From positions 1 through 44,036 of the forward strand of contig JAUIID010000015.1 in NCBI GenBank assembly GCA_030431615.1: a stretch of DNA of 44,036 bases, written 5' to 3'. The position numbers and the translations under genes were made by a program. The notes under the pieces are model-generated. The model saw only the letters and a program-made list of their open reading frames with translations. It made no database searches and had not been told where the DNA came from. Source of the stretch: Alphaproteobacteria bacterium. GTDB lineage: Bacteria; Pseudomonadota; Alphaproteobacteria; Geminicoccales; Geminicoccaceae. Below, in pieces: positions 1 through 44,036 of the stretch; within the stretch, counting starts at the first letter, position 1, and each line of letters starts with the position of its first letter.

Positions 1-1
1 C

Positions 2-1699
2 ACCTATGCCGGGATCGTCCGGCTGGTCGAGGCGGCGCAGCGCGAGAAGGCGCCCTTCGTCCGGCTCGCCAACCGCTACGCGATGATCTTCCTGCCGGCG
101 AGCCTCCTGCTTGCCGGCCTCGCCTGGCTCGGCTCCGGCGATCCGGGCCGGGCCCTCGCCGTGCTGGTGGTCGCCACCCCCTGTCCGCTGATCCTGGCCG
201 CACCCGTGGCCATCATGGCCGGCATCTCGGCGGCGGCCCGGCGCGGCATCCTGGTCAAGGGCGGCGGTGCGCTCGAGACCCTCGCCCGGGTCCGCACGCT
301 CGTCTTCGACAAGACCGGCACGCTCACCACCGGCCTCGCCCGGATCGCCGGGATCGACCGCTACGACGAGACGACCGAGACGGAGCTTCTCCGCCTCGCC
401 GCCTCGCTCGACCAGTTCTCGACCCACCCGATCGCCGCCGCCCTCAGGCGCACCGCCGAGCGCCGCGGGCTCGACCTCGCCATGGCCGAAGCCATCGAGG
501 AGGCACCCGGCACCGGCATCGCCGGCCGGGTCCTGGGCCGCACGGTGCGGCTCGGCGGCCTTGCCTTCGTCGCCGACGGCATGGACGCGGCCGAGGCCGA
601 GGAACGCGCCGCCGGTACGCTGCGGCGGGCGGCCCGCGAGGGTGCCGCCATCGTCTTCGTCGGCGTCGACGGCCGGCTCGCCGGAGCCTTCGTCGTCACG
701 GACGAGATCCGGCCCGAAACCCCGCGCACGCTGCGTGACCTGCATCGGGCCGGCATCGGTCGTGTGGTCATGCTGAGCGGCGACCGTCACGACGTCGCCG
801 AGGCGGTGGCCGCGGCCGTCGGCGTCGACACCGTGCTTGCCGACCGCTCGCCCGAGGACAAGGTGGACGCCGTCCGGGCCGAACGCGCCGAGGCGATCAC
901 CGTCATGGTGGGCGACGGGGTCAACGACGCGCCGGCGCTGGCCGCTGCCGATGTCGGCGTCGCCATGGGCGCGCGCGGCGCCGGGGCGGCGAGCGAAGCG
1001 GCCGACATCGTGCTGCTCGTCGACCGCCTCGACCGGCTGGCGGAGGGCATCCGCATCGCCCGCCACACGCGGCGCATCGCCCTGCAGAGCGTCGTCGCCG
1101 GCATGGCGCTCTCGGCCGCCGGCATGATCGTCGCGGCACTGGGCCATCTCCCGCCCGTGGCGGGTGCTCTGGTCCAGGAGGTGATCGACGTCGCGGTGAT
1201 CCTGAACGCGCTCCGCGCTATCGGCGGCAGCCTGCCCGCGAGCTCGAACGGGCAGATAGAGCCCGGCGAGCTGCGTCGGCTCAAGGCCGAGCATGCCGGC
1301 CTGGCACCTGCCCTCGACCGGCTGGCCCAGCTCGCCGAGCGGCTGGACGGCACCAGGGACGGCACGCTCATGGCGGAGCTTCGCGCCGTCGACGCCCTCC
1401 TCCAGGAGAAGATCCTGCCGCACGAGCGGGCCGACGAGCAGAAGCTCCACCCGAACCTGGCGCATCTCCTCGGCGGCCGCGACCCGATGGCCGCCATCAG
1501 CCGCACGCATCGCGAGATCGGCCACCTGATCCGCCGCTTCCACCGCCTCGTCGCCGAGCTGCCGGCAGAAGGCCCGGACGACGAGGAACGCGCCGAGCTG
1601 CGCCGTGCGCTCTACGGACTCGACGCCATCCTCCGCCTGCACTTTGCGCAGGAGGACGAGATCTACGAGAGCGTCGCCGCCGAGCCCGGCGGCCGGTGA
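2..1699 (+). CDS. P1B-5-type heavy-metal ATPase with C-terminal hemerythrin domain (5' end outside window)
   Basis: Only the last ~565 residues are present; the frame is open to the window edge, so the N-terminal membrane segments and most of the actuator domain are missing. Visible are the membrane TPCP motif (about residues 59-62 of the fragment), the phosphorylation motif DKTGT (about 103), the HP motif of the nucleotide domain (about 143), GDGVND (about 305) and a last membrane helix with QEVID (about 393). The final ~140 residues form a hemerythrin-like four-helix domain with His/Glu pairs (HERADEQKLHPN, RTHREIGHLIRRFH, LHFAQEDEIYE). TPC plus QExxD plus a hemerythrin tail is the known signature of P1B-5 ATPases such as Sinorhizobium Nia, linked to Ni/Fe export. 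Substrate here is inferred. It converges on the next gene with only 4 bp between stops. Confidence 0.9.
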   Translation, partial: TYAGIVRLVEAAQREKAPFVRLANRYAMIFLPASLLLAGLAWLGSGDPGRALAVLVVATPCPLILAAPVAIMAGISAAARRGILVKGGGALETLARVRTLVFDKTGTLTTGLARIAGIDRYDETTETELLRLAASLDQFSTHPIAAALRRTAERRGLDLAMAEAIEEAPGTGIAGRVLGRTVRLGGLAFVADGMDAAEAEERAAGTLRRAAREGAAIVFVGVDGRLAGAFVVTDEIRPETPRTLRDLHRAGIGRVVMLSGDRHDVAEAVAAAVGVDTVLADRSPEDKVDAVRAERAEAITVMVGDGVNDAPALAAADVGVAMGARGAGAASEAADIVLLVDRLDRLAEGIRIARHTRRIALQSVVAGMALSAAGMIVAALGHLPPVAGALVQEVIDVAVILNALRAIGGSLPASSNGQIEPGELRRLKAEHAGLAPALDRLAQLAERLDGTRDGTLMAELRAVDALLQEKILPHERADEQKLHPNLAHLLGGRDPMAAISRTHREIGHLIRRFHRLVAELPAEGPDDEERAELRRALYGLDAILRLHFAQEDEIYESVAAEPGGR

Positions 1700-1703
1700 T
1701 CAG

Positions 1704-2858
1704 TCAGGCCGCGTCCTCGGCGTAAGGATCGATCGCCGCACCGGTGTCCGCGCGCTCGAGAACGTGCACGTCGGCGGTCGCCCAGCGCGCCGTCACCTCG
1801 TCGCCGACCCTGAGCGGATCGGCGAAGTAAGTGTCGTCGCCGATATTGGCGACGAAGGCCTCGCGCGAGGCCACGTCCAGCGTCACCTTGACATAGGTGC
1901 CCTGGTACTCGGTGGCGATCACCCGGCCATTGACGGCGTTCACTTCGCCGGCGGCTGCCGAGGCACCCTTCGTCAGCGCAATCCGGTCGCGGCGGACGAC
2001 GAAGGACATGGGCGTGCCGACGGCCGGCATGGTTCCGCTGGCGCTGGCGGCGTAGGTCGGCCCGCTGGCGTCGGCGATCGCCAGCACCCCGCCGGACGTC
2101 TCCGTCACTATGCCGGAGAGCACGTTCTGGCCACCCATGAAGCGCGCCACATAGGGCGTGGCCGGCCGCGAGAAGATGTGGCGGGCCGTGTCCGCCTGGT
2201 CGATCCGCCCGTGGTCCATGACCACCACCATGTCGGCGAGTGCGATCGCCTCCGGCTGGGTGTGGGTGACGTGGACGAAGGTGATGCCGAGCTCGTTCTG
2301 CAGGCTCTTGAGCTCGCCGCGCATCCGCAGGCGCAGGAACTCGTCGAGGGCGGAGAGCGGCTCGTCGAGCAACAGCACCCTGGGGTTGGTGATCAGCGCC
2401 CGCGCCAGCGCCACGCGCTGCTGCTGGCCGCCGGAGAGCATCGCCGGCATGCGCTCGGCCAGGTGGTCGAGCTGCACCCGCTCCAGCATCTCCCGCGCCC
2501 GCTGGCGCCGCTCGGCCTTCGCGACGTCGCGCATCTTCAGATAGAAGGCGACGTTGTCGAGCACCGAGAGATGCGGGAAGAGCGCGTAGGACTGGAACAT
2601 CATGGCGGTGCCGCGCTGCACCGGCTTGAGGCCGACGACCATCTGCTCGCCGATATGGATCTCGCCCGAGGTCGGCGTCTCGTGCCCGGCGATCATCCTC
2701 AGGATCGTCGTCTTGCCGCAGCCTGAGGGGCCGACGAGGCAGCAATAGGAGCCGTGCGGGATGACGAGGTCGATCGACTTGACCGCATCCATGTCGCCGA
2801 AGGTCTTGGTGACATTGACGAGGCGGATCTCGCCGCTGCCGGAGGGCTGTCCGTCCAT
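1704..2858 (-). CDS. ABC transporter ATP-binding protein, spermidine/putrescine (PotA-like) type
   Basis: 384 aa ATPase that would power the two permeases encoded just upstream. Walker A GPSGCGKTT lies at residues 43-51, followed by the Q-loop (MFQSYALFPH), the signature LSGGQQQR and Walker B LLLDEP with the D-loop SALD. The C-terminal third is a TOBE-type regulatory domain, as in PotA/CysA/UgpC subfamilies. It is the last gene of a minus-strand operon and starts 3 bp after the preceding permease stop. The substrate cannot be read from the ATPase. The operon suggests a hydantoin- or creatinine-related nitrogen compound rather than a polyamine, which is inference. Confidence 0.93.
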   Translation of the reverse strand: MDGQPSGSGEIRLVNVTKTFGDMDAVKSIDLVIPHGSYCCLVGPSGCGKTTILRMIAGHETPTSGEIHIGEQMVVGLKPVQRGTAMMFQSYALFPHLSVLDNVAFYLKMRDVAKAERRQRAREMLERVQLDHLAERMPAMLSGGQQQRVALARALITNPRVLLLDEPLSALDEFLRLRMRGELKSLQNELGITFVHVTHTQPEAIALADMVVVMDHGRIDQADTARHIFSRPATPYVARFMGGQNVLSGIVTETSGGVLAIADASGPTYAASASGTMPAVGTPMSFVVRRDRIALTKGASAAAGEVNAVNGRVIATEYQGTYVKVTLDVASREAFVANIGDDTYFADPLRVGDEVTARWATADVHVLERADTGAAIDPYAEDAA

Positions 2859-2861
2859 GCT

Positions 2862-3692
2862 TCAGGTTCTCTTCGAGCGGCGGTGCTGGATGTAGGCGAT
2901 CGAGCCGATGGCGAGGCCGATCGCGACGAAGGAGATGGCCGAGGTGACCGTGCCGAGGGCGTAGAGCGCCGGCGAGGTGACGTTGGTGGTCATCGTCCAG
3001 ATCTCGATCGGCAGGGTGTTCAGCGAGCCCACGGTCAGCCAGCTTCGCGGGAACTCGTCATAGGAGAGCGTGAAGCCGAAGAGGGCGACCGCGATCATGC
3101 CGGGAAAGACGATCGGGATGACGACGTGGCGGACGGTCTGCCAGCGGGTCGCCCCCATGTCGTAGGCCGCCTCCTCGTAGGAGGGGCTGAGCCGCCCGAG
3201 GATGGCGAACATGATCAAGAGGCCGAAGGGCAGCGTCCAGGAGAGATGCGCACCAAGACCCGTGAACCACCAGCGGGCGGGGATACCGAGGAACCGGGCG
3301 GTGACGAGGATGCCGATCGAGAGCACGAGCCCCGGCACGATCAGGCTGGCGACGGCGGTGTAGAAGAGAAAGCCCGAGCCCACGAACCGCCGGCGAAAGG
3401 CGAAGCCCGCCGTCACCGAGATGAGCACGGTCAGCACCATGACGATAAGGGCGAGCGGCAGCGAGCGCGAGAACGCCCCGCCCACATCGCCCGTCCGCGC
3501 CTGCCCGAAGAGGGCCTCGAACCAGGTGAACGAGAAGCCGCGCATCGGAAAGACCAGCCCGCCGGTCGGCCCCTGGAATGACAGGATGAACATGATGAAC
3601 ATCGGGCCGTAGAGGAACAGCACGAAGAGCGTAAACATCACGCTCAGCACGTAGAAGGTCCAGGGACGACGGCCTTGCGAGGGCAGCGACAT
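2862..3692 (-). CDS. ABC transporter permease, PotC-like
   Basis: 276 aa inner-membrane protein with six predicted hydrophobic segments. The cytoplasmic EAA loop is recognisable near residues 170-190 (EEAAYDMGATRWQTVRHVVIP), where it docks on the ATPase. Length and layout match the PotC/YdcV half of spermidine/putrescine-type importers. It is preceded 2 bp upstream by the PotB-like permease and followed 3 bp downstream by the ATPase, so the three are almost certainly co-translated. Confidence 0.92.
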   Translation of the reverse strand: MSLPSQGRRPWTFYVLSVMFTLFVLFLYGPMFIMFILSFQGPTGGLVFPMRGFSFTWFEALFGQARTGDVGGAFSRSLPLALIVMVLTVLISVTAGFAFRRRFVGSGFLFYTAVASLIVPGLVLSIGILVTARFLGIPARWWFTGLGAHLSWTLPFGLLIMFAILGRLSPSYEEAAYDMGATRWQTVRHVVIPIVFPGMIAVALFGFTLSYDEFPRSWLTVGSLNTLPIEIWTMTTNVTSPALYALGTVTSAISFVAIGLAIGSIAYIQHRRSKRT

Positions 3693-3694
3693 GG

Positions 3695-4555
3695 CTATCG
3701 GACCAGTTCTTTGCGGACGTCGACCAGCCGGAAGATCGCCGTGGCGATCAGAAGCACGATGATCAGCAGCACCACGGCGTTGGCCGCGGCGCGGGGATAG
3801 TTGAGGAACTGCAGGTCGTTGAAGATGCCTGAGGTGGCCGAGCCCGAGAGCCCGCCGCTCATCACCGCGACCACGAAGAAGTCACCCATGACCAGCGTGA
3901 CGACGAAGACCGCACCCAGCGCGATGCCGGTCTTCGAGAGCGGCAGCACGACGTTCCACACCACACCCCAGCGCGTCGCCCCGGCATCGACCGCGGCCTC
4001 CAGCAGCGCCTTGTCGATGCGCGCCATGGCATTGAAGATCGGCACGATCATGAAGAGCGTGAAGAGGTGGACGTAAGCCACGATCACGGCGAAGTCGGAG
4101 AAGAGCAGCCAGCTGATCGGCTCGCCGACGAGACCCGACTCGAGCAGGGCCGTGTTGATCAGGCCCTCGGTGCCGAGCACCGGCCGCCAGGAGATCATGC
4201 GGATGATGTTCGAGGTCCAGAACGGCACGGTGCAGACGAGGAAGAGCCCGATGGCGACCAGGAGGTTGCGCACGTGGAAGACGAGGAAATAGGCCACCCA
4301 GAAGCCGAGCACGCCGGTGATGGCGAGGACGATGAGCGTGAACTTGATGGTCGAGAAATAGAGCTTGTAGCTCGTCGGGTTGGAGAGCAGGTCGATGTAG
4401 TTCTTGAAGGTGAAATCGGGCACCAGCCCGACCAGCATCTGGTAGCGGAAGAAGCTGACGATGAGCACCAGCGCCAGGGGCACGATGACGAACAGGAGCA
4501 GCACCAGGAAGAGCGGTGTCACCTGCAGGTAGGTGAGAAGGCGGTTCGACTTCAT
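3695..4555 (-). CDS. ABC transporter permease, PotB-like
   Basis: 286 aa integral membrane protein. An N-terminal hydrophobic segment is followed by a periplasmic stretch (about residues 35-65) and then the membrane core. The EAA loop is seen near residue 188 (LLEAAVDAGATRWGVVWNVVLP). It pairs with the PotC-like protein to form the translocation channel. The gene follows the binding-protein gene after an 83-bp spacer that contains a strong hairpin, a common arrangement for making more binding protein than permease. Confidence 0.92.
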   Translation of the reverse strand: MKSNRLLTYLQVTPLFLVLLLFVIVPLALVLIVSFFRYQMLVGLVPDFTFKNYIDLLSNPTSYKLYFSTIKFTLIVLAITGVLGFWVAYFLVFHVRNLLVAIGLFLVCTVPFWTSNIIRMISWRPVLGTEGLINTALLESGLVGEPISWLLFSDFAVIVAYVHLFTLFMIVPIFNAMARIDKALLEAAVDAGATRWGVVWNVVLPLSKTGIALGAVFVVTLVMGDFFVVAVMSGGLSGSATSGIFNDLQFLNYPRAAANAVVLLIIVLLIATAIFRLVDVRKELVR

Positions 4556-4588
4556 GGGTGGGCGATACCTGGCTCGTCAGACGACAGA

Positions 4589-4611
4589 GGGCGGCGGTCC
4601 GGCCGCCGCCC
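4589..4611 (-). terminator. GC-rich hairpin between binding-protein and permease genes
   Basis: A perfect 9-bp inverted repeat (GGGCGGCGG / CCGCCGCCC) with a 5-nt loop lies in the 83-bp gap after the binding-protein stop. No U-run follows on the minus strand, so it is more likely an mRNA-stabilising or attenuating stem-loop than a full intrinsic terminator. Such hairpins often shape differential expression in ABC importer operons. Confidence 0.55.
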
Positions 4612-4638
4612 TGCTGCCATCCGGGTGCGCGCCGCCGC

Positions 4639-5958
4639 TCAGGCGGCGTTGAACTCGTTCCACTTGGCGAACAGGAACTCGGCCTCGTCCATGAGGTTGT
4701 TCCAGACGCCGACATTGGCGAAGCGATCCTCGAATGAGCCGCCATCGCGCACCTCGCCCGCCGCATTCGTCTTGACCCCGCTCGGGCTGACGATGTCCTC
4801 GGTGGCCGGCTTGCCCTCGTAGAAGAAGCCCCACTCGTTCTCGGTCAGGTGATCCTTCGCCGTGGTGGGCACCGAGATGTAGTAGCCCTGCTTGGCGATG
4901 AAGCCGCCGGTCCAGCCCGAGACGTACCAGTTCAGGTACTCGTAGGCGGCGTCGAGCTTGATCCCCTCGAGATGGGACAGCAGCGCCAGGCCGTTGCCCC
5001 AGCCGCGATAGCCTTCCTTGAGCGGCTGGTAGACGCAGTCGATGCCCTGGGTGCGCACCGCCGTCACCGCCGGCGACCACATCGACTGGATCACCACCTC
5101 GCCCGAGGCCATGAGGTTCACCGATTCGTCGAAGGTGTTCCACAAGGCCCGCCAGTGGCCGGCGCGCTTCAGCTCGATCAGCTTGGCGATGGTCGCCTCG
5201 AGCTCCTCGCGGGTCGGGTTGCCCTTGTCGCCATAGGTGACGATGCCCGCCGCCTCGCACGCCATGATGGCGTCCATGATGCCGATGGTCGGGATGTTCT
5301 GGATCGCCGCCTTGCCCTTGAAGTCCTCGGAGAAGAGCTCCGCCCAGCTCTCGATCGGCCGGCCGACCAGGTCGGCGCGGATGCCGAGCGTGTCGGCATT
5401 GAAGACGCCGGGCATGAAGGTCGCGAACTCGGTCGGCCCTTCGACGAAGCTCGTGCCGTCGATGGCATCCAGATACATGAACTCGAACGGCGAATCGCCG
5501 GCCCGCGAGACCGGCCGGCCGAGGAACTCGCCCTTGGTGTAGATCGGCGTGAACTCGTCCCAGAGATTGATGCGCTTGACGTCGACGGCCTGGGTCACGC
5601 CCTGCGGCACGAACACCTTGGCCTGCCAGATCTCGGCGTCGGCGATGTCGATCGAGCCCGGGTCGTTGATCATTCGGTTGGTCAGGCCCGGATGGTCGGT
5701 TACTGACATCTCGACCGTGAAGCCGAGATCGGCCGAGGCCTGCCGGGCGATGTCGATCAGGGTCGAATACGACATGCCGGTGTGGTTGAGGGTGATGTCC
5801 TTGATGTTCTGCGCCCAGATGGTCGGGAACCCGGTGACGACCCCGGAGCCGACGGCGAGGCCGGTGGCGGCGGCCGTGCCCTTGAGCATCCCGCGGCGGC
5901 TGAGACCCGCAGCCTCGACGGCCGGGGGCGTGGCGTCTTCGAGCTTCTTTTCGGTCAT
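4639..5958 (-). CDS. Extracellular solute-binding protein with Tat signal, PotD-like
   Basis: 439 aa from the chosen ATG. A longer ORF starts at 6018, but the ATG at 5958 has a good ribosome site (GGGAGAGGA, 3 nt away), and the signal peptide then sits normally. The N-terminus carries a twin-arginine motif (LSRRGMLKG, about residues 18-26) and a hydrophobic stretch ending near FPTIWAQ, so it is probably exported folded. The rest resembles bacterial family 1/8 solute-binding proteins of the polyamine/opine class. It lies directly downstream of the hydantoinase genes. Ligand is unknown; hydantoins, creatinine or related small amides are candidates from context. Confidence 0.9.
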   Translation of the reverse strand: MTEKKLEDATPPAVEAAGLSRRGMLKGTAAATGLAVGSGVVTGFPTIWAQNIKDITLNHTGMSYSTLIDIARQASADLGFTVEMSVTDHPGLTNRMINDPGSIDIADAEIWQAKVFVPQGVTQAVDVKRINLWDEFTPIYTKGEFLGRPVSRAGDSPFEFMYLDAIDGTSFVEGPTEFATFMPGVFNADTLGIRADLVGRPIESWAELFSEDFKGKAAIQNIPTIGIMDAIMACEAAGIVTYGDKGNPTREELEATIAKLIELKRAGHWRALWNTFDESVNLMASGEVVIQSMWSPAVTAVRTQGIDCVYQPLKEGYRGWGNGLALLSHLEGIKLDAAYEYLNWYVSGWTGGFIAKQGYYISVPTTAKDHLTENEWGFFYEGKPATEDIVSPSGVKTNAAGEVRDGGSFEDRFANVGVWNNLMDEAEFLFAKWNEFNAA

Positions 5959-6042
5959 CGTGTCCTCTCCCTTGCGGATCACCTGCCCAAATTGTGGACC
6001 GGGTTTACCCAGTTGCACAAGACAGATGCATAATCGCGCAGC

Positions 6043-7818
6043 TCAGGGTGCGCCGCGCCCGGCGCGGCGTGCCTCGGTTGCGCCGGCATTGACCTGCCAG
6101 CCATAGCCGTCGTCGACCTCGTCCAGCACCACGCCATAGTCGTCGAGCGCGTGCTGCACGGTGATGAAGCCGTCGAGCACGTCGTCCAGCACCTTCGCCG
6201 GATCGCGCTCGAGCGGATCGCCGTAACCGCCGCCCGAGGGCGAGAAATAGGCCACGACGTCGCCCGGCTGTGTCCGCCGGCCCGAGAACTTCGCGGGCTC
6301 GCTGGCGATCTCGTCCGGCCGCGCCACGTTGTAGATCTCGAGCTTGCCGACCGCGCCCTCCTTGCCGCCGAAGACGCCCCAGGGCGCATCGTCGTGCCGG
6401 TCCGATTCGTGCGTCATGAAGCCCGGCGTCAGATAGCGCTGCGCCTTGACCACCCCCGCCCCGCCGCGGAACTTCCCGGCCCCCGGCGCCACGTCGTCGC
6501 GCACCTCGTAGCGGTCGCAGATCAAGGGCAGGTGCATGCCCAGGTCCTCGAGCGGGTTGTTGCGCGTGTTGCGCATCAGCTCCTCGACCGTATCCGGCCC
6601 GTCCGAGGTCGGCCGGCCGCCCATCGCCGCCTCGTTGACCTCGAGGAAGACCCAGTAGTCGCCGGACGGCCTGACGCCCGAGAAGGCGGCGAAGGAGAGC
6701 GTCGCGGCATTGCCGGCCGTGGCCTTCTCCGGGATCACCGGGGCCAGCGCCTTGATGATCAGGTCGACGACGCGCTGGATCTGGCAGAACCGCGCCTCCG
6801 CCGCGACCGGGGCGATCGGGTTGTAGATCGAGCCGAGCGGTGCCGTGACCTTGACCGGGCGGAACGAGCCCTCGTTCTGCGGGATGTGCTCCTCGTGGGT
6901 GTACGTATCGAGCAGCAGGGCGCGGAACGCGAAGAAGCAGGCGACGTTGGTCGAGCCCTCGAAGGGCACGTTGAACGCCGTCGGCACCTGGTCGGACGAA
7001 CCCGTGAGGTCGACCTCGACCCCGTCGCCCCGGACCCTCACCGTAACCTTGATCGGCAGATGCTTGCCGCGGTTGCGCCCGTCATCGTCGAGGAAGCCCT
7101 CGGCCGTGTAGTCGCCGTCCGGGATCTTCGCGATCTCGCGCCGGAGCATGCTCTCGGTGTAGTCCATGAGCTGCCGCGTCGCCTGGATCACCTGGTCCTT
7201 GCCATAGGTCGCGAGCAGCTCCTGGAAGCGCCGCACACCGAGCTCGGCCGAGGCGATCTGCGCCTCGAGGTCGCCCTTCACGAGGCTCGGCACGCGGGTG
7301 TTGTCGAAGATGAACTTCCACAAAGCCTCGTTGCGCTTGCCGGCCTCGAAGAGCTTGAGCCCGTCCATCAGCATGCCCTCGGCATACATGTCGGGCACGT
7401 CGATGATCAGGCCGGGGGTCGCGGCCCCGATGTCGACATGGTGCGCCGTGTTGGCCGAGAAGCCGATCAGCTCGCCCTCGAAGAAGACCGGCATGACGAT
7501 GGCGATGTCGGGCGAGTGGCTCGCCCCGGCATAGGGATGGTTGTGGATGACGCAGTCGCCGGGCTGCCACCCGTCGATCGGGATGGTCCGGGCGATGCCC
7601 CGCAGATAACCCGGCAGCGAGCCGATATGCATCGGCGTCGAATCGGATTCGCAGAGCGTGTTGAAGTCCTTGTCAAAGAGCCCTGCCCCAAGGTCCTGAC
7701 TTTCCCGGATGATCGAGGAATAGCTCATCCGGTAGAGCACGTTGCCCATCTGCTCGGCGATCGCATGCAGGGCACCACCGATGACCTGGAGCGTGATCGG
7801 GTCGACTTCCCTGGTCAT
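6043..7818 (-). CDS. hyuB: Hydantoinase/oxoprolinase B subunit (HyuB family)
   Basis: 591 aa. The ORF opens at 7848, but the ATG at 7818 has a strong ribosome site (GAGGGAGGG) and gives the normal family start (MTREVDPITLQVIGGAL). It spans the whole Hydantoinase_B domain, including the characteristic HNHPYAGASHSPD segment and a C-terminal GGGYGDPLERDP motif. Together with HyuA it forms an ATP-dependent hydrolase of cyclic amides such as N-methylhydantoin, hydantoins or 5-oxoproline. The hyuA stop is 10 bp upstream. The adjacent N-carbamoylsarcosine amidohydrolase makes N-methylhydantoin the best-supported substrate (inference). Confidence 0.92.
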   Translation of the reverse strand: MTREVDPITLQVIGGALHAIAEQMGNVLYRMSYSSIIRESQDLGAGLFDKDFNTLCESDSTPMHIGSLPGYLRGIARTIPIDGWQPGDCVIHNHPYAGASHSPDIAIVMPVFFEGELIGFSANTAHHVDIGAATPGLIIDVPDMYAEGMLMDGLKLFEAGKRNEALWKFIFDNTRVPSLVKGDLEAQIASAELGVRRFQELLATYGKDQVIQATRQLMDYTESMLRREIAKIPDGDYTAEGFLDDDGRNRGKHLPIKVTVRVRGDGVEVDLTGSSDQVPTAFNVPFEGSTNVACFFAFRALLLDTYTHEEHIPQNEGSFRPVKVTAPLGSIYNPIAPVAAEARFCQIQRVVDLIIKALAPVIPEKATAGNAATLSFAAFSGVRPSGDYWVFLEVNEAAMGGRPTSDGPDTVEELMRNTRNNPLEDLGMHLPLICDRYEVRDDVAPGAGKFRGGAGVVKAQRYLTPGFMTHESDRHDDAPWGVFGGKEGAVGKLEIYNVARPDEIASEPAKFSGRRTQPGDVVAYFSPSGGGYGDPLERDPAKVLDDVLDGFITVQHALDDYGVVLDEVDDGYGWQVNAGATEARRAGRGAP

Positions 7819-7828
7819 GATCCCTCCC

Positions 7829-9922
7829 TCAACCCTGCTTGGCGACACGCATGTCGCCGTGGCCCAGCACCTCGGCGGCGTAGCCCGGCGGCAGGAGCGT
7901 CGTTGAATTGTGCTGGACGATGAGCGCCGGCCCCGTCACCCGGTCGCCCGCGAGCAGCCGGTCGCGCCGGTAGCGCGGCGTCGGCCGGGCCTCGCCGTCA
8001 TCGAAGACGGTGTCGCGCACATAGAGCACGGCGTCCTCCGGGTCCGTCCGCCCGCCCTGCGCCAGGTCGGGCAGGCGCAGCATGTCGACCTCGGCCGTGG
8101 CGATCAGCCGAAGCGTCACTGCCTCGGTGAGCTGGTCCTCGAAGGCATGCCCGTAGACCTGCTGGTGCGCGTCGAAGAAGCTCTTGATGACTTCCTGGAC
8201 ATTGTCCTTGCCGAGCGGCCCTTCCGGCATATCCGCCCGAAGCTCGAAGCCCTGGCCTAGATAGCGACACTCGGCGACCTTGCGAAAACGCCTCGCCCCC
8301 GGCGGGATGCCGTCCGCCTCGAGCTGCGCGTCCGCCTGGGCGCGCAATTCGTCCATGGCGGCGTTCAGGGCCTCGAATTCCGCCTCTCCCGCCTGGTTCA
8401 GCACCAGCAGCACCGAATGCGTGTACTCGTACTGCAGGTCGGTGACGAGCAGGCCCATGGCCGCCGTTATGCCCGGCTGCAGGGGCGAGATCACGTCCCG
8501 CGCCGAGATCAGCTCGGCCAGTGCGGTGCCATGCAGCGGGCCGGCGCCGCCAAAGCCCATCAGCGAGAAGTTGCGCGGGTCGATGCCCTTGGCGACCGAG
8601 TTGTTGTTGATGGCGAGCGCCATGTTGTTGTTGATGATGCGCAGGATGCCGAGCGCCGCGTCGGTGACCGAGAGCCCCATCGGGCCGGCGATGTGCGTGG
8701 CGATTGCCCGCTCCGAGAGCGCCGGGTCGATGGCGAGGTCGCCGCCGAGGAACTGCTCGGGGTCGAGCCGGCCGAGCACCACCTGGGCGTCGGTGACGGT
8801 AGGCTCGTCACCGCCCTTGCCGTAGCAGGCGGGGCCGGGGTCGGCGCCGGCCGAGCGCGGGCCGACGCGGAAGGCGCCGCCCGGATCGAGATAGGCGATC
8901 GAGCCGCCGCCGGCGCCGATCGCGTCGATGTCGATCATCGGCACCAGCACAGGGAGGCTCGCCACCTCGGTGTCGCGCGGGTTCTTGATCCGGAGCTCGC
9001 CGTCCTGAATGACGCTGATGTCGGCCGAGGTGCCGCCGATGTCGATGGTGATGACGTTCTGCGTGCCGGCATGCTCGCCGGTCCAGCGGCCGCCGATGAC
9101 ACCACCGGCCGGTCCGGAGAGCAGGAGGCCAACCGGCCGCTGGATGGCGTTCTCGACGGTCGAGATACCGCCATTCGACTGCATGATCCGGACCACTGCC
9201 CGCACGCCGGCCTCGCGCAGCCGGCCCTCGAGCTGGCGCATGTAGCGCGCCGTCATCGGCCCGATATAGGCGTTCATGGCACAGGTCGAGAACCGCTCGT
9301 ACTCGCGGATCACGTTCACGATCTCCGACGAGCAGCAGACATAGGCGTCCGGCATCGCCGCCTCGACGATCTCCTTGGCCTTCTGCTCGTGCTCGTCATT
9401 GAGGAAGGCGAAGAGGAAGCCCACGATCACCGCGTCGAGGCCGCGCTTGGCGAAGAGCTCGGCCGCCGCCTTCACCTCGTCCGTGTCGAGCGGCACCTCC
9501 ACCCGGCCGTCCGGCGGCATGATCCGCTCGGTGACCGGCAGGCGGTTGCGCCGCTTGACCAGGGGCTTCGACTGCCAGGGCACGTCGAACTGCAGCGAGA
9601 AATTGTGCGGCCGCTTGTGGCGCGCCATGTGCAGGATGTCGCGAAAGCCGCGGGTGGTGATCATGCCCACCTCGGCGCCCTTGCGCTCGATCACCATGTT
9701 GGTGGCGACGGTCGTGCCGTGGAACACCATGTCGATCTCGCCGGGCGCGATGCCGGCCATCTGGCAGATCTCGACGACGCCCTTGACCACGCCCTCGGAC
9801 TGGTCGTGCGGCGTGGACGGCACCTTGTGGACGACGATCTGCTGGTCCTCGCCAGCCGCCCGGGTCCGCTCGAGCACGACATCGGTGAACGTCCCGCCGA
9901 CATCCACGCCCACTCTGATCAT
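7829..9922 (-). CDS. hyuA: Hydantoinase/oxoprolinase A subunit (HyuA family), ATP-dependent
   Basis: 697 aa from the ATG at 9922. The upstream extension to 10144 overlaps the neighbouring gene in another frame and is not credible. The protein starts with the actin-like ATP-binding motif (VGVDVGGTFTDVVLE) typical of the Hydant_A_N domain. It continues with the main Hydantoinase_A domain (ITIDIGGTSADISVI, then GAGGGSIAYLDPGG and SAGADPGPACYG) and ends in the acetone-carboxylase-like C-terminal domain. It supplies the nucleotide-binding half of the HyuAB enzyme. A purine-rich ribosome site (GAAGGGAAGAG) precedes the start, and the amidohydrolase gene ends 37 bp upstream. Confidence 0.93.
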   Translation of the reverse strand: MIRVGVDVGGTFTDVVLERTRAAGEDQQIVVHKVPSTPHDQSEGVVKGVVEICQMAGIAPGEIDMVFHGTTVATNMVIERKGAEVGMITTRGFRDILHMARHKRPHNFSLQFDVPWQSKPLVKRRNRLPVTERIMPPDGRVEVPLDTDEVKAAAELFAKRGLDAVIVGFLFAFLNDEHEQKAKEIVEAAMPDAYVCCSSEIVNVIREYERFSTCAMNAYIGPMTARYMRQLEGRLREAGVRAVVRIMQSNGGISTVENAIQRPVGLLLSGPAGGVIGGRWTGEHAGTQNVITIDIGGTSADISVIQDGELRIKNPRDTEVASLPVLVPMIDIDAIGAGGGSIAYLDPGGAFRVGPRSAGADPGPACYGKGGDEPTVTDAQVVLGRLDPEQFLGGDLAIDPALSERAIATHIAGPMGLSVTDAALGILRIINNNMALAINNNSVAKGIDPRNFSLMGFGGAGPLHGTALAELISARDVISPLQPGITAAMGLLVTDLQYEYTHSVLLVLNQAGEAEFEALNAAMDELRAQADAQLEADGIPPGARRFRKVAECRYLGQGFELRADMPEGPLGKDNVQEVIKSFFDAHQQVYGHAFEDQLTEAVTLRLIATAEVDMLRLPDLAQGGRTDPEDAVLYVRDTVFDDGEARPTPRYRRDRLLAGDRVTGPALIVQHNSTTLLPPGYAAEVLGHGDMRVAKQG

Positions 9923-9959
9923 GAGGCTCTTCCCTTCTGCAAGCTGCCGGGCGGCCGGC

Positions 9960-10664
9960 TCAGCCGATCTCGTTGGACTGGAGATATTGGAGCACACGCT
10001 CGAGCGGCTCGACATCCCCGAACTTCGCATCGATGTCGAAAAGGTTCCACTCCACGGCCCCGGCGATCCGGTCGCCGATCCCCTCGCGCACCGCGATCGG
10101 CCTGAAGCCGTCGGCGATCGCGTCCTCCACCGTGTGCCGCACACAGGCGCAGGCCGTGACCCCGGTGACGATCACCGTGTCGACGCGGTTGGCGGTGAGA
10201 TAGCTGGCAAGATGCGTGCCGTGGAAGGCGCTCGCCTTCTTCTTGACGATGACGAGTTCGCCCGGCTCCGGGGCGATGCGGTCGTCGATCGCCACCCACT
10301 CGGAATCCACAGAGAGCGTCTCGAGCGGGATCTTCTGCCCCCAGAGACCCATGTCGGAATTTGGGCCGTCGGTGATGTCGTAGGCCGTGGTGGTGAAGAC
10401 CACCGGCAGGCCGCGCGCCCGGAACGCCTTGAGCAGCGCCTGGTTCGCCGGAATGATCGTCTCCATGTCGGCGCAGGAGAAGGCGTGGCCCGGCAGGGTC
10501 CAGGCCTTGGCGAGGTCGATCACGATGAGCGCCGGCCGCTTGCCGAAGCCCAGCCGGCGCTGGAAGCCGCGCTCCTTGTAGAGCGCCGAATTGGCTCGGA
10601 ACACCACCTCGAGCGCCGCACGCAGCTCGGCATCGGACACGACGGCGCTGGATTGATCCGCCAT
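9960..10664 (-). CDS. N-carbamoylsarcosine amidohydrolase (isochorismatase-like cysteine hydrolase)
   Basis: 234 aa. Probably hydrolyses N-carbamoylsarcosine to sarcosine, CO2 and ammonia. The isochorismatase-fold triad is intact: Asp50 (LIVIDLAKAW), Lys141 (VIVKKKASAFHGT) and Cys174 (GVTACACVRHTVEDA). The N-terminal ERGFQRRLGFGKRPA, the PGHAFSC.DMETIIP stretch, the DDRIAP segment and the C-terminal WNLFDIDAKFGDVE all match my memory of Arthrobacter N-carbamoylsarcosine amidase closely, well beyond general family similarity. It is the first gene of the hyuA-hyuB-ABC operon and diverges from the LysR gene. The known route is N-methylhydantoin to N-carbamoylsarcosine (HyuAB) to sarcosine (this enzyme). 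No sarcosine oxidase or creatinine deaminase is in view. Confidence 0.88.
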   Translation of the reverse strand: MADQSSAVVSDAELRAALEVVFRANSALYKERGFQRRLGFGKRPALIVIDLAKAWTLPGHAFSCADMETIIPANQALLKAFRARGLPVVFTTTAYDITDGPNSDMGLWGQKIPLETLSVDSEWVAIDDRIAPEPGELVIVKKKASAFHGTHLASYLTANRVDTVIVTGVTACACVRHTVEDAIADGFRPIAVREGIGDRIAGAVEWNLFDIDAKFGDVEPLERVLQYLQSNEIG

Positions 10665-10771
10665 TGGTATGATACTCCCGGATGACAGGAACGCCTGCGA
10701 GCAAGGCTAGACAACCAGACACGGCCTGGGAAATACTGATTTGTGCAGGATTGATGCCGAGGGAAGATCAA

Positions 10772-11692
10772 TTGACCTTCGAGCTTCGCCACATCTCGGT
10801 GTTCGTCGCGGTCGCCGAGGAGCTGAGCTTCCGGCGGGCGGCGCTCAGGCTCGGCATCGCCCAGCCCGCCGTCAGCCGGCTGATCGCCGAGCTCGAAGCG
10901 AGGCTCGCCGTGCCGCTGCTCCGGCGGACCACGCGGTCGGTGGCGCTGACCGAGCCCGGCCGCTACTTCCTCGACGAGGCAAGGCAGATCCTGGCCCGCG
11001 TCGAGCGCACTACGGCGGTCAGCCGCGGCCTCGCGTCCGGCGCCTTCGGCCGGCTCGCCGTGGCCTACATGTCGATCGCCGCGCACACCGTGGTGCCGCA
11101 CGTGGTCCAGGCCTATCGCCGGCACCATCAGGACGTCGCCCTCAACCTGACCTATATGGGCTCCGAGCAGCAGCGCGACGCGGTGATGCGCGGTGCGATC
11201 GATGTCGGCTTCGTGGTCGGCCCCTTCCATTCGCCCGAGATCGACGGCCGGCAGGTCAGCCGGCATCGCCTCGTCGCCATCATGCCGCCCGGCCATCGGC
11301 TCGCCGACCGAGCCGCGCTCACCCCGGCCGATCTCGCCGGCGAGCCCCTGATCCTCGGCCCGCGCGACGACTGGGGCGCCTTTCGCCGCCTGGTCACCGA
11401 GGTCTTCGAGGCAGCCGGCGTCGTGCCGCACATAGCGCTCGAGGCCACCAGCATCACCGCCCTCTTCGGCCTCGTGGCGAGTGGCCTCGGCATCATTCTC
11501 TTCGCCGGCTTCCCCCGCCAGTACGACCGGGCGCAGTTCCTGCCGAAGCCGATCCTCACCGACCGCCACCCCCATCTCCTGACCCACGTCGTCTGGCGGC
11601 GCGACACCCTCAACCCGGCCGTCGGGCCCTTCGTCGAGACGACCCTGCGCGCCGCACCGGAGCTGCCGAGAAGTGACTTCGATGGACCTTGA
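10772..11692 (+). CDS. LysR-family transcriptional regulator
   Basis: 306 aa from a TTG at 10772, chosen because GAGGGAAG sits 5 nt upstream and the protein then begins with the family-normal TFELRHISVFVAVAEELSF. In-frame ATGs at 10754 and 10682 are alternatives. The winged-helix HTH occupies about residues 3-62 (AALRLGIAQPAVSRLIAELEARL), followed by a periplasmic-binding-like effector domain. It is transcribed away from the amidohydrolase-hydantoinase operon and overlaps the start of the downstream acyl-CoA dehydrogenase. It may control either or both. I could not assign a T-N11-A operator in the 107-bp divergent gap. Confidence 0.9.
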   Translation: MTFELRHISVFVAVAEELSFRRAALRLGIAQPAVSRLIAELEARLAVPLLRRTTRSVALTEPGRYFLDEARQILARVERTTAVSRGLASGAFGRLAVAYMSIAAHTVVPHVVQAYRRHHQDVALNLTYMGSEQQRDAVMRGAIDVGFVVGPFHSPEIDGRQVSRHRLVAIMPPGHRLADRAALTPADLAGEPLILGPRDDWGAFRRLVTEVFEAAGVVPHIALEATSITALFGLVASGLGIILFAGFPRQYDRAQFLPKPILTDRHPHLLTHVVWRRDTLNPAVGPFVETTLRAAPELPRSDFDGP

Positions 11693-12839
11693 CGCCGACT
11701 ATCCGGAGATCCGCGAAGCGGTTGCGCGGATCTGCGCCGAGTTCCCGAGCCCGTACTGGCGCGAGCTCGACGCGGAGGGCGCCTATCCCACGGCCTTCGT
11801 CCAGGCGCTCTCGAAATCGGGCTACCTCGCCGCCCTCATCCCCGAGGAGCACGGCGGCGCCGGCCTCCCGCTCCGCGCCGCCGCGGTGATCCTCGAGACC
11901 ATCCACAGATGCGGCGCCAGTGCTGCCGCCTGCCATGCCCAGATGTACACCATGGGCACGCTGCTCCGGCACGGCTCCGCCGAGCAGAAGGAGCGCTATC
12001 TGCCCGAGATTGCGGCCGGCCGGCTCAGGCTCCAGGCCTTCGGCGTGACCGAGCCCACGAGCGGCTCCGACACGCCCATGCTCAAGACCCGGGCCGAGCG
12101 GCGGGGCGACAAGTGGATCGTCAACGGACAGAAGATCTGGACCAGCCGCGCGCTGCATTCCGACCTCATGCTGCTCCTCGTCCGCACCACCCCGATCGAA
12201 GAGTGCAGCAAGCGCAGCCAGGGCCTCTCGGTCCTCCTGGTCGATCTCCGCGAGGCCAGGGGCCAGGGGCTCGACATCCGGCCCATCGACACGATGATCA
12301 ACCACAACACCACCGAGGTCTTCATCTCCGACCTCGAGGTGCCGGCCGCCAGCCTCATCGGCACCGAGGGCCAGGGCTTTCGCTACATCCTCGACGGCAT
12401 GAACGCCGAGCGCATCCTGCTCTCCGGCGAGGCCATCGGCGACGGGCGCTGGTTCATCGAGCGGGCCACCGCCTATGCCAGCGAGCGCCAGGTGTTCGGC
12501 CGTCCCATCGGCCAGAACCAGGGCGTGCAGTTCCCCATCGCCCGCGCTTATGCCCAGCTCGAGGCGGCCGAGCTCATGGCGCGGAAGGCAGCCGCCCTCT
12601 TCGATGCCGGGCTCCCCTGCGGCCCCGAGGCCAACATGGCGAAGCTGCTCACCAGCGAGGCCGCCTGGGCCGCCGGCGAGGCCTGCTTCTCCACCTTCGG
12701 CGGCTTCGCCTTCGCCCGCGAGTACGACATCGAGCGCAAGTGGCGGGAATGCCGCCTGTTCCAGACCGCCCCCATCTCGACCAACATGATCCTCGCCTTC
12801 ATCGCCCAGAACGTACTGGGCCTGCCCCGCAGCTATTGA
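11682..12839 (+). CDS. Acyl-CoA dehydrogenase family protein
   Basis: 385 aa from the ATG at 11682; a GTG at 11673 is in frame. It has the three usual regions: an N-terminal helical domain, a middle FAD-binding beta domain (FGVTEPTSGSDTPMLKT and W.VNGQKIWTS) and a C-terminal helical domain (FGRPIGQNQGVQFPIA, FGGFAFAREYDIERKWRECR). It should oxidise an acyl-CoA at the alpha-beta position using FAD. Odd point: where medium-chain enzymes carry the catalytic Glu (YEGTSQI), this protein reads QTAPISTNMI. The base must therefore lie elsewhere, or the chemistry differs. It overlaps the LysR stop by 11 bp and is followed 8 bp later by a MaoC-like hydratase. Confidence 0.88.
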   Translation: MDLDADYPEIREAVARICAEFPSPYWRELDAEGAYPTAFVQALSKSGYLAALIPEEHGGAGLPLRAAAVILETIHRCGASAAACHAQMYTMGTLLRHGSAEQKERYLPEIAAGRLRLQAFGVTEPTSGSDTPMLKTRAERRGDKWIVNGQKIWTSRALHSDLMLLLVRTTPIEECSKRSQGLSVLLVDLREARGQGLDIRPIDTMINHNTTEVFISDLEVPAASLIGTEGQGFRYILDGMNAERILLSGEAIGDGRWFIERATAYASERQVFGRPIGQNQGVQFPIARAYAQLEAAELMARKAAALFDAGLPCGPEANMAKLLTSEAAWAAGEACFSTFGGFAFAREYDIERKWRECRLFQTAPISTNMILAFIAQNVLGLPRSY

Positions 12840-12847
12840 GGTCCAGG

Positions 12848-13675
12848 ATGGCAAACGACACGACGCAGTGGATCGGCCGGACGGCGACGGCCAAGGACGT
12901 GCTGCACGCCGAGCGGGTGGCCGCCCTCTGGGCCGCCCTCGACCGTGACGGGCCGCCGCCCGGCGACGGCGAGCCGCTGCCGCCGCTCTGGCACTGGCTC
13001 TATTTCTGGGCGCTTCCCAGCCGCTCGGAGCTCGGCCCCGACGGCCACCCGGCGCAGGGCGGTATCCTCCCCGACCTGCCCGACGGGCGCCGCATGTGGG
13101 CCGGCAGCGACGTCACCTTGCACCGTCCGCTGGCCATCGGTGCCGCCGTCACCCGCCGCTCGACGGTCGCGAACGTCACCGAAAAGACCGGGCGCGGCGG
13201 CCCGCTCGTCTTCATCGAGGTGGCGCACGAGATTGCCGACAAGGACGGCCCTGGCCTGACCGACCGCCATCACATCGTCTACCGCCCGCCGCCGGACGGC
13301 ACGCCGCCCCGCCCGCCGGAGCCGGCCCCCGCCACCGCCGACCGCGCCGAGACCTGGCAGGCAGACCCCAGCCTGCTCTTTCGCTACTCGGCCCTCACCT
13401 ATAACGGCCACCGCATCCACTACGATCACCCCTACGCCACCGGCGAGGAGGGCTATCCCGGCCTCATCGTCCACGGCCCCCTGCTCGCCACGCTCATGGC
13501 CCTCAACGCCCAGGCGCTCCACCCCGACCGCCCGCTCGCCAGCTTCGCCTTCCGCGCCACCGCCCCGGTCTTCGCCAACGAACCCTTCACCGTCATGGCC
13601 GACCGCACCGGCGCCATCTGGGTCCGCCGCGCCGATGGCGGCTACGCCTCCAGGGGCGAGGTGGCCTGGACCTGA
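12848..13675 (+). CDS. MaoC/FAS1-like dehydratase domain protein (mesaconyl-C4-CoA hydratase-like)
   Basis: 275 aa from the ATG at 12848; the longer frame upstream overlaps the dehydrogenase and is a shadow. The N-terminal half resembles the FAS1-like dehydratase domain (PLPPLWHWLYFW, GILPDLPDGRRMWAGSD). The C-terminal half has the hot-dog hydratase features (FRYSALTYNGHRIHYDHPYA, then GYPGLIVHGPLLATLM). This two-part layout and length match 3-methylfumaryl/mesaconyl-C4-CoA hydratases. Next to an acyl-CoA dehydrogenase it would hydrate the enoyl-CoA product. Exact substrate unknown. Confidence 0.85.
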   Translation: MANDTTQWIGRTATAKDVLHAERVAALWAALDRDGPPPGDGEPLPPLWHWLYFWALPSRSELGPDGHPAQGGILPDLPDGRRMWAGSDVTLHRPLAIGAAVTRRSTVANVTEKTGRGGPLVFIEVAHEIADKDGPGLTDRHHIVYRPPPDGTPPRPPEPAPATADRAETWQADPSLLFRYSALTYNGHRIHYDHPYATGEEGYPGLIVHGPLLATLMALNAQALHPDRPLASFAFRATAPVFANEPFTVMADRTGAIWVRRADGGYASRGEVAWT

Positions 13676-13707
13676 ACCAGCCCGCTTGCAAGAGAGGAAC
13701 CTGCCGC

Positions 13708-14916
13708 ATGCTCGAAACGACGTTCTCGGCCTTCACCCTCGGCTCCCGGCAACTGAAGAACCGCATCGTCATGGCCCCCCTCACCCGGCAATGCGCCGAG
13801 CCCGACGGGACGCCCACGGCCGAGATGGCCGCCTACTATGCCCGCCGGGCGCGAGGTGGTGTTTCCATGATCATCACCGAGGGCACCTGGCAGAACGACG
13901 AGCTCGGCTGCGTCGCCTATCTGGGGCAGCCCGGCTGCCTGACGAAGACTCACATCGAGGGCTGGCGGCGCGTCACCGACGCCGTGCACGCGCATGGCAT
14001 CCCCATCATCCTGCAGCTCATGCATGGCGGCCGCGTCTCCGACCCGCGCTGCCTGCACGAGGGCGAGCAACCCGTCAGCGCCAGCGCCGCACAGAGCCCG
14101 GGCTGGGTGCTCTACACGGATACCGACGAGGAGCAGCGCAACCGGCTGATCGAGGGCGCCTGGCCCAAGGTCACCTTCCCCCCGGCCCGCGAGCTCACCG
14201 AAGCCGAGATGGAGCGGATCGCCGATGGCTTCGCCGAAGGGGCGGCGCGCGGCGTCGAGGCCGGCTTCGACGGGGTCGAGATCCACGGTGCGAACGGCTA
14301 CCTGCTCTACCAGTTCATCGACCCGAAGCTGAACCGGCGCACCGACGCCTGGGGCGGCTCGGCGGAGAACAATGTGCGCCTCGCGAAGCTCGCCTGCGAC
14401 CGCACCCGCGCCGCCATCGGCCCAGACAAGCTGATCACGCTCCGCCTCAGCCAAGACGGCGTCGACGACTTCACCGGCGCCTGGCAGGGCGGAGTCGCCT
14501 ATGCCCGGGAAGTCGGCGCCGCCCTCGCCGACTGCGCCGCCGACGCGCTGCACTGGTCGTCCTTCGCCTGGTCCGACAACCGCGACCCGAACGACCCCAC
14601 GCCCATGCCGCAGGCGCTCCGGGAAGCCTCCGGCAAGCCCGTGATCGTCAATGGCGGCATCGCCGAGGGTAGCGACGCCGAAGAGGTGCTGACCAGCGGC
14701 GCCGGCGATCTCTGCGCCATCGGCCGCCCGATCTTCGCCCACCCCGACTGGCCCCACATCATCCGCTCCGGCATGCCCTACGACTGGACACCCTTCGACC
14801 GCAAATACGTCGTCGACCCGCCCCGCGACCACGCGCTGGCCTATCCCTGCAACCTCGTGGCCCCGGACTGGGACCCGGACACGAGCAAGCGTCGTAAGGC
14901 AGGCTGGATGGGCTAG
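13708..14916 (+). CDS. NADH:flavin oxidoreductase, Old Yellow Enzyme family
   Basis: 402 aa TIM-barrel FMN oxidoreductase. Recognisable elements are the N-terminal KNRIVMAPLTRQ, the FMN/substrate pocket IHGANGYLLYQFIDP followed by LNRRTDAWGGSAENNVRLA, and the C-terminal phosphate-binding part (VIVNGGI, GAGDLCAIGRPIFAHPDW). It probably reduces an activated C=C bond of an unsaturated carbonyl compound. A ribosome site (AGAGAGGAA) precedes the ATG. It lies 32 bp after the MaoC-like gene and is followed by a cupin, as part of a plus-strand catabolic set. No Fe-S cysteine cluster of the larger 2,4-dienoyl-CoA reductases is present. Confidence 0.9.
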   Translation: MLETTFSAFTLGSRQLKNRIVMAPLTRQCAEPDGTPTAEMAAYYARRARGGVSMIITEGTWQNDELGCVAYLGQPGCLTKTHIEGWRRVTDAVHAHGIPIILQLMHGGRVSDPRCLHEGEQPVSASAAQSPGWVLYTDTDEEQRNRLIEGAWPKVTFPPARELTEAEMERIADGFAEGAARGVEAGFDGVEIHGANGYLLYQFIDPKLNRRTDAWGGSAENNVRLAKLACDRTRAAIGPDKLITLRLSQDGVDDFTGAWQGGVAYAREVGAALADCAADALHWSSFAWSDNRDPNDPTPMPQALREASGKPVIVNGGIAEGSDAEEVLTSGAGDLCAIGRPIFAHPDWPHIIRSGMPYDWTPFDRKYVVDPPRDHALAYPCNLVAPDWDPDTSKRRKAGWMG

Positions 14917-14957
14917 GCCGCGATCGCACCCTGGAACAAAGGTCAGAGGAAAGCGCC

Positions 14958-15440
14958 ATGAAGCCGCTCATGAACTTCGACGAGGTCGAGTTCGACGACA
15001 TCGAGGAAAACGGCATCTACACCTCGAGACGAGGCCCCATCAGCAGCCGCATCGGCGCCCGGCAGCTCGGTTACAACCTGACCGTGCTGCCGCCCGGCAA
15101 GGCCCAGTGCCCATTCCATTCACACCATGCCGAAGAGGAGATGTTCCTCATCCTTGAGGGCGAAGGCGAGCTGCGCTTCGGCATGGAACGCTATCCCATC
15201 CGCCGCTACGACGTCATCGCCTGTCCGACCGGCGGTGCCGAGGTGGCGCACCAGATCATCAATACCGGCAAGACGACCATGCGCTACCTGTCGCTCTCGA
15301 CCCTCGCCAGTCTGGACGCCTGCGAATATCCCGACTCGGGCAAGATCTCGGTCGTCGCCGGTGGGCATGGCAAGCCAACCCTTTACCGGATGTTCCGCGG
15401 TGAAAACACCGTCGACTACTACGACCGCGAGAGGAGCTGA
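14958..15440 (+). CDS. Cupin-domain protein
   Basis: 160 aa single-domain cupin. Motif 1 (PFHSHHAEEEMFLILEGEGEL, about residues 53-73) supplies the metal-binding His and Glu residues, and motif 2 (GAEVAHQIINTG) supplies the last His. The ATG has an upstream AGAGGAAAG. It follows the Old Yellow Enzyme by 41 bp on the same strand and may be a small isomerase, dioxygenase or sensor of the same pathway. Function not determinable. Confidence 0.85.
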   Translation: MKPLMNFDEVEFDDIEENGIYTSRRGPISSRIGARQLGYNLTVLPPGKAQCPFHSHHAEEEMFLILEGEGELRFGMERYPIRRYDVIACPTGGAEVAHQIINTGKTTMRYLSLSTLASLDACEYPDSGKISVVAGGHGKPTLYRMFRGENTVDYYDRERS

Positions 15441-15455
15441 GGAACGGCGTCCCCC

Positions 15456-15908
15456 TTACGCTTCGCCCACCCTTTTCTCGAAGAACACCCGATCGAAGCC
15501 GTCCTCCGTCCGCCGCTCCACCTCGACATAGCCGAGGCGCGGATAGAGCGAGAGGTTCTCCGTCATCCTCGCGTTCGTGTAGAGCCGTACGCCCGCGAGG
15601 CCCGCGCGCCGCGCCTCGTCCTCGCAGAACCGGATCAGCGCCCCGCCGATCCCCTGCCCTGCCGCCTCCGGCCGAACCGCGACGTTCTCGAGGAACATTC
15701 GCCCGTCCTTCGCAAAGAAGACGATGAAGCCCTGCGGCCGGTCCTCGTCATCCACTGCCACGTGGACGTGGCCGGCCCCGATCTGTGCGGCGAAATCGGC
15801 GACCATGGGCGCCGGCTTGCGGCCGATCGCGGCGACGTAGCGGGCATAGGCGCTCTCGGCGCAGGCCCGGACGGCGGGCTCATCCGCCGCGACGGCCCGC
15901 CTGATCAT
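15456..15908 (-). CDS. GNAT-family N-acetyltransferase
   Basis: 150 aa. The acetyl-CoA-binding motif A is clear near residues 78-92 (VAVRPEAAGQGIGGALI), followed by the C-terminal LYTNARMTENLSLYPRLGYVEV, typical of small-molecule or side-chain acetyltransferases. The acceptor cannot be predicted. It lies 6 bp downstream of the deacetylase-like gene on the same strand, so they form a two-gene unit converging on the cupin gene. Confidence 0.88.
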   Translation of the reverse strand: MIRRAVAADEPAVRACAESAYARYVAAIGRKPAPMVADFAAQIGAGHVHVAVDDEDRPQGFIVFFAKDGRMFLENVAVRPEAAGQGIGGALIRFCEDEARRAGLAGVRLYTNARMTENLSLYPRLGYVEVERRTEDGFDRVFFEKRVGEA

Positions 15909-15914
15909 GCCCCA

Positions 15915-16799
15915 TCACGCCTTGGGCGGCGGGGTCCTCCGCATGAAGTCGTCAGCGACCGCATCCAGCGTCGTGAAGCGCACGCCCGGATGCTTCAGCA
16001 TGTGGGCGATCAGCCCTTCCAGCATGTTCAGCACCTGTGGCCGGCCGGAGACGTCGGGGTGGATGGTCATCGCGAAGACGGCGTAGTCGTGCTTCCTGTA
16101 GACCCAGTCGAACGTCTCCTGCCAGGTCTCGCCCAGGTGGCGCGGGCTGACATAGCCGTGACTGTTGGGAAAGCCCTTGATGAACATCATCGGCGGCAGG
16201 TCGTCGAGATACCAGGAGGCCGGGATCTCGACGAGCTTCGTCGGCTTGCCGCGGGTGAACGGCTTCATCCAGGTCTCGGCCGGCTTCGAGTAGTCGATCT
16301 TCGTCCACTCGTCGCCGACCCGCACATAGTACGGCTCGAAGTCGCGGTGCATCAGGCTGTGGTCGTACTTGATGCCGTTCTTCAGGAGGATGTCGACCGA
16401 GTTGGTCGAGACCTCCCACCAGGGCGCCACGTAACCCGTGGGCCGCTTGCCGGTGAGCTGCTCGATGAGCGCGATCGACCGGTCGAAGACCGCCGACTCC
16501 TGCTCGTAGCTCATGGCCAGCGGGTTCTCGTGGCTGTAGCCGTGCAGCCCGATCTCGTGGCCCGCCTCGGCCACCATGGCGCACTCCTCGGGGAACGATT
16601 CGATCGTGTGGCCGGGGATGAACCAGGACTGCTTCAGGTCGAAATGCGCGAAGAGGTCGAGGATGCGCGGCATGCCCACCTCGCCGGCGAAGACGCCGCG
16701 CGAGATGTCGCCCGGGCTGTCCTCACCCTTGTACGAGCCGAGCCAGCCGGCGACGGCGTCGCAATGGATGCTGAAGGCGCAGAAGATTTCCTTGGTCAT
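15915..16799 (-). CDS. Polysaccharide-deacetylase-family protein (PuuE/PgdA-like NodB homology)
   Basis: 294 aa, no signal peptide, so probably cytoplasmic. It carries NodB-type features: the metal Asp near residue 14 ([11 protein letters not shown]), the HxxxH pair ([10 protein letters not shown], about 94-102), the APWWEV segment and a late MTIHPDVSG catalytic-His region. This layout resembles the allantoinase PuuE and Helicobacter PgdA group, which act on amide or imide C-N bonds. Given the nitrogen-compound operons nearby, an amidohydrolase role is possible, but that is inference. GGGAGC upstream is a fair ribosome site. Confidence 0.85.
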
Positions 16800-16900
16800 A
16801 GCGGCGCTCCCGATCGTTGCCCAGGGAGCAGCGTTCCATGGGCCGCGGCTTCACGCAAGAGCGCCGTGGCATCGACGCGCCGCCAACTCCGGGACCGGGG

Positions 16901-19549
16901 CTACTCGCCGAGCGACCGGCCCGCCTCGACCGCCTCGTCCAGGGTCAGCTTGCGCCCTTCCTGGGCAGCGGCGGCAAAGCCTGCCTCGCCGAGCCGCTCC
17001 TTGGCCTCGGCCGAATATTGCTCGTAGGCGGCCTGGTCCAGGGGCTCGAAATGCGCCCCCATCTCCTCGAGCCGGTGCTGCGTCTTGCCGAGCAGCCGCG
17101 CCGCCATCTCGGCCTCACCCCGGGCCAGCGCCACGCCGGCGAACCCGGCGAGGCAGAGATTCGTGATGATCGGGTAGTCGTAGGCCTGGCCGAACTCCAG
17201 CGCCTGGAAGAAAAATTCCAGCGCCGCCGCCGCATCGCCGGCGGCGAGCCGCATATGCCCGAGATTCTGCAAGAGCTGCCCGGGCCAGTAGACGTTGCCC
17301 TGCGCCCTGAGCTTGTCGAGCGCCTCCATGTAGAGCTGCTCCGCGGTGGCGTTGTCGCCGCCGGCGCGCAACCCCTCGCCGAGCGCGATGAGCGCCAGCA
17401 CCGTGCCCTGGTCGTCGCCCTGCGCCCGGAACATCTCGAGCGCCTCGACGATCAGCGGCGGCCCGTTCGCCTCGTCGCCGGTGACGGCGAGCGTGATGCC
17501 CAGGGTCATCTTGCTGCGGGCGACATCGCTGGGCGTGCCGTGCTCGGCGAAGAGCTCGTGCGCGGTCCGGCAGTATTCGAGGGCACCGGCATAGTCGCCG
17601 GCGAACATGCGCAGCCACCCGGCGGCGTCGACGATCGCCGCGCGATGCCCCGCAGAACCCGCGTGCTCGGCATGGTCGAGGGCCTTGGTCACCCAGCTGC
17701 CGCCCTCGGTGAAGAGACCGCGCGAGATCCAGAACCACAGGAGCGCCGTGATGCCGCGGCTGCTCAGCTCCGCATCCGTTCGCTGCAAGGCCCAGGCGAG
17801 CGCCGCGCGCACGTTGTCCTGCTCGTCGAGCAGTTGGCCGACCTTGGCACGCTGCTCGGCGCTGAGCAGCGAAGGTGCCACGGCCTCGGCCATGCCGACA
17901 AAATGCCGCGCGTGCCGGTCCTGCATCTCGACCACCCGCCCGCTTTCGCCCAGCTTCTCGAAGGCGAACTCGCGGATCGTGTCGAGCAGGCGCAGCCGAC
18001 GCTCGCCGCTCACCATGGAGAGCGCTACGAGACTCTTGCCGGCGAGCGAGGTGATCCCGTCCAGGATGTCGACGTCGAGCCAGTCGAGGTCCTCGCAGAT
18101 CGCCTCGGCGGTCTGGAACGAGAACCCTCCGGCGCACACCGCCACCGCCTGCAGGAGCCGCTGCTCGTCCTCGTCGAGCAGGCGATAGCTCCAGTCGATG
18201 GTGGCGCGCAGCGTCCGGTGCCGCTCGTTCTTGTCCCGGCCACCCTTGAGGATATCGAGGCGCTGTGACAGCCGACCGAGCAGCATCGTCGGCGAGAGCA
18301 GCCTGAGCCGCGACGCCGCCAGCTCGATCGCCAGCGGCAACCCGTCGAGCCGGCGACAGATCTCGCCGATCTCCGTCGCGTTCGTCGCATCGAGCTCGAA
18401 GGCGGGATCGTGATCGCGGACCCGCTGGACGAAGAGCTGCACGGCCGGGCTCTCGGCCAGCATGATGAACGAATTGGCCCGCCGGCCGGTCGGCAGCGGC
18501 AGGGGTTCGATGGGATAGACCCGCTCGAACGACGAGCCCAGGGTCTCCCGGCTGGTCACCAGGAGCTGCAGCTCCGGACAGCTTTCGAGCAGCTCGACGA
18601 CCGCCCCGGCGGCACCCATCACCTGCTCGAAATTGTCGAGGAAGAGCAGCATCTTGGCGCGCTGCAGGCGGTTGCAGATGGCGACCAGGAGATCGGATTC
18701 GCCCTGCTCGCGGATGTTCAGGGTCTGGGCGATGGCCGGCACGACCAGCTCCGGATCCTCGATGCCGGCCAGCGGCACGTGCATCACACCCGCCGGGAAC
18801 CGGTCGATCAAGGCACCTGCCACCTCCAGCGCCAGCCGCGTCTTGCCGGTGCCGCCCGCCCCGGTGAGCGTCAGGAGACGCGCGCTGCCCCGACCGAGCA
18901 GATCGATGATCTCGTCGAGCTCGTCGGTGCGGCCGACGAGCGCCGTCGGGGCCTGCGGCAGGTTGGTCGGCCGGCTGTCGATCGTGCGCAGCGGCGCGAA
19001 GCGCGGGTTGCTGCCGGCCACCACCGCATCGAGCAGCAGCTCCGGATAGCGGAGATCCTTCAGCCGGTGCGCACCCAGGTCCCGGAACTCGAACCGTCCC
19101 TTGAACCGTTCCGGGCCGCAGGCCTCCAGCGTCTCCTTCGACAGCACGATCTGGCCGCCATGTCCGGCGGCGGCGATCCGCGCCGCGCGATGCACGTCGA
19201 GGCCGAGATAGGTGCGGTCGACCACCCGCACGCTGCCGGTATGCAGGCCGAGTCGGGCACGCACGGTGACCCCCTTCGGCCAATCGCCCGCGGCGAGGGC
19301 GGCCTGGCATTCGAAAGCCGCCTCGAGCGCGTTGCCGGCATCCGGGAAGGAGGCGAAATATCCGTCGCCAGCCGTGTCGACCTCCACGCCGCCATGCCGA
19401 TCGACGGCGTCGCGCAAGGTCGAGCGATAGAGCCCGAGCACGCCGGCATAGGCGTCGCCCAGCTCCTGCAGCAGCAGGGTCGACCCTTCGATGTCGGCGA
19501 AGAGCATCGTCACCACGCCATCGGGCAGGATGATCGGCAAGGCGATCAT
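16901..19549 (-). CDS. Class III cyclase-like / STAND ATPase / TPR regulatory protein
   Basis: 882 aa, three parts. Residues ~10-175 form a class III nucleotidyl cyclase-like domain with both metal Asp residues (D19 in FADIEGST, D62 in DTAGDGYF). The transition-state Asn is replaced by His (VHRAARI, ~119-125), so activity is doubtful. Residues ~200-500 are a STAND/NB-ARC-like ATPase with Walker A GAGGTGKT (230-237) and Walker B LLFLDNFEQ. The remainder is helical TPR-like repeats. No DNA-binding domain is visible. Such proteins act as signal-dependent switches. Its ATG overlaps the tfuA stop (ATGA), so it is translationally coupled to the YcaO-TfuA pair. That is an unusual partner and possibly a regulator of the pathway. 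Confidence 0.85.
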   Translation of the reverse strand: MIALPIILPDGVVTMLFADIEGSTLLLQELGDAYAGVLGLYRSTLRDAVDRHGGVEVDTAGDGYFASFPDAGNALEAAFECQAALAAGDWPKGVTVRARLGLHTGSVRVVDRTYLGLDVHRAARIAAAGHGGQIVLSKETLEACGPERFKGRFEFRDLGAHRLKDLRYPELLLDAVVAGSNPRFAPLRTIDSRPTNLPQAPTALVGRTDELDEIIDLLGRGSARLLTLTGAGGTGKTRLALEVAGALIDRFPAGVMHVPLAGIEDPELVVPAIAQTLNIREQGESDLLVAICNRLQRAKMLLFLDNFEQVMGAAGAVVELLESCPELQLLVTSRETLGSSFERVYPIEPLPLPTGRRANSFIMLAESPAVQLFVQRVRDHDPAFELDATNATEIGEICRRLDGLPLAIELAASRLRLLSPTMLLGRLSQRLDILKGGRDKNERHRTLRATIDWSYRLLDEDEQRLLQAVAVCAGGFSFQTAEAICEDLDWLDVDILDGITSLAGKSLVALSMVSGERRLRLLDTIREFAFEKLGESGRVVEMQDRHARHFVGMAEAVAPSLLSAEQRAKVGQLLDEQDNVRAALAWALQRTDAELSSRGITALLWFWISRGLFTEGGSWVTKALDHAEHAGSAGHRAAIVDAAGWLRMFAGDYAGALEYCRTAHELFAEHGTPSDVARSKMTLGITLAVTGDEANGPPLIVEALEMFRAQGDDQGTVLALIALGEGLRAGGDNATAEQLYMEALDKLRAQGNVYWPGQLLQNLGHMRLAAGDAAAALEFFFQALEFGQAYDYPIITNLCLAGFAGVALARGEAEMAARLLGKTQHRLEEMGAHFEPLDQAAYEQYSAEAKERLGEAGFAAAAQEGRKLTLDEAVEAGRSLGE

Positions 19550-20724
19550 GCCCCGTCGCCCGGGTCCCGGTCGCGCGGCGCTGCACTGGCGGCCGGGCGG
19601 AACAGGTGCTCGCGCCAGGACTTGGCGAGCGCCAGCTCCGTTCGATGCTCGAGCAGCAGCTCGCCCGCGACCGGCGGTGCGGCCAGGAGCGCCGACCAGT
19701 CCGCAGCGCCATGCGCGCGGACGAGCTCGGCCTCCGCCAGCAGGAAGTGGCGAGCCTCGGGCTCCAGGTTCGAGGCGCGGGCCGCCTCTACGGCGTCGCT
19801 CAGTGCCGCAAATCGCATGACTGTCGCACCATGCCAGTCGATGGCGCTATCGCTCGCTGCCGGCCGCGCCGGTTCGGCGTTCTTGCCAAGGGTCTCATCG
19901 GGCTTTTCCGTTTTCTTTGGCGGCTCCGCCAGGGCACCCTTGCGCCCCGTCGCCAGAAGCCAGCGGCGGAATCGACGCGTGCGGCTGCCCCTGTCGAGCC
20001 ACGTAGCCGGATCGTGCAACGCTTCGCGCCGCGCGTCCATACTTTGTAGCGGTATTGTATTGCGCCGCGGGCGTCGAAGAACGGTCGGATCACGTTGCAC
20101 GAGGCCGCGCACCCGGCCCGTCAGCGCCAGCGCGTCGCGCGCCTTGAGGCTGTCGCCCGCGATCTCCGCCAGCAGTTCCGGCGCCACGCTCGAGCCCGCT
20201 ATCGCCTGCCAGGTACGCTCCGCATAAGGCAGGGCCACGGCACGCGCGACCAGCATCTCGGCCGTTCGCCGCTCCAGCGAGCCACGCCGCACCGCCCGCC
20301 GGAGCGACCAGCGCACGTCGACCAGAGCCACGGTCATGGGCGGATGCGGCCGCTCGGGATCGAACACGACGGCCACCTCGTCATCGGCCACCAGGGCGCC
20401 CCGGCGGTAGAGCCGATAGACGCCGCCCACCCCCTGCATGCCGGCGGGCCAGAGCTCGGCGGCCCTGAGCGCCCCCATGCTGGAGGCGCCGAGCACGACG
20501 GCGCCATCCTCCAGGATGTCGATGACCTCGCGCAGCGACACGGCCTCGTCCTGGAAGAAGACGCCGTCGATCAGGACGAAGAGCGAATAGCGGAGCATCC
20601 GGTCGCGATGCAGGTCGCCACGCCGCACCGGCGGGCGGATGTCGGCACCCGGCAAGGCCGCCGCCACCACCTCGCGCGGCAGGGTCGGGCCCAGATAGAC
20701 GACGGCGGGGGCGATGCGCTGCAT
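19546..20724 (-). CDS. tfuA: TfuA-like protein, YcaO partner for thioamidation
   Basis: 392 aa from the ATG at 20724, 7 bp after the ycaO stop; the longer frame to 21045 overlaps ycaO and is rejected. The TfuA core is clear: an N-terminal VVYLGPTLP motif, then DGVFF, and the signature GASSMGALRAAELWPAGM near residues 75-92. TfuA proteins work with YcaO enzymes to insert sulfur into peptide backbones (thioamides), as in McrA modification and thiovarsolins, and occur in trifolitoxin clusters. Beyond ~residue 240 there is an extra ~150-residue part with a charged linker (RRFRRWLLATGRKG, then KKTEKPDE) and a helical C-terminus that I do not recognise. The stop overlaps the next start (ATGA). Confidence 0.9.
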   Translation of the reverse strand: MQRIAPAVVYLGPTLPREVVAAALPGADIRPPVRRGDLHRDRMLRYSLFVLIDGVFFQDEAVSLREVIDILEDGAVVLGASSMGALRAAELWPAGMQGVGGVYRLYRRGALVADDEVAVVFDPERPHPPMTVALVDVRWSLRRAVRRGSLERRTAEMLVARAVALPYAERTWQAIAGSSVAPELLAEIAGDSLKARDALALTGRVRGLVQRDPTVLRRPRRNTIPLQSMDARREALHDPATWLDRGSRTRRFRRWLLATGRKGALAEPPKKTEKPDETLGKNAEPARPAASDSAIDWHGATVMRFAALSDAVEAARASNLEPEARHFLLAEAELVRAHGAADWSALLAAPPVAGELLLEHRTELALAKSWREHLFRPAASAAPRDRDPGDGA

Positions 20725-20731
20725 GGAACGT

Positions 20732-21943
20732 TCAGAGCAGATGCCGTCGGCAGCGCCAGCCGATGCGATGCTGGTTGACGGCGAAGCAGGCGAGCTCCGG
20801 GACGCGTACCCGCACGACCGGCACGTCGAGCTCGGGGCGGGTGAGGTCGACCACGAGCACCTGGTCGAGCCCGACCCGGCCGAGACGCTGCAGCAGGAAG
20901 TCGAGATCGGCCTCGAGGTCGGGTGCGACGAAGCTCGGCACGGCATCGAACGGCAGGAGCTGCTGCGCCGTGAAGTCCGCGAGCCAGGCGAAGGGTCGGG
21001 CGGCATCGGCCGCGTCGGGTGCCCGGTTGAAGGCGTCGCGGGCACCCTGAATGACCGCGAGGCGCGACTGCACCGCCTCGGTCAGCGCGCGCATCACCGC
21101 GAGCACCGCGTCCGGCGCCGTGCCGTAGCCGACGAAGCAGCGCGTGGCCGGCCCGTCCGGCGTCGGATAGGCGTGGTCGATCATGAGGGCCCGAAAGGTC
21201 GCGACGGCGAGGTCGGTCACCAGCCAGTCGACCACCACGTCGATATCCGCCGCGGCGGCCGTCTCGACGATGGCGCCGGCCGGCGCCGGCAAGGTCCCGG
21301 GATCGATGCGCAGGCGCTGCGGCAGGCTGTCCGTCGCCTCGAGATAGAGCTCGGCGAAGAGATGCTGGCTCACCGCATCGCGCTCGATCACCTCCGCCAA
21401 CGCATGCACCGTTGCCTCGAGCCGGCTGTTGCCGGCGGCGAGACCGTTGGTGTCGACATGCAGGAGGATGCCTTCGCTTGGCGGCGTGACGGCGAGATCG
21501 AGCGGCAATCGCACCTGTCGGCCGGTCATGAGGCAGTCGGCCTCGATCCAGGTGAACACCGCATCGGGGGCGTAGCGGGTGCGGGGCGGCAGGTCGCAGA
21601 GCCGCGGGTCGAGCGTCGGCACGCCCGAAGCGTCGAGCTCGCGCCAGCTCGCCTGCACGACCGGTCGCGAGACGCGCTCGGCGGAGACCCGCTCGACCGC
21701 CTCCATCAGGGCACTCACCCGTGCCGCGACCGCGCTGGCGCCCTTGCCCAGGTGGGTGGTCAGGTCGCGTGCCAAGGGGGTGGCCGCCGACCAGACCGGC
21801 AGCCCCAGCCGGTCGAGCGGCGTCAGGTCGGCGAGCCGGGTGATCGGCACCTCGCGCATCAAGGCACGCAGCCGCCCCTCGGTCCAGACCGGCGGTCTGA
21901 TCCTCGGGGTCAGGCCATCATGTTTGACTGCCGCCGGCGCCAA
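20732..21943 (-). CDS. ycaO: YcaO-domain ATP-dependent peptide-backbone-modifying enzyme
   Basis: 403 aa from a TTG at 21943; no better start is visible and TGA lies in frame six codons upstream. It holds the ATP/Mg motifs of YcaO enzymes: SALMEAVERVSAER (residues 77-90, SxxxExxER), EATVHALAEVIERDA (176-190) and ALTEAVQSRL (287-295, ExxQxR). YcaO proteins activate backbone amides with ATP. With TfuA they make thioamides; with an E1-like partner they make azolines. No E1-like or dehydrogenase gene is nearby, and the candidate peptide has no Cys, so a thioamide or amidine-type product is favoured. The start lies 15 bp after the 63-aa peptide gene. Confidence 0.92.
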   Translation of the reverse strand: MAPAAVKHDGLTPRIRPPVWTEGRLRALMREVPITRLADLTPLDRLGLPVWSAATPLARDLTTHLGKGASAVAARVSALMEAVERVSAERVSRPVVQASWRELDASGVPTLDPRLCDLPPRTRYAPDAVFTWIEADCLMTGRQVRLPLDLAVTPPSEGILLHVDTNGLAAGNSRLEATVHALAEVIERDAVSQHLFAELYLEATDSLPQRLRIDPGTLPAPAGAIVETAAAADIDVVVDWLVTDLAVATFRALMIDHAYPTPDGPATRCFVGYGTAPDAVLAVMRALTEAVQSRLAVIQGARDAFNRAPDAADAARPFAWLADFTAQQLLPFDAVPSFVAPDLEADLDFLLQRLGRVGLDQVLVVDLTRPELDVPVVRVRVPELACFAVNQHRIGWRCRRHLL

Positions 21944-21958
21944 GGTCCGGCTGGCGAA

Positions 21959-22150
21959 TCAGAATCCTGCGCCGGAAGCATCCGGCTTGTACGGCCGATT
22001 CTTGGGGAACCGCTTGTGCGCGCTGATCAGATGCTTCACCTCGTCGGCGGTCATCTCGTTGTTGATGATCTTCTTGGCTTCATCGCCCAGGTTGCTCGGA
22101 TCGAGCACACCAGCTGCTACCAGCTGATCGAGGTTCGACTTCGTGGCCAT
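21959..22150 (-). CDS. 63-aa peptide, candidate RiPP precursor
   Basis: Small gene directly ahead of ycaO, with ATG at 22150 and AGGGA 10 nt upstream. The N-terminal ~45 residues look like an amphipathic leader (NLDQLVAAGVLDPSNLGDE, then MTADEVKHLISAHKRF), somewhat like leader regions of sactipeptide-associated peptides. The last ~17 residues are polar and Gly/Pro-rich (PKNRPYKPDASGAGF), a plausible core. There is no Cys and few Ser/Thr, so azoline formation is unlikely, and backbone thioamidation by YcaO-TfuA needs no such residues. It is in the same frame as ycaO, separated by one TGA. Precursor status is inference from size, position and leader-core layout. Confidence 0.7.
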   Translation of the reverse strand: MATKSNLDQLVAAGVLDPSNLGDEAKKIINNEMTADEVKHLISAHKRFPKNRPYKPDASGAGF

Positions 22151-22182
22151 CAGGTCGCATTCCCTCTAGGTTATGATAGCAT

Positions 22183-22206
22183 TTCACGGTCAATGACGGC
22201 CGTGAA
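22183..22206. promoter_or_regulatory. 24-bp dyad upstream of the peptide gene, possible operator
   Basis: Arms TTCACGG and CCGTGAA are perfect inverted repeats around a 10-bp centre. The dyad sits 33 bp upstream of the peptide ATG, just upstream of a TATCAT -10-like box. Part of it (TCACGGTCA) recurs at 22246-22254. The binding protein is unknown. Confidence 0.4.
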
Positions 22207-22264
22207 GGTGAGTTGCACTTTTGGTGACAACTGCAAGATGAGAAATCACGGTCACCGCCAGCGC

Positions 22265-22278
22265 GTGTATTTATACAC
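22265..22278. promoter_or_regulatory. Palindrome GTGTAT-TT-ATACAC, possible operator
   Basis: Six-bp perfect arms with a two-base centre, in a locally A/T-rich patch 132 bp ahead of the HDO gene and 115 bp ahead of the peptide gene. Its position between two divergent operons suggests a shared regulator site. Confidence 0.4.
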
Positions 22279-22409
22279 CGCCGCGTTGGCAAAGACCATG
22301 GTCGATTGTGGTGGAGGTTATGGAATGCGTGCCGAGGCAGGTTGCGCACGACCGCCCGCCGTGCTCTGATTCCGCGGCTTGGCAACGCCCAGTCAGGGGA
22401 GAAGGCGGC

Positions 22410-23120
22410 ATGGACACGAATCGCCCGAGCAACAGCAGCGTGCTCCTCACCAAGATCGAGCTCACCTGCGGCAGCCTCGGCTGTGCCCTGGACGATCTCT
22501 GGTCGCATCCCGACTTGCCGGACCGCTTTCCCCGCTTCCTCATTCTCCTGCATCAGATCATGCGGGCCAGCGTGCCGCTGATGGAGGCAGCCCGTGATGC
22601 CGCCCTGGCGCGCCGCGGCAGCGATCCCTCGGCCGAGGGACTGGCCGCCTATTTCGCCCACCACATCGACGAGGAGCGCAACCACGACGTCTGGACCCTG
22701 GAGGACCTCGAAGCCACCGGCTTCGATGGCGAGGCGATCCTCGCCCAGATGCCGCCGCCCTCGCTCGCCGCCATGGTCGGCTCGCAATATTACTGGATTC
22801 TGCATCACCATCCGGCAGCCCTGCTCGGCTACATCGCCATCCTCGAGGGCAACCCGCCGAACCAGGCGCATATCGACCGGCTGCAGGAAAAGACCGGCTT
22901 GCCCGTGGCGGCCTTTCGCACCTACCGCATGCACGGCCGGCTCGACCCTCACCACCGCGACGAGCTCTACCGGATCATCGACGAGCTGCCGCTGACACCG
23001 GAGCTCGCCGGGCTGCTCAGCACCAGCGCCACCCATACCGCGCAGATGCTGGCCTGGAGCCTCGATGACCTCGATTGCATCGCCTATCCGAAGCGGCTCG
23101 GCGACCGCGAGGCGGCATGA
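22410..23120 (+). CDS. Heme-oxygenase-like diiron protein (HDO/iron-containing redox enzyme family)
   Basis: 236 aa from the ATG at 22410 (GGGGAGAAGG upstream); the extension to 22308 lacks support. The protein looks all-helical and shows the metal-ligand pattern of the HDO fold (UndA/BesC/SznF relatives): Glu89 and His92 in HHIDEERNHDVW, Glu146 in AILEGNPP, and HxxxDxxH as His175-Asp179-His182 in MHGRLDPHHRDE. Such enzymes use a diiron centre and O2 to oxidise amino-acid or lipid substrates. Its stop overlaps the S41 peptidase start (ATGA), so the two are coupled, and both diverge from the YcaO operon. A role in oxidising the RiPP peptide or a building block is inference. A TenA-like non-redox role is the alternative. 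Confidence 0.75.
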   Translation: MDTNRPSNSSVLLTKIELTCGSLGCALDDLWSHPDLPDRFPRFLILLHQIMRASVPLMEAARDAALARRGSDPSAEGLAAYFAHHIDEERNHDVWTLEDLEATGFDGEAILAQMPPPSLAAMVGSQYYWILHHHPAALLGYIAILEGNPPNQAHIDRLQEKTGLPVAAFRTYRMHGRLDPHHRDELYRIIDELPLTPELAGLLSTSATHTAQMLAWSLDDLDCIAYPKRLGDREAA

Positions 23121-25114
23121 CCCCATCTGGTGCGGCCGGCGCCGATCCGGCCACGGTCGAGGCGCTCGAGAAGGCGTTCGGGCAGCTGCACAATGTCCGG
23201 CCGGTGGGCGAGCTCGCGTCGATGCTGCAGCCGCAATCGGGCGATGACCGTGTGGCCATCGTCGACCAGTCGCTGATCATCGTCGAACAGCTCTACACGC
23301 ATCTGCACATGAAGCGGGTCCGCCATGCCATCGACCCGGCGCAGGCGCTCAGGGTGCTGCGCGACCAGGCGGCCAGGCTGGACGATCTCCGCTTTCACAG
23401 CGAGATGCTGCGCATCTTCAAGAGCCTGCGCGACATCCACACCGCCTACACGGCACCGCCGCCCTTCGCCAACCAGAGCGCGTTCCTGCCTTTCCTGCTG
23501 GAGCCTTGCACCGATGGGCAGGACGGAACCCGATATGTCGTGACCCGCGTGATCGACGGCTTCGACCATCCGACCTTCCGGCCGGGGGTGGAGATCCTGC
23601 ACTGGCACGGCGCACCCGTCGCCCGGGCAATCGCACTCAATGCCTCGCGCGAGGAGGGCTCCAACCCGGATTCCCGAAAGGCGCTCGGCAGCCTCTTCAT
23701 GACCGTGCGCTGGCTCGGTGCCTGCCTCCTGCCCGAGGAGGACTGGGTGATCCTCGGCTATCGGTACAAAACCGGACCGCAGGCGGTCGCCGAGGCGGAG
23801 ATCCGCCTGCCCTGGTCGTTGCTCGAGCTCGACGACCCCGCGGTCATGTTCGCCATCCAGGCGGTCTGGGACTTCGCGGCGGACACGCGCCGCGGGAAGA
23901 AGCGGCCGCCGCTCACGCTCAACCACGCGACCAACGTCAGGACTCAGGTCGAGCAGATGACCCGGCGGCACCTCTTCGCTGACAAGCGCAAGACAAGGCC
24001 GGCGGCCCGCCGGACCGCCGGCGACCTCGTCTCGAACCTGCCGGACCTGATGACCGCCGCCCGACTGGCCGACCCCGGGGGCGGCGAGCCCTACGGCTAC
24101 CTGCGGTTGCGCCACTTCCATCACGACAATACGGCCGAGTTCATCGGCGAGTTCCGCCGCCTGCTCGACCACCTGCCGCGGCGCGGGCTGGTCATCGATA
24201 TCCGGGGCAATCCGGGTGGCTTCGTCGAGTGCGCCGAGGGCATCCTGCAGTTCCTGACCAGCCGGCGGATCACCCCTCTGCCCTTCCAGTTCCTCTGCTC
24301 CGAGCTGATCGACAAGGCCAGCCACCCGCCCGACGACCTGCCGATGGAGGCCCTTTTCCAGCGCCTGCAGATCAGGCATGTGTGGGGTGACAGCATCGGC
24401 GTCGCCCGCGCGACGGGTGCCCTCTACTCGGGCGGCGCTCCCCTGACCTCGGTCGATGACGCCAATCGGTTCGGCCAGACCTATTTCGGCCCGGTCGTGC
24501 TCGTCATCGATGCCATCACCTACAGCGCCGGCGACATTTTTGCCGCCGGCTTCCAGGACCACGGGATCGGCAAGGTACTCGGCACCGACGGGCAGACCGG
24601 CGGCGGTGGCGCCAATGTGTGGACGCACGACCAGATCGTGGACCTCCTGCCCGACATTCCCTTGATCAAGCCCTTGCCCGGCGGTACGAAGCTGCGCGTC
24701 GCCGTCCGCCGCTGCACGCGCACCGGCAGACTCGAGGGCCTACCCATCGAGGAGCTCGGCGTTCAGGCCGACACGCACCATGCGCTCACCGAGGTCGACC
24801 TGCTCCAGGACAACCGTGACCTCAAGGCCGCCGCCATCGCCCTGATCGCGAACCAGCCGGCCCGCTGGCTCGAAGCCGGGCTCGAGACGTCCGAGGGCAA
24901 GCGCGCCGTCATGGTGACCGCGACCGGGCTCGACCGGGTCGACATCTACGCGGACGACCGCCCCCTGGCGTCGCTCGATATCGTGGACGATACGCCCGTC
25001 AGCGCCGGCCTGCCCGACTCCTGGCCGGCCGAGCGGCTGGAGATCCGGGGTTTCGCCAAGAACGAGCTCAGTGCCCGCCGGCTGCTCGCCGCGGCCGAGG
25101 CCGCCACGGCATGA
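23117..25114 (+). CDS. S41-family serine peptidase (tricorn/CtpA-like core), cytoplasmic
   Basis: 665 aa from the ATG at 23117, which overlaps the HDO stop. The C-terminal half carries the S41 core: GLVIDIRGNPGGFVECAEG, then VLVIDAITYSAGDIFAAGFQDHG with the nucleophile Ser in YSAGD, and GTDGQTGGGGANVW. The N-terminal ~270 residues contain a helical part with FKSLRDIHTAYTAPPPF, a common S41 N-terminal motif, and a degenerate PDZ-like stretch (RVIDGFDHPTFRPGVEILHWHGAPV). No signal peptide is seen, unlike periplasmic CtpA, which suits a leader-removing peptidase in the cytoplasm (inference). About 125 residues after the core are unassigned. It is followed 22 bp later by ABC permease genes. Confidence 0.85.
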   Translation: MTPSGAAGADPATVEALEKAFGQLHNVRPVGELASMLQPQSGDDRVAIVDQSLIIVEQLYTHLHMKRVRHAIDPAQALRVLRDQAARLDDLRFHSEMLRIFKSLRDIHTAYTAPPPFANQSAFLPFLLEPCTDGQDGTRYVVTRVIDGFDHPTFRPGVEILHWHGAPVARAIALNASREEGSNPDSRKALGSLFMTVRWLGACLLPEEDWVILGYRYKTGPQAVAEAEIRLPWSLLELDDPAVMFAIQAVWDFAADTRRGKKRPPLTLNHATNVRTQVEQMTRRHLFADKRKTRPAARRTAGDLVSNLPDLMTAARLADPGGGEPYGYLRLRHFHHDNTAEFIGEFRRLLDHLPRRGLVIDIRGNPGGFVECAEGILQFLTSRRITPLPFQFLCSELIDKASHPPDDLPMEALFQRLQIRHVWGDSIGVARATGALYSGGAPLTSVDDANRFGQTYFGPVVLVIDAITYSAGDIFAAGFQDHGIGKVLGTDGQTGGGGANVWTHDQIVDLLPDIPLIKPLPGGTKLRVAVRRCTRTGRLEGLPIEELGVQADTHHALTEVDLLQDNRDLKAAAIALIANQPARWLEAGLETSEGKRAVMVTATGLDRVDIYADDRPLASLDIVDDTPVSAGLPDSWPAERLEIRGFAKNELSARRLLAAAEAATA

Positions 25115-25136
25115 CGAACTGCGACGGGGTGCGCCC

Positions 25137-26081
25137 TTGGCGCCGTGGATCCTTCGCCGCCTCCTGACGCTGCTGCTCACCCTCCTCGCGGCGACGGTCG
25201 TGGTCTTCGTCGTCCTCGAACTGCTGCCCGGCGACCCGGCCGCGGTGATCCTCGGCACTGGTGCGCGCGAGGACACGCTGGCCGCCCTGCGCGCCCAGCT
25301 CGGCCTCGATCGCCCGGCCCTCGAGCGCTACCTCGCCTGGCTCGGCGGGCTCGTCCAGGGCCGGCTCGGCCAGAGCTACACCTACGGTGTGCCGGTGGCC
25401 GAGCTGATCGCCGAGCGGGCCACCGTCAGCGTGCCGCTCGCGCTCATCTCCATCCTGCTCTCGACCGCGATCGCCATCCCGGTCGGCGTGCACGCCGCGA
25501 GCCGGCGCGGGCGGCTCGCCGACACGTTGCTCATGGGGGTCACCCAGCTCGGCGTCGCCATCCCCAATTTCTGGTTCGCCATCCTGCTCATCCTGCTCTT
25601 CGCCGTCGGCCTCGGCTGGCTGCCGGCCGGCGGCTTTCCCGGCTGGGAGGCAGGCTTCTGGCAGGCCCTGCCCTCGCTCTTCATGCCGGCGCTCGCCCTC
25701 GCTTTGCCGCAGGCGGCGATCCTCGCCCGCCTCACCCGCTCGGCCGTGCTCGAGGCGCTGGCCGAGGACTATGTCAGGACCGCCCGCGCCAAGGGCCTGA
25801 GCCGGGGCCGGGCGATCTGGCAGCATGCCGTGCCCAACGCGCTCATCCCGGTCGTCACCATCATGGGCCTGCAGTTCTCCTTCCTGCTCGCCGGCACCAT
25901 CATCATCGAGAACGTCTTCTACCTCCCGGGCATCGGCCGCCTGACCTTCCAGGCAATCGCCCAGCGCGACCTCACCACCGTCCGCGACCTCGTCATCGTG
26001 CTCGCCGCCGTGGTCATCCTCGTCAACTTCGTGGTCGACGTTCTCTACGTCCTGATCGATCCGAGACTCCGGCATGGCTGA
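25137..26081 (+). CDS. Dipeptide/oligopeptide ABC transporter permease, DppB-like
   Basis: 314 aa from a TTG at 25137, giving the family-typical start (APWILRRLLTLLLTLLAATVVVF then LLPGDPA). The ORF itself opens at 25071 inside the peptidase gene; the start is uncertain because no strong ribosome site is seen. Six membrane segments and the EAA-type loop (VRTARAKGLSRGRAIWQHAVPNALIP, about 217-242) are clear, as is the C-terminal NFVVDVLYVLIDPRLRHG. It lies 22 bp after the S41 gene. Just after its stop a 265-bp inverted-repeat element separates it from its partner permease. Confidence 0.88.
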   Translation: MAPWILRRLLTLLLTLLAATVVVFVVLELLPGDPAAVILGTGAREDTLAALRAQLGLDRPALERYLAWLGGLVQGRLGQSYTYGVPVAELIAERATVSVPLALISILLSTAIAIPVGVHAASRRGRLADTLLMGVTQLGVAIPNFWFAILLILLFAVGLGWLPAGGFPGWEAGFWQALPSLFMPALALALPQAAILARLTRSAVLEALAEDYVRTARAKGLSRGRAIWQHAVPNALIPVVTIMGLQFSFLLAGTIIIENVFYLPGIGRLTFQAIAQRDLTTVRDLVIVLAAVVILVNFVVDVLYVLIDPRLRHG

Positions 26082-26346
26082 GAGCCCGTTCGAGAGGTTT
26101 TCATGACGTTTCATGAGCTTGGAAACGAGCAGATGCGAGGAGTTGGGCGGTCGTCGATGCAGGGCATCGTCGGCCGGCCGACGACGAAGCAGGTGCCGCT
26201 GCCAAGCTCACCTCCGGTCGACTTGCGATCGGCTCCGGCTTTGTCGCCGAGCTCGCCCGATGCCCCGGCATCGGGCCGCGCTCGGCTTCGCGCCGGTGGT
26301 CGATCGCAAGTCGATGAAACTTCATGAAAACCTCTCGAACGGGCTC
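26082..26346. mobile_element. 265-bp MITE-like element with near-perfect terminal inverted repeats
   Basis: The left end (26082-26114) and right end (26346-26314) are inverted copies starting GAGCCCGTTCGAGAGGTT. The first 25 bp match perfectly, then there is one mismatch followed by seven more matches. Further dyads are nested inside: GTCGTCGGCC/GGCCGACGAC, CCCGATGCC/GGCATCGGG, and CGACTTGCGATC/GATCGCAAGTCG. No transposase is encoded. The end sequence recalls IS5-family ends (GAGnCnGTT), which would make it a non-autonomous derivative; this is from memory. No clear target-site duplication is seen (GA before, TA after). It lies exactly between dppB-like and dppC-like genes. Confidence 0.8.
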
Positions 26347-27157
26347 TACGCACTACCAGCTCTGGATCGGCGGCGCCCTCTCGCTGATGCTGCTGATGGC
26401 AGCCCTCTTGTCGCTGGTCTGGACGCCCCATCCGGTCGACGTGATCAACGTCGCCAACCGCCTCGCCGGCGCCTCGCCGGACCACTGGCTCGGCACCGAC
26501 CCCTATGGCCGGGACATCCTCTCGCTGCTCCTCGCCGGGGCGAGGAACTCGATCCTCGTCGCCGTGGTCGCGGTCACGATCGGCGTCGGCCTCGGCGTGC
26601 CGCTCGGTGCCCTCGCGAGCGCTGCCGGCGGCTGGCTGGACGAACTGGTCATGCGCCTCTCGGACTTCGCCTTCGCCTTCCCGGCTTTGCTCACCGCCGT
26701 GATGATCACGGCCCTCTGGGGCCCGGGTGCGGTCAATGCCATCATCGCCATCGGCATCTTCAACGTGCCGGTCTTCGCCAGGCTTACCCGGGGTGCTGCC
26801 CTCGGCCTCTGGCGCCGCGACTTCGTCGCCGCCGCCCGCCTCGCCGGCCGCGGCGAGCTCGCCATCGCCACCTCGCACATCATCCCGAACCTCCTGAGCC
26901 TCGTCATCGTCCAGGTGACGGTGCAGTTCGCCCTCGCCATCCTCGCCGAGGCCGGGCTCTCCTATCTCGGCTTCGGCGCCCAGCCACCCGATCCCTCCTG
27001 GGGCCGGATGCTGAACGAGGCCCAGACCTTCCTCTTCATCGCCCCGCAGCTCGCCATCCTGCCGGGCCTCTGCATCGCCCTCTCGGTGCTCGGGCTCAAC
27101 CTCCTCGGCGACGGCCTGCGCGACCTCCTCGACCCCAGGCTCAGGCGGCTGCGCTAG
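26324..27157 (+). CDS. Dipeptide/oligopeptide ABC transporter permease, DppC-like, with start codon supplied by inserted element
   Basis: 277 aa. From about residue 9 on it is a normal DppC: a first membrane helix, then LAGASPDHWLGTDPYGRDILSLLLAGARNS, the EAA loop (VAAARLAGRGELAIATSHIIPN) and a C-terminal GDGLRDLLDPRLRRLR. The ATG and first eight codons (MKTSRTGS) come from the right inverted repeat of the upstream element. The likely original ATG at 26074, overlapping the dppB-like stop, now reads only ten codons (MAESPFERFS) before TGA inside the left repeat. The new start has no obvious Shine-Dalgarno site, so expression may be reduced. Confidence 0.85.
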   Translation: MKTSRTGSTHYQLWIGGALSLMLLMAALLSLVWTPHPVDVINVANRLAGASPDHWLGTDPYGRDILSLLLAGARNSILVAVVAVTIGVGLGVPLGALASAAGGWLDELVMRLSDFAFAFPALLTAVMITALWGPGAVNAIIAIGIFNVPVFARLTRGAALGLWRRDFVAAARLAGRGELAIATSHIIPNLLSLVIVQVTVQFALAILAEAGLSYLGFGAQPPDPSWGRMLNEAQTFLFIAPQLAILPGLCIALSVLGLNLLGDGLRDLLDPRLRRLR

Positions 27158-28135
27158 TGCCACTACTGGAAATCGAAGGCCTGACCCTCGACCTGCCGAC
27201 GCCAGCCGGCACGCTTCGCCTGCTCGACGGCATCGACCTCGCCCTGCAAGCCGGCGACTGGCACGGCATCGTCGGCGAGAGCGGCTGCGGCAAGTCGCTC
27301 ACCGCCCTCTCGATCATGCGCCTCTTGCCCGACCGCGCCCGGCTCGGCGGCCGCCTCGTCTTCGAAGGCCGGGATCTCCTTGCCCTCGACGAGCCGGCGC
27401 TCGGCCGGCTGCGCGGTGCGGAGATCGGCATGATCTTCCAGGAGCCGATGACCGCCCTCAACCCGGTCCGCACGATCGGCTGGCAGATCGCCGAGGGCCT
27501 GCGTCTCGACGGCCGGCTCGGTCGGGCCGATCGCGAGGCGCGCACGCTCGACGCCATGCGGCGGGTCGGCCTCGACCCCGAGCAGTTCTCGCCACGGCTC
27601 TACCCGCACCAGCTCTCGGGCGGGCAGCGCCAGCGGGCGATGATCGCCATGGTGCTGGCCCGCCGCCCGAAGCTCCTGATCGCCGACGAGCCGACCACCG
27701 CCCTCGACGTCACCGTCCAGGCGGAAATCCTCAGGCTCATCGCCGAGATCGCCGACGAGACCGGCATGGCGCTCCTCTTCATCACCCACGATCTCGGCGT
27801 CGTGGCGGCCATCGCCGAGGCCGTGCACGTCATGTATGCCGGGCAGATCGTCGAGACCGGCCCGACCGACCACGTCTTCAGGGAGCTCGCCCACCCCTAT
27901 CTCCGCGGGCTCTTCGACGCCCTGCCATCGGCGCCGGGCGAGCTCGGCCGGGGCCGGCTCGCCGCCATTCCGGGGCAGGTGCCGGAGCCCGGGAGCGCGG
28001 CACAGGCCTGCCGCTTCGCCCCGCGCTGCCGCCGCGCCGACGCCCTCTGCCGATCGGTCCGCCCCGCCCTCGTCCCCCTCGGGGCGCCGGCGCACCGGGC
28101 CGCCTGCTTCCACCCTCTGGGACCGGGGCGGGACC

Positions 28136-28143
<8 letters not shown>
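27157..28143 (+). CDS. Oligopeptide ABC transporter ATP-binding protein, DppD/OppD-like
   Basis: 328 aa from a GTG whose first base is the last base of the DppC stop (TAGTG). The long in-frame extension to 26113 is a shadow of the permease gene. Walker [10 protein letters not shown] (about 41-49), Q-loop [12 protein letters not shown], signature LSGGQRQR and Walker [12 protein letters not shown] are intact. The C-terminal oligopeptide-type Cys-containing extension ([15 protein letters not shown]) is also present, often an Fe-S site in this subfamily. It forms the heterodimeric motor with the following gene. Confidence 0.93.
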
Positions 28144-28978
<835 letters not shown>

Positions 28979-29006
28979 CGAGCCTTCGAAACATGGCCCA
29001 ATGGGC

Positions 29007-29029
29007 TATACACATCCGTGACTCGGATG
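29007..29029 (+). promoter_or_regulatory. TATACA -10-like box and CATCCG/CGGATG dyad before the antitoxin gene
   Basis: TATACA at 29007-29012 is followed at once by the inverted repeat CATCCG-TGACT-CGGATG (29013-29029), 33 bp ahead of the antitoxin-like ATG. Antitoxins of the ribbon-helix-helix class commonly bind such dyads to repress themselves. No convincing -35 box is seen. Confidence 0.35.
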
Positions 29030-29061
29030 GTGGCGAGACTTGCCGCCGCGCTAAAAGCCGC

Positions 29062-29298
29062 ATGGAAGAACAGGAAATGACCGCCGTTAGCGAAGACCCG
29101 ATTGAGGCAACGGGGGAAGCACTCGCCGAGAAGACGGAGCGCACGCCGAGCTTTCATATCCGCGAGGCGGTGGAGGAGTACCTCGAGGATATCGAGGACC
29201 GCGACACCGCCGAGGCGGCGCTGCGCGCCCATCGCCACTCGAACGCGTCCACACTGACTCTCGACGAACTGGATGCGGAACTCGGCCTGGAAAACTGA
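29062..29298 (+). CDS. Orphan RelB/RHH-like antitoxin protein
   Basis: 78 aa from the ATG at 29062; another ATG lies at 29077. The middle (ALAEKTERTPSFHIREAVEEYLEDIEDRDTA) matches the helix-loop-helix part of RelB/CopG-type ribbon-helix-helix antitoxins, and the tail (TLTLDELDAELGLEN) resembles the toxin-binding end. The N-terminal beta strand (usually SIRLPEEL) is poorly preserved, so DNA binding may be weak. No RelE/ParE-like ORF follows; the convergent diguanylate cyclase ends 21 bp later. It is probably a solitary or decaying antitoxin. Confidence 0.65.
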   Translation: MEEQEMTAVSEDPIEATGEALAEKTERTPSFHIREAVEEYLEDIEDRDTAEAALRAHRHSNASTLTLDELDAELGLEN

Positions 29299-29319
29299 CG
29301 CCAGGCCAGACCGCCCGCC

Positions 29320-30738
29320 CTACCCCGCCACGATCTCCAGGCAATTCCCGCCGCGCGCCTTCGCCGCGTAAAGCGCCTTGTCCGCCGCTCCGAAGACGCT
29401 CTCGAAGTCCCGGCCATGCAGCGGATGGAAGGCGCCGCCCATGCTCAGCCGCACCGGCATGACCGCCTTGGGGCCCGAAGGCTCGCGATCGACCGCCCGG
29501 CGGATCTTCTCGGCGGCCGCCATCAGCTCCAGGGGCTCGGTGACGCCGCCCAGCGCCACGACGAACTCGTCCCCGCCCCAGCGGGCGAAGACGTCCTCGC
29601 TGCGCAGCACCTGGGAGACACACGCCGCCACCATTTGCAGCACCGTGTCGCCCGCCGCATGGCCATGGCGGTCGTTCAGGTGCTTGAACGCATCGACATC
29701 GATGACCAGCAGGGCGAAGCCGTCCGACCGGCGCCGCTGCGGTAGCAGGAGCGCCGCCAGGCGCTCGTGAAAGCCGCGACGGTTCAGAATGCCGGTGAGC
29801 GGGTCCCGGGTCACCTCGAGGGCGAGCGAGCGCTCCCGCGCCACCCGCTCGGTCTGGTCGCGCAGCACCAGGACGAAGAGCGGCTCGCCGGCGACGCGCG
29901 TGCCGCCGATCGAGACGTCGAGCACCAGCGGCTGGCCGTCCCGGACGAAGTTGACCTCGCGGCGACCGAACGCGCTGACGCCCTCGATCTCGCCACTGGC
30001 CTCGGCGATCAGCGGCCGGAGCTCGGGCACGAGCCCGTCGATCGAGCAGCCGACCAGTCGTCCGGGCGGCGCGCCGAGAAGCGTGGCCGCGGCGATGTTG
30101 CCGAGCCGGACACGGCCCTCGCCGTCGGTTACGAGGGCGGCGTCGTGCATGACGTCGAGCAGGGTGCCGACCGGGCTTTCGGGGATGTTGCCGACGACGA
30201 AGCGGACGACCTGCCCGTCCGCGTCGCAGAAGGGCAGGACCAGGCGGCGCCAGCTGCGCACCAGCACGGCGGCCGGCGGCTCGTGCTCGGTGAAGACGGG
30301 CTCGGGACGGCGCATGACGGCGCCATAGACCACGGAGAAGAACCTGCCGATATGGCCGGCGAAGGCATCCGGGCGGAGCCCGGTCATGTCCCGGCCATAC
30401 TGCCGGGCGATGCCGGCGCCATAGTACCGATAGACGAAGTCCCCGGGACCGGTATCACCGTCCGCGCGCCGCTCGAGGTCGAGCTGCATCGTCCACTCCG
30501 CGAACTCGCGCTCGATGAAGGCCGCGGCCTTGTCGGGTGGTGGCGGCCGCAGGCCGACCACCAGCGCGGACCACTTGTCGAGCAGGCGTTCCAGGATGGG
30601 TGAGCGCAGGACCTCCAGTCGCGGTGCCCATATCACCACCGGCGGCCGCGCCTGGGCCGACATGAAGAGGCTGCCCACCAGCGAGAAATCCTCGCCGACG
30701 ATCGCCTCAACCAGGCTCTGGTAGCCCTCTTCGTTCAC
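29320..30738 (-). CDS. PAS-containing GGDEF diguanylate cyclase
   Basis: 472 aa from a GTG at 30738 preceded by AGGA; the ORF extends to 30882 without support. The first ~180 residues look like an alphaproteobacterial PAS-type sensor region (DFVYRYYGAGIARQYGRDMTG, LVLPFCDADGQVVRFVVG). A canonical PAS segment follows (VMHDAALVTDGEGRVRLGNIAAATLLG). The C-terminal GGDEF domain has RDPLTGILNRRGFHERL and the intact active site RWGGDEF. It should make cyclic di-GMP from two GTP in the cytoplasm. No EAL domain and no membrane segment are present. Confidence 0.9.
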   Translation of the reverse strand: MNEEGYQSLVEAIVGEDFSLVGSLFMSAQARPPVVIWAPRLEVLRSPILERLLDKWSALVVGLRPPPPDKAAAFIEREFAEWTMQLDLERRADGDTGPGDFVYRYYGAGIARQYGRDMTGLRPDAFAGHIGRFFSVVYGAVMRRPEPVFTEHEPPAAVLVRSWRRLVLPFCDADGQVVRFVVGNIPESPVGTLLDVMHDAALVTDGEGRVRLGNIAAATLLGAPPGRLVGCSIDGLVPELRPLIAEASGEIEGVSAFGRREVNFVRDGQPLVLDVSIGGTRVAGEPLFVLVLRDQTERVARERSLALEVTRDPLTGILNRRGFHERLAALLLPQRRRSDGFALLVIDVDAFKHLNDRHGHAAGDTVLQMVAACVSQVLRSEDVFARWGGDEFVVALGGVTEPLELMAAAEKIRRAVDREPSGPKAVMPVRLSMGGAFHPLHGRDFESVFGAADKALYAAKARGGNCLEIVAG

Positions 30739-30959
30739 CTTGGTCCTGCGACCCCAATGATGGCGACGGGCCAATTGTTTCGCCCGCGCGTCACCATTCG
30801 GCCAAGACCGGCATCCAGGCAACAGGCAATGCACCGGACGGGAACGGCCCGGGGCCGCCGCTGGCGTTGGTTGACCCATCACGAACGCTTATGGCCTGCC
30901 TGGCCATGCCGGTCCGGAGAATTCCTTTCGGGCTCTGGCGAGCGTCTGCCGGCTCGGGT

Positions 30960-31105
30960 TGTCGCATCATACGCGACAGTTGGGCTCGGGTTGTCGCGTA
31001 TAATGCGACAGCGGACCAGCGACTGTCGCGTATGATGCGACATAAGCGATCGTGATGTCGCAGATAATGCGACAGTGACGCCCTACTGTCGCGTTATGCG
31101 CGACA
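30960..31105. repeat. Five 19-bp palindromes TGTCGC-N7-GCGACA at 32-bp spacing
   Basis: Copies start at 30960, 30992, 31024, 31056 and 31087, so the period is 32, 32, 32 and 31 bp. Each has perfect 6-bp arms and a 7-bp A/T-rich centre (ATCATAC, GTATAAT, GTATGAT, AGATAAT, GTTATGC). Copy 1 is the exact reverse complement of copy 3. Spacers are 13 bp (last 12) and differ in sequence. The period is close to three turns of DNA, so a protein would bind all five on one face. Confidence 0.9.
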
Positions 31106-31110
31106 CTTGC

Positions 31111-31215
31111 CGACGAACAAACCCGGGGAATCGACGATCGAACCCACCGATTCGACGATCGAACCCGGGAATCCGACGAACGAACCCAACCTGCCGCGAA
31201 CGAACCCGGGTTCAG
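31111..31215. repeat. Five tandem 21-bp repeats, consensus CGACGAWCGAACCC
   Basis: Units start at 31111, 31132, 31153, 31174 and 31195, an exact 21-bp period (two helical turns). The first 14 bases are well conserved; the last seven vary (CGGGGAAT, ACCGATT, CGGGAATC and so on). The array begins 5 bp after the palindrome array. In one frame it would encode seven-residue repeats such as STIEPTD and STIEPGN from a TTG at 31107, but there is no ribosome site and I do not call a gene. Confidence 0.85.
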
Positions 31216-31368
31216 GCAAGCCGTTGAGTTGCATGACTTTTCCCGGCCGGATGGCCGCCATCCACCAGTGCGGGCCTCCCCGAAACCCGAATATGCCGAA
31301 CGAACCCCGGGGCCCGCCCGCAGGGTTGCGCCCCGAGGCAATTTAGGCTATAATTCCTTCATCGGTGG

Positions 31369-32115
31369 TCAGAACAGCCCGTCATGCACGAGCTTCAGGC
31401 CGGTGAGCAGGACGAAGACGTAGCAGAGCCGGTAGAAGAGCACCTGGTCCACCTTGCCGTGCAGCCAGATGCCGAGAAGCATGCCGATGGCAGCCACTGG
31501 GGCCAGGGCCAGCGAGGTGGTGAGGTTGGCCGCATCGAAGAGGCCGAGTGCCGCGTAGGGTGCGATCTTCGCCGCGTTGATGACGGAGAAGAGCACCACC
31601 ATCGTGCCGACGAAGATCGATTTGTCGAGCTTGAGCGGCAGGAGGTAGATGTTGGCCGGCGGCCCGCCGGCATGCGCGATGGTGCTGGTGAAGCCGGCGA
31701 CGCCGCCCCAGAACCCGCCGGCCAGCGGGCGCTGCGGTCTGGCCTCGATGCGGCTCTTGTCGCGAAGGAAGTAGTCGGCGGTGAAGCCCACCGCGATCAG
31801 GCCGAGGACGACCCGCACCACGTCGTCGTCGAGATAGCCGAAGGCGAGGCCGCCGACGAGGATGCCGAGCAGCGCCCCCGGCAGCATGACCCGGACGACC
31901 CGCCGGTCCCAGTGGCGGCGATAGGCCCAGAGCCCGATCAGGTCCATGAGCACGAGCAGCGGCAGGAGGATGCCGGCGGCCCGTGCTGGCGAGACCACGA
32001 TAGCCATGAGCGGCACGGCGGCGATGCCGAGGCCGCCGCCGAAGCCGCCCTTGGAGATGCCGAAGATCAGGACCGCCGGGATGGCGACGAGATAGAAGAC
32101 CGGGTCGTCGATCAT
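31369..32115 (-). CDS. TauE/SafE-family sulfite exporter-like membrane protein
   Basis: 248 aa with about eight hydrophobic segments. Family features are the N-terminal FGISKGGFGGGLG and the second-half repeat GGFWGGVAGFTSTIAHAGGPPANIYLLP. The family moves sulfite, sulfoacetate or other organosulfur anions across the inner membrane. Substrate unknown. The start lies 9 bp after the stop of the secreted-protein gene, so the two form a unit. Confidence 0.9.
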   Translation of the reverse strand: MIDDPVFYLVAIPAVLIFGISKGGFGGGLGIAAVPLMAIVVSPARAAGILLPLLVLMDLIGLWAYRRHWDRRVVRVMLPGALLGILVGGLAFGYLDDDVVRVVLGLIAVGFTADYFLRDKSRIEARPQRPLAGGFWGGVAGFTSTIAHAGGPPANIYLLPLKLDKSIFVGTMVVLFSVINAAKIAPYAALGLFDAANLTTSLALAPVAAIGMLLGIWLHGKVDQVLFYRLCYVFVLLTGLKLVHDGLF

Positions 32116-32124
32116 CGCCCCTGG

Positions 32125-32742
32125 TCAGAGGCCAGCGACATCCTCGAGCCCCTTGCGGTCCCAGGCCTCGAGCGTCTCGACGAGGATGTCGCCCGAGGCG
32201 AGGCCGGAGCCCTCGACCTTCAGCATCGCCCGGCCACCGCCCGTCATGAACGTGACCTCGCCGCGCCCGGCGGCCTGGTCGAAGTCGAGGATCGCGTTCT
32301 CGCGGCCGAGCCGCACGCGCTTCATGTTGGGGTTGGCCGAGATGATCGCCGGGTTGCTGAAGAGGGCCGCCATGCCCTGGATCATCGGGTTGTCGATCAT
32401 CAGCTGGGCATTCATGCTGCCCGACCCGTTGTCCTCGCGATAGGCCCGGCTGACCATCGTGCCGCCGCCAAAGAAGGCAGCCGAGGCCTCCTGGCTCGGC
32501 TCTTCGGCCGTCCAGCCCGCCGGCGCCGGCGGGAAGGTCTCCGCATAGGCGCTGCCGAGCCGCCCCTGGATCTCGCCGATGGCATATTGCAGCTCGGTGA
32601 TGCTGCCGGCGAGGTCGCCCTCCTCGTAGAGCTCGATGGCGAGGTCGAGCTGCTCGCGAATCTCGTCGGCCTGAACCGGCGGCGTCGTGGCCACCAGCAG
32701 GGAAAGGACGGCGACGGACAAGGCCGGGATGCAGGGACGCAT
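32125..32742 (-). CDS. Secreted protein of unknown function
   Basis: 205 aa from the ATG at 32742 (GGAG 8 nt upstream); a longer frame to 32817 lacks a site. The first ~25 residues form a Sec signal peptide (PALSVAVLSLLVATTPPVQADE), so the product is periplasmic. The mature N-terminus (REQLDLAIELYEEGDLAGSITELQYAIGEIQ) looks like one TPR-type helical hairpin. The remainder, with MVSRAYREDN and an ILDFDQAAGRGEVTFMTGGG stretch, looks like a beta domain I do not recognise. Likely co-transcribed with the TauE gene. Confidence 0.8.
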   Translation of the reverse strand: MRPCIPALSVAVLSLLVATTPPVQADEIREQLDLAIELYEEGDLAGSITELQYAIGEIQGRLGSAYAETFPPAPAGWTAEEPSQEASAAFFGGGTMVSRAYREDNGSGSMNAQLMIDNPMIQGMAALFSNPAIISANPNMKRVRLGRENAILDFDQAAGRGEVTFMTGGGRAMLKVEGSGLASGDILVETLEAWDRKGLEDVAGL

Positions 32743-32875
32743 GGACAGGCTCCAGTTGGTGCGGCGCGATGGCAGGCGCGGACAGTTCCGTCCCGCGCCG
32801 GCACTGTCAAGCGCCATGCCATCACCACATCCTGTTGCATCGCCCGCCCCCTTTCCCTAAACATGCGCCCGCGCT

Positions 32876-32965
32876 GGAGGGGTGCCGGAGTGGTCGATCG
32901 GGGCGGTCTCGAAAACCGTTGTGCGCGCGAGCGTACCGTGGGTTCGAATCCCACCCCCTCCGCCA
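32876..32965 (+). tRNA. tRNA-Ser (anticodon CGA)
   Basis: 90-nt cloverleaf with acceptor stem GGAGGGG/CCCCTCC, discriminator G and encoded CCA. The anticodon stem GCGGT/ACCGT holds loop CTCGAAA (anticodon CGA, codon UCG). The long variable arm is typical of tRNA-Ser, and the T loop reads TTCGAAT. No integrase or duplicated 3' end is visible nearby. Confidence 0.97.
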
Positions 32966-33299
32966 GCCAATACCAACAAATTCGCTACATCAGCAGCCGG
33001 ACACCGGGCAGGTCTTCATCGCGTCCGCAAGTGACGGCCGTTAGACGCGCCGGTTCCTTGGCAATGCGTCGGCCAGCCGCTACAATTCTGCCGACCATAC
33101 GGGCTGCCCTTCGATCGCCCGAGTTGATGGCTCGAGCGCCGAGCAAGGCACTGACATGAGTTGCCGGCCACGACCCGACAGAAGCCCCGCCGGCGGCTGA
33201 CTGACGAACAGCCCGGACGATGACCAGGAGCGAACATGCTGCCTGGGCGAATCTGTTTCTGGTGGGGTTCCAGGAGCCACGGCTCGGGAGGGACAACGA
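32966..33299. other. 334-bp region with promoter and long leader before the iron-type ABC operon
   Basis: Holds a good sigma70-type promoter (33058-33086) and then about 207 bp of untranslated leader. Two short ORFs with modest start contexts lie in the leader (33156-33200 and 33220-33312). I looked for cobalamin-riboswitch elements and did not find them. No Fur-like 19-bp dyad is evident. Confidence 0.6.
33058..33086 (+). promoter_or_regulatory. Sigma70-type promoter TTGGCA-N17-TACAAT
   Basis: TTGGCA at 33058-33063 and TACAAT at 33081-33086 with the ideal 17-bp spacer. This is the best promoter match I saw in the window. Transcription would start near 33093 and read into the binding-protein gene at 33300, leaving a leader of about 207 nt. 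Confidence 0.7.
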
Positions 33300-33312
33300 A
33301 TGTCGGTCATGA
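33220..33312 (+). CDS. Possible 30-aa upstream ORF coupled to the binding-protein gene
   Basis: ATG at 33220 reads 30 codons and ends in a TGA that overlaps an in-frame ATG of the binding-protein gene at 33309 (ATGA). The encoded peptide begins MTRSEHAAWANLFLVGF. The ribosome site is weak. Chance is possible in GC-rich DNA; coupling would be a reason to prefer 33309 as the real start of the next gene. Confidence 0.25.
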   Translation: MTRSEHAAWANLFLVGFQEPRLGRDNECRS

Positions 33313-34382
33313 GCGAGAGCCGCACGGCGCTGCCTTGCGCAGTCGTGCTTGCGATGGCGGGCCTGACGGGCGTCGCCGGCGCCGATCCCATCACCTTCAC
33401 GGACCAGCGCGGCAAGCTGATCGAGCTCGACGCACCGGCCGAGCGGGTGATCGTCCTGCCCAAGCCGATCCCCTCGATGCTGATTGCCGTGGATGGCGGC
33501 ATCGATCGCCTGATCGGCCTCCACCCGGCAGCCCAGGCCGTGCTCATGGAGGGGCTGCCCGGCAAGCTCTACCCCGGCATCGCCGAGATCGACACGAGCA
33601 TCGTCGGCGAAGGCTTCATTCCCAATGTCGAGGCGATGCTCGTCGCCGAGCCGGACGTCGTCATCCAGTGGGCGTCCAGGCCCGAGGATCGCATCGACCC
33701 GATGGAACGGGTCGGGATCACCGTCGTGGGCTTCGGCTACGGCAGCTACGAGATCGAGGCCGAACAGATCGAGATCATGGGCAAGATCCTCGGTCGCGAG
33801 GACCGTGCGGCCGAGCTGCTCGAGTGGCATCGGGCCGTTCGCGAGAACATCGACAAGGTCGTTTCCGGCATACCGGAAGAGGACCGGACGACGATGCTGT
33901 TCTTCGACCGGTTCGACAGCGACGAGCTCGCGGTGTTCGGCCGCAACGAGTTCTTCTTCCAGGTGCCGGCGATGCGCAACTTGGCGTTCGAGGCCGGGCT
34001 CGACCAGGGAACGGTGACGATCGACGCCGAGCAGCTCCTGAAATGGGATCCGGAGGTGATCCTTTTGAACTACTACGACCCCGAGGCGGACCCGCAGAAG
34101 GTCTATGACGATCCGCGGTTCACCGGCCTGCAGGCAGTCCAGAACCGGCGTGTCTACAAGACGCCCAAGCTCGACCCCGGCTCGCACGAGGCGCCCCTGG
34201 TCTGGAGCTGGCTGGCGACGCTCGCCTACCCGGACGCGTTCGACCTGGATCACCGGGCCGAGATCGCGAAGCAGCTCGAAGACATGTACGGTACGGCGCC
34301 CGACGACGGCGACCTCGATTCGATCCTCCAGCTCTCGGCCAATGGCGACAGCCATCGCTACGGTGAGCATTTCGGGCGCTGA
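33300..34382 (+). CDS. Iron/siderophore-type ABC substrate-binding protein (FecB/BtuF fold)
   Basis: 360 aa with a Sec signal peptide (residues ~8-28, TALPCAVVLAMAGLTGVAGA). The start at 33300 has GGGAGGGACA upstream; 33309 is an alternative. The Peripla_BP_2 fold is indicated by ITFTDQRGKLIELDAPAERVIVLP at the mature N-terminus and by VEAMLVAEPDVVIQWAS. The C-terminal DPRFTGLQAVQNRRVYKTPKLDPGSHEAPL is also typical. Ligand may be a ferric siderophore, heme or cobalamin; the sequence does not decide. It heads an operon with a FecCD permease and an ATPase. Confidence 0.88.
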   Translation: MSVMSESRTALPCAVVLAMAGLTGVAGADPITFTDQRGKLIELDAPAERVIVLPKPIPSMLIAVDGGIDRLIGLHPAAQAVLMEGLPGKLYPGIAEIDTSIVGEGFIPNVEAMLVAEPDVVIQWASRPEDRIDPMERVGITVVGFGYGSYEIEAEQIEIMGKILGREDRAAELLEWHRAVRENIDKVVSGIPEEDRTTMLFFDRFDSDELAVFGRNEFFFQVPAMRNLAFEAGLDQGTVTIDAEQLLKWDPEVILLNYYDPEADPQKVYDDPRFTGLQAVQNRRVYKTPKLDPGSHEAPLVWSWLATLAYPDAFDLDHRAEIAKQLEDMYGTAPDDGDLDSILQLSANGDSHRYGEHFGR

Positions 34383-34388
34383 GGGCCG

Positions 34389-35501
34389 GTGATCCGGTCG
34401 GGAGCAGGGCGGTCGGGCGAGCCGGACGCGTCTGCGGGCGATGCTGCGGCCCCTCGGGCGAAGAGGCCGGTCGTGACCCGGGCCCTGCGGGGCCAGCGTC
34501 TCTTCTGGATGGTCGTCGCGGTCGTCATGCCGCTTGCGGTGGTCGGCTCGCTTGCCGCGGGACGCTACCAGGTCCCCTTCCTCAACGTGCTCGGCATCCT
34601 CGGCGGCAAGATGGTCGGCATCGGCGGTGCGTTTCCACCGACCGAGGTCAGCGTCGTCGAGCTGGTCCGCCTGCCGCGCGTGCTGGCTGCCATGCTTGCA
34701 GGAGCCGGCCTCGCGATCGCCGGCGCGGCGCTGCAGGGGGTCTTCAGGAACCCCCTGGTCGGCCCGCAGATCATCGGGGTGTCATCCGGTGCCGGCTTCG
34801 GCGGTGCCCTCGCGATCCTGCTGTTCGGCAGTGCCTGGGCGACCGTCGGCTTCGCCTTCGTCTTCGGTCTCCTGGCAATCCTCATCGTCTACCTGCTCAG
34901 CCGCATGGAGAGCCAGGCGCCGATCCTGCTGCTGGTGCTCGCCGGCGTGGTCACCAGCGCGTTCTTCTCCGCCCTGATCTCGCTCATCAAGTACGTCGCC
35001 GACCCCGACAACAAGCTGCCCGCGATCGTCTACTGGCTGATGGGCAGCCTCGCCAGCATCGGCTGGGTCGACATCCTCGTCCTGGCGCTGCCGGTGACAC
35101 TTGGCGGGCTCCTGATCTGGGGCCTGCGCTTTCGGATCAACGTGCTCTCCTTCGGAGACGAGGACGCGCGTGCCCTCGGTGTGCATGTCGAGCGGACCCG
35201 CTGGCTGATCCTCGTGGCGGTCGCCCTGATCTCTGCGGCCGTGGTCGCCGTCGGCGGAATCATCGGCTGGATCGGCCTGGTCATCCCGCATTTCGCCCGT
35301 GCCCTGGTGGGCCCGAGCCACGACGCCCTGCTGCCCGCTTCGGCGGTGCTCGGCGCCCTCTATCTCCTGCTCATCGACGACATTGCGCGGACCGCAACTG
35401 CTGCCGAGATCCCGCTCGGCATCCTGACCGCGCTGATCGGCGCCCCCGTCTTCGCGTTCCTCCTCAGGCGCACCTACCTGACCGGCTGGCGCCGTGATTG
35501 A
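34389..35501 (+). CDS. FecCD-family ABC transporter permease
   Basis: 370 aa from a GTG 6 bp after the binding-protein stop. After a ~35-residue charged N-terminus come about ten membrane helices. Hallmarks are the [44 protein letters not shown] stretch and the C-terminal [28 protein letters not shown]. It forms the channel for iron-complex or cobalamin import across the inner membrane. Confidence 0.93.
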
Positions 35502-36231
35502 GGTCGAGGATGGCGGCGTCTCGCTCGGTGGGCGGTTCGTGTTTCGCCACCTCGGCTTTCGGCTGGAGGCGGGCCAGACCCTGGCACTGCTCGGCCGCAA
35601 CGGTCGTGGCAAGACGACTTTGCTGCGGGCACTCCTCGGCCTGCAGCGCTGGGCCGAGGGCCGGGCGCGCCTCGACGGGAGCACCGGCTACGTGCCCCAG
35701 CGAACCAGCACGCCCTTCGATTTCACCGTGCTGGAGGTCGTCCTGACCGGCCGCGCCCGGCATCTCGGCATGCTCGAAAGCCCGGGAGTTCGCGACTATG
35801 ACGCGGCGCGCGAGGCACTGGCGACGCTCGGCATGCCGGACTTCGAGGATCGGCGGATCGAGGAACTGAGCGGTGGCGAACGCCAGCTCGTGTTCACGGC
35901 CCGCGCCCTCGCCTCGGCCTGCGACGTGCTGATCCTGGACGAACCGACCTCCGCCCTCGACTTCCACAACCAGGACATGATCCTCTCGACCCTGCGCCGG
36001 ATCAGCAGGGAACGCGGCCTCACGGTCGTGTTCGCCTCGCATTATCCGCAGCACGCGCTGCAGATCGCCGATCAGGTGCTGCTGATGGAAGGCGTCGAGG
36101 ATCACCTCTTCGGTCCAGTCGACGAGATCATGACCGAGCGGCACCTGAGCCGCCTCTACGAGATCCCGATCCGGAGGGTGGTTCTCCAGCCCGGGAGCGC
36201 GGGCTCGGTCGTGCCCGTCTTCTCGTCCTGA
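35494..36231 (+). CDS. FecE/BtuD-like ABC ATP-binding protein
   Basis: 245 aa from a GTG 8 bp inside the permease end. Walker A LLGRNGRGKTT, signature LSGGERQL and Walker B LILDEPTSALD are intact. Note Arg instead of the more usual Ala/Ser in the P-loop (GRNGRGKT), a variation found in this subfamily. It completes the iron-complex-type importer. No TonB-dependent receptor is encoded nearby. Confidence 0.92.
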   Translation: MIEVEDGGVSLGGRFVFRHLGFRLEAGQTLALLGRNGRGKTTLLRALLGLQRWAEGRARLDGSTGYVPQRTSTPFDFTVLEVVLTGRARHLGMLESPGVRDYDAAREALATLGMPDFEDRRIEELSGGERQLVFTARALASACDVLILDEPTSALDFHNQDMILSTLRRISRERGLTVVFASHYPQHALQIADQVLLMEGVEDHLFGPVDEIMTERHLSRLYEIPIRRVVLQPGSAGSVVPVFSS

Positions 36232-36291
36232 CACCGTGTTGAACGCCCAGGTCATGGCACGCCCCCCGGCACCCGTCGCCCGCAGCCGGCA

Positions 36292-37506
36292 ATGAGCGAC
36301 GAACGAGCGTCGAGCGAACGCCGCAACTACGCGCTCCACCTGGTCGGCGGCGGCTTCCTCTTCGTCGCCCTCCAGTTCGGCAGCACACGTCTGGTCGTTC
36401 CCTGGATCGGCGTGCACCTCGGTGTCGCCTACGTGCTGGTCGCGGCCATCGTGCCCGCCGTGCAGCTCGGCCTGATTGCCGGACAGCTCGGCAGTGCCCC
36501 CTACTTCGTCCGCACGCGCCTGCGAAAGAGGGCGGTGGTCGGCGCCGGGCTCATGCTGGCAATGGCGCTCGCGATCGTGTTCGCCGCCACCAACAGCCTG
36601 CCGCCGCTGGCCGCCACGGTCGTGCTGCTGGTCTGCATGGTGGTTTTCGGGGTGAACCACGGCACCTTCAACGTCGGCTACGAGGATCTGCTGGCCAAGA
36701 CCGTCCCGCACGCGCGGCGTGGCCCTCTGACGGCCCACCGTGCCGCGATCGGCGGTGGAGTGACCATCCTGATCGCGCTCGTGATCCTGCAGTTGCCGGA
36801 GGTCCAGGAGAGCCACGATGACGTGCTCTGGCTTGGCGTTGCCGGGTGGTTGGGGGTCGTTGCCGCCTACGCCCTCCTTAGGGAGCCGGCGAGCGATCCC
36901 AGGGCCCAGCCCTTTGCCTGGAGCGAGTTCCTGCGCGGGCTGACCCTGATACGAGCCTATCCCTGGTACCGGCGCCTGCTGATCGCCAACGTGCTCCTGC
37001 TGAGCGTCGAGCTGGCCATTCCGTTTTATGCCATCCACGCGGCAACCCTGCACGATCCCACCGCCCAGAACGTCACCCTCTTCGTGCTGACCAGCAGCGT
37101 CGGTGTCCTGCTCAGTGGAACATGGGCAAAGGTTGCGATCCGCAGCCGGATCGTGGCCGGCGCGCTCCTCGCAGCACTGGCGGGCGCCCTGACGTTCCTC
37201 GTCGAAGCGACCGGGCCCTGGCAGGTGCCTTACTTCTACGCTGCACTCTTCGCACTGCTGACGCTGGGCGAGCAGGGTTCGATCCAGGGGCGGATGATCT
37301 ATCTGGTCAACCACGCCCCTGATCGGGACCGCCCTGCCATGGTGGCTACCAGCAGCACCACGGGCTGGATCGTCGGCATCGGTGTCGCGGCAATCCTGGC
37401 CATGGCAGGCCAGCTCCAGGACATCCGCCTGCCGCTCGTCATCCTGATTACAACGAACCTCGCAGCCGCGCTGTGCGTGTTCCTCATGCTGGACGCCGAC
37501 GACTGA
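36292..37506 (+). CDS. Major facilitator superfamily transporter
   Basis: 404 aa with about 12 hydrophobic segments. It starts at the ATG at 36292, 60 bp after the ATPase stop and on the same strand. A central loop separates two six-helix halves. The short motif NVGYEDLLAKTVPHARRGPLTAHRA resembles the cytoplasmic loop of the YbfB/arabinose-type MFS group, but I cannot name the substrate. In this place it could release or move a siderophore or metal complex (inference). Confidence 0.85.
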   Translation: MSDERASSERRNYALHLVGGGFLFVALQFGSTRLVVPWIGVHLGVAYVLVAAIVPAVQLGLIAGQLGSAPYFVRTRLRKRAVVGAGLMLAMALAIVFAATNSLPPLAATVVLLVCMVVFGVNHGTFNVGYEDLLAKTVPHARRGPLTAHRAAIGGGVTILIALVILQLPEVQESHDDVLWLGVAGWLGVVAAYALLREPASDPRAQPFAWSEFLRGLTLIRAYPWYRRLLIANVLLLSVELAIPFYAIHAATLHDPTAQNVTLFVLTSSVGVLLSGTWAKVAIRSRIVAGALLAALAGALTFLVEATGPWQVPYFYAALFALLTLGEQGSIQGRMIYLVNHAPDRDRPAMVATSSTTGWIVGIGVAAILAMAGQLQDIRLPLVILITTNLAAALCVFLMLDADD

Positions 37507-37572
37507 ATGCGCCGGCGCACGCAGGTGCCGGATCGGGCCGGCTACGTGCGGCCAGCCATGCCCTGCGTTCGG

Positions 37573-39066
37573 TCAGCCCTTGACCAGGATCTTCACCTTG
37601 TCGCCCGCCTCCAGCCGGCGGCCACGATCGAAGCCGTTGAGCGTGACGAACTGCTCTCGCGGCAGTCTCTCGACCTCCATCTGCCGGGCGAGGCTTTCGA
37701 TCGTGTCGCCCTGGCGCACCTCGACGATCTCCACCCGCAGCGGCTTCAGTGCCGCCGCCTCCGCCTTCGTCAGGCGATGCAGGCTGTCGGCTGCCGCGCG
37801 CAGCTCGCGCGCTTCGTTCTGGCCGAAGCGACCGGTTATCAGGGCGAACCGGTAGAATTCGCGACCGCCACCTGACAGCACGGCGAAGCCCGCCTGGGCG
37901 TTCTGGCCGCTGACCTGCACATCCGCATAGCCGATCGCACCCTCCATCCCGCCATCGCTGGTGAAGCGTTCGACATCGTGCAGCTCCAGTCCCTTCAGCC
38001 ATTCGCCCTGCAGATAGCGTGACGGGTCCGTCGCCTGCTTGGCGGCCCCCATATCGAAAAGCAGCATCCGGTTGTCGGCCCGGCCCACCACGGCCTTGGG
38101 CTGATTGTTCAGCCGATAGGCCTCGGGATAGGCAAAGGCGATGCCCAGGCCCGGATGGGCGAAGCGGTTGCCCTCGACGAAGCCCTGGGCCGGACTCTGG
38201 CCGTAGATCATGCCGTCGATGGCAGCCAGATAGGCCGCGCGATCGCGCTCGTCACCCGAGCTGCCGAGCTCGTTGGCCTGCTCGCGGGCCTCCTTCACCC
38301 GATCGGGCGTATAGGGATGGCTGGCGAAGAAATGGTCGAAGGCGCTCGGCTCGCTGACGCTGGCCCCGGCCAGCTTGGCCTGCAGCTCGGCGCTCGTCTG
38401 CAGCGCCTGGAGGAAGTCGGCCGAAGCGTCAGTGTCGTAGCCGGCCCGGTCGAGGTAGCGGATGCCCAGGGAGTCTGCCTCGTACTCCTGGCTGCGCGAA
38501 TAGGTCTGGGTGATCCCGTAGCCGGTCTGCTGGCCGAGCTGCGCACCGAGCCGAGCCCCCTCCTCGCCGCCCAGCACGGCGCCGCCAAGCACACCGAGGA
38601 GACCAAGACCGAAGGTGGCGAGCTGACCGGTCGTCTGCCGCGAGGCGCTGTGCCGCGCCGTGACGTGGCCGATCTCGTGCGCCAGGACGCCAGCCAGCTC
38701 CGCCTCGTCGTCGGCATAGGCGAGGAGCCCGCGACTGACATAGACGTAGCCTCCGGGCAGGGCGAAGGCGTTGACCACCTCGCTGTCGAGCACGGTGAAG
38801 GTGAAGTCGAGCTCGGAAAGCTCGGAGACATTCTTCAGCCGGTTGCCGACCCGGCTCACATAGGCCGCGAGCTCGGGGTTGTCGATGGCACCACCATACT
38901 CCCCGAGCACCTGGGGGTGGGCCTCCTTGCCGGAACGGATGTCGTCGTCGACCGAGCCCGTGGCGAGGATCGGGCCACCGCCCGCCGGTGCCGTGGTGCA
39001 GGCGGATGTTGCGACCAATGAAGCCGAGAGCAACGCGGCGAGAAGGGCGGGGCGCGTACGAATCAC
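37573..39066 (-). CDS. M48-family metalloprotease lipoprotein with LysM-like C-terminus
   Basis: 497 aa from a GTG at 39066 that overlaps the stop of the upstream nuclease-like gene (GTGA). The N-terminus is a lipoprotein signal peptide with Cys23 (ATSAC). The zinc site HEIGH is at 130-134, with a following ARHSASRQ and a later EYEADSLGIRYLDRAGYD giving the third ligand Glu. This is the BepA/LoiP-like group of periplasmic proteases that watch over outer-membrane proteins. The last ~50 residues (VRQGDTIESLARQM then LNGFDRGRRLEAGDKVKILV) form a LysM-like peptidoglycan-binding module. Confidence 0.93.
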   Translation of the reverse strand: MIRTRPALLAALLSASLVATSACTTAPAGGGPILATGSVDDDIRSGKEAHPQVLGEYGGAIDNPELAAYVSRVGNRLKNVSELSELDFTFTVLDSEVVNAFALPGGYVYVSRGLLAYADDEAELAGVLAHEIGHVTARHSASRQTTGQLATFGLGLLGVLGGAVLGGEEGARLGAQLGQQTGYGITQTYSRSQEYEADSLGIRYLDRAGYDTDASADFLQALQTSAELQAKLAGASVSEPSAFDHFFASHPYTPDRVKEAREQANELGSSGDERDRAAYLAAIDGMIYGQSPAQGFVEGNRFAHPGLGIAFAYPEAYRLNNQPKAVVGRADNRMLLFDMGAAKQATDPSRYLQGEWLKGLELHDVERFTSDGGMEGAIGYADVQVSGQNAQAGFAVLSGGGREFYRFALITGRFGQNEARELRAAADSLHRLTKAEAAALKPLRVEIVEVRQGDTIESLARQMEVERLPREQFVTLNGFDRGRRLEAGDKVKILVKG

Positions 39067-39806
39067 GGCAAGACCTCAATTCCCTGATGTGTCCAAAGCT
39101 CGAGCATCGGCCCGTTCTCGTCGAACAACGTGCCGCGCAGACGCACGTTCCGGCCCTCGAGCACCGCCGGGTCGAAGCCGTTCCGCTGCATCGTGCGCAA
39201 TGTTTCCTTGTCGATGCGTGCCGTGGTGTCGGTGCGCCAGTCGGTCCCGAAGTTCAGATAGAAATAGCGTTGCTGCCGGCTCGCCTGCAAGACCACCCCC
39301 TCGACGAGCACGAACTGGCCGAGCCGCGAACCCGCATCCGCCTCGCCGATCAGCATTTCCGCCGGACGGCGCCATAGCCCGCGACGAGCCGCCGAGGCCT
39401 CGGACTCGTCCTGCAGCAGTGCCTCGAGCACCTCCGGGTCGCTGTCCGGCATCGGCCGCACGAGCGCCAGGCCTGCCGCCACCAGGGCCTCCTGCAAGGA
39501 CCGCCCGTCGACGCTCAGCGGCCGTGCCAGCAGTCGACCGTAGCGATCGACGCCGGCCGGCTCGGCAAGGTGCAGCGTGGCGCGGGCGAGCAGCGGGGCC
39601 AGCAGTTCGCGCGCCTCTTCATCGACGCCTTCCGGCACGAAGACGTCGCGCAAGACCGTCGTCCCGCCGCCCTCGAGCCGCAATTCGACCGCCGGTCGCA
39701 GGCGGGAGACGGCCGCGGCCCCGCCTGCCTCGAGCAACATCTCCTCCGCCGCGAGCCGACCTGCAGATCCGCCCGCTGAAACCACGCCGGCGGCCAGGAC
39801 CAGCAC
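39063..39806 (-). CDS. Staphylococcal-nuclease-like (thermonuclease-fold) exported protein, degenerate
   Basis: About 247 aa from a GTG at 39806 that begins a short signal peptide (LVLAAGVVSAGGSAGRLAAEE). The open frame reaches 39893, but that start lies inside the tRNA-Arg gene and is rejected. The SNase-like part has DRYGRLLARPLSVDGRSLQEALVAAGLALV, including the catalytic-type Arg. The usual RLxGIDAPE loop with its Asp/Glu is replaced by LRDVFVPEGVDEE, so nuclease activity is doubtful. The C-terminal ~110 residues (EGVVLQASRQQRYFYLNFGTDW) look like an OB-type domain. Coupled to the M48 protease gene. Confidence 0.7.
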   Translation of the reverse strand: MLVLAAGVVSAGGSAGRLAAEEMLLEAGGAAAVSRLRPAVELRLEGGGTTVLRDVFVPEGVDEEARELLAPLLARATLHLAEPAGVDRYGRLLARPLSVDGRSLQEALVAAGLALVRPMPDSDPEVLEALLQDESEASAARRGLWRRPAEMLIGEADAGSRLGQFVLVEGVVLQASRQQRYFYLNFGTDWRTDTTARIDKETLRTMQRNGFDPAVLEGRNVRLRGTLFDENGPMLELWTHQGIEVLP

Positions 39807-39865
39807 GATGCCTGACCGGCGGAGTTGTCTTGACCACCATGGCCTTGATATACCCGATCGCGGCA

Positions 39866-39942
39866 GCGCCCGTAGCTCAGCAGGATAGAGCATCAGATTC
39901 CTAATCTGAGGGTCACAGGTTCGAGTCCTGTCGGGCGCACCA
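39866..39942 (+). tRNA. tRNA-Arg (anticodon CCT)
   Basis: 77-nt cloverleaf with acceptor stem GCGCCCG/CGGGCGC, discriminator A and encoded CCA. The D loop reads AGCTCAGCAGGATAGAGC. The anticodon stem TCAGA/TCTGA holds loop TTCCTAA (anticodon CCT, codon AGG). The T arm has GGTTCGAGTCC. Confidence 0.97.
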
Positions 39943-39980
39943 GCCCCATCACGTGTGGCCTTGAGCAGTCCGGCTGTTGC

Positions 39981-41084
39981 TCATGGCGGGCTCTCGAGTG
40001 GTATCGGGACCGGCGGACCCTCGTTTTCGACCCATTCCCTGGGCGCGATCAGGGTCTGCAGGCCGGCGGCCGCCTCCCCGTCGATCGTGCGCACCACAGC
40101 CTCGGCGAGCCCCGAGCCGGCCTCGCGGACATTCTCGTGCACGACCTGGATCTCACGCCGGAAGCGGTGCAGCAGGTCGACATGCTCCTTGACCGCCACG
40201 TCGAAATCGCGGCCGATCACGAACCCCGCATCCTCGGCGGCGCTGATCGCCGAGATCGCCGCCATGGCGCTGCCGCAGACGATGCCATCCGGGCGGCGCC
40301 GGGCCGCCATGATGCGGCCGATCTCGGCCCGGATCGCCACATGACTGCTGTCGGTCGTCACGCCGCGGACCGGCACGTCGATCAGGTCATGCCGCTCGAT
40401 GCCCTTCTGGAAGCCAGCCGTCATGTGCCGGGCGAAGGACAGGTGCCAGGGCGGGGGCAAGAGTGCCAGGCGCCGCCGGCCGCGCGCCACGAGACGGTCG
40501 ACGGCGATCTCAGCGTAGCGCTCGTTGTCGAAATCGAAGAAGGGGTGTTCGATCCCCATCCCGGTACGGCCGTGCGTGGCGAACGGAAAGCCTCGCTCAT
40601 GCAGGAACCGCACCCGGGCGTCCATCGGTTCGGTGCGTGACAGGATCAAGCCGTCGGCGGACCCCGTCTCGACAATGTACCGCACCGGCGCGAGCGGATC
40701 GCTGTCGAGCGTGTAAGGCGTCACGATCAGGTGGTACGGCGATCCTGAGAGGTACTCCGAGATGCCGAAGACGAGGTCGGAGGTGAAGCCCAGCACCTCC
40801 GACTCGAGCGACAGGACGAGACTGATCACGTTGGTCTTGCCGGTCCGCAGACGCACGCCGGCACGGTTCGGGCGATAGCCGATCCGGGCCGCCACCAGCC
40901 GCACCCGCTCCTTGGTCGCCTGGCCGATGTCCGGCGCATCGTGCAGCGCCCGCGACACGGTCGTCACCCCGAGCCCTGTCATGTAGGCGATCGTCTTGAG
41001 CGTCGGCCGACCGGCCGGCCGGGTCGCCTCCGTGTCCGCTCCCGGTGGCGCGGGCGGGTTCGTTGCCATGTCCTTCGAGCTCAT
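39981..41084 (-). CDS. LacI-family transcriptional regulator
   Basis: 367 aa. After a ~27-residue polar N-terminus comes the LacI HTH (PTLKTIAYMTGLGVTTVSRALHDAPDIGQATKERV, about 27-62) and hinge (IGYRPNRAGVRLRTGKTN). A periplasmic-binding-like sugar-sensing domain follows. It diverges from the sugar-binding-protein gene across 317 bp and very likely controls that ABC operon by sugar-responsive repression, as AglR does for alpha-glucoside transport (family analogy). Confidence 0.92.
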   Translation of the reverse strand: MSSKDMATNPPAPPGADTEATRPAGRPTLKTIAYMTGLGVTTVSRALHDAPDIGQATKERVRLVAARIGYRPNRAGVRLRTGKTNVISLVLSLESEVLGFTSDLVFGISEYLSGSPYHLIVTPYTLDSDPLAPVRYIVETGSADGLILSRTEPMDARVRFLHERGFPFATHGRTGMGIEHPFFDFDNERYAEIAVDRLVARGRRRLALLPPPWHLSFARHMTAGFQKGIERHDLIDVPVRGVTTDSSHVAIRAEIGRIMAARRRPDGIVCGSAMAAISAISAAEDAGFVIGRDFDVAVKEHVDLLHRFRREIQVVHENVREAGSGLAEAVVRTIDGEAAAGLQTLIAPREWVENEGPPVPIPLESPP

Positions 41085-41401
41085 GCCGGTGATCTACACG
41101 ATCATCCGGTCGAAATGCACCTCAAACTGAAACCTCACAGGTCCGGTGCTTTCGCTTTCGACGTCTGCCCAGACCTCGCGCATCAGTAGAAGACAAGAGA
41201 TCGCGCGAGCTGCGAAGCCCAGGCGACCGATTCCTTCGGGCATCCGCTATCGCTCATACTGAGCCTGCCCGATCGCGTTGTCGCTGCAATGGAATTTATC
41301 CGATTACGGGAAAACGCCCTGCCGTGCCTACAGCGCCGTTGCCATCCGCAGAATGATCACCTACCGTTTACTCAAACGATATAGATTTGGGAGACAACGA
41401 C
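41085..41401. promoter_or_regulatory. 317-bp divergent region between LacI regulator and sugar ABC operon
   Basis: No gene seen. It should hold both promoters. The side nearest the binding-protein gene is comparatively A/T-rich (GGAATTTATCCGATTACGGG around 41290). The only dyad near the start is CGTTT-ACTC-AAACG at 41365-41378. I could not settle on -35/-10 boxes. Confidence 0.5.
41365..41378. promoter_or_regulatory. Possible LacI-type operator CGTTT-ACTC-AAACG
   Basis: Five-bp perfect arms around ACTC, 24 bp ahead of the binding-protein ATG and just upstream of its ribosome site. LacI operators usually have a central CG, which is lacking here, so confidence is low. Confidence 0.3.
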
Positions 41402-42637
41402 ATGCGATATCTTACCATTCCTGCTGCGTTTCTGGCTACTGTATCGTTTCAGTTTGATGCGGCGCATGCCACTGAACTCGAGGTCACGCACTGGTGGACG
41501 TCGGGCGGCGAGGCGGCGGCGGTAGCCGAGTTCGCCAAGGCCTTCGATGCCACCGGCAACCAGTGGGTCGACGGTGCCATCGCGGGCTCGGGGGATACCG
41601 CCAGGCCGATCATGGTGAGCCGCATCACCGGCGGCGACCCCATGGGGGCCACGCAGTTCAACCACGGCAGGCAGGCCGAGGAGCTGGTCGAGGCCGGCCT
41701 GATGCGCGACCTCACCGAGCTCGCGGAGCAGGAGGGCTGGCGCGATGTCGTCAACCCGCCGTCCCTGCTCGAGGGCTGCACGCTGGATGGCAAGATCTAT
41801 TGCGTGCCTGTGAACATCCACTCCTGGGAGTGGCTCTGGCTGTCGAACCAGGCCTTCGCCGACGCCGGCATCCCGGTGCCCGCCAACTGGGACGAGTTCG
41901 TTGCCGCAGCGCCAGCGCTCGAGGCGGCAGGCAAGACTCCGCTCGCCGTCGGCAAGCAGGGCTGGCAGGAGGCGGGGATCTTCAACGTGCTGATGCTGGC
42001 GATCGCCGGTCCCGACGTGTTCGTCGGCGTCTATGGTGACAAGAACGTCGACGTGGCGGCCGGGGACGACATCGCCAGGGTCATGAAGGCAACCGACGAT
42101 GCCCGGCGGATGGCGGCCAGCTCGAACGTGCAGAACTGGAACGAGGCGACGAACCTCGTCATCACGGGTGCCGCGGGCGGCCAGATCATGGGCGACTGGG
42201 CGCAGGGCGAGTTCCAGGTAGCCGGCCAGGTCGCGGGCGAGGACTATACCTGCCTGCCCGGGGCCGGCCTCAACCAGTACATCTCGACCGGTGGCGATGC
42301 CTTCTACTTCCCGACGCTCGACGATCCGGCGGCCAGCGAGGCGCAGGAAGTCCTCGCCTCGGTGATGCTGTCGCCGGCGGCGCAGGTGGCCTTTAATCTC
42401 AAGAAGGGCTCGCTGCCGGTGCGTGGCGACGTGGATCTCGCGACGGCCAACGACTGCATGCAGAAGGGTCTGGCAATCCTCGGCGAGGGGAATGTCGTGC
42501 CGAGCACCAACGAACTCATCACTCCCGACACCAACAGCCAGCTCAACGACCTGATGACCGAGTTCTTCAGCGACATGGGCATCACTGTCGAGGACGCGCA
42601 GGAGCGCTTCGTGGAGATCATTGCGGCCGCCGAGTGA
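41402..42637 (+). CDS. Sugar ABC transporter substrate-binding protein (family 1, AglE-like)
   Basis: 411 aa from the ATG at 41402 with GGGAGA 7 nt upstream; an upstream in-frame ATG at 41387 is less likely. The N-terminus is a Sec signal peptide (LTIPAAFLATVSFQFDAAHA). The mature protein starts TELEVTHWWTSGGEAAAVAEFAKAFDATG and has MGDWAQGEF and a late LKKGSLPVRGDVD, all typical of the alpha-glucoside/oligosaccharide-binding group. It captures a sugar in the periplasm for the permease encoded next. Controlled most likely by the divergent LacI protein. Confidence 0.92.
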   Translation: MRYLTIPAAFLATVSFQFDAAHATELEVTHWWTSGGEAAAVAEFAKAFDATGNQWVDGAIAGSGDTARPIMVSRITGGDPMGATQFNHGRQAEELVEAGLMRDLTELAEQEGWRDVVNPPSLLEGCTLDGKIYCVPVNIHSWEWLWLSNQAFADAGIPVPANWDEFVAAAPALEAAGKTPLAVGKQGWQEAGIFNVLMLAIAGPDVFVGVYGDKNVDVAAGDDIARVMKATDDARRMAASSNVQNWNEATNLVITGAAGGQIMGDWAQGEFQVAGQVAGEDYTCLPGAGLNQYISTGGDAFYFPTLDDPAASEAQEVLASVMLSPAAQVAFNLKKGSLPVRGDVDLATANDCMQKGLAILGEGNVVPSTNELITPDTNSQLNDLMTEFFSDMGITVEDAQERFVEIIAAAE

Positions 42638-42682
42638 GCAGGGGGCGCCGTTTACGCATGCCGACCGGGATCGGGGCGGCGG

Positions 42683-42882
42683 ATGGCTGAGCACCGGCGG
42701 CCGGGCGGGCTGTTTCGGAACCTGAACGCCAAGGTCGCCTCGATCCCCATGATCCTGACCGCTCTCGTGGTCTTCCTCGGCGGCACGCTCTGGACGGTGG
42801 TCTACTCCTTCACCGACTCCAAGCTGCTGCCGCGGCTGAACTTCGTCGGTCTCGAGCAGTACGAGCGCCTCTGGACGACGCG
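42683..42882 (+). pseudogene. Truncated sugar ABC permease (first ~66 residues only)
   Basis: ATG at 42683, 45 bp after the binding-protein stop. It reads a normal AglF-type start (RNLNAKVASIPMILTALV, then a membrane helix, FTDSKLLPRLNFVGLEQYERLW) and breaks off after LWTT. The frame then continues without a stop through unrelated sequence into an acyl-CoA synthetase. The remaining five membrane helices, the EAA loop, the second permease and the ATPase are all missing. Either a deletion or an assembly join lies near 42876-42886. Confidence 0.8.
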
Positions 42883-42949
42883 TCCCCGCCTTGGCGCGGC
42901 GCGGCGGGCTCTGCTACACGTCGTGTCCCCATTCGGAGGCGCGAACGCG

Positions 42950-44036
42950 ATGCTGGGCGAGGCCCGCGACTACGACACCCTCATGGCCGGGTTCCGCTGG
43001 GCCGTGCCCGAGCGCTACAATATCGGCGTCGACGTCTGCGACCGCTGGGCGGCGGCGGACCCGGGCCGGCCGGCGATCCTCGAGGTCGACGCGTCGGGCG
43101 CCGTCGAGGCCTGGACCTACGGCCGGCTGCGGGAGGCCTCGAACCGCCTCGCCAATGCGCTCGCCGCCCGCGGCGTGCGCCGCGGCGACCGGGTCGCGAT
43201 CCTGCTGCCGCAATCGGCGGCCGTTCCGGTGGCGCACGTCGCGGTCTACAAGCTCGGGGCCATCGCGGTGCCGCTCGCGGTGATGTTCGGCGTCGACGCG
43301 CTCGGCGACCGCCTCGGCGACGCCGGCGCGAAGGCGCTGATCACGACGGGCGGGGGCGTGGAGAAGACCGCCGCGCTCGACCTGCCCGACCTCGCCGCCG
43401 TGCTCTGCGTCGACGGCGCGCGCTCTGGGCCGGGGCGGCCGGCGGAGGATTTCCACGCCGCCCTCGCCTCCGCGAGCCCGGAGCACGCGCCGCGCGACAC
43501 CCGCGCCGACGACCCGGCGATGATGATCTACACGTCCGGCACCACGGGCCAGCCCAAGGGCGCGCTGCACGCGCACCGCGTCCTGCTCGGGCACCTTCCC
43601 GGCGTGCAGATGCATCACGAGTTCCTGCCGCGGCCCGGCGACCGGCTGTGGACGCCGGCGGATTGGGCCTGGGCGGGCGGCCTCCTCAACGTGCTCCTGC
43701 CGGGCCTGCATTTCGGCGTGCCCGTCGTCGCCCGGAAGTTCGACAAGTTCGACCCCGACGAGGCCTGGCGGCTCATGGCGGAGCAGAAGGTGGCCAACGC
43801 CTTCATTCCGCCCACCGCGCTTCGCATGCTGCGCGCCGGCGGGGACCCGCGCGGACGCTGGGACCTCGCGCTGCGCACGATCGGGTCCGGCGGCGAGGCG
43901 CTCGGCGCCGAGACCTTCGCCTGGGGCCGCGAGGTGCTGGGGCTGACGATCAACGAGTTCTACGGCCAGACCGAGTGCAACCTCGTGCTCTCCTCCTGCG
44001 CCGCCATCGGCGTCGCCGAGGCCGGCGCCATCGGCA
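42950..44036 (+). CDS. Acyl-CoA synthetase / AMP-dependent ligase (3' end outside window)
   Basis: 362 residues visible, open at the window end. The start at 42950 has GGAGG ten nt upstream, and TTGGCG (42890) with TACACG about 18 bp further could be its own promoter. It has the adenylate-forming-enzyme motifs: MMIYTSGTTGQPKGALHAHR (A3 loop) near residues 186-205 and INEFYGQTECN (A5) near 334-344. The N-terminal FRWAVPERYNIGVDVCDRWAA is like short/medium-chain acyl-CoA synthetases of the acetyl-CoA synthetase-like group. It activates a carboxylic acid with ATP and CoA. Codon use is shifted towards GCG and unlike the rest of the window. Confidence 0.88.
   Translation, partial: MLGEARDYDTLMAGFRWAVPERYNIGVDVCDRWAAADPGRPAILEVDASGAVEAWTYGRLREASNRLANALAARGVRRGDRVAILLPQSAAVPVAHVAVYKLGAIAVPLAVMFGVDALGDRLGDAGAKALITTGGGVEKTAALDLPDLAAVLCVDGARSGPGRPAEDFHAALASASPEHAPRDTRADDPAMMIYTSGTTGQPKGALHAHRVLLGHLPGVQMHHEFLPRPGDRLWTPADWAWAGGLLNVLLPGLHFGVPVVARKFDKFDPDEAWRLMAEQKVANAFIPPTALRMLRAGGDPRGRWDLALRTIGSGGEALGAETFAWGREVLGLTINEFYGQTECNLVLSSCAAIGVAEAGAIG

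Follow-up and report, generated by a model that had tools for sequence, protein, structure and literature searches.

In the present study, we found that the five TGTCGC-N7-GCGACA palindromes in the window, i.e., the whole 44,036-nt stretch of alphaproteobacterial DNA analyzed, form one end of a composite element that is dispersed in the host genome. The explanation that we favor, and to which we give about an even chance, is that they represent one module of this element, in which cooperatively bound, DNA-wrapping sites control an outward-directed promoter. The dispersal and layout of the element, the phasing of its sites, the constraint on their arms and the concerted change of these arms between species, the turnover of copies, and the promoter-like end are all documented here at the level of DNA sequences.

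Palindrome array and composite element

Exact matching placed the palindromes at starts 30960, 30992, 31024, 31056, and 31087, with intervals of 32, 32, 32, and 31 bp in this order, as the first-pass annotation of this DNA had reported; its observation that the first copy is the third inverted also held, and was exact across 21 nt (30960-30980 against 31022-31042). A scan of the rest of the window for the 19-mer pattern revealed no further site with fewer than two mismatches. Besides the palindromes, three aspects had escaped the earlier description: 21-bp direct repeats (31111-31207), a promoter-like box (31326-31359), and the fact that the unit as a whole is dispersed. The features are as follows.

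29320-30738, minus strand: GGDEF/PAS gene on the other flank, outside the element
30878-30892, minus strand: second copy of the spacer motif, ATAAGCGTTCGTGAT, 67 bp outside the array; found in copies that also have the spacer motif
30960-30978, no strand: palindrome 1, TGTCGC-N7-GCGACA; unit 5 when counted from the 21-bp repeats
30992-31010, no strand: palindrome 2, exact copy of the 19-bp pattern
31024-31042, no strand: palindrome 3, exact inverse of palindrome 1
31043-31055, minus strand: conserved 13-bp spacer TCACGATCGCTTA, in a subset of copies and in either orientation; also in congeners
31056-31074, no strand: palindrome 4, exact copy of the 19-bp pattern
31087-31105, no strand: palindrome 5, 31 bp from palindrome 4 and adjoining the 21-bp repeats
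31111-31207, plus strand: five CGACGAACGAACCC-like direct repeats with a 20-21 bp period (two helical turns)
31128-31132, no strand: GANTC site (GAATC) within a 21-bp repeat
31149-31153, no strand: GANTC site (GATTC)
31169-31173, no strand: GANTC site (GAATC)
31297-31307, plus strand: CGAACGAACCC motif, single promoter-proximal copy
31326-31354, plus strand: sigma70-like promoter TTGCGC-N17-TATAAT, facing outward from the arrays and into the neighboring gene at its 3' end
31344-31359, no strand: conserved end box TAGGCTATAATTCCTT (AAGGAATTATAGCCTA on the minus strand), element boundary
31369-32115, minus strand: TauE/SafE-family gene, stop codon 9 bp from the end box

Each palindrome array in the genome is one end of an element of approximately 400 bp, in which the pentad is followed by four or five 21-bp direct repeats with GANTC, and then by a linker and a sigma70-like promoter that points outward. 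Direct repeats of the form GGGTTCGTTCGTCG precede the array in 37 of the 38 loci that were retrieved for the anatomy of the element, and most of their spacings are 21 bp (91 of 21, 25 of 20). Beyond them, most copies carry the box TAGGATTTATAGCCTA; read on the opposite strand, it supplies the -10 of a sigma70-like promoter (TTGnnn-N17-TATAAT/TATAAA) that faces away from the arrays, and one repeat motif lies immediately upstream of the -35. A strict promoter scan of the 38 copies gave a spacer of 17 in 21 copies, 18 in three, 15 in two, and none in 12; the end box is inverted or shifted in a few copies.

The 21-bp arrays contain 71 GANTC sites in 4,256 bp (16.7/kb), compared with 1.28/kb in the DNA flanking these loci; other pentamers of this kind occur 0-6 times in the arrays. 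The most frequent repeat form has A as the N in 27 cases and T in 34. In alphaproteobacteria, GANTC is the site recognized by CcrM; it is scarce in genomes and favored in intergenic positions (PMC3973325). A density of 20.5/kb was obtained for the pentads of congeners, in part because the half-site TGAGTCG found there contains GAGTC. Since the repeat consensus enriches its own content, and since CTNAG is as rare in the window as GANTC (1.16/kb observed, 2.88 expected), the link of the 21-bp repeats to methylation is regarded as a strong lead rather than proof.

Regarding the spacers, a TCACGAT-N-GCTTA sequence between two units is common to the host species and its congeners, and is found in either orientation. 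Some copies of the element hold the 13-15 bp motif TAAGCGNTCGTGA twice (31043-31055 and 30878-30892 in the window), approximately 150 bp apart, and its orientation between units 2 and 3 flips from copy to copy; it could be a candidate site of recombination or binding. The earlier proposal that the palindromes themselves are recombinase binding sites did not gain support, even though the spacer between units 2 and 3 exists in both orientations.

Genome-wide copies, turnover, and change of the arms

The first-pass annotation treated the array as one local site, a frame that proved to be too small. In the host genome, a 314-contig assembly that is 97% complete, the exact 19-mer pattern occurs at 169 places (reversed control pattern, 0), 124 neighboring pairs are spaced by 31 or 32 bp, and approximately 38 phased arrays, among which pentads predominate, contain almost all of the exact copies. 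A motif scattered singly and unphased, which had been envisaged as the result that would speak against a dedicated site, does not describe this distribution; the dispersal of the motif takes the form of phased pentads. Thirty of the 38 arrays have five units, six have four, one has three, and one has two. All 141 neighboring spacings are 31 (39) or 32 bp (102), with a mean of 31.72 bp, which is close to three turns of 10.5 bp, and the order in most pentads, counted from the side of the 21-bp repeats, is 31-32-32-32. The proposed placement of all units on the same helical face is therefore borne out by every spacing. Pairwise identity among 30 pentads was 98.6% for the arms, 52.6% for the 7-bp centers, and 43.9% for the spacers, in agreement with the earlier impression that the arms are fixed while the rest differs, and the view that these are protein-binding sites rather than products of slippage is supported.

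Beyond the host genome, 384 other genomes of the class contained 0-3 single exact matches each and no such arrays, and 95 relatives, including 28 of the same family and two of the same genus, had no linked pair of the exact 19-mer. A scan of approximately 85,000 species genomes, from which the window's own genome was perhaps left out, for three linked units matched only an Akkermansia contig, which was rejected as a 32-bp tandem repeat of identical copies unrelated to the element; the end of this Akkermansia-labeled metagenome contig (L067:1621-1710) is a perfect 32-bp tandem repeat that includes TGTCGCCTTCAAGGCGACA. When the literature was searched for the core motif GGGTTCGTTCG, none of the papers listed was relevant. 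In other genera of the family, a sequence model found weaker, irregular CTCGGGTTCGTTCGTGCAAA clusters, with no pentads in the loci inspected. One such genus (G020:C5, L109-L116) has approximately 48 irregular CTCGGGTTCGTTCGTGCAAA clusters along a 5.4-Mb chromosome, some of them directly 3' of stop codons.

The genomes of two congeners, both incomplete (82-86%), contain the element with the same box, a promoter-like layout, and 21-bp repeats as in the host. Complete copies there have five 19-bp units separated by spacers of 12-13 bp, their half-sites are of the TGAGTCG and TGGCGCA types and differ from the host arms, and TGTCGC arrays are absent. Blocks have been swapped between congener copies in a mosaic manner. 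Of 18 congener copies, two are found at the 3' ends of genes whose orthologs in the host likewise adjoin a copy. In the converse comparison, 20 congener gene ends orthologous to element-bearing ends of the host comprised two that were occupied, one with a relic, and 17 that were empty, from which we conclude that copies come and go; taken together, the low number of orthologous copies and the predominance of empty sites define a dispersing intergenic repeat family that turns over. At both persisting orthologous sites (L057/L080, beside a MatE gene, and L011/L087), the arms have changed and the pentad layout has been kept. This suggests that the element is a landing pad for a putative DNA-binding protein, with a fixed layout and with sites that have been replaced wholesale in sister species.

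Regarding genomic position, gene ends were taken from a codon-usage gene caller, the calls of which are approximate. A neighboring gene ends towards the box in 26 copies, 16 of which have the start of the box at -5 to +14 bp relative to the stop codon. On either side, the flanking proteins represent approximately 70 Pfam families, nearly all encountered once only, which agrees with the previous remark that the flanking genes do not explain the array. A regulon marked by the copies was rejected for this reason, and since the flanking genes have no function in common, the copies are unlikely to form a classical regulon. On one contig, two element copies (L045:8570-12673 and L064:8126-10993) precede genes with atypical codon usage, encoding an M23-peptidase/beta-propeller protein and a class-V aminotransferase, which suggests islands beside the element at these loci. 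A further copy lies downstream of a gene for a ParA/MinD-type ATPase and the ribbon-helix-helix (RHH) gene that follows it (L060:6437-7343); both congeners have kept this pair, with 83% identity in the RHH protein, and the element adjoins it only in the host genome.

Possible functions and alternative explanations

In the explanation that we favor, a dimeric regulator would bind the five palindromes cooperatively on one face of the helix, bending or wrapping the DNA, a second protein or CcrM-type GANTC methylation would act on the 21-bp repeats, and the two would jointly switch the outward promoter. Regulators similar to Lrp bind as cooperating dimers at two- and three-turn spacing (PMC2995911). 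From this promoter, convergent or antisense transcription may then enter the neighboring gene at its 3' end. The element itself would spread by copying to new gene ends, with its sites co-evolving with the binding protein.

The strongest competitor, which we consider possible and clearly less probable than the above, is a mobile element similar to MITEs and BIMEs, non-autonomous and without a host function, the arrays of which bind a transposase or an accessory protein. The dispersal of copies, the mostly empty orthologous sites, the exchange of mosaic blocks between congener copies, the preference for gene 3' ends, and the one truncated relic are all consistent with such an element, and the invariance of the arms would be accounted for by recent movement of intact copies only. 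The left end of the element is sharply defined and the right end uncertain. However, no target-site duplication was recognized by eye, and neither terminal inverted repeats nor a linked transposase were recognized at the element copies; the 21-bp repeats are located solely at one end and the palindromes solely at the other. Invariant arms next to centers and spacers that have diverged to approximately 50% ask for selection on each copy, and the two orthologous copies that kept the pentad layout with changed arms also do not favor simple mobility.

A more far-reaching version of the regulatory explanation, to which we assign a rather low probability, is a genus-specific, genome-wide nucleoprotein system in which dozens of methylatable phased arrays and a fast-evolving putative protein have switched recognition sequence together at all sites during speciation. 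If true, this system would be a bacterial counterpart of centromere or hotspot sequences that co-evolve. Dispersed repeats of bacteria are usually loose in structure, whereas the species compared here have retained a rigid two-array layout, and the recognition sequence has been swapped in every sampled copy, including those at two orthologous gene ends. The element therefore offers a tractable case for studying the joint change of a protein and its dozens of binding sites, and for asking if gene ends can come under epigenetic or antisense control by small mobile repeats.

The palindromes may also act as RNA, with hairpin units in a 3' UTR setting the stability or termination of mRNA, which we regard as unlikely. 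Most copies follow stop codons in the sense orientation, and as single strands the arrays fold far better than shuffles in the host species and congeners (z -7.5 to -9.5); such folding is expected of any inverted repeats, and that of the 21-bp repeats was ordinary (z -1.5). None of 33 predicted pairs had a compensatory change in 24 aligned pentads, and the spacers showed no excess complementarity. In the congener copy L087, the half-sites of several units are non-complementary, although neighboring units can pair; this example came from a chain finder that misses most congener arrays, of which the alignment gives a better view. Exact inverse centers were somewhat enriched between units 1 and 2 (4 versus 0.84 expected, P 0.007) and units 3 and 4 (7 versus 2.24, P 0.004), which we read as local inverted copying. 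Since hairpins need no exact 31/32-bp phasing, the invariant arms and exact phasing are better explained by protein-binding sites.

A slightly less probable alternative than an RNA is a family of genome-organizing or segregation sites, centromere-like or nucleoid-structuring, with binding sites that evolve fast in concert. Approximately 38 copies in 5.3 Mb, each of them a large array, the concerted change of arms between species, and the copy adjoining the ParA-RHH pair are in its favor. On the other hand, conservation between species is lacking at most sites, such a family would not be expected to carry a promoter, and an examination of clusters of the related motif for even spacing along the chromosome of the near-complete relative G020 showed a random distribution (CV 0.91, P 0.36). 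A ParABS centromere was rejected because the ParA-RHH pair is conserved in both congeners without the element beside it, and the single partition or replication site initially considered was rejected on these observations and on the number of copies.

Binding sites for SciP, a cell-cycle regulator, are very improbable: the arm GTCGC/GCGAC equals the half motif GCGAC published for Caulobacter (PMC4287350) and the element also has the GANTC sites of this circuit, but the half-sites are in the opposite orientation with a gap of N7 instead of the N5 in the full motif GCGNC-N5-GNCGC, and PF06627 was not found in the host genome and occurs in both congeners, where TGTCGC arrays are missing. The missing SciP match in the host genome (G000) could reflect an assembly gap. 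The host assembly has no 16S gene, and its placement in the Alphaproteobacteria was deduced from a 16S sequence in another member of the family and from the congener SciP, a protein of this class. A phage or plasmid origin was rejected because no homologue was found in phage, plasmid, or viral collections, in which the three viral contigs matched by the 21-bp pattern contain a coding repeat.

Comparison with known systems

The element belongs with the composite dispersed intergenic repeats of bacteria, among which its unusual trait is the rigid double-array architecture. By form, its nearest relatives are the neisserial dRS3/NIME repeats, in which ATTCCC-N8-GGGAAT units occur in dispersed intergenic mosaic elements (PMC3898611). 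Both have palindromes of approximately 20 bp with invariant 6-bp arms and variable centers dispersed between genes, whereas pentads at exact three-turn spacing, a 21-bp repeat array, and a promoter are found here, and approximately 700 single repeats there contrast with approximately 38 elements. Membership in dRS3 was rejected because the arms here, TGTCGC/GCGACA with N7, have no sequence relation to it.

By GANTC content and host class, the nearest are the CIR elements of Caulobacter and other alphaproteobacteria, which have been reviewed as conserved GANTC-bearing intergenic repeats (PMC2229807). The present element shares with them the bacterial class and the presence of GANTC in an intergenic repeat. 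CIRs measure approximately 110 bp and are shared between genera, whereas the present element has approximately 400 bp, pentads found in one genus only, phased arrays, and a promoter. REP/BIME and MITE-type repeats are likewise extragenic, composite, palindromic, and mobile or formerly mobile, and differ in lacking the fixed pentad geometry and the two helically phased arrays seen here, where no terminal inverted repeats or transposase were seen.

Regarding the arrangement of sites, the Lrp/AsnC operator arrays of the Ss-LrpB and Ptr2 type, at which cooperating dimers wrap DNA, have sites two or three helical turns apart (PMC2995911), to which the 31/32 and 20/21 bp spacings of the present element correspond. 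These arrays serve one or a few promoters, whereas the element described here occurs in approximately 38 dispersed copies with rapidly changing arms.
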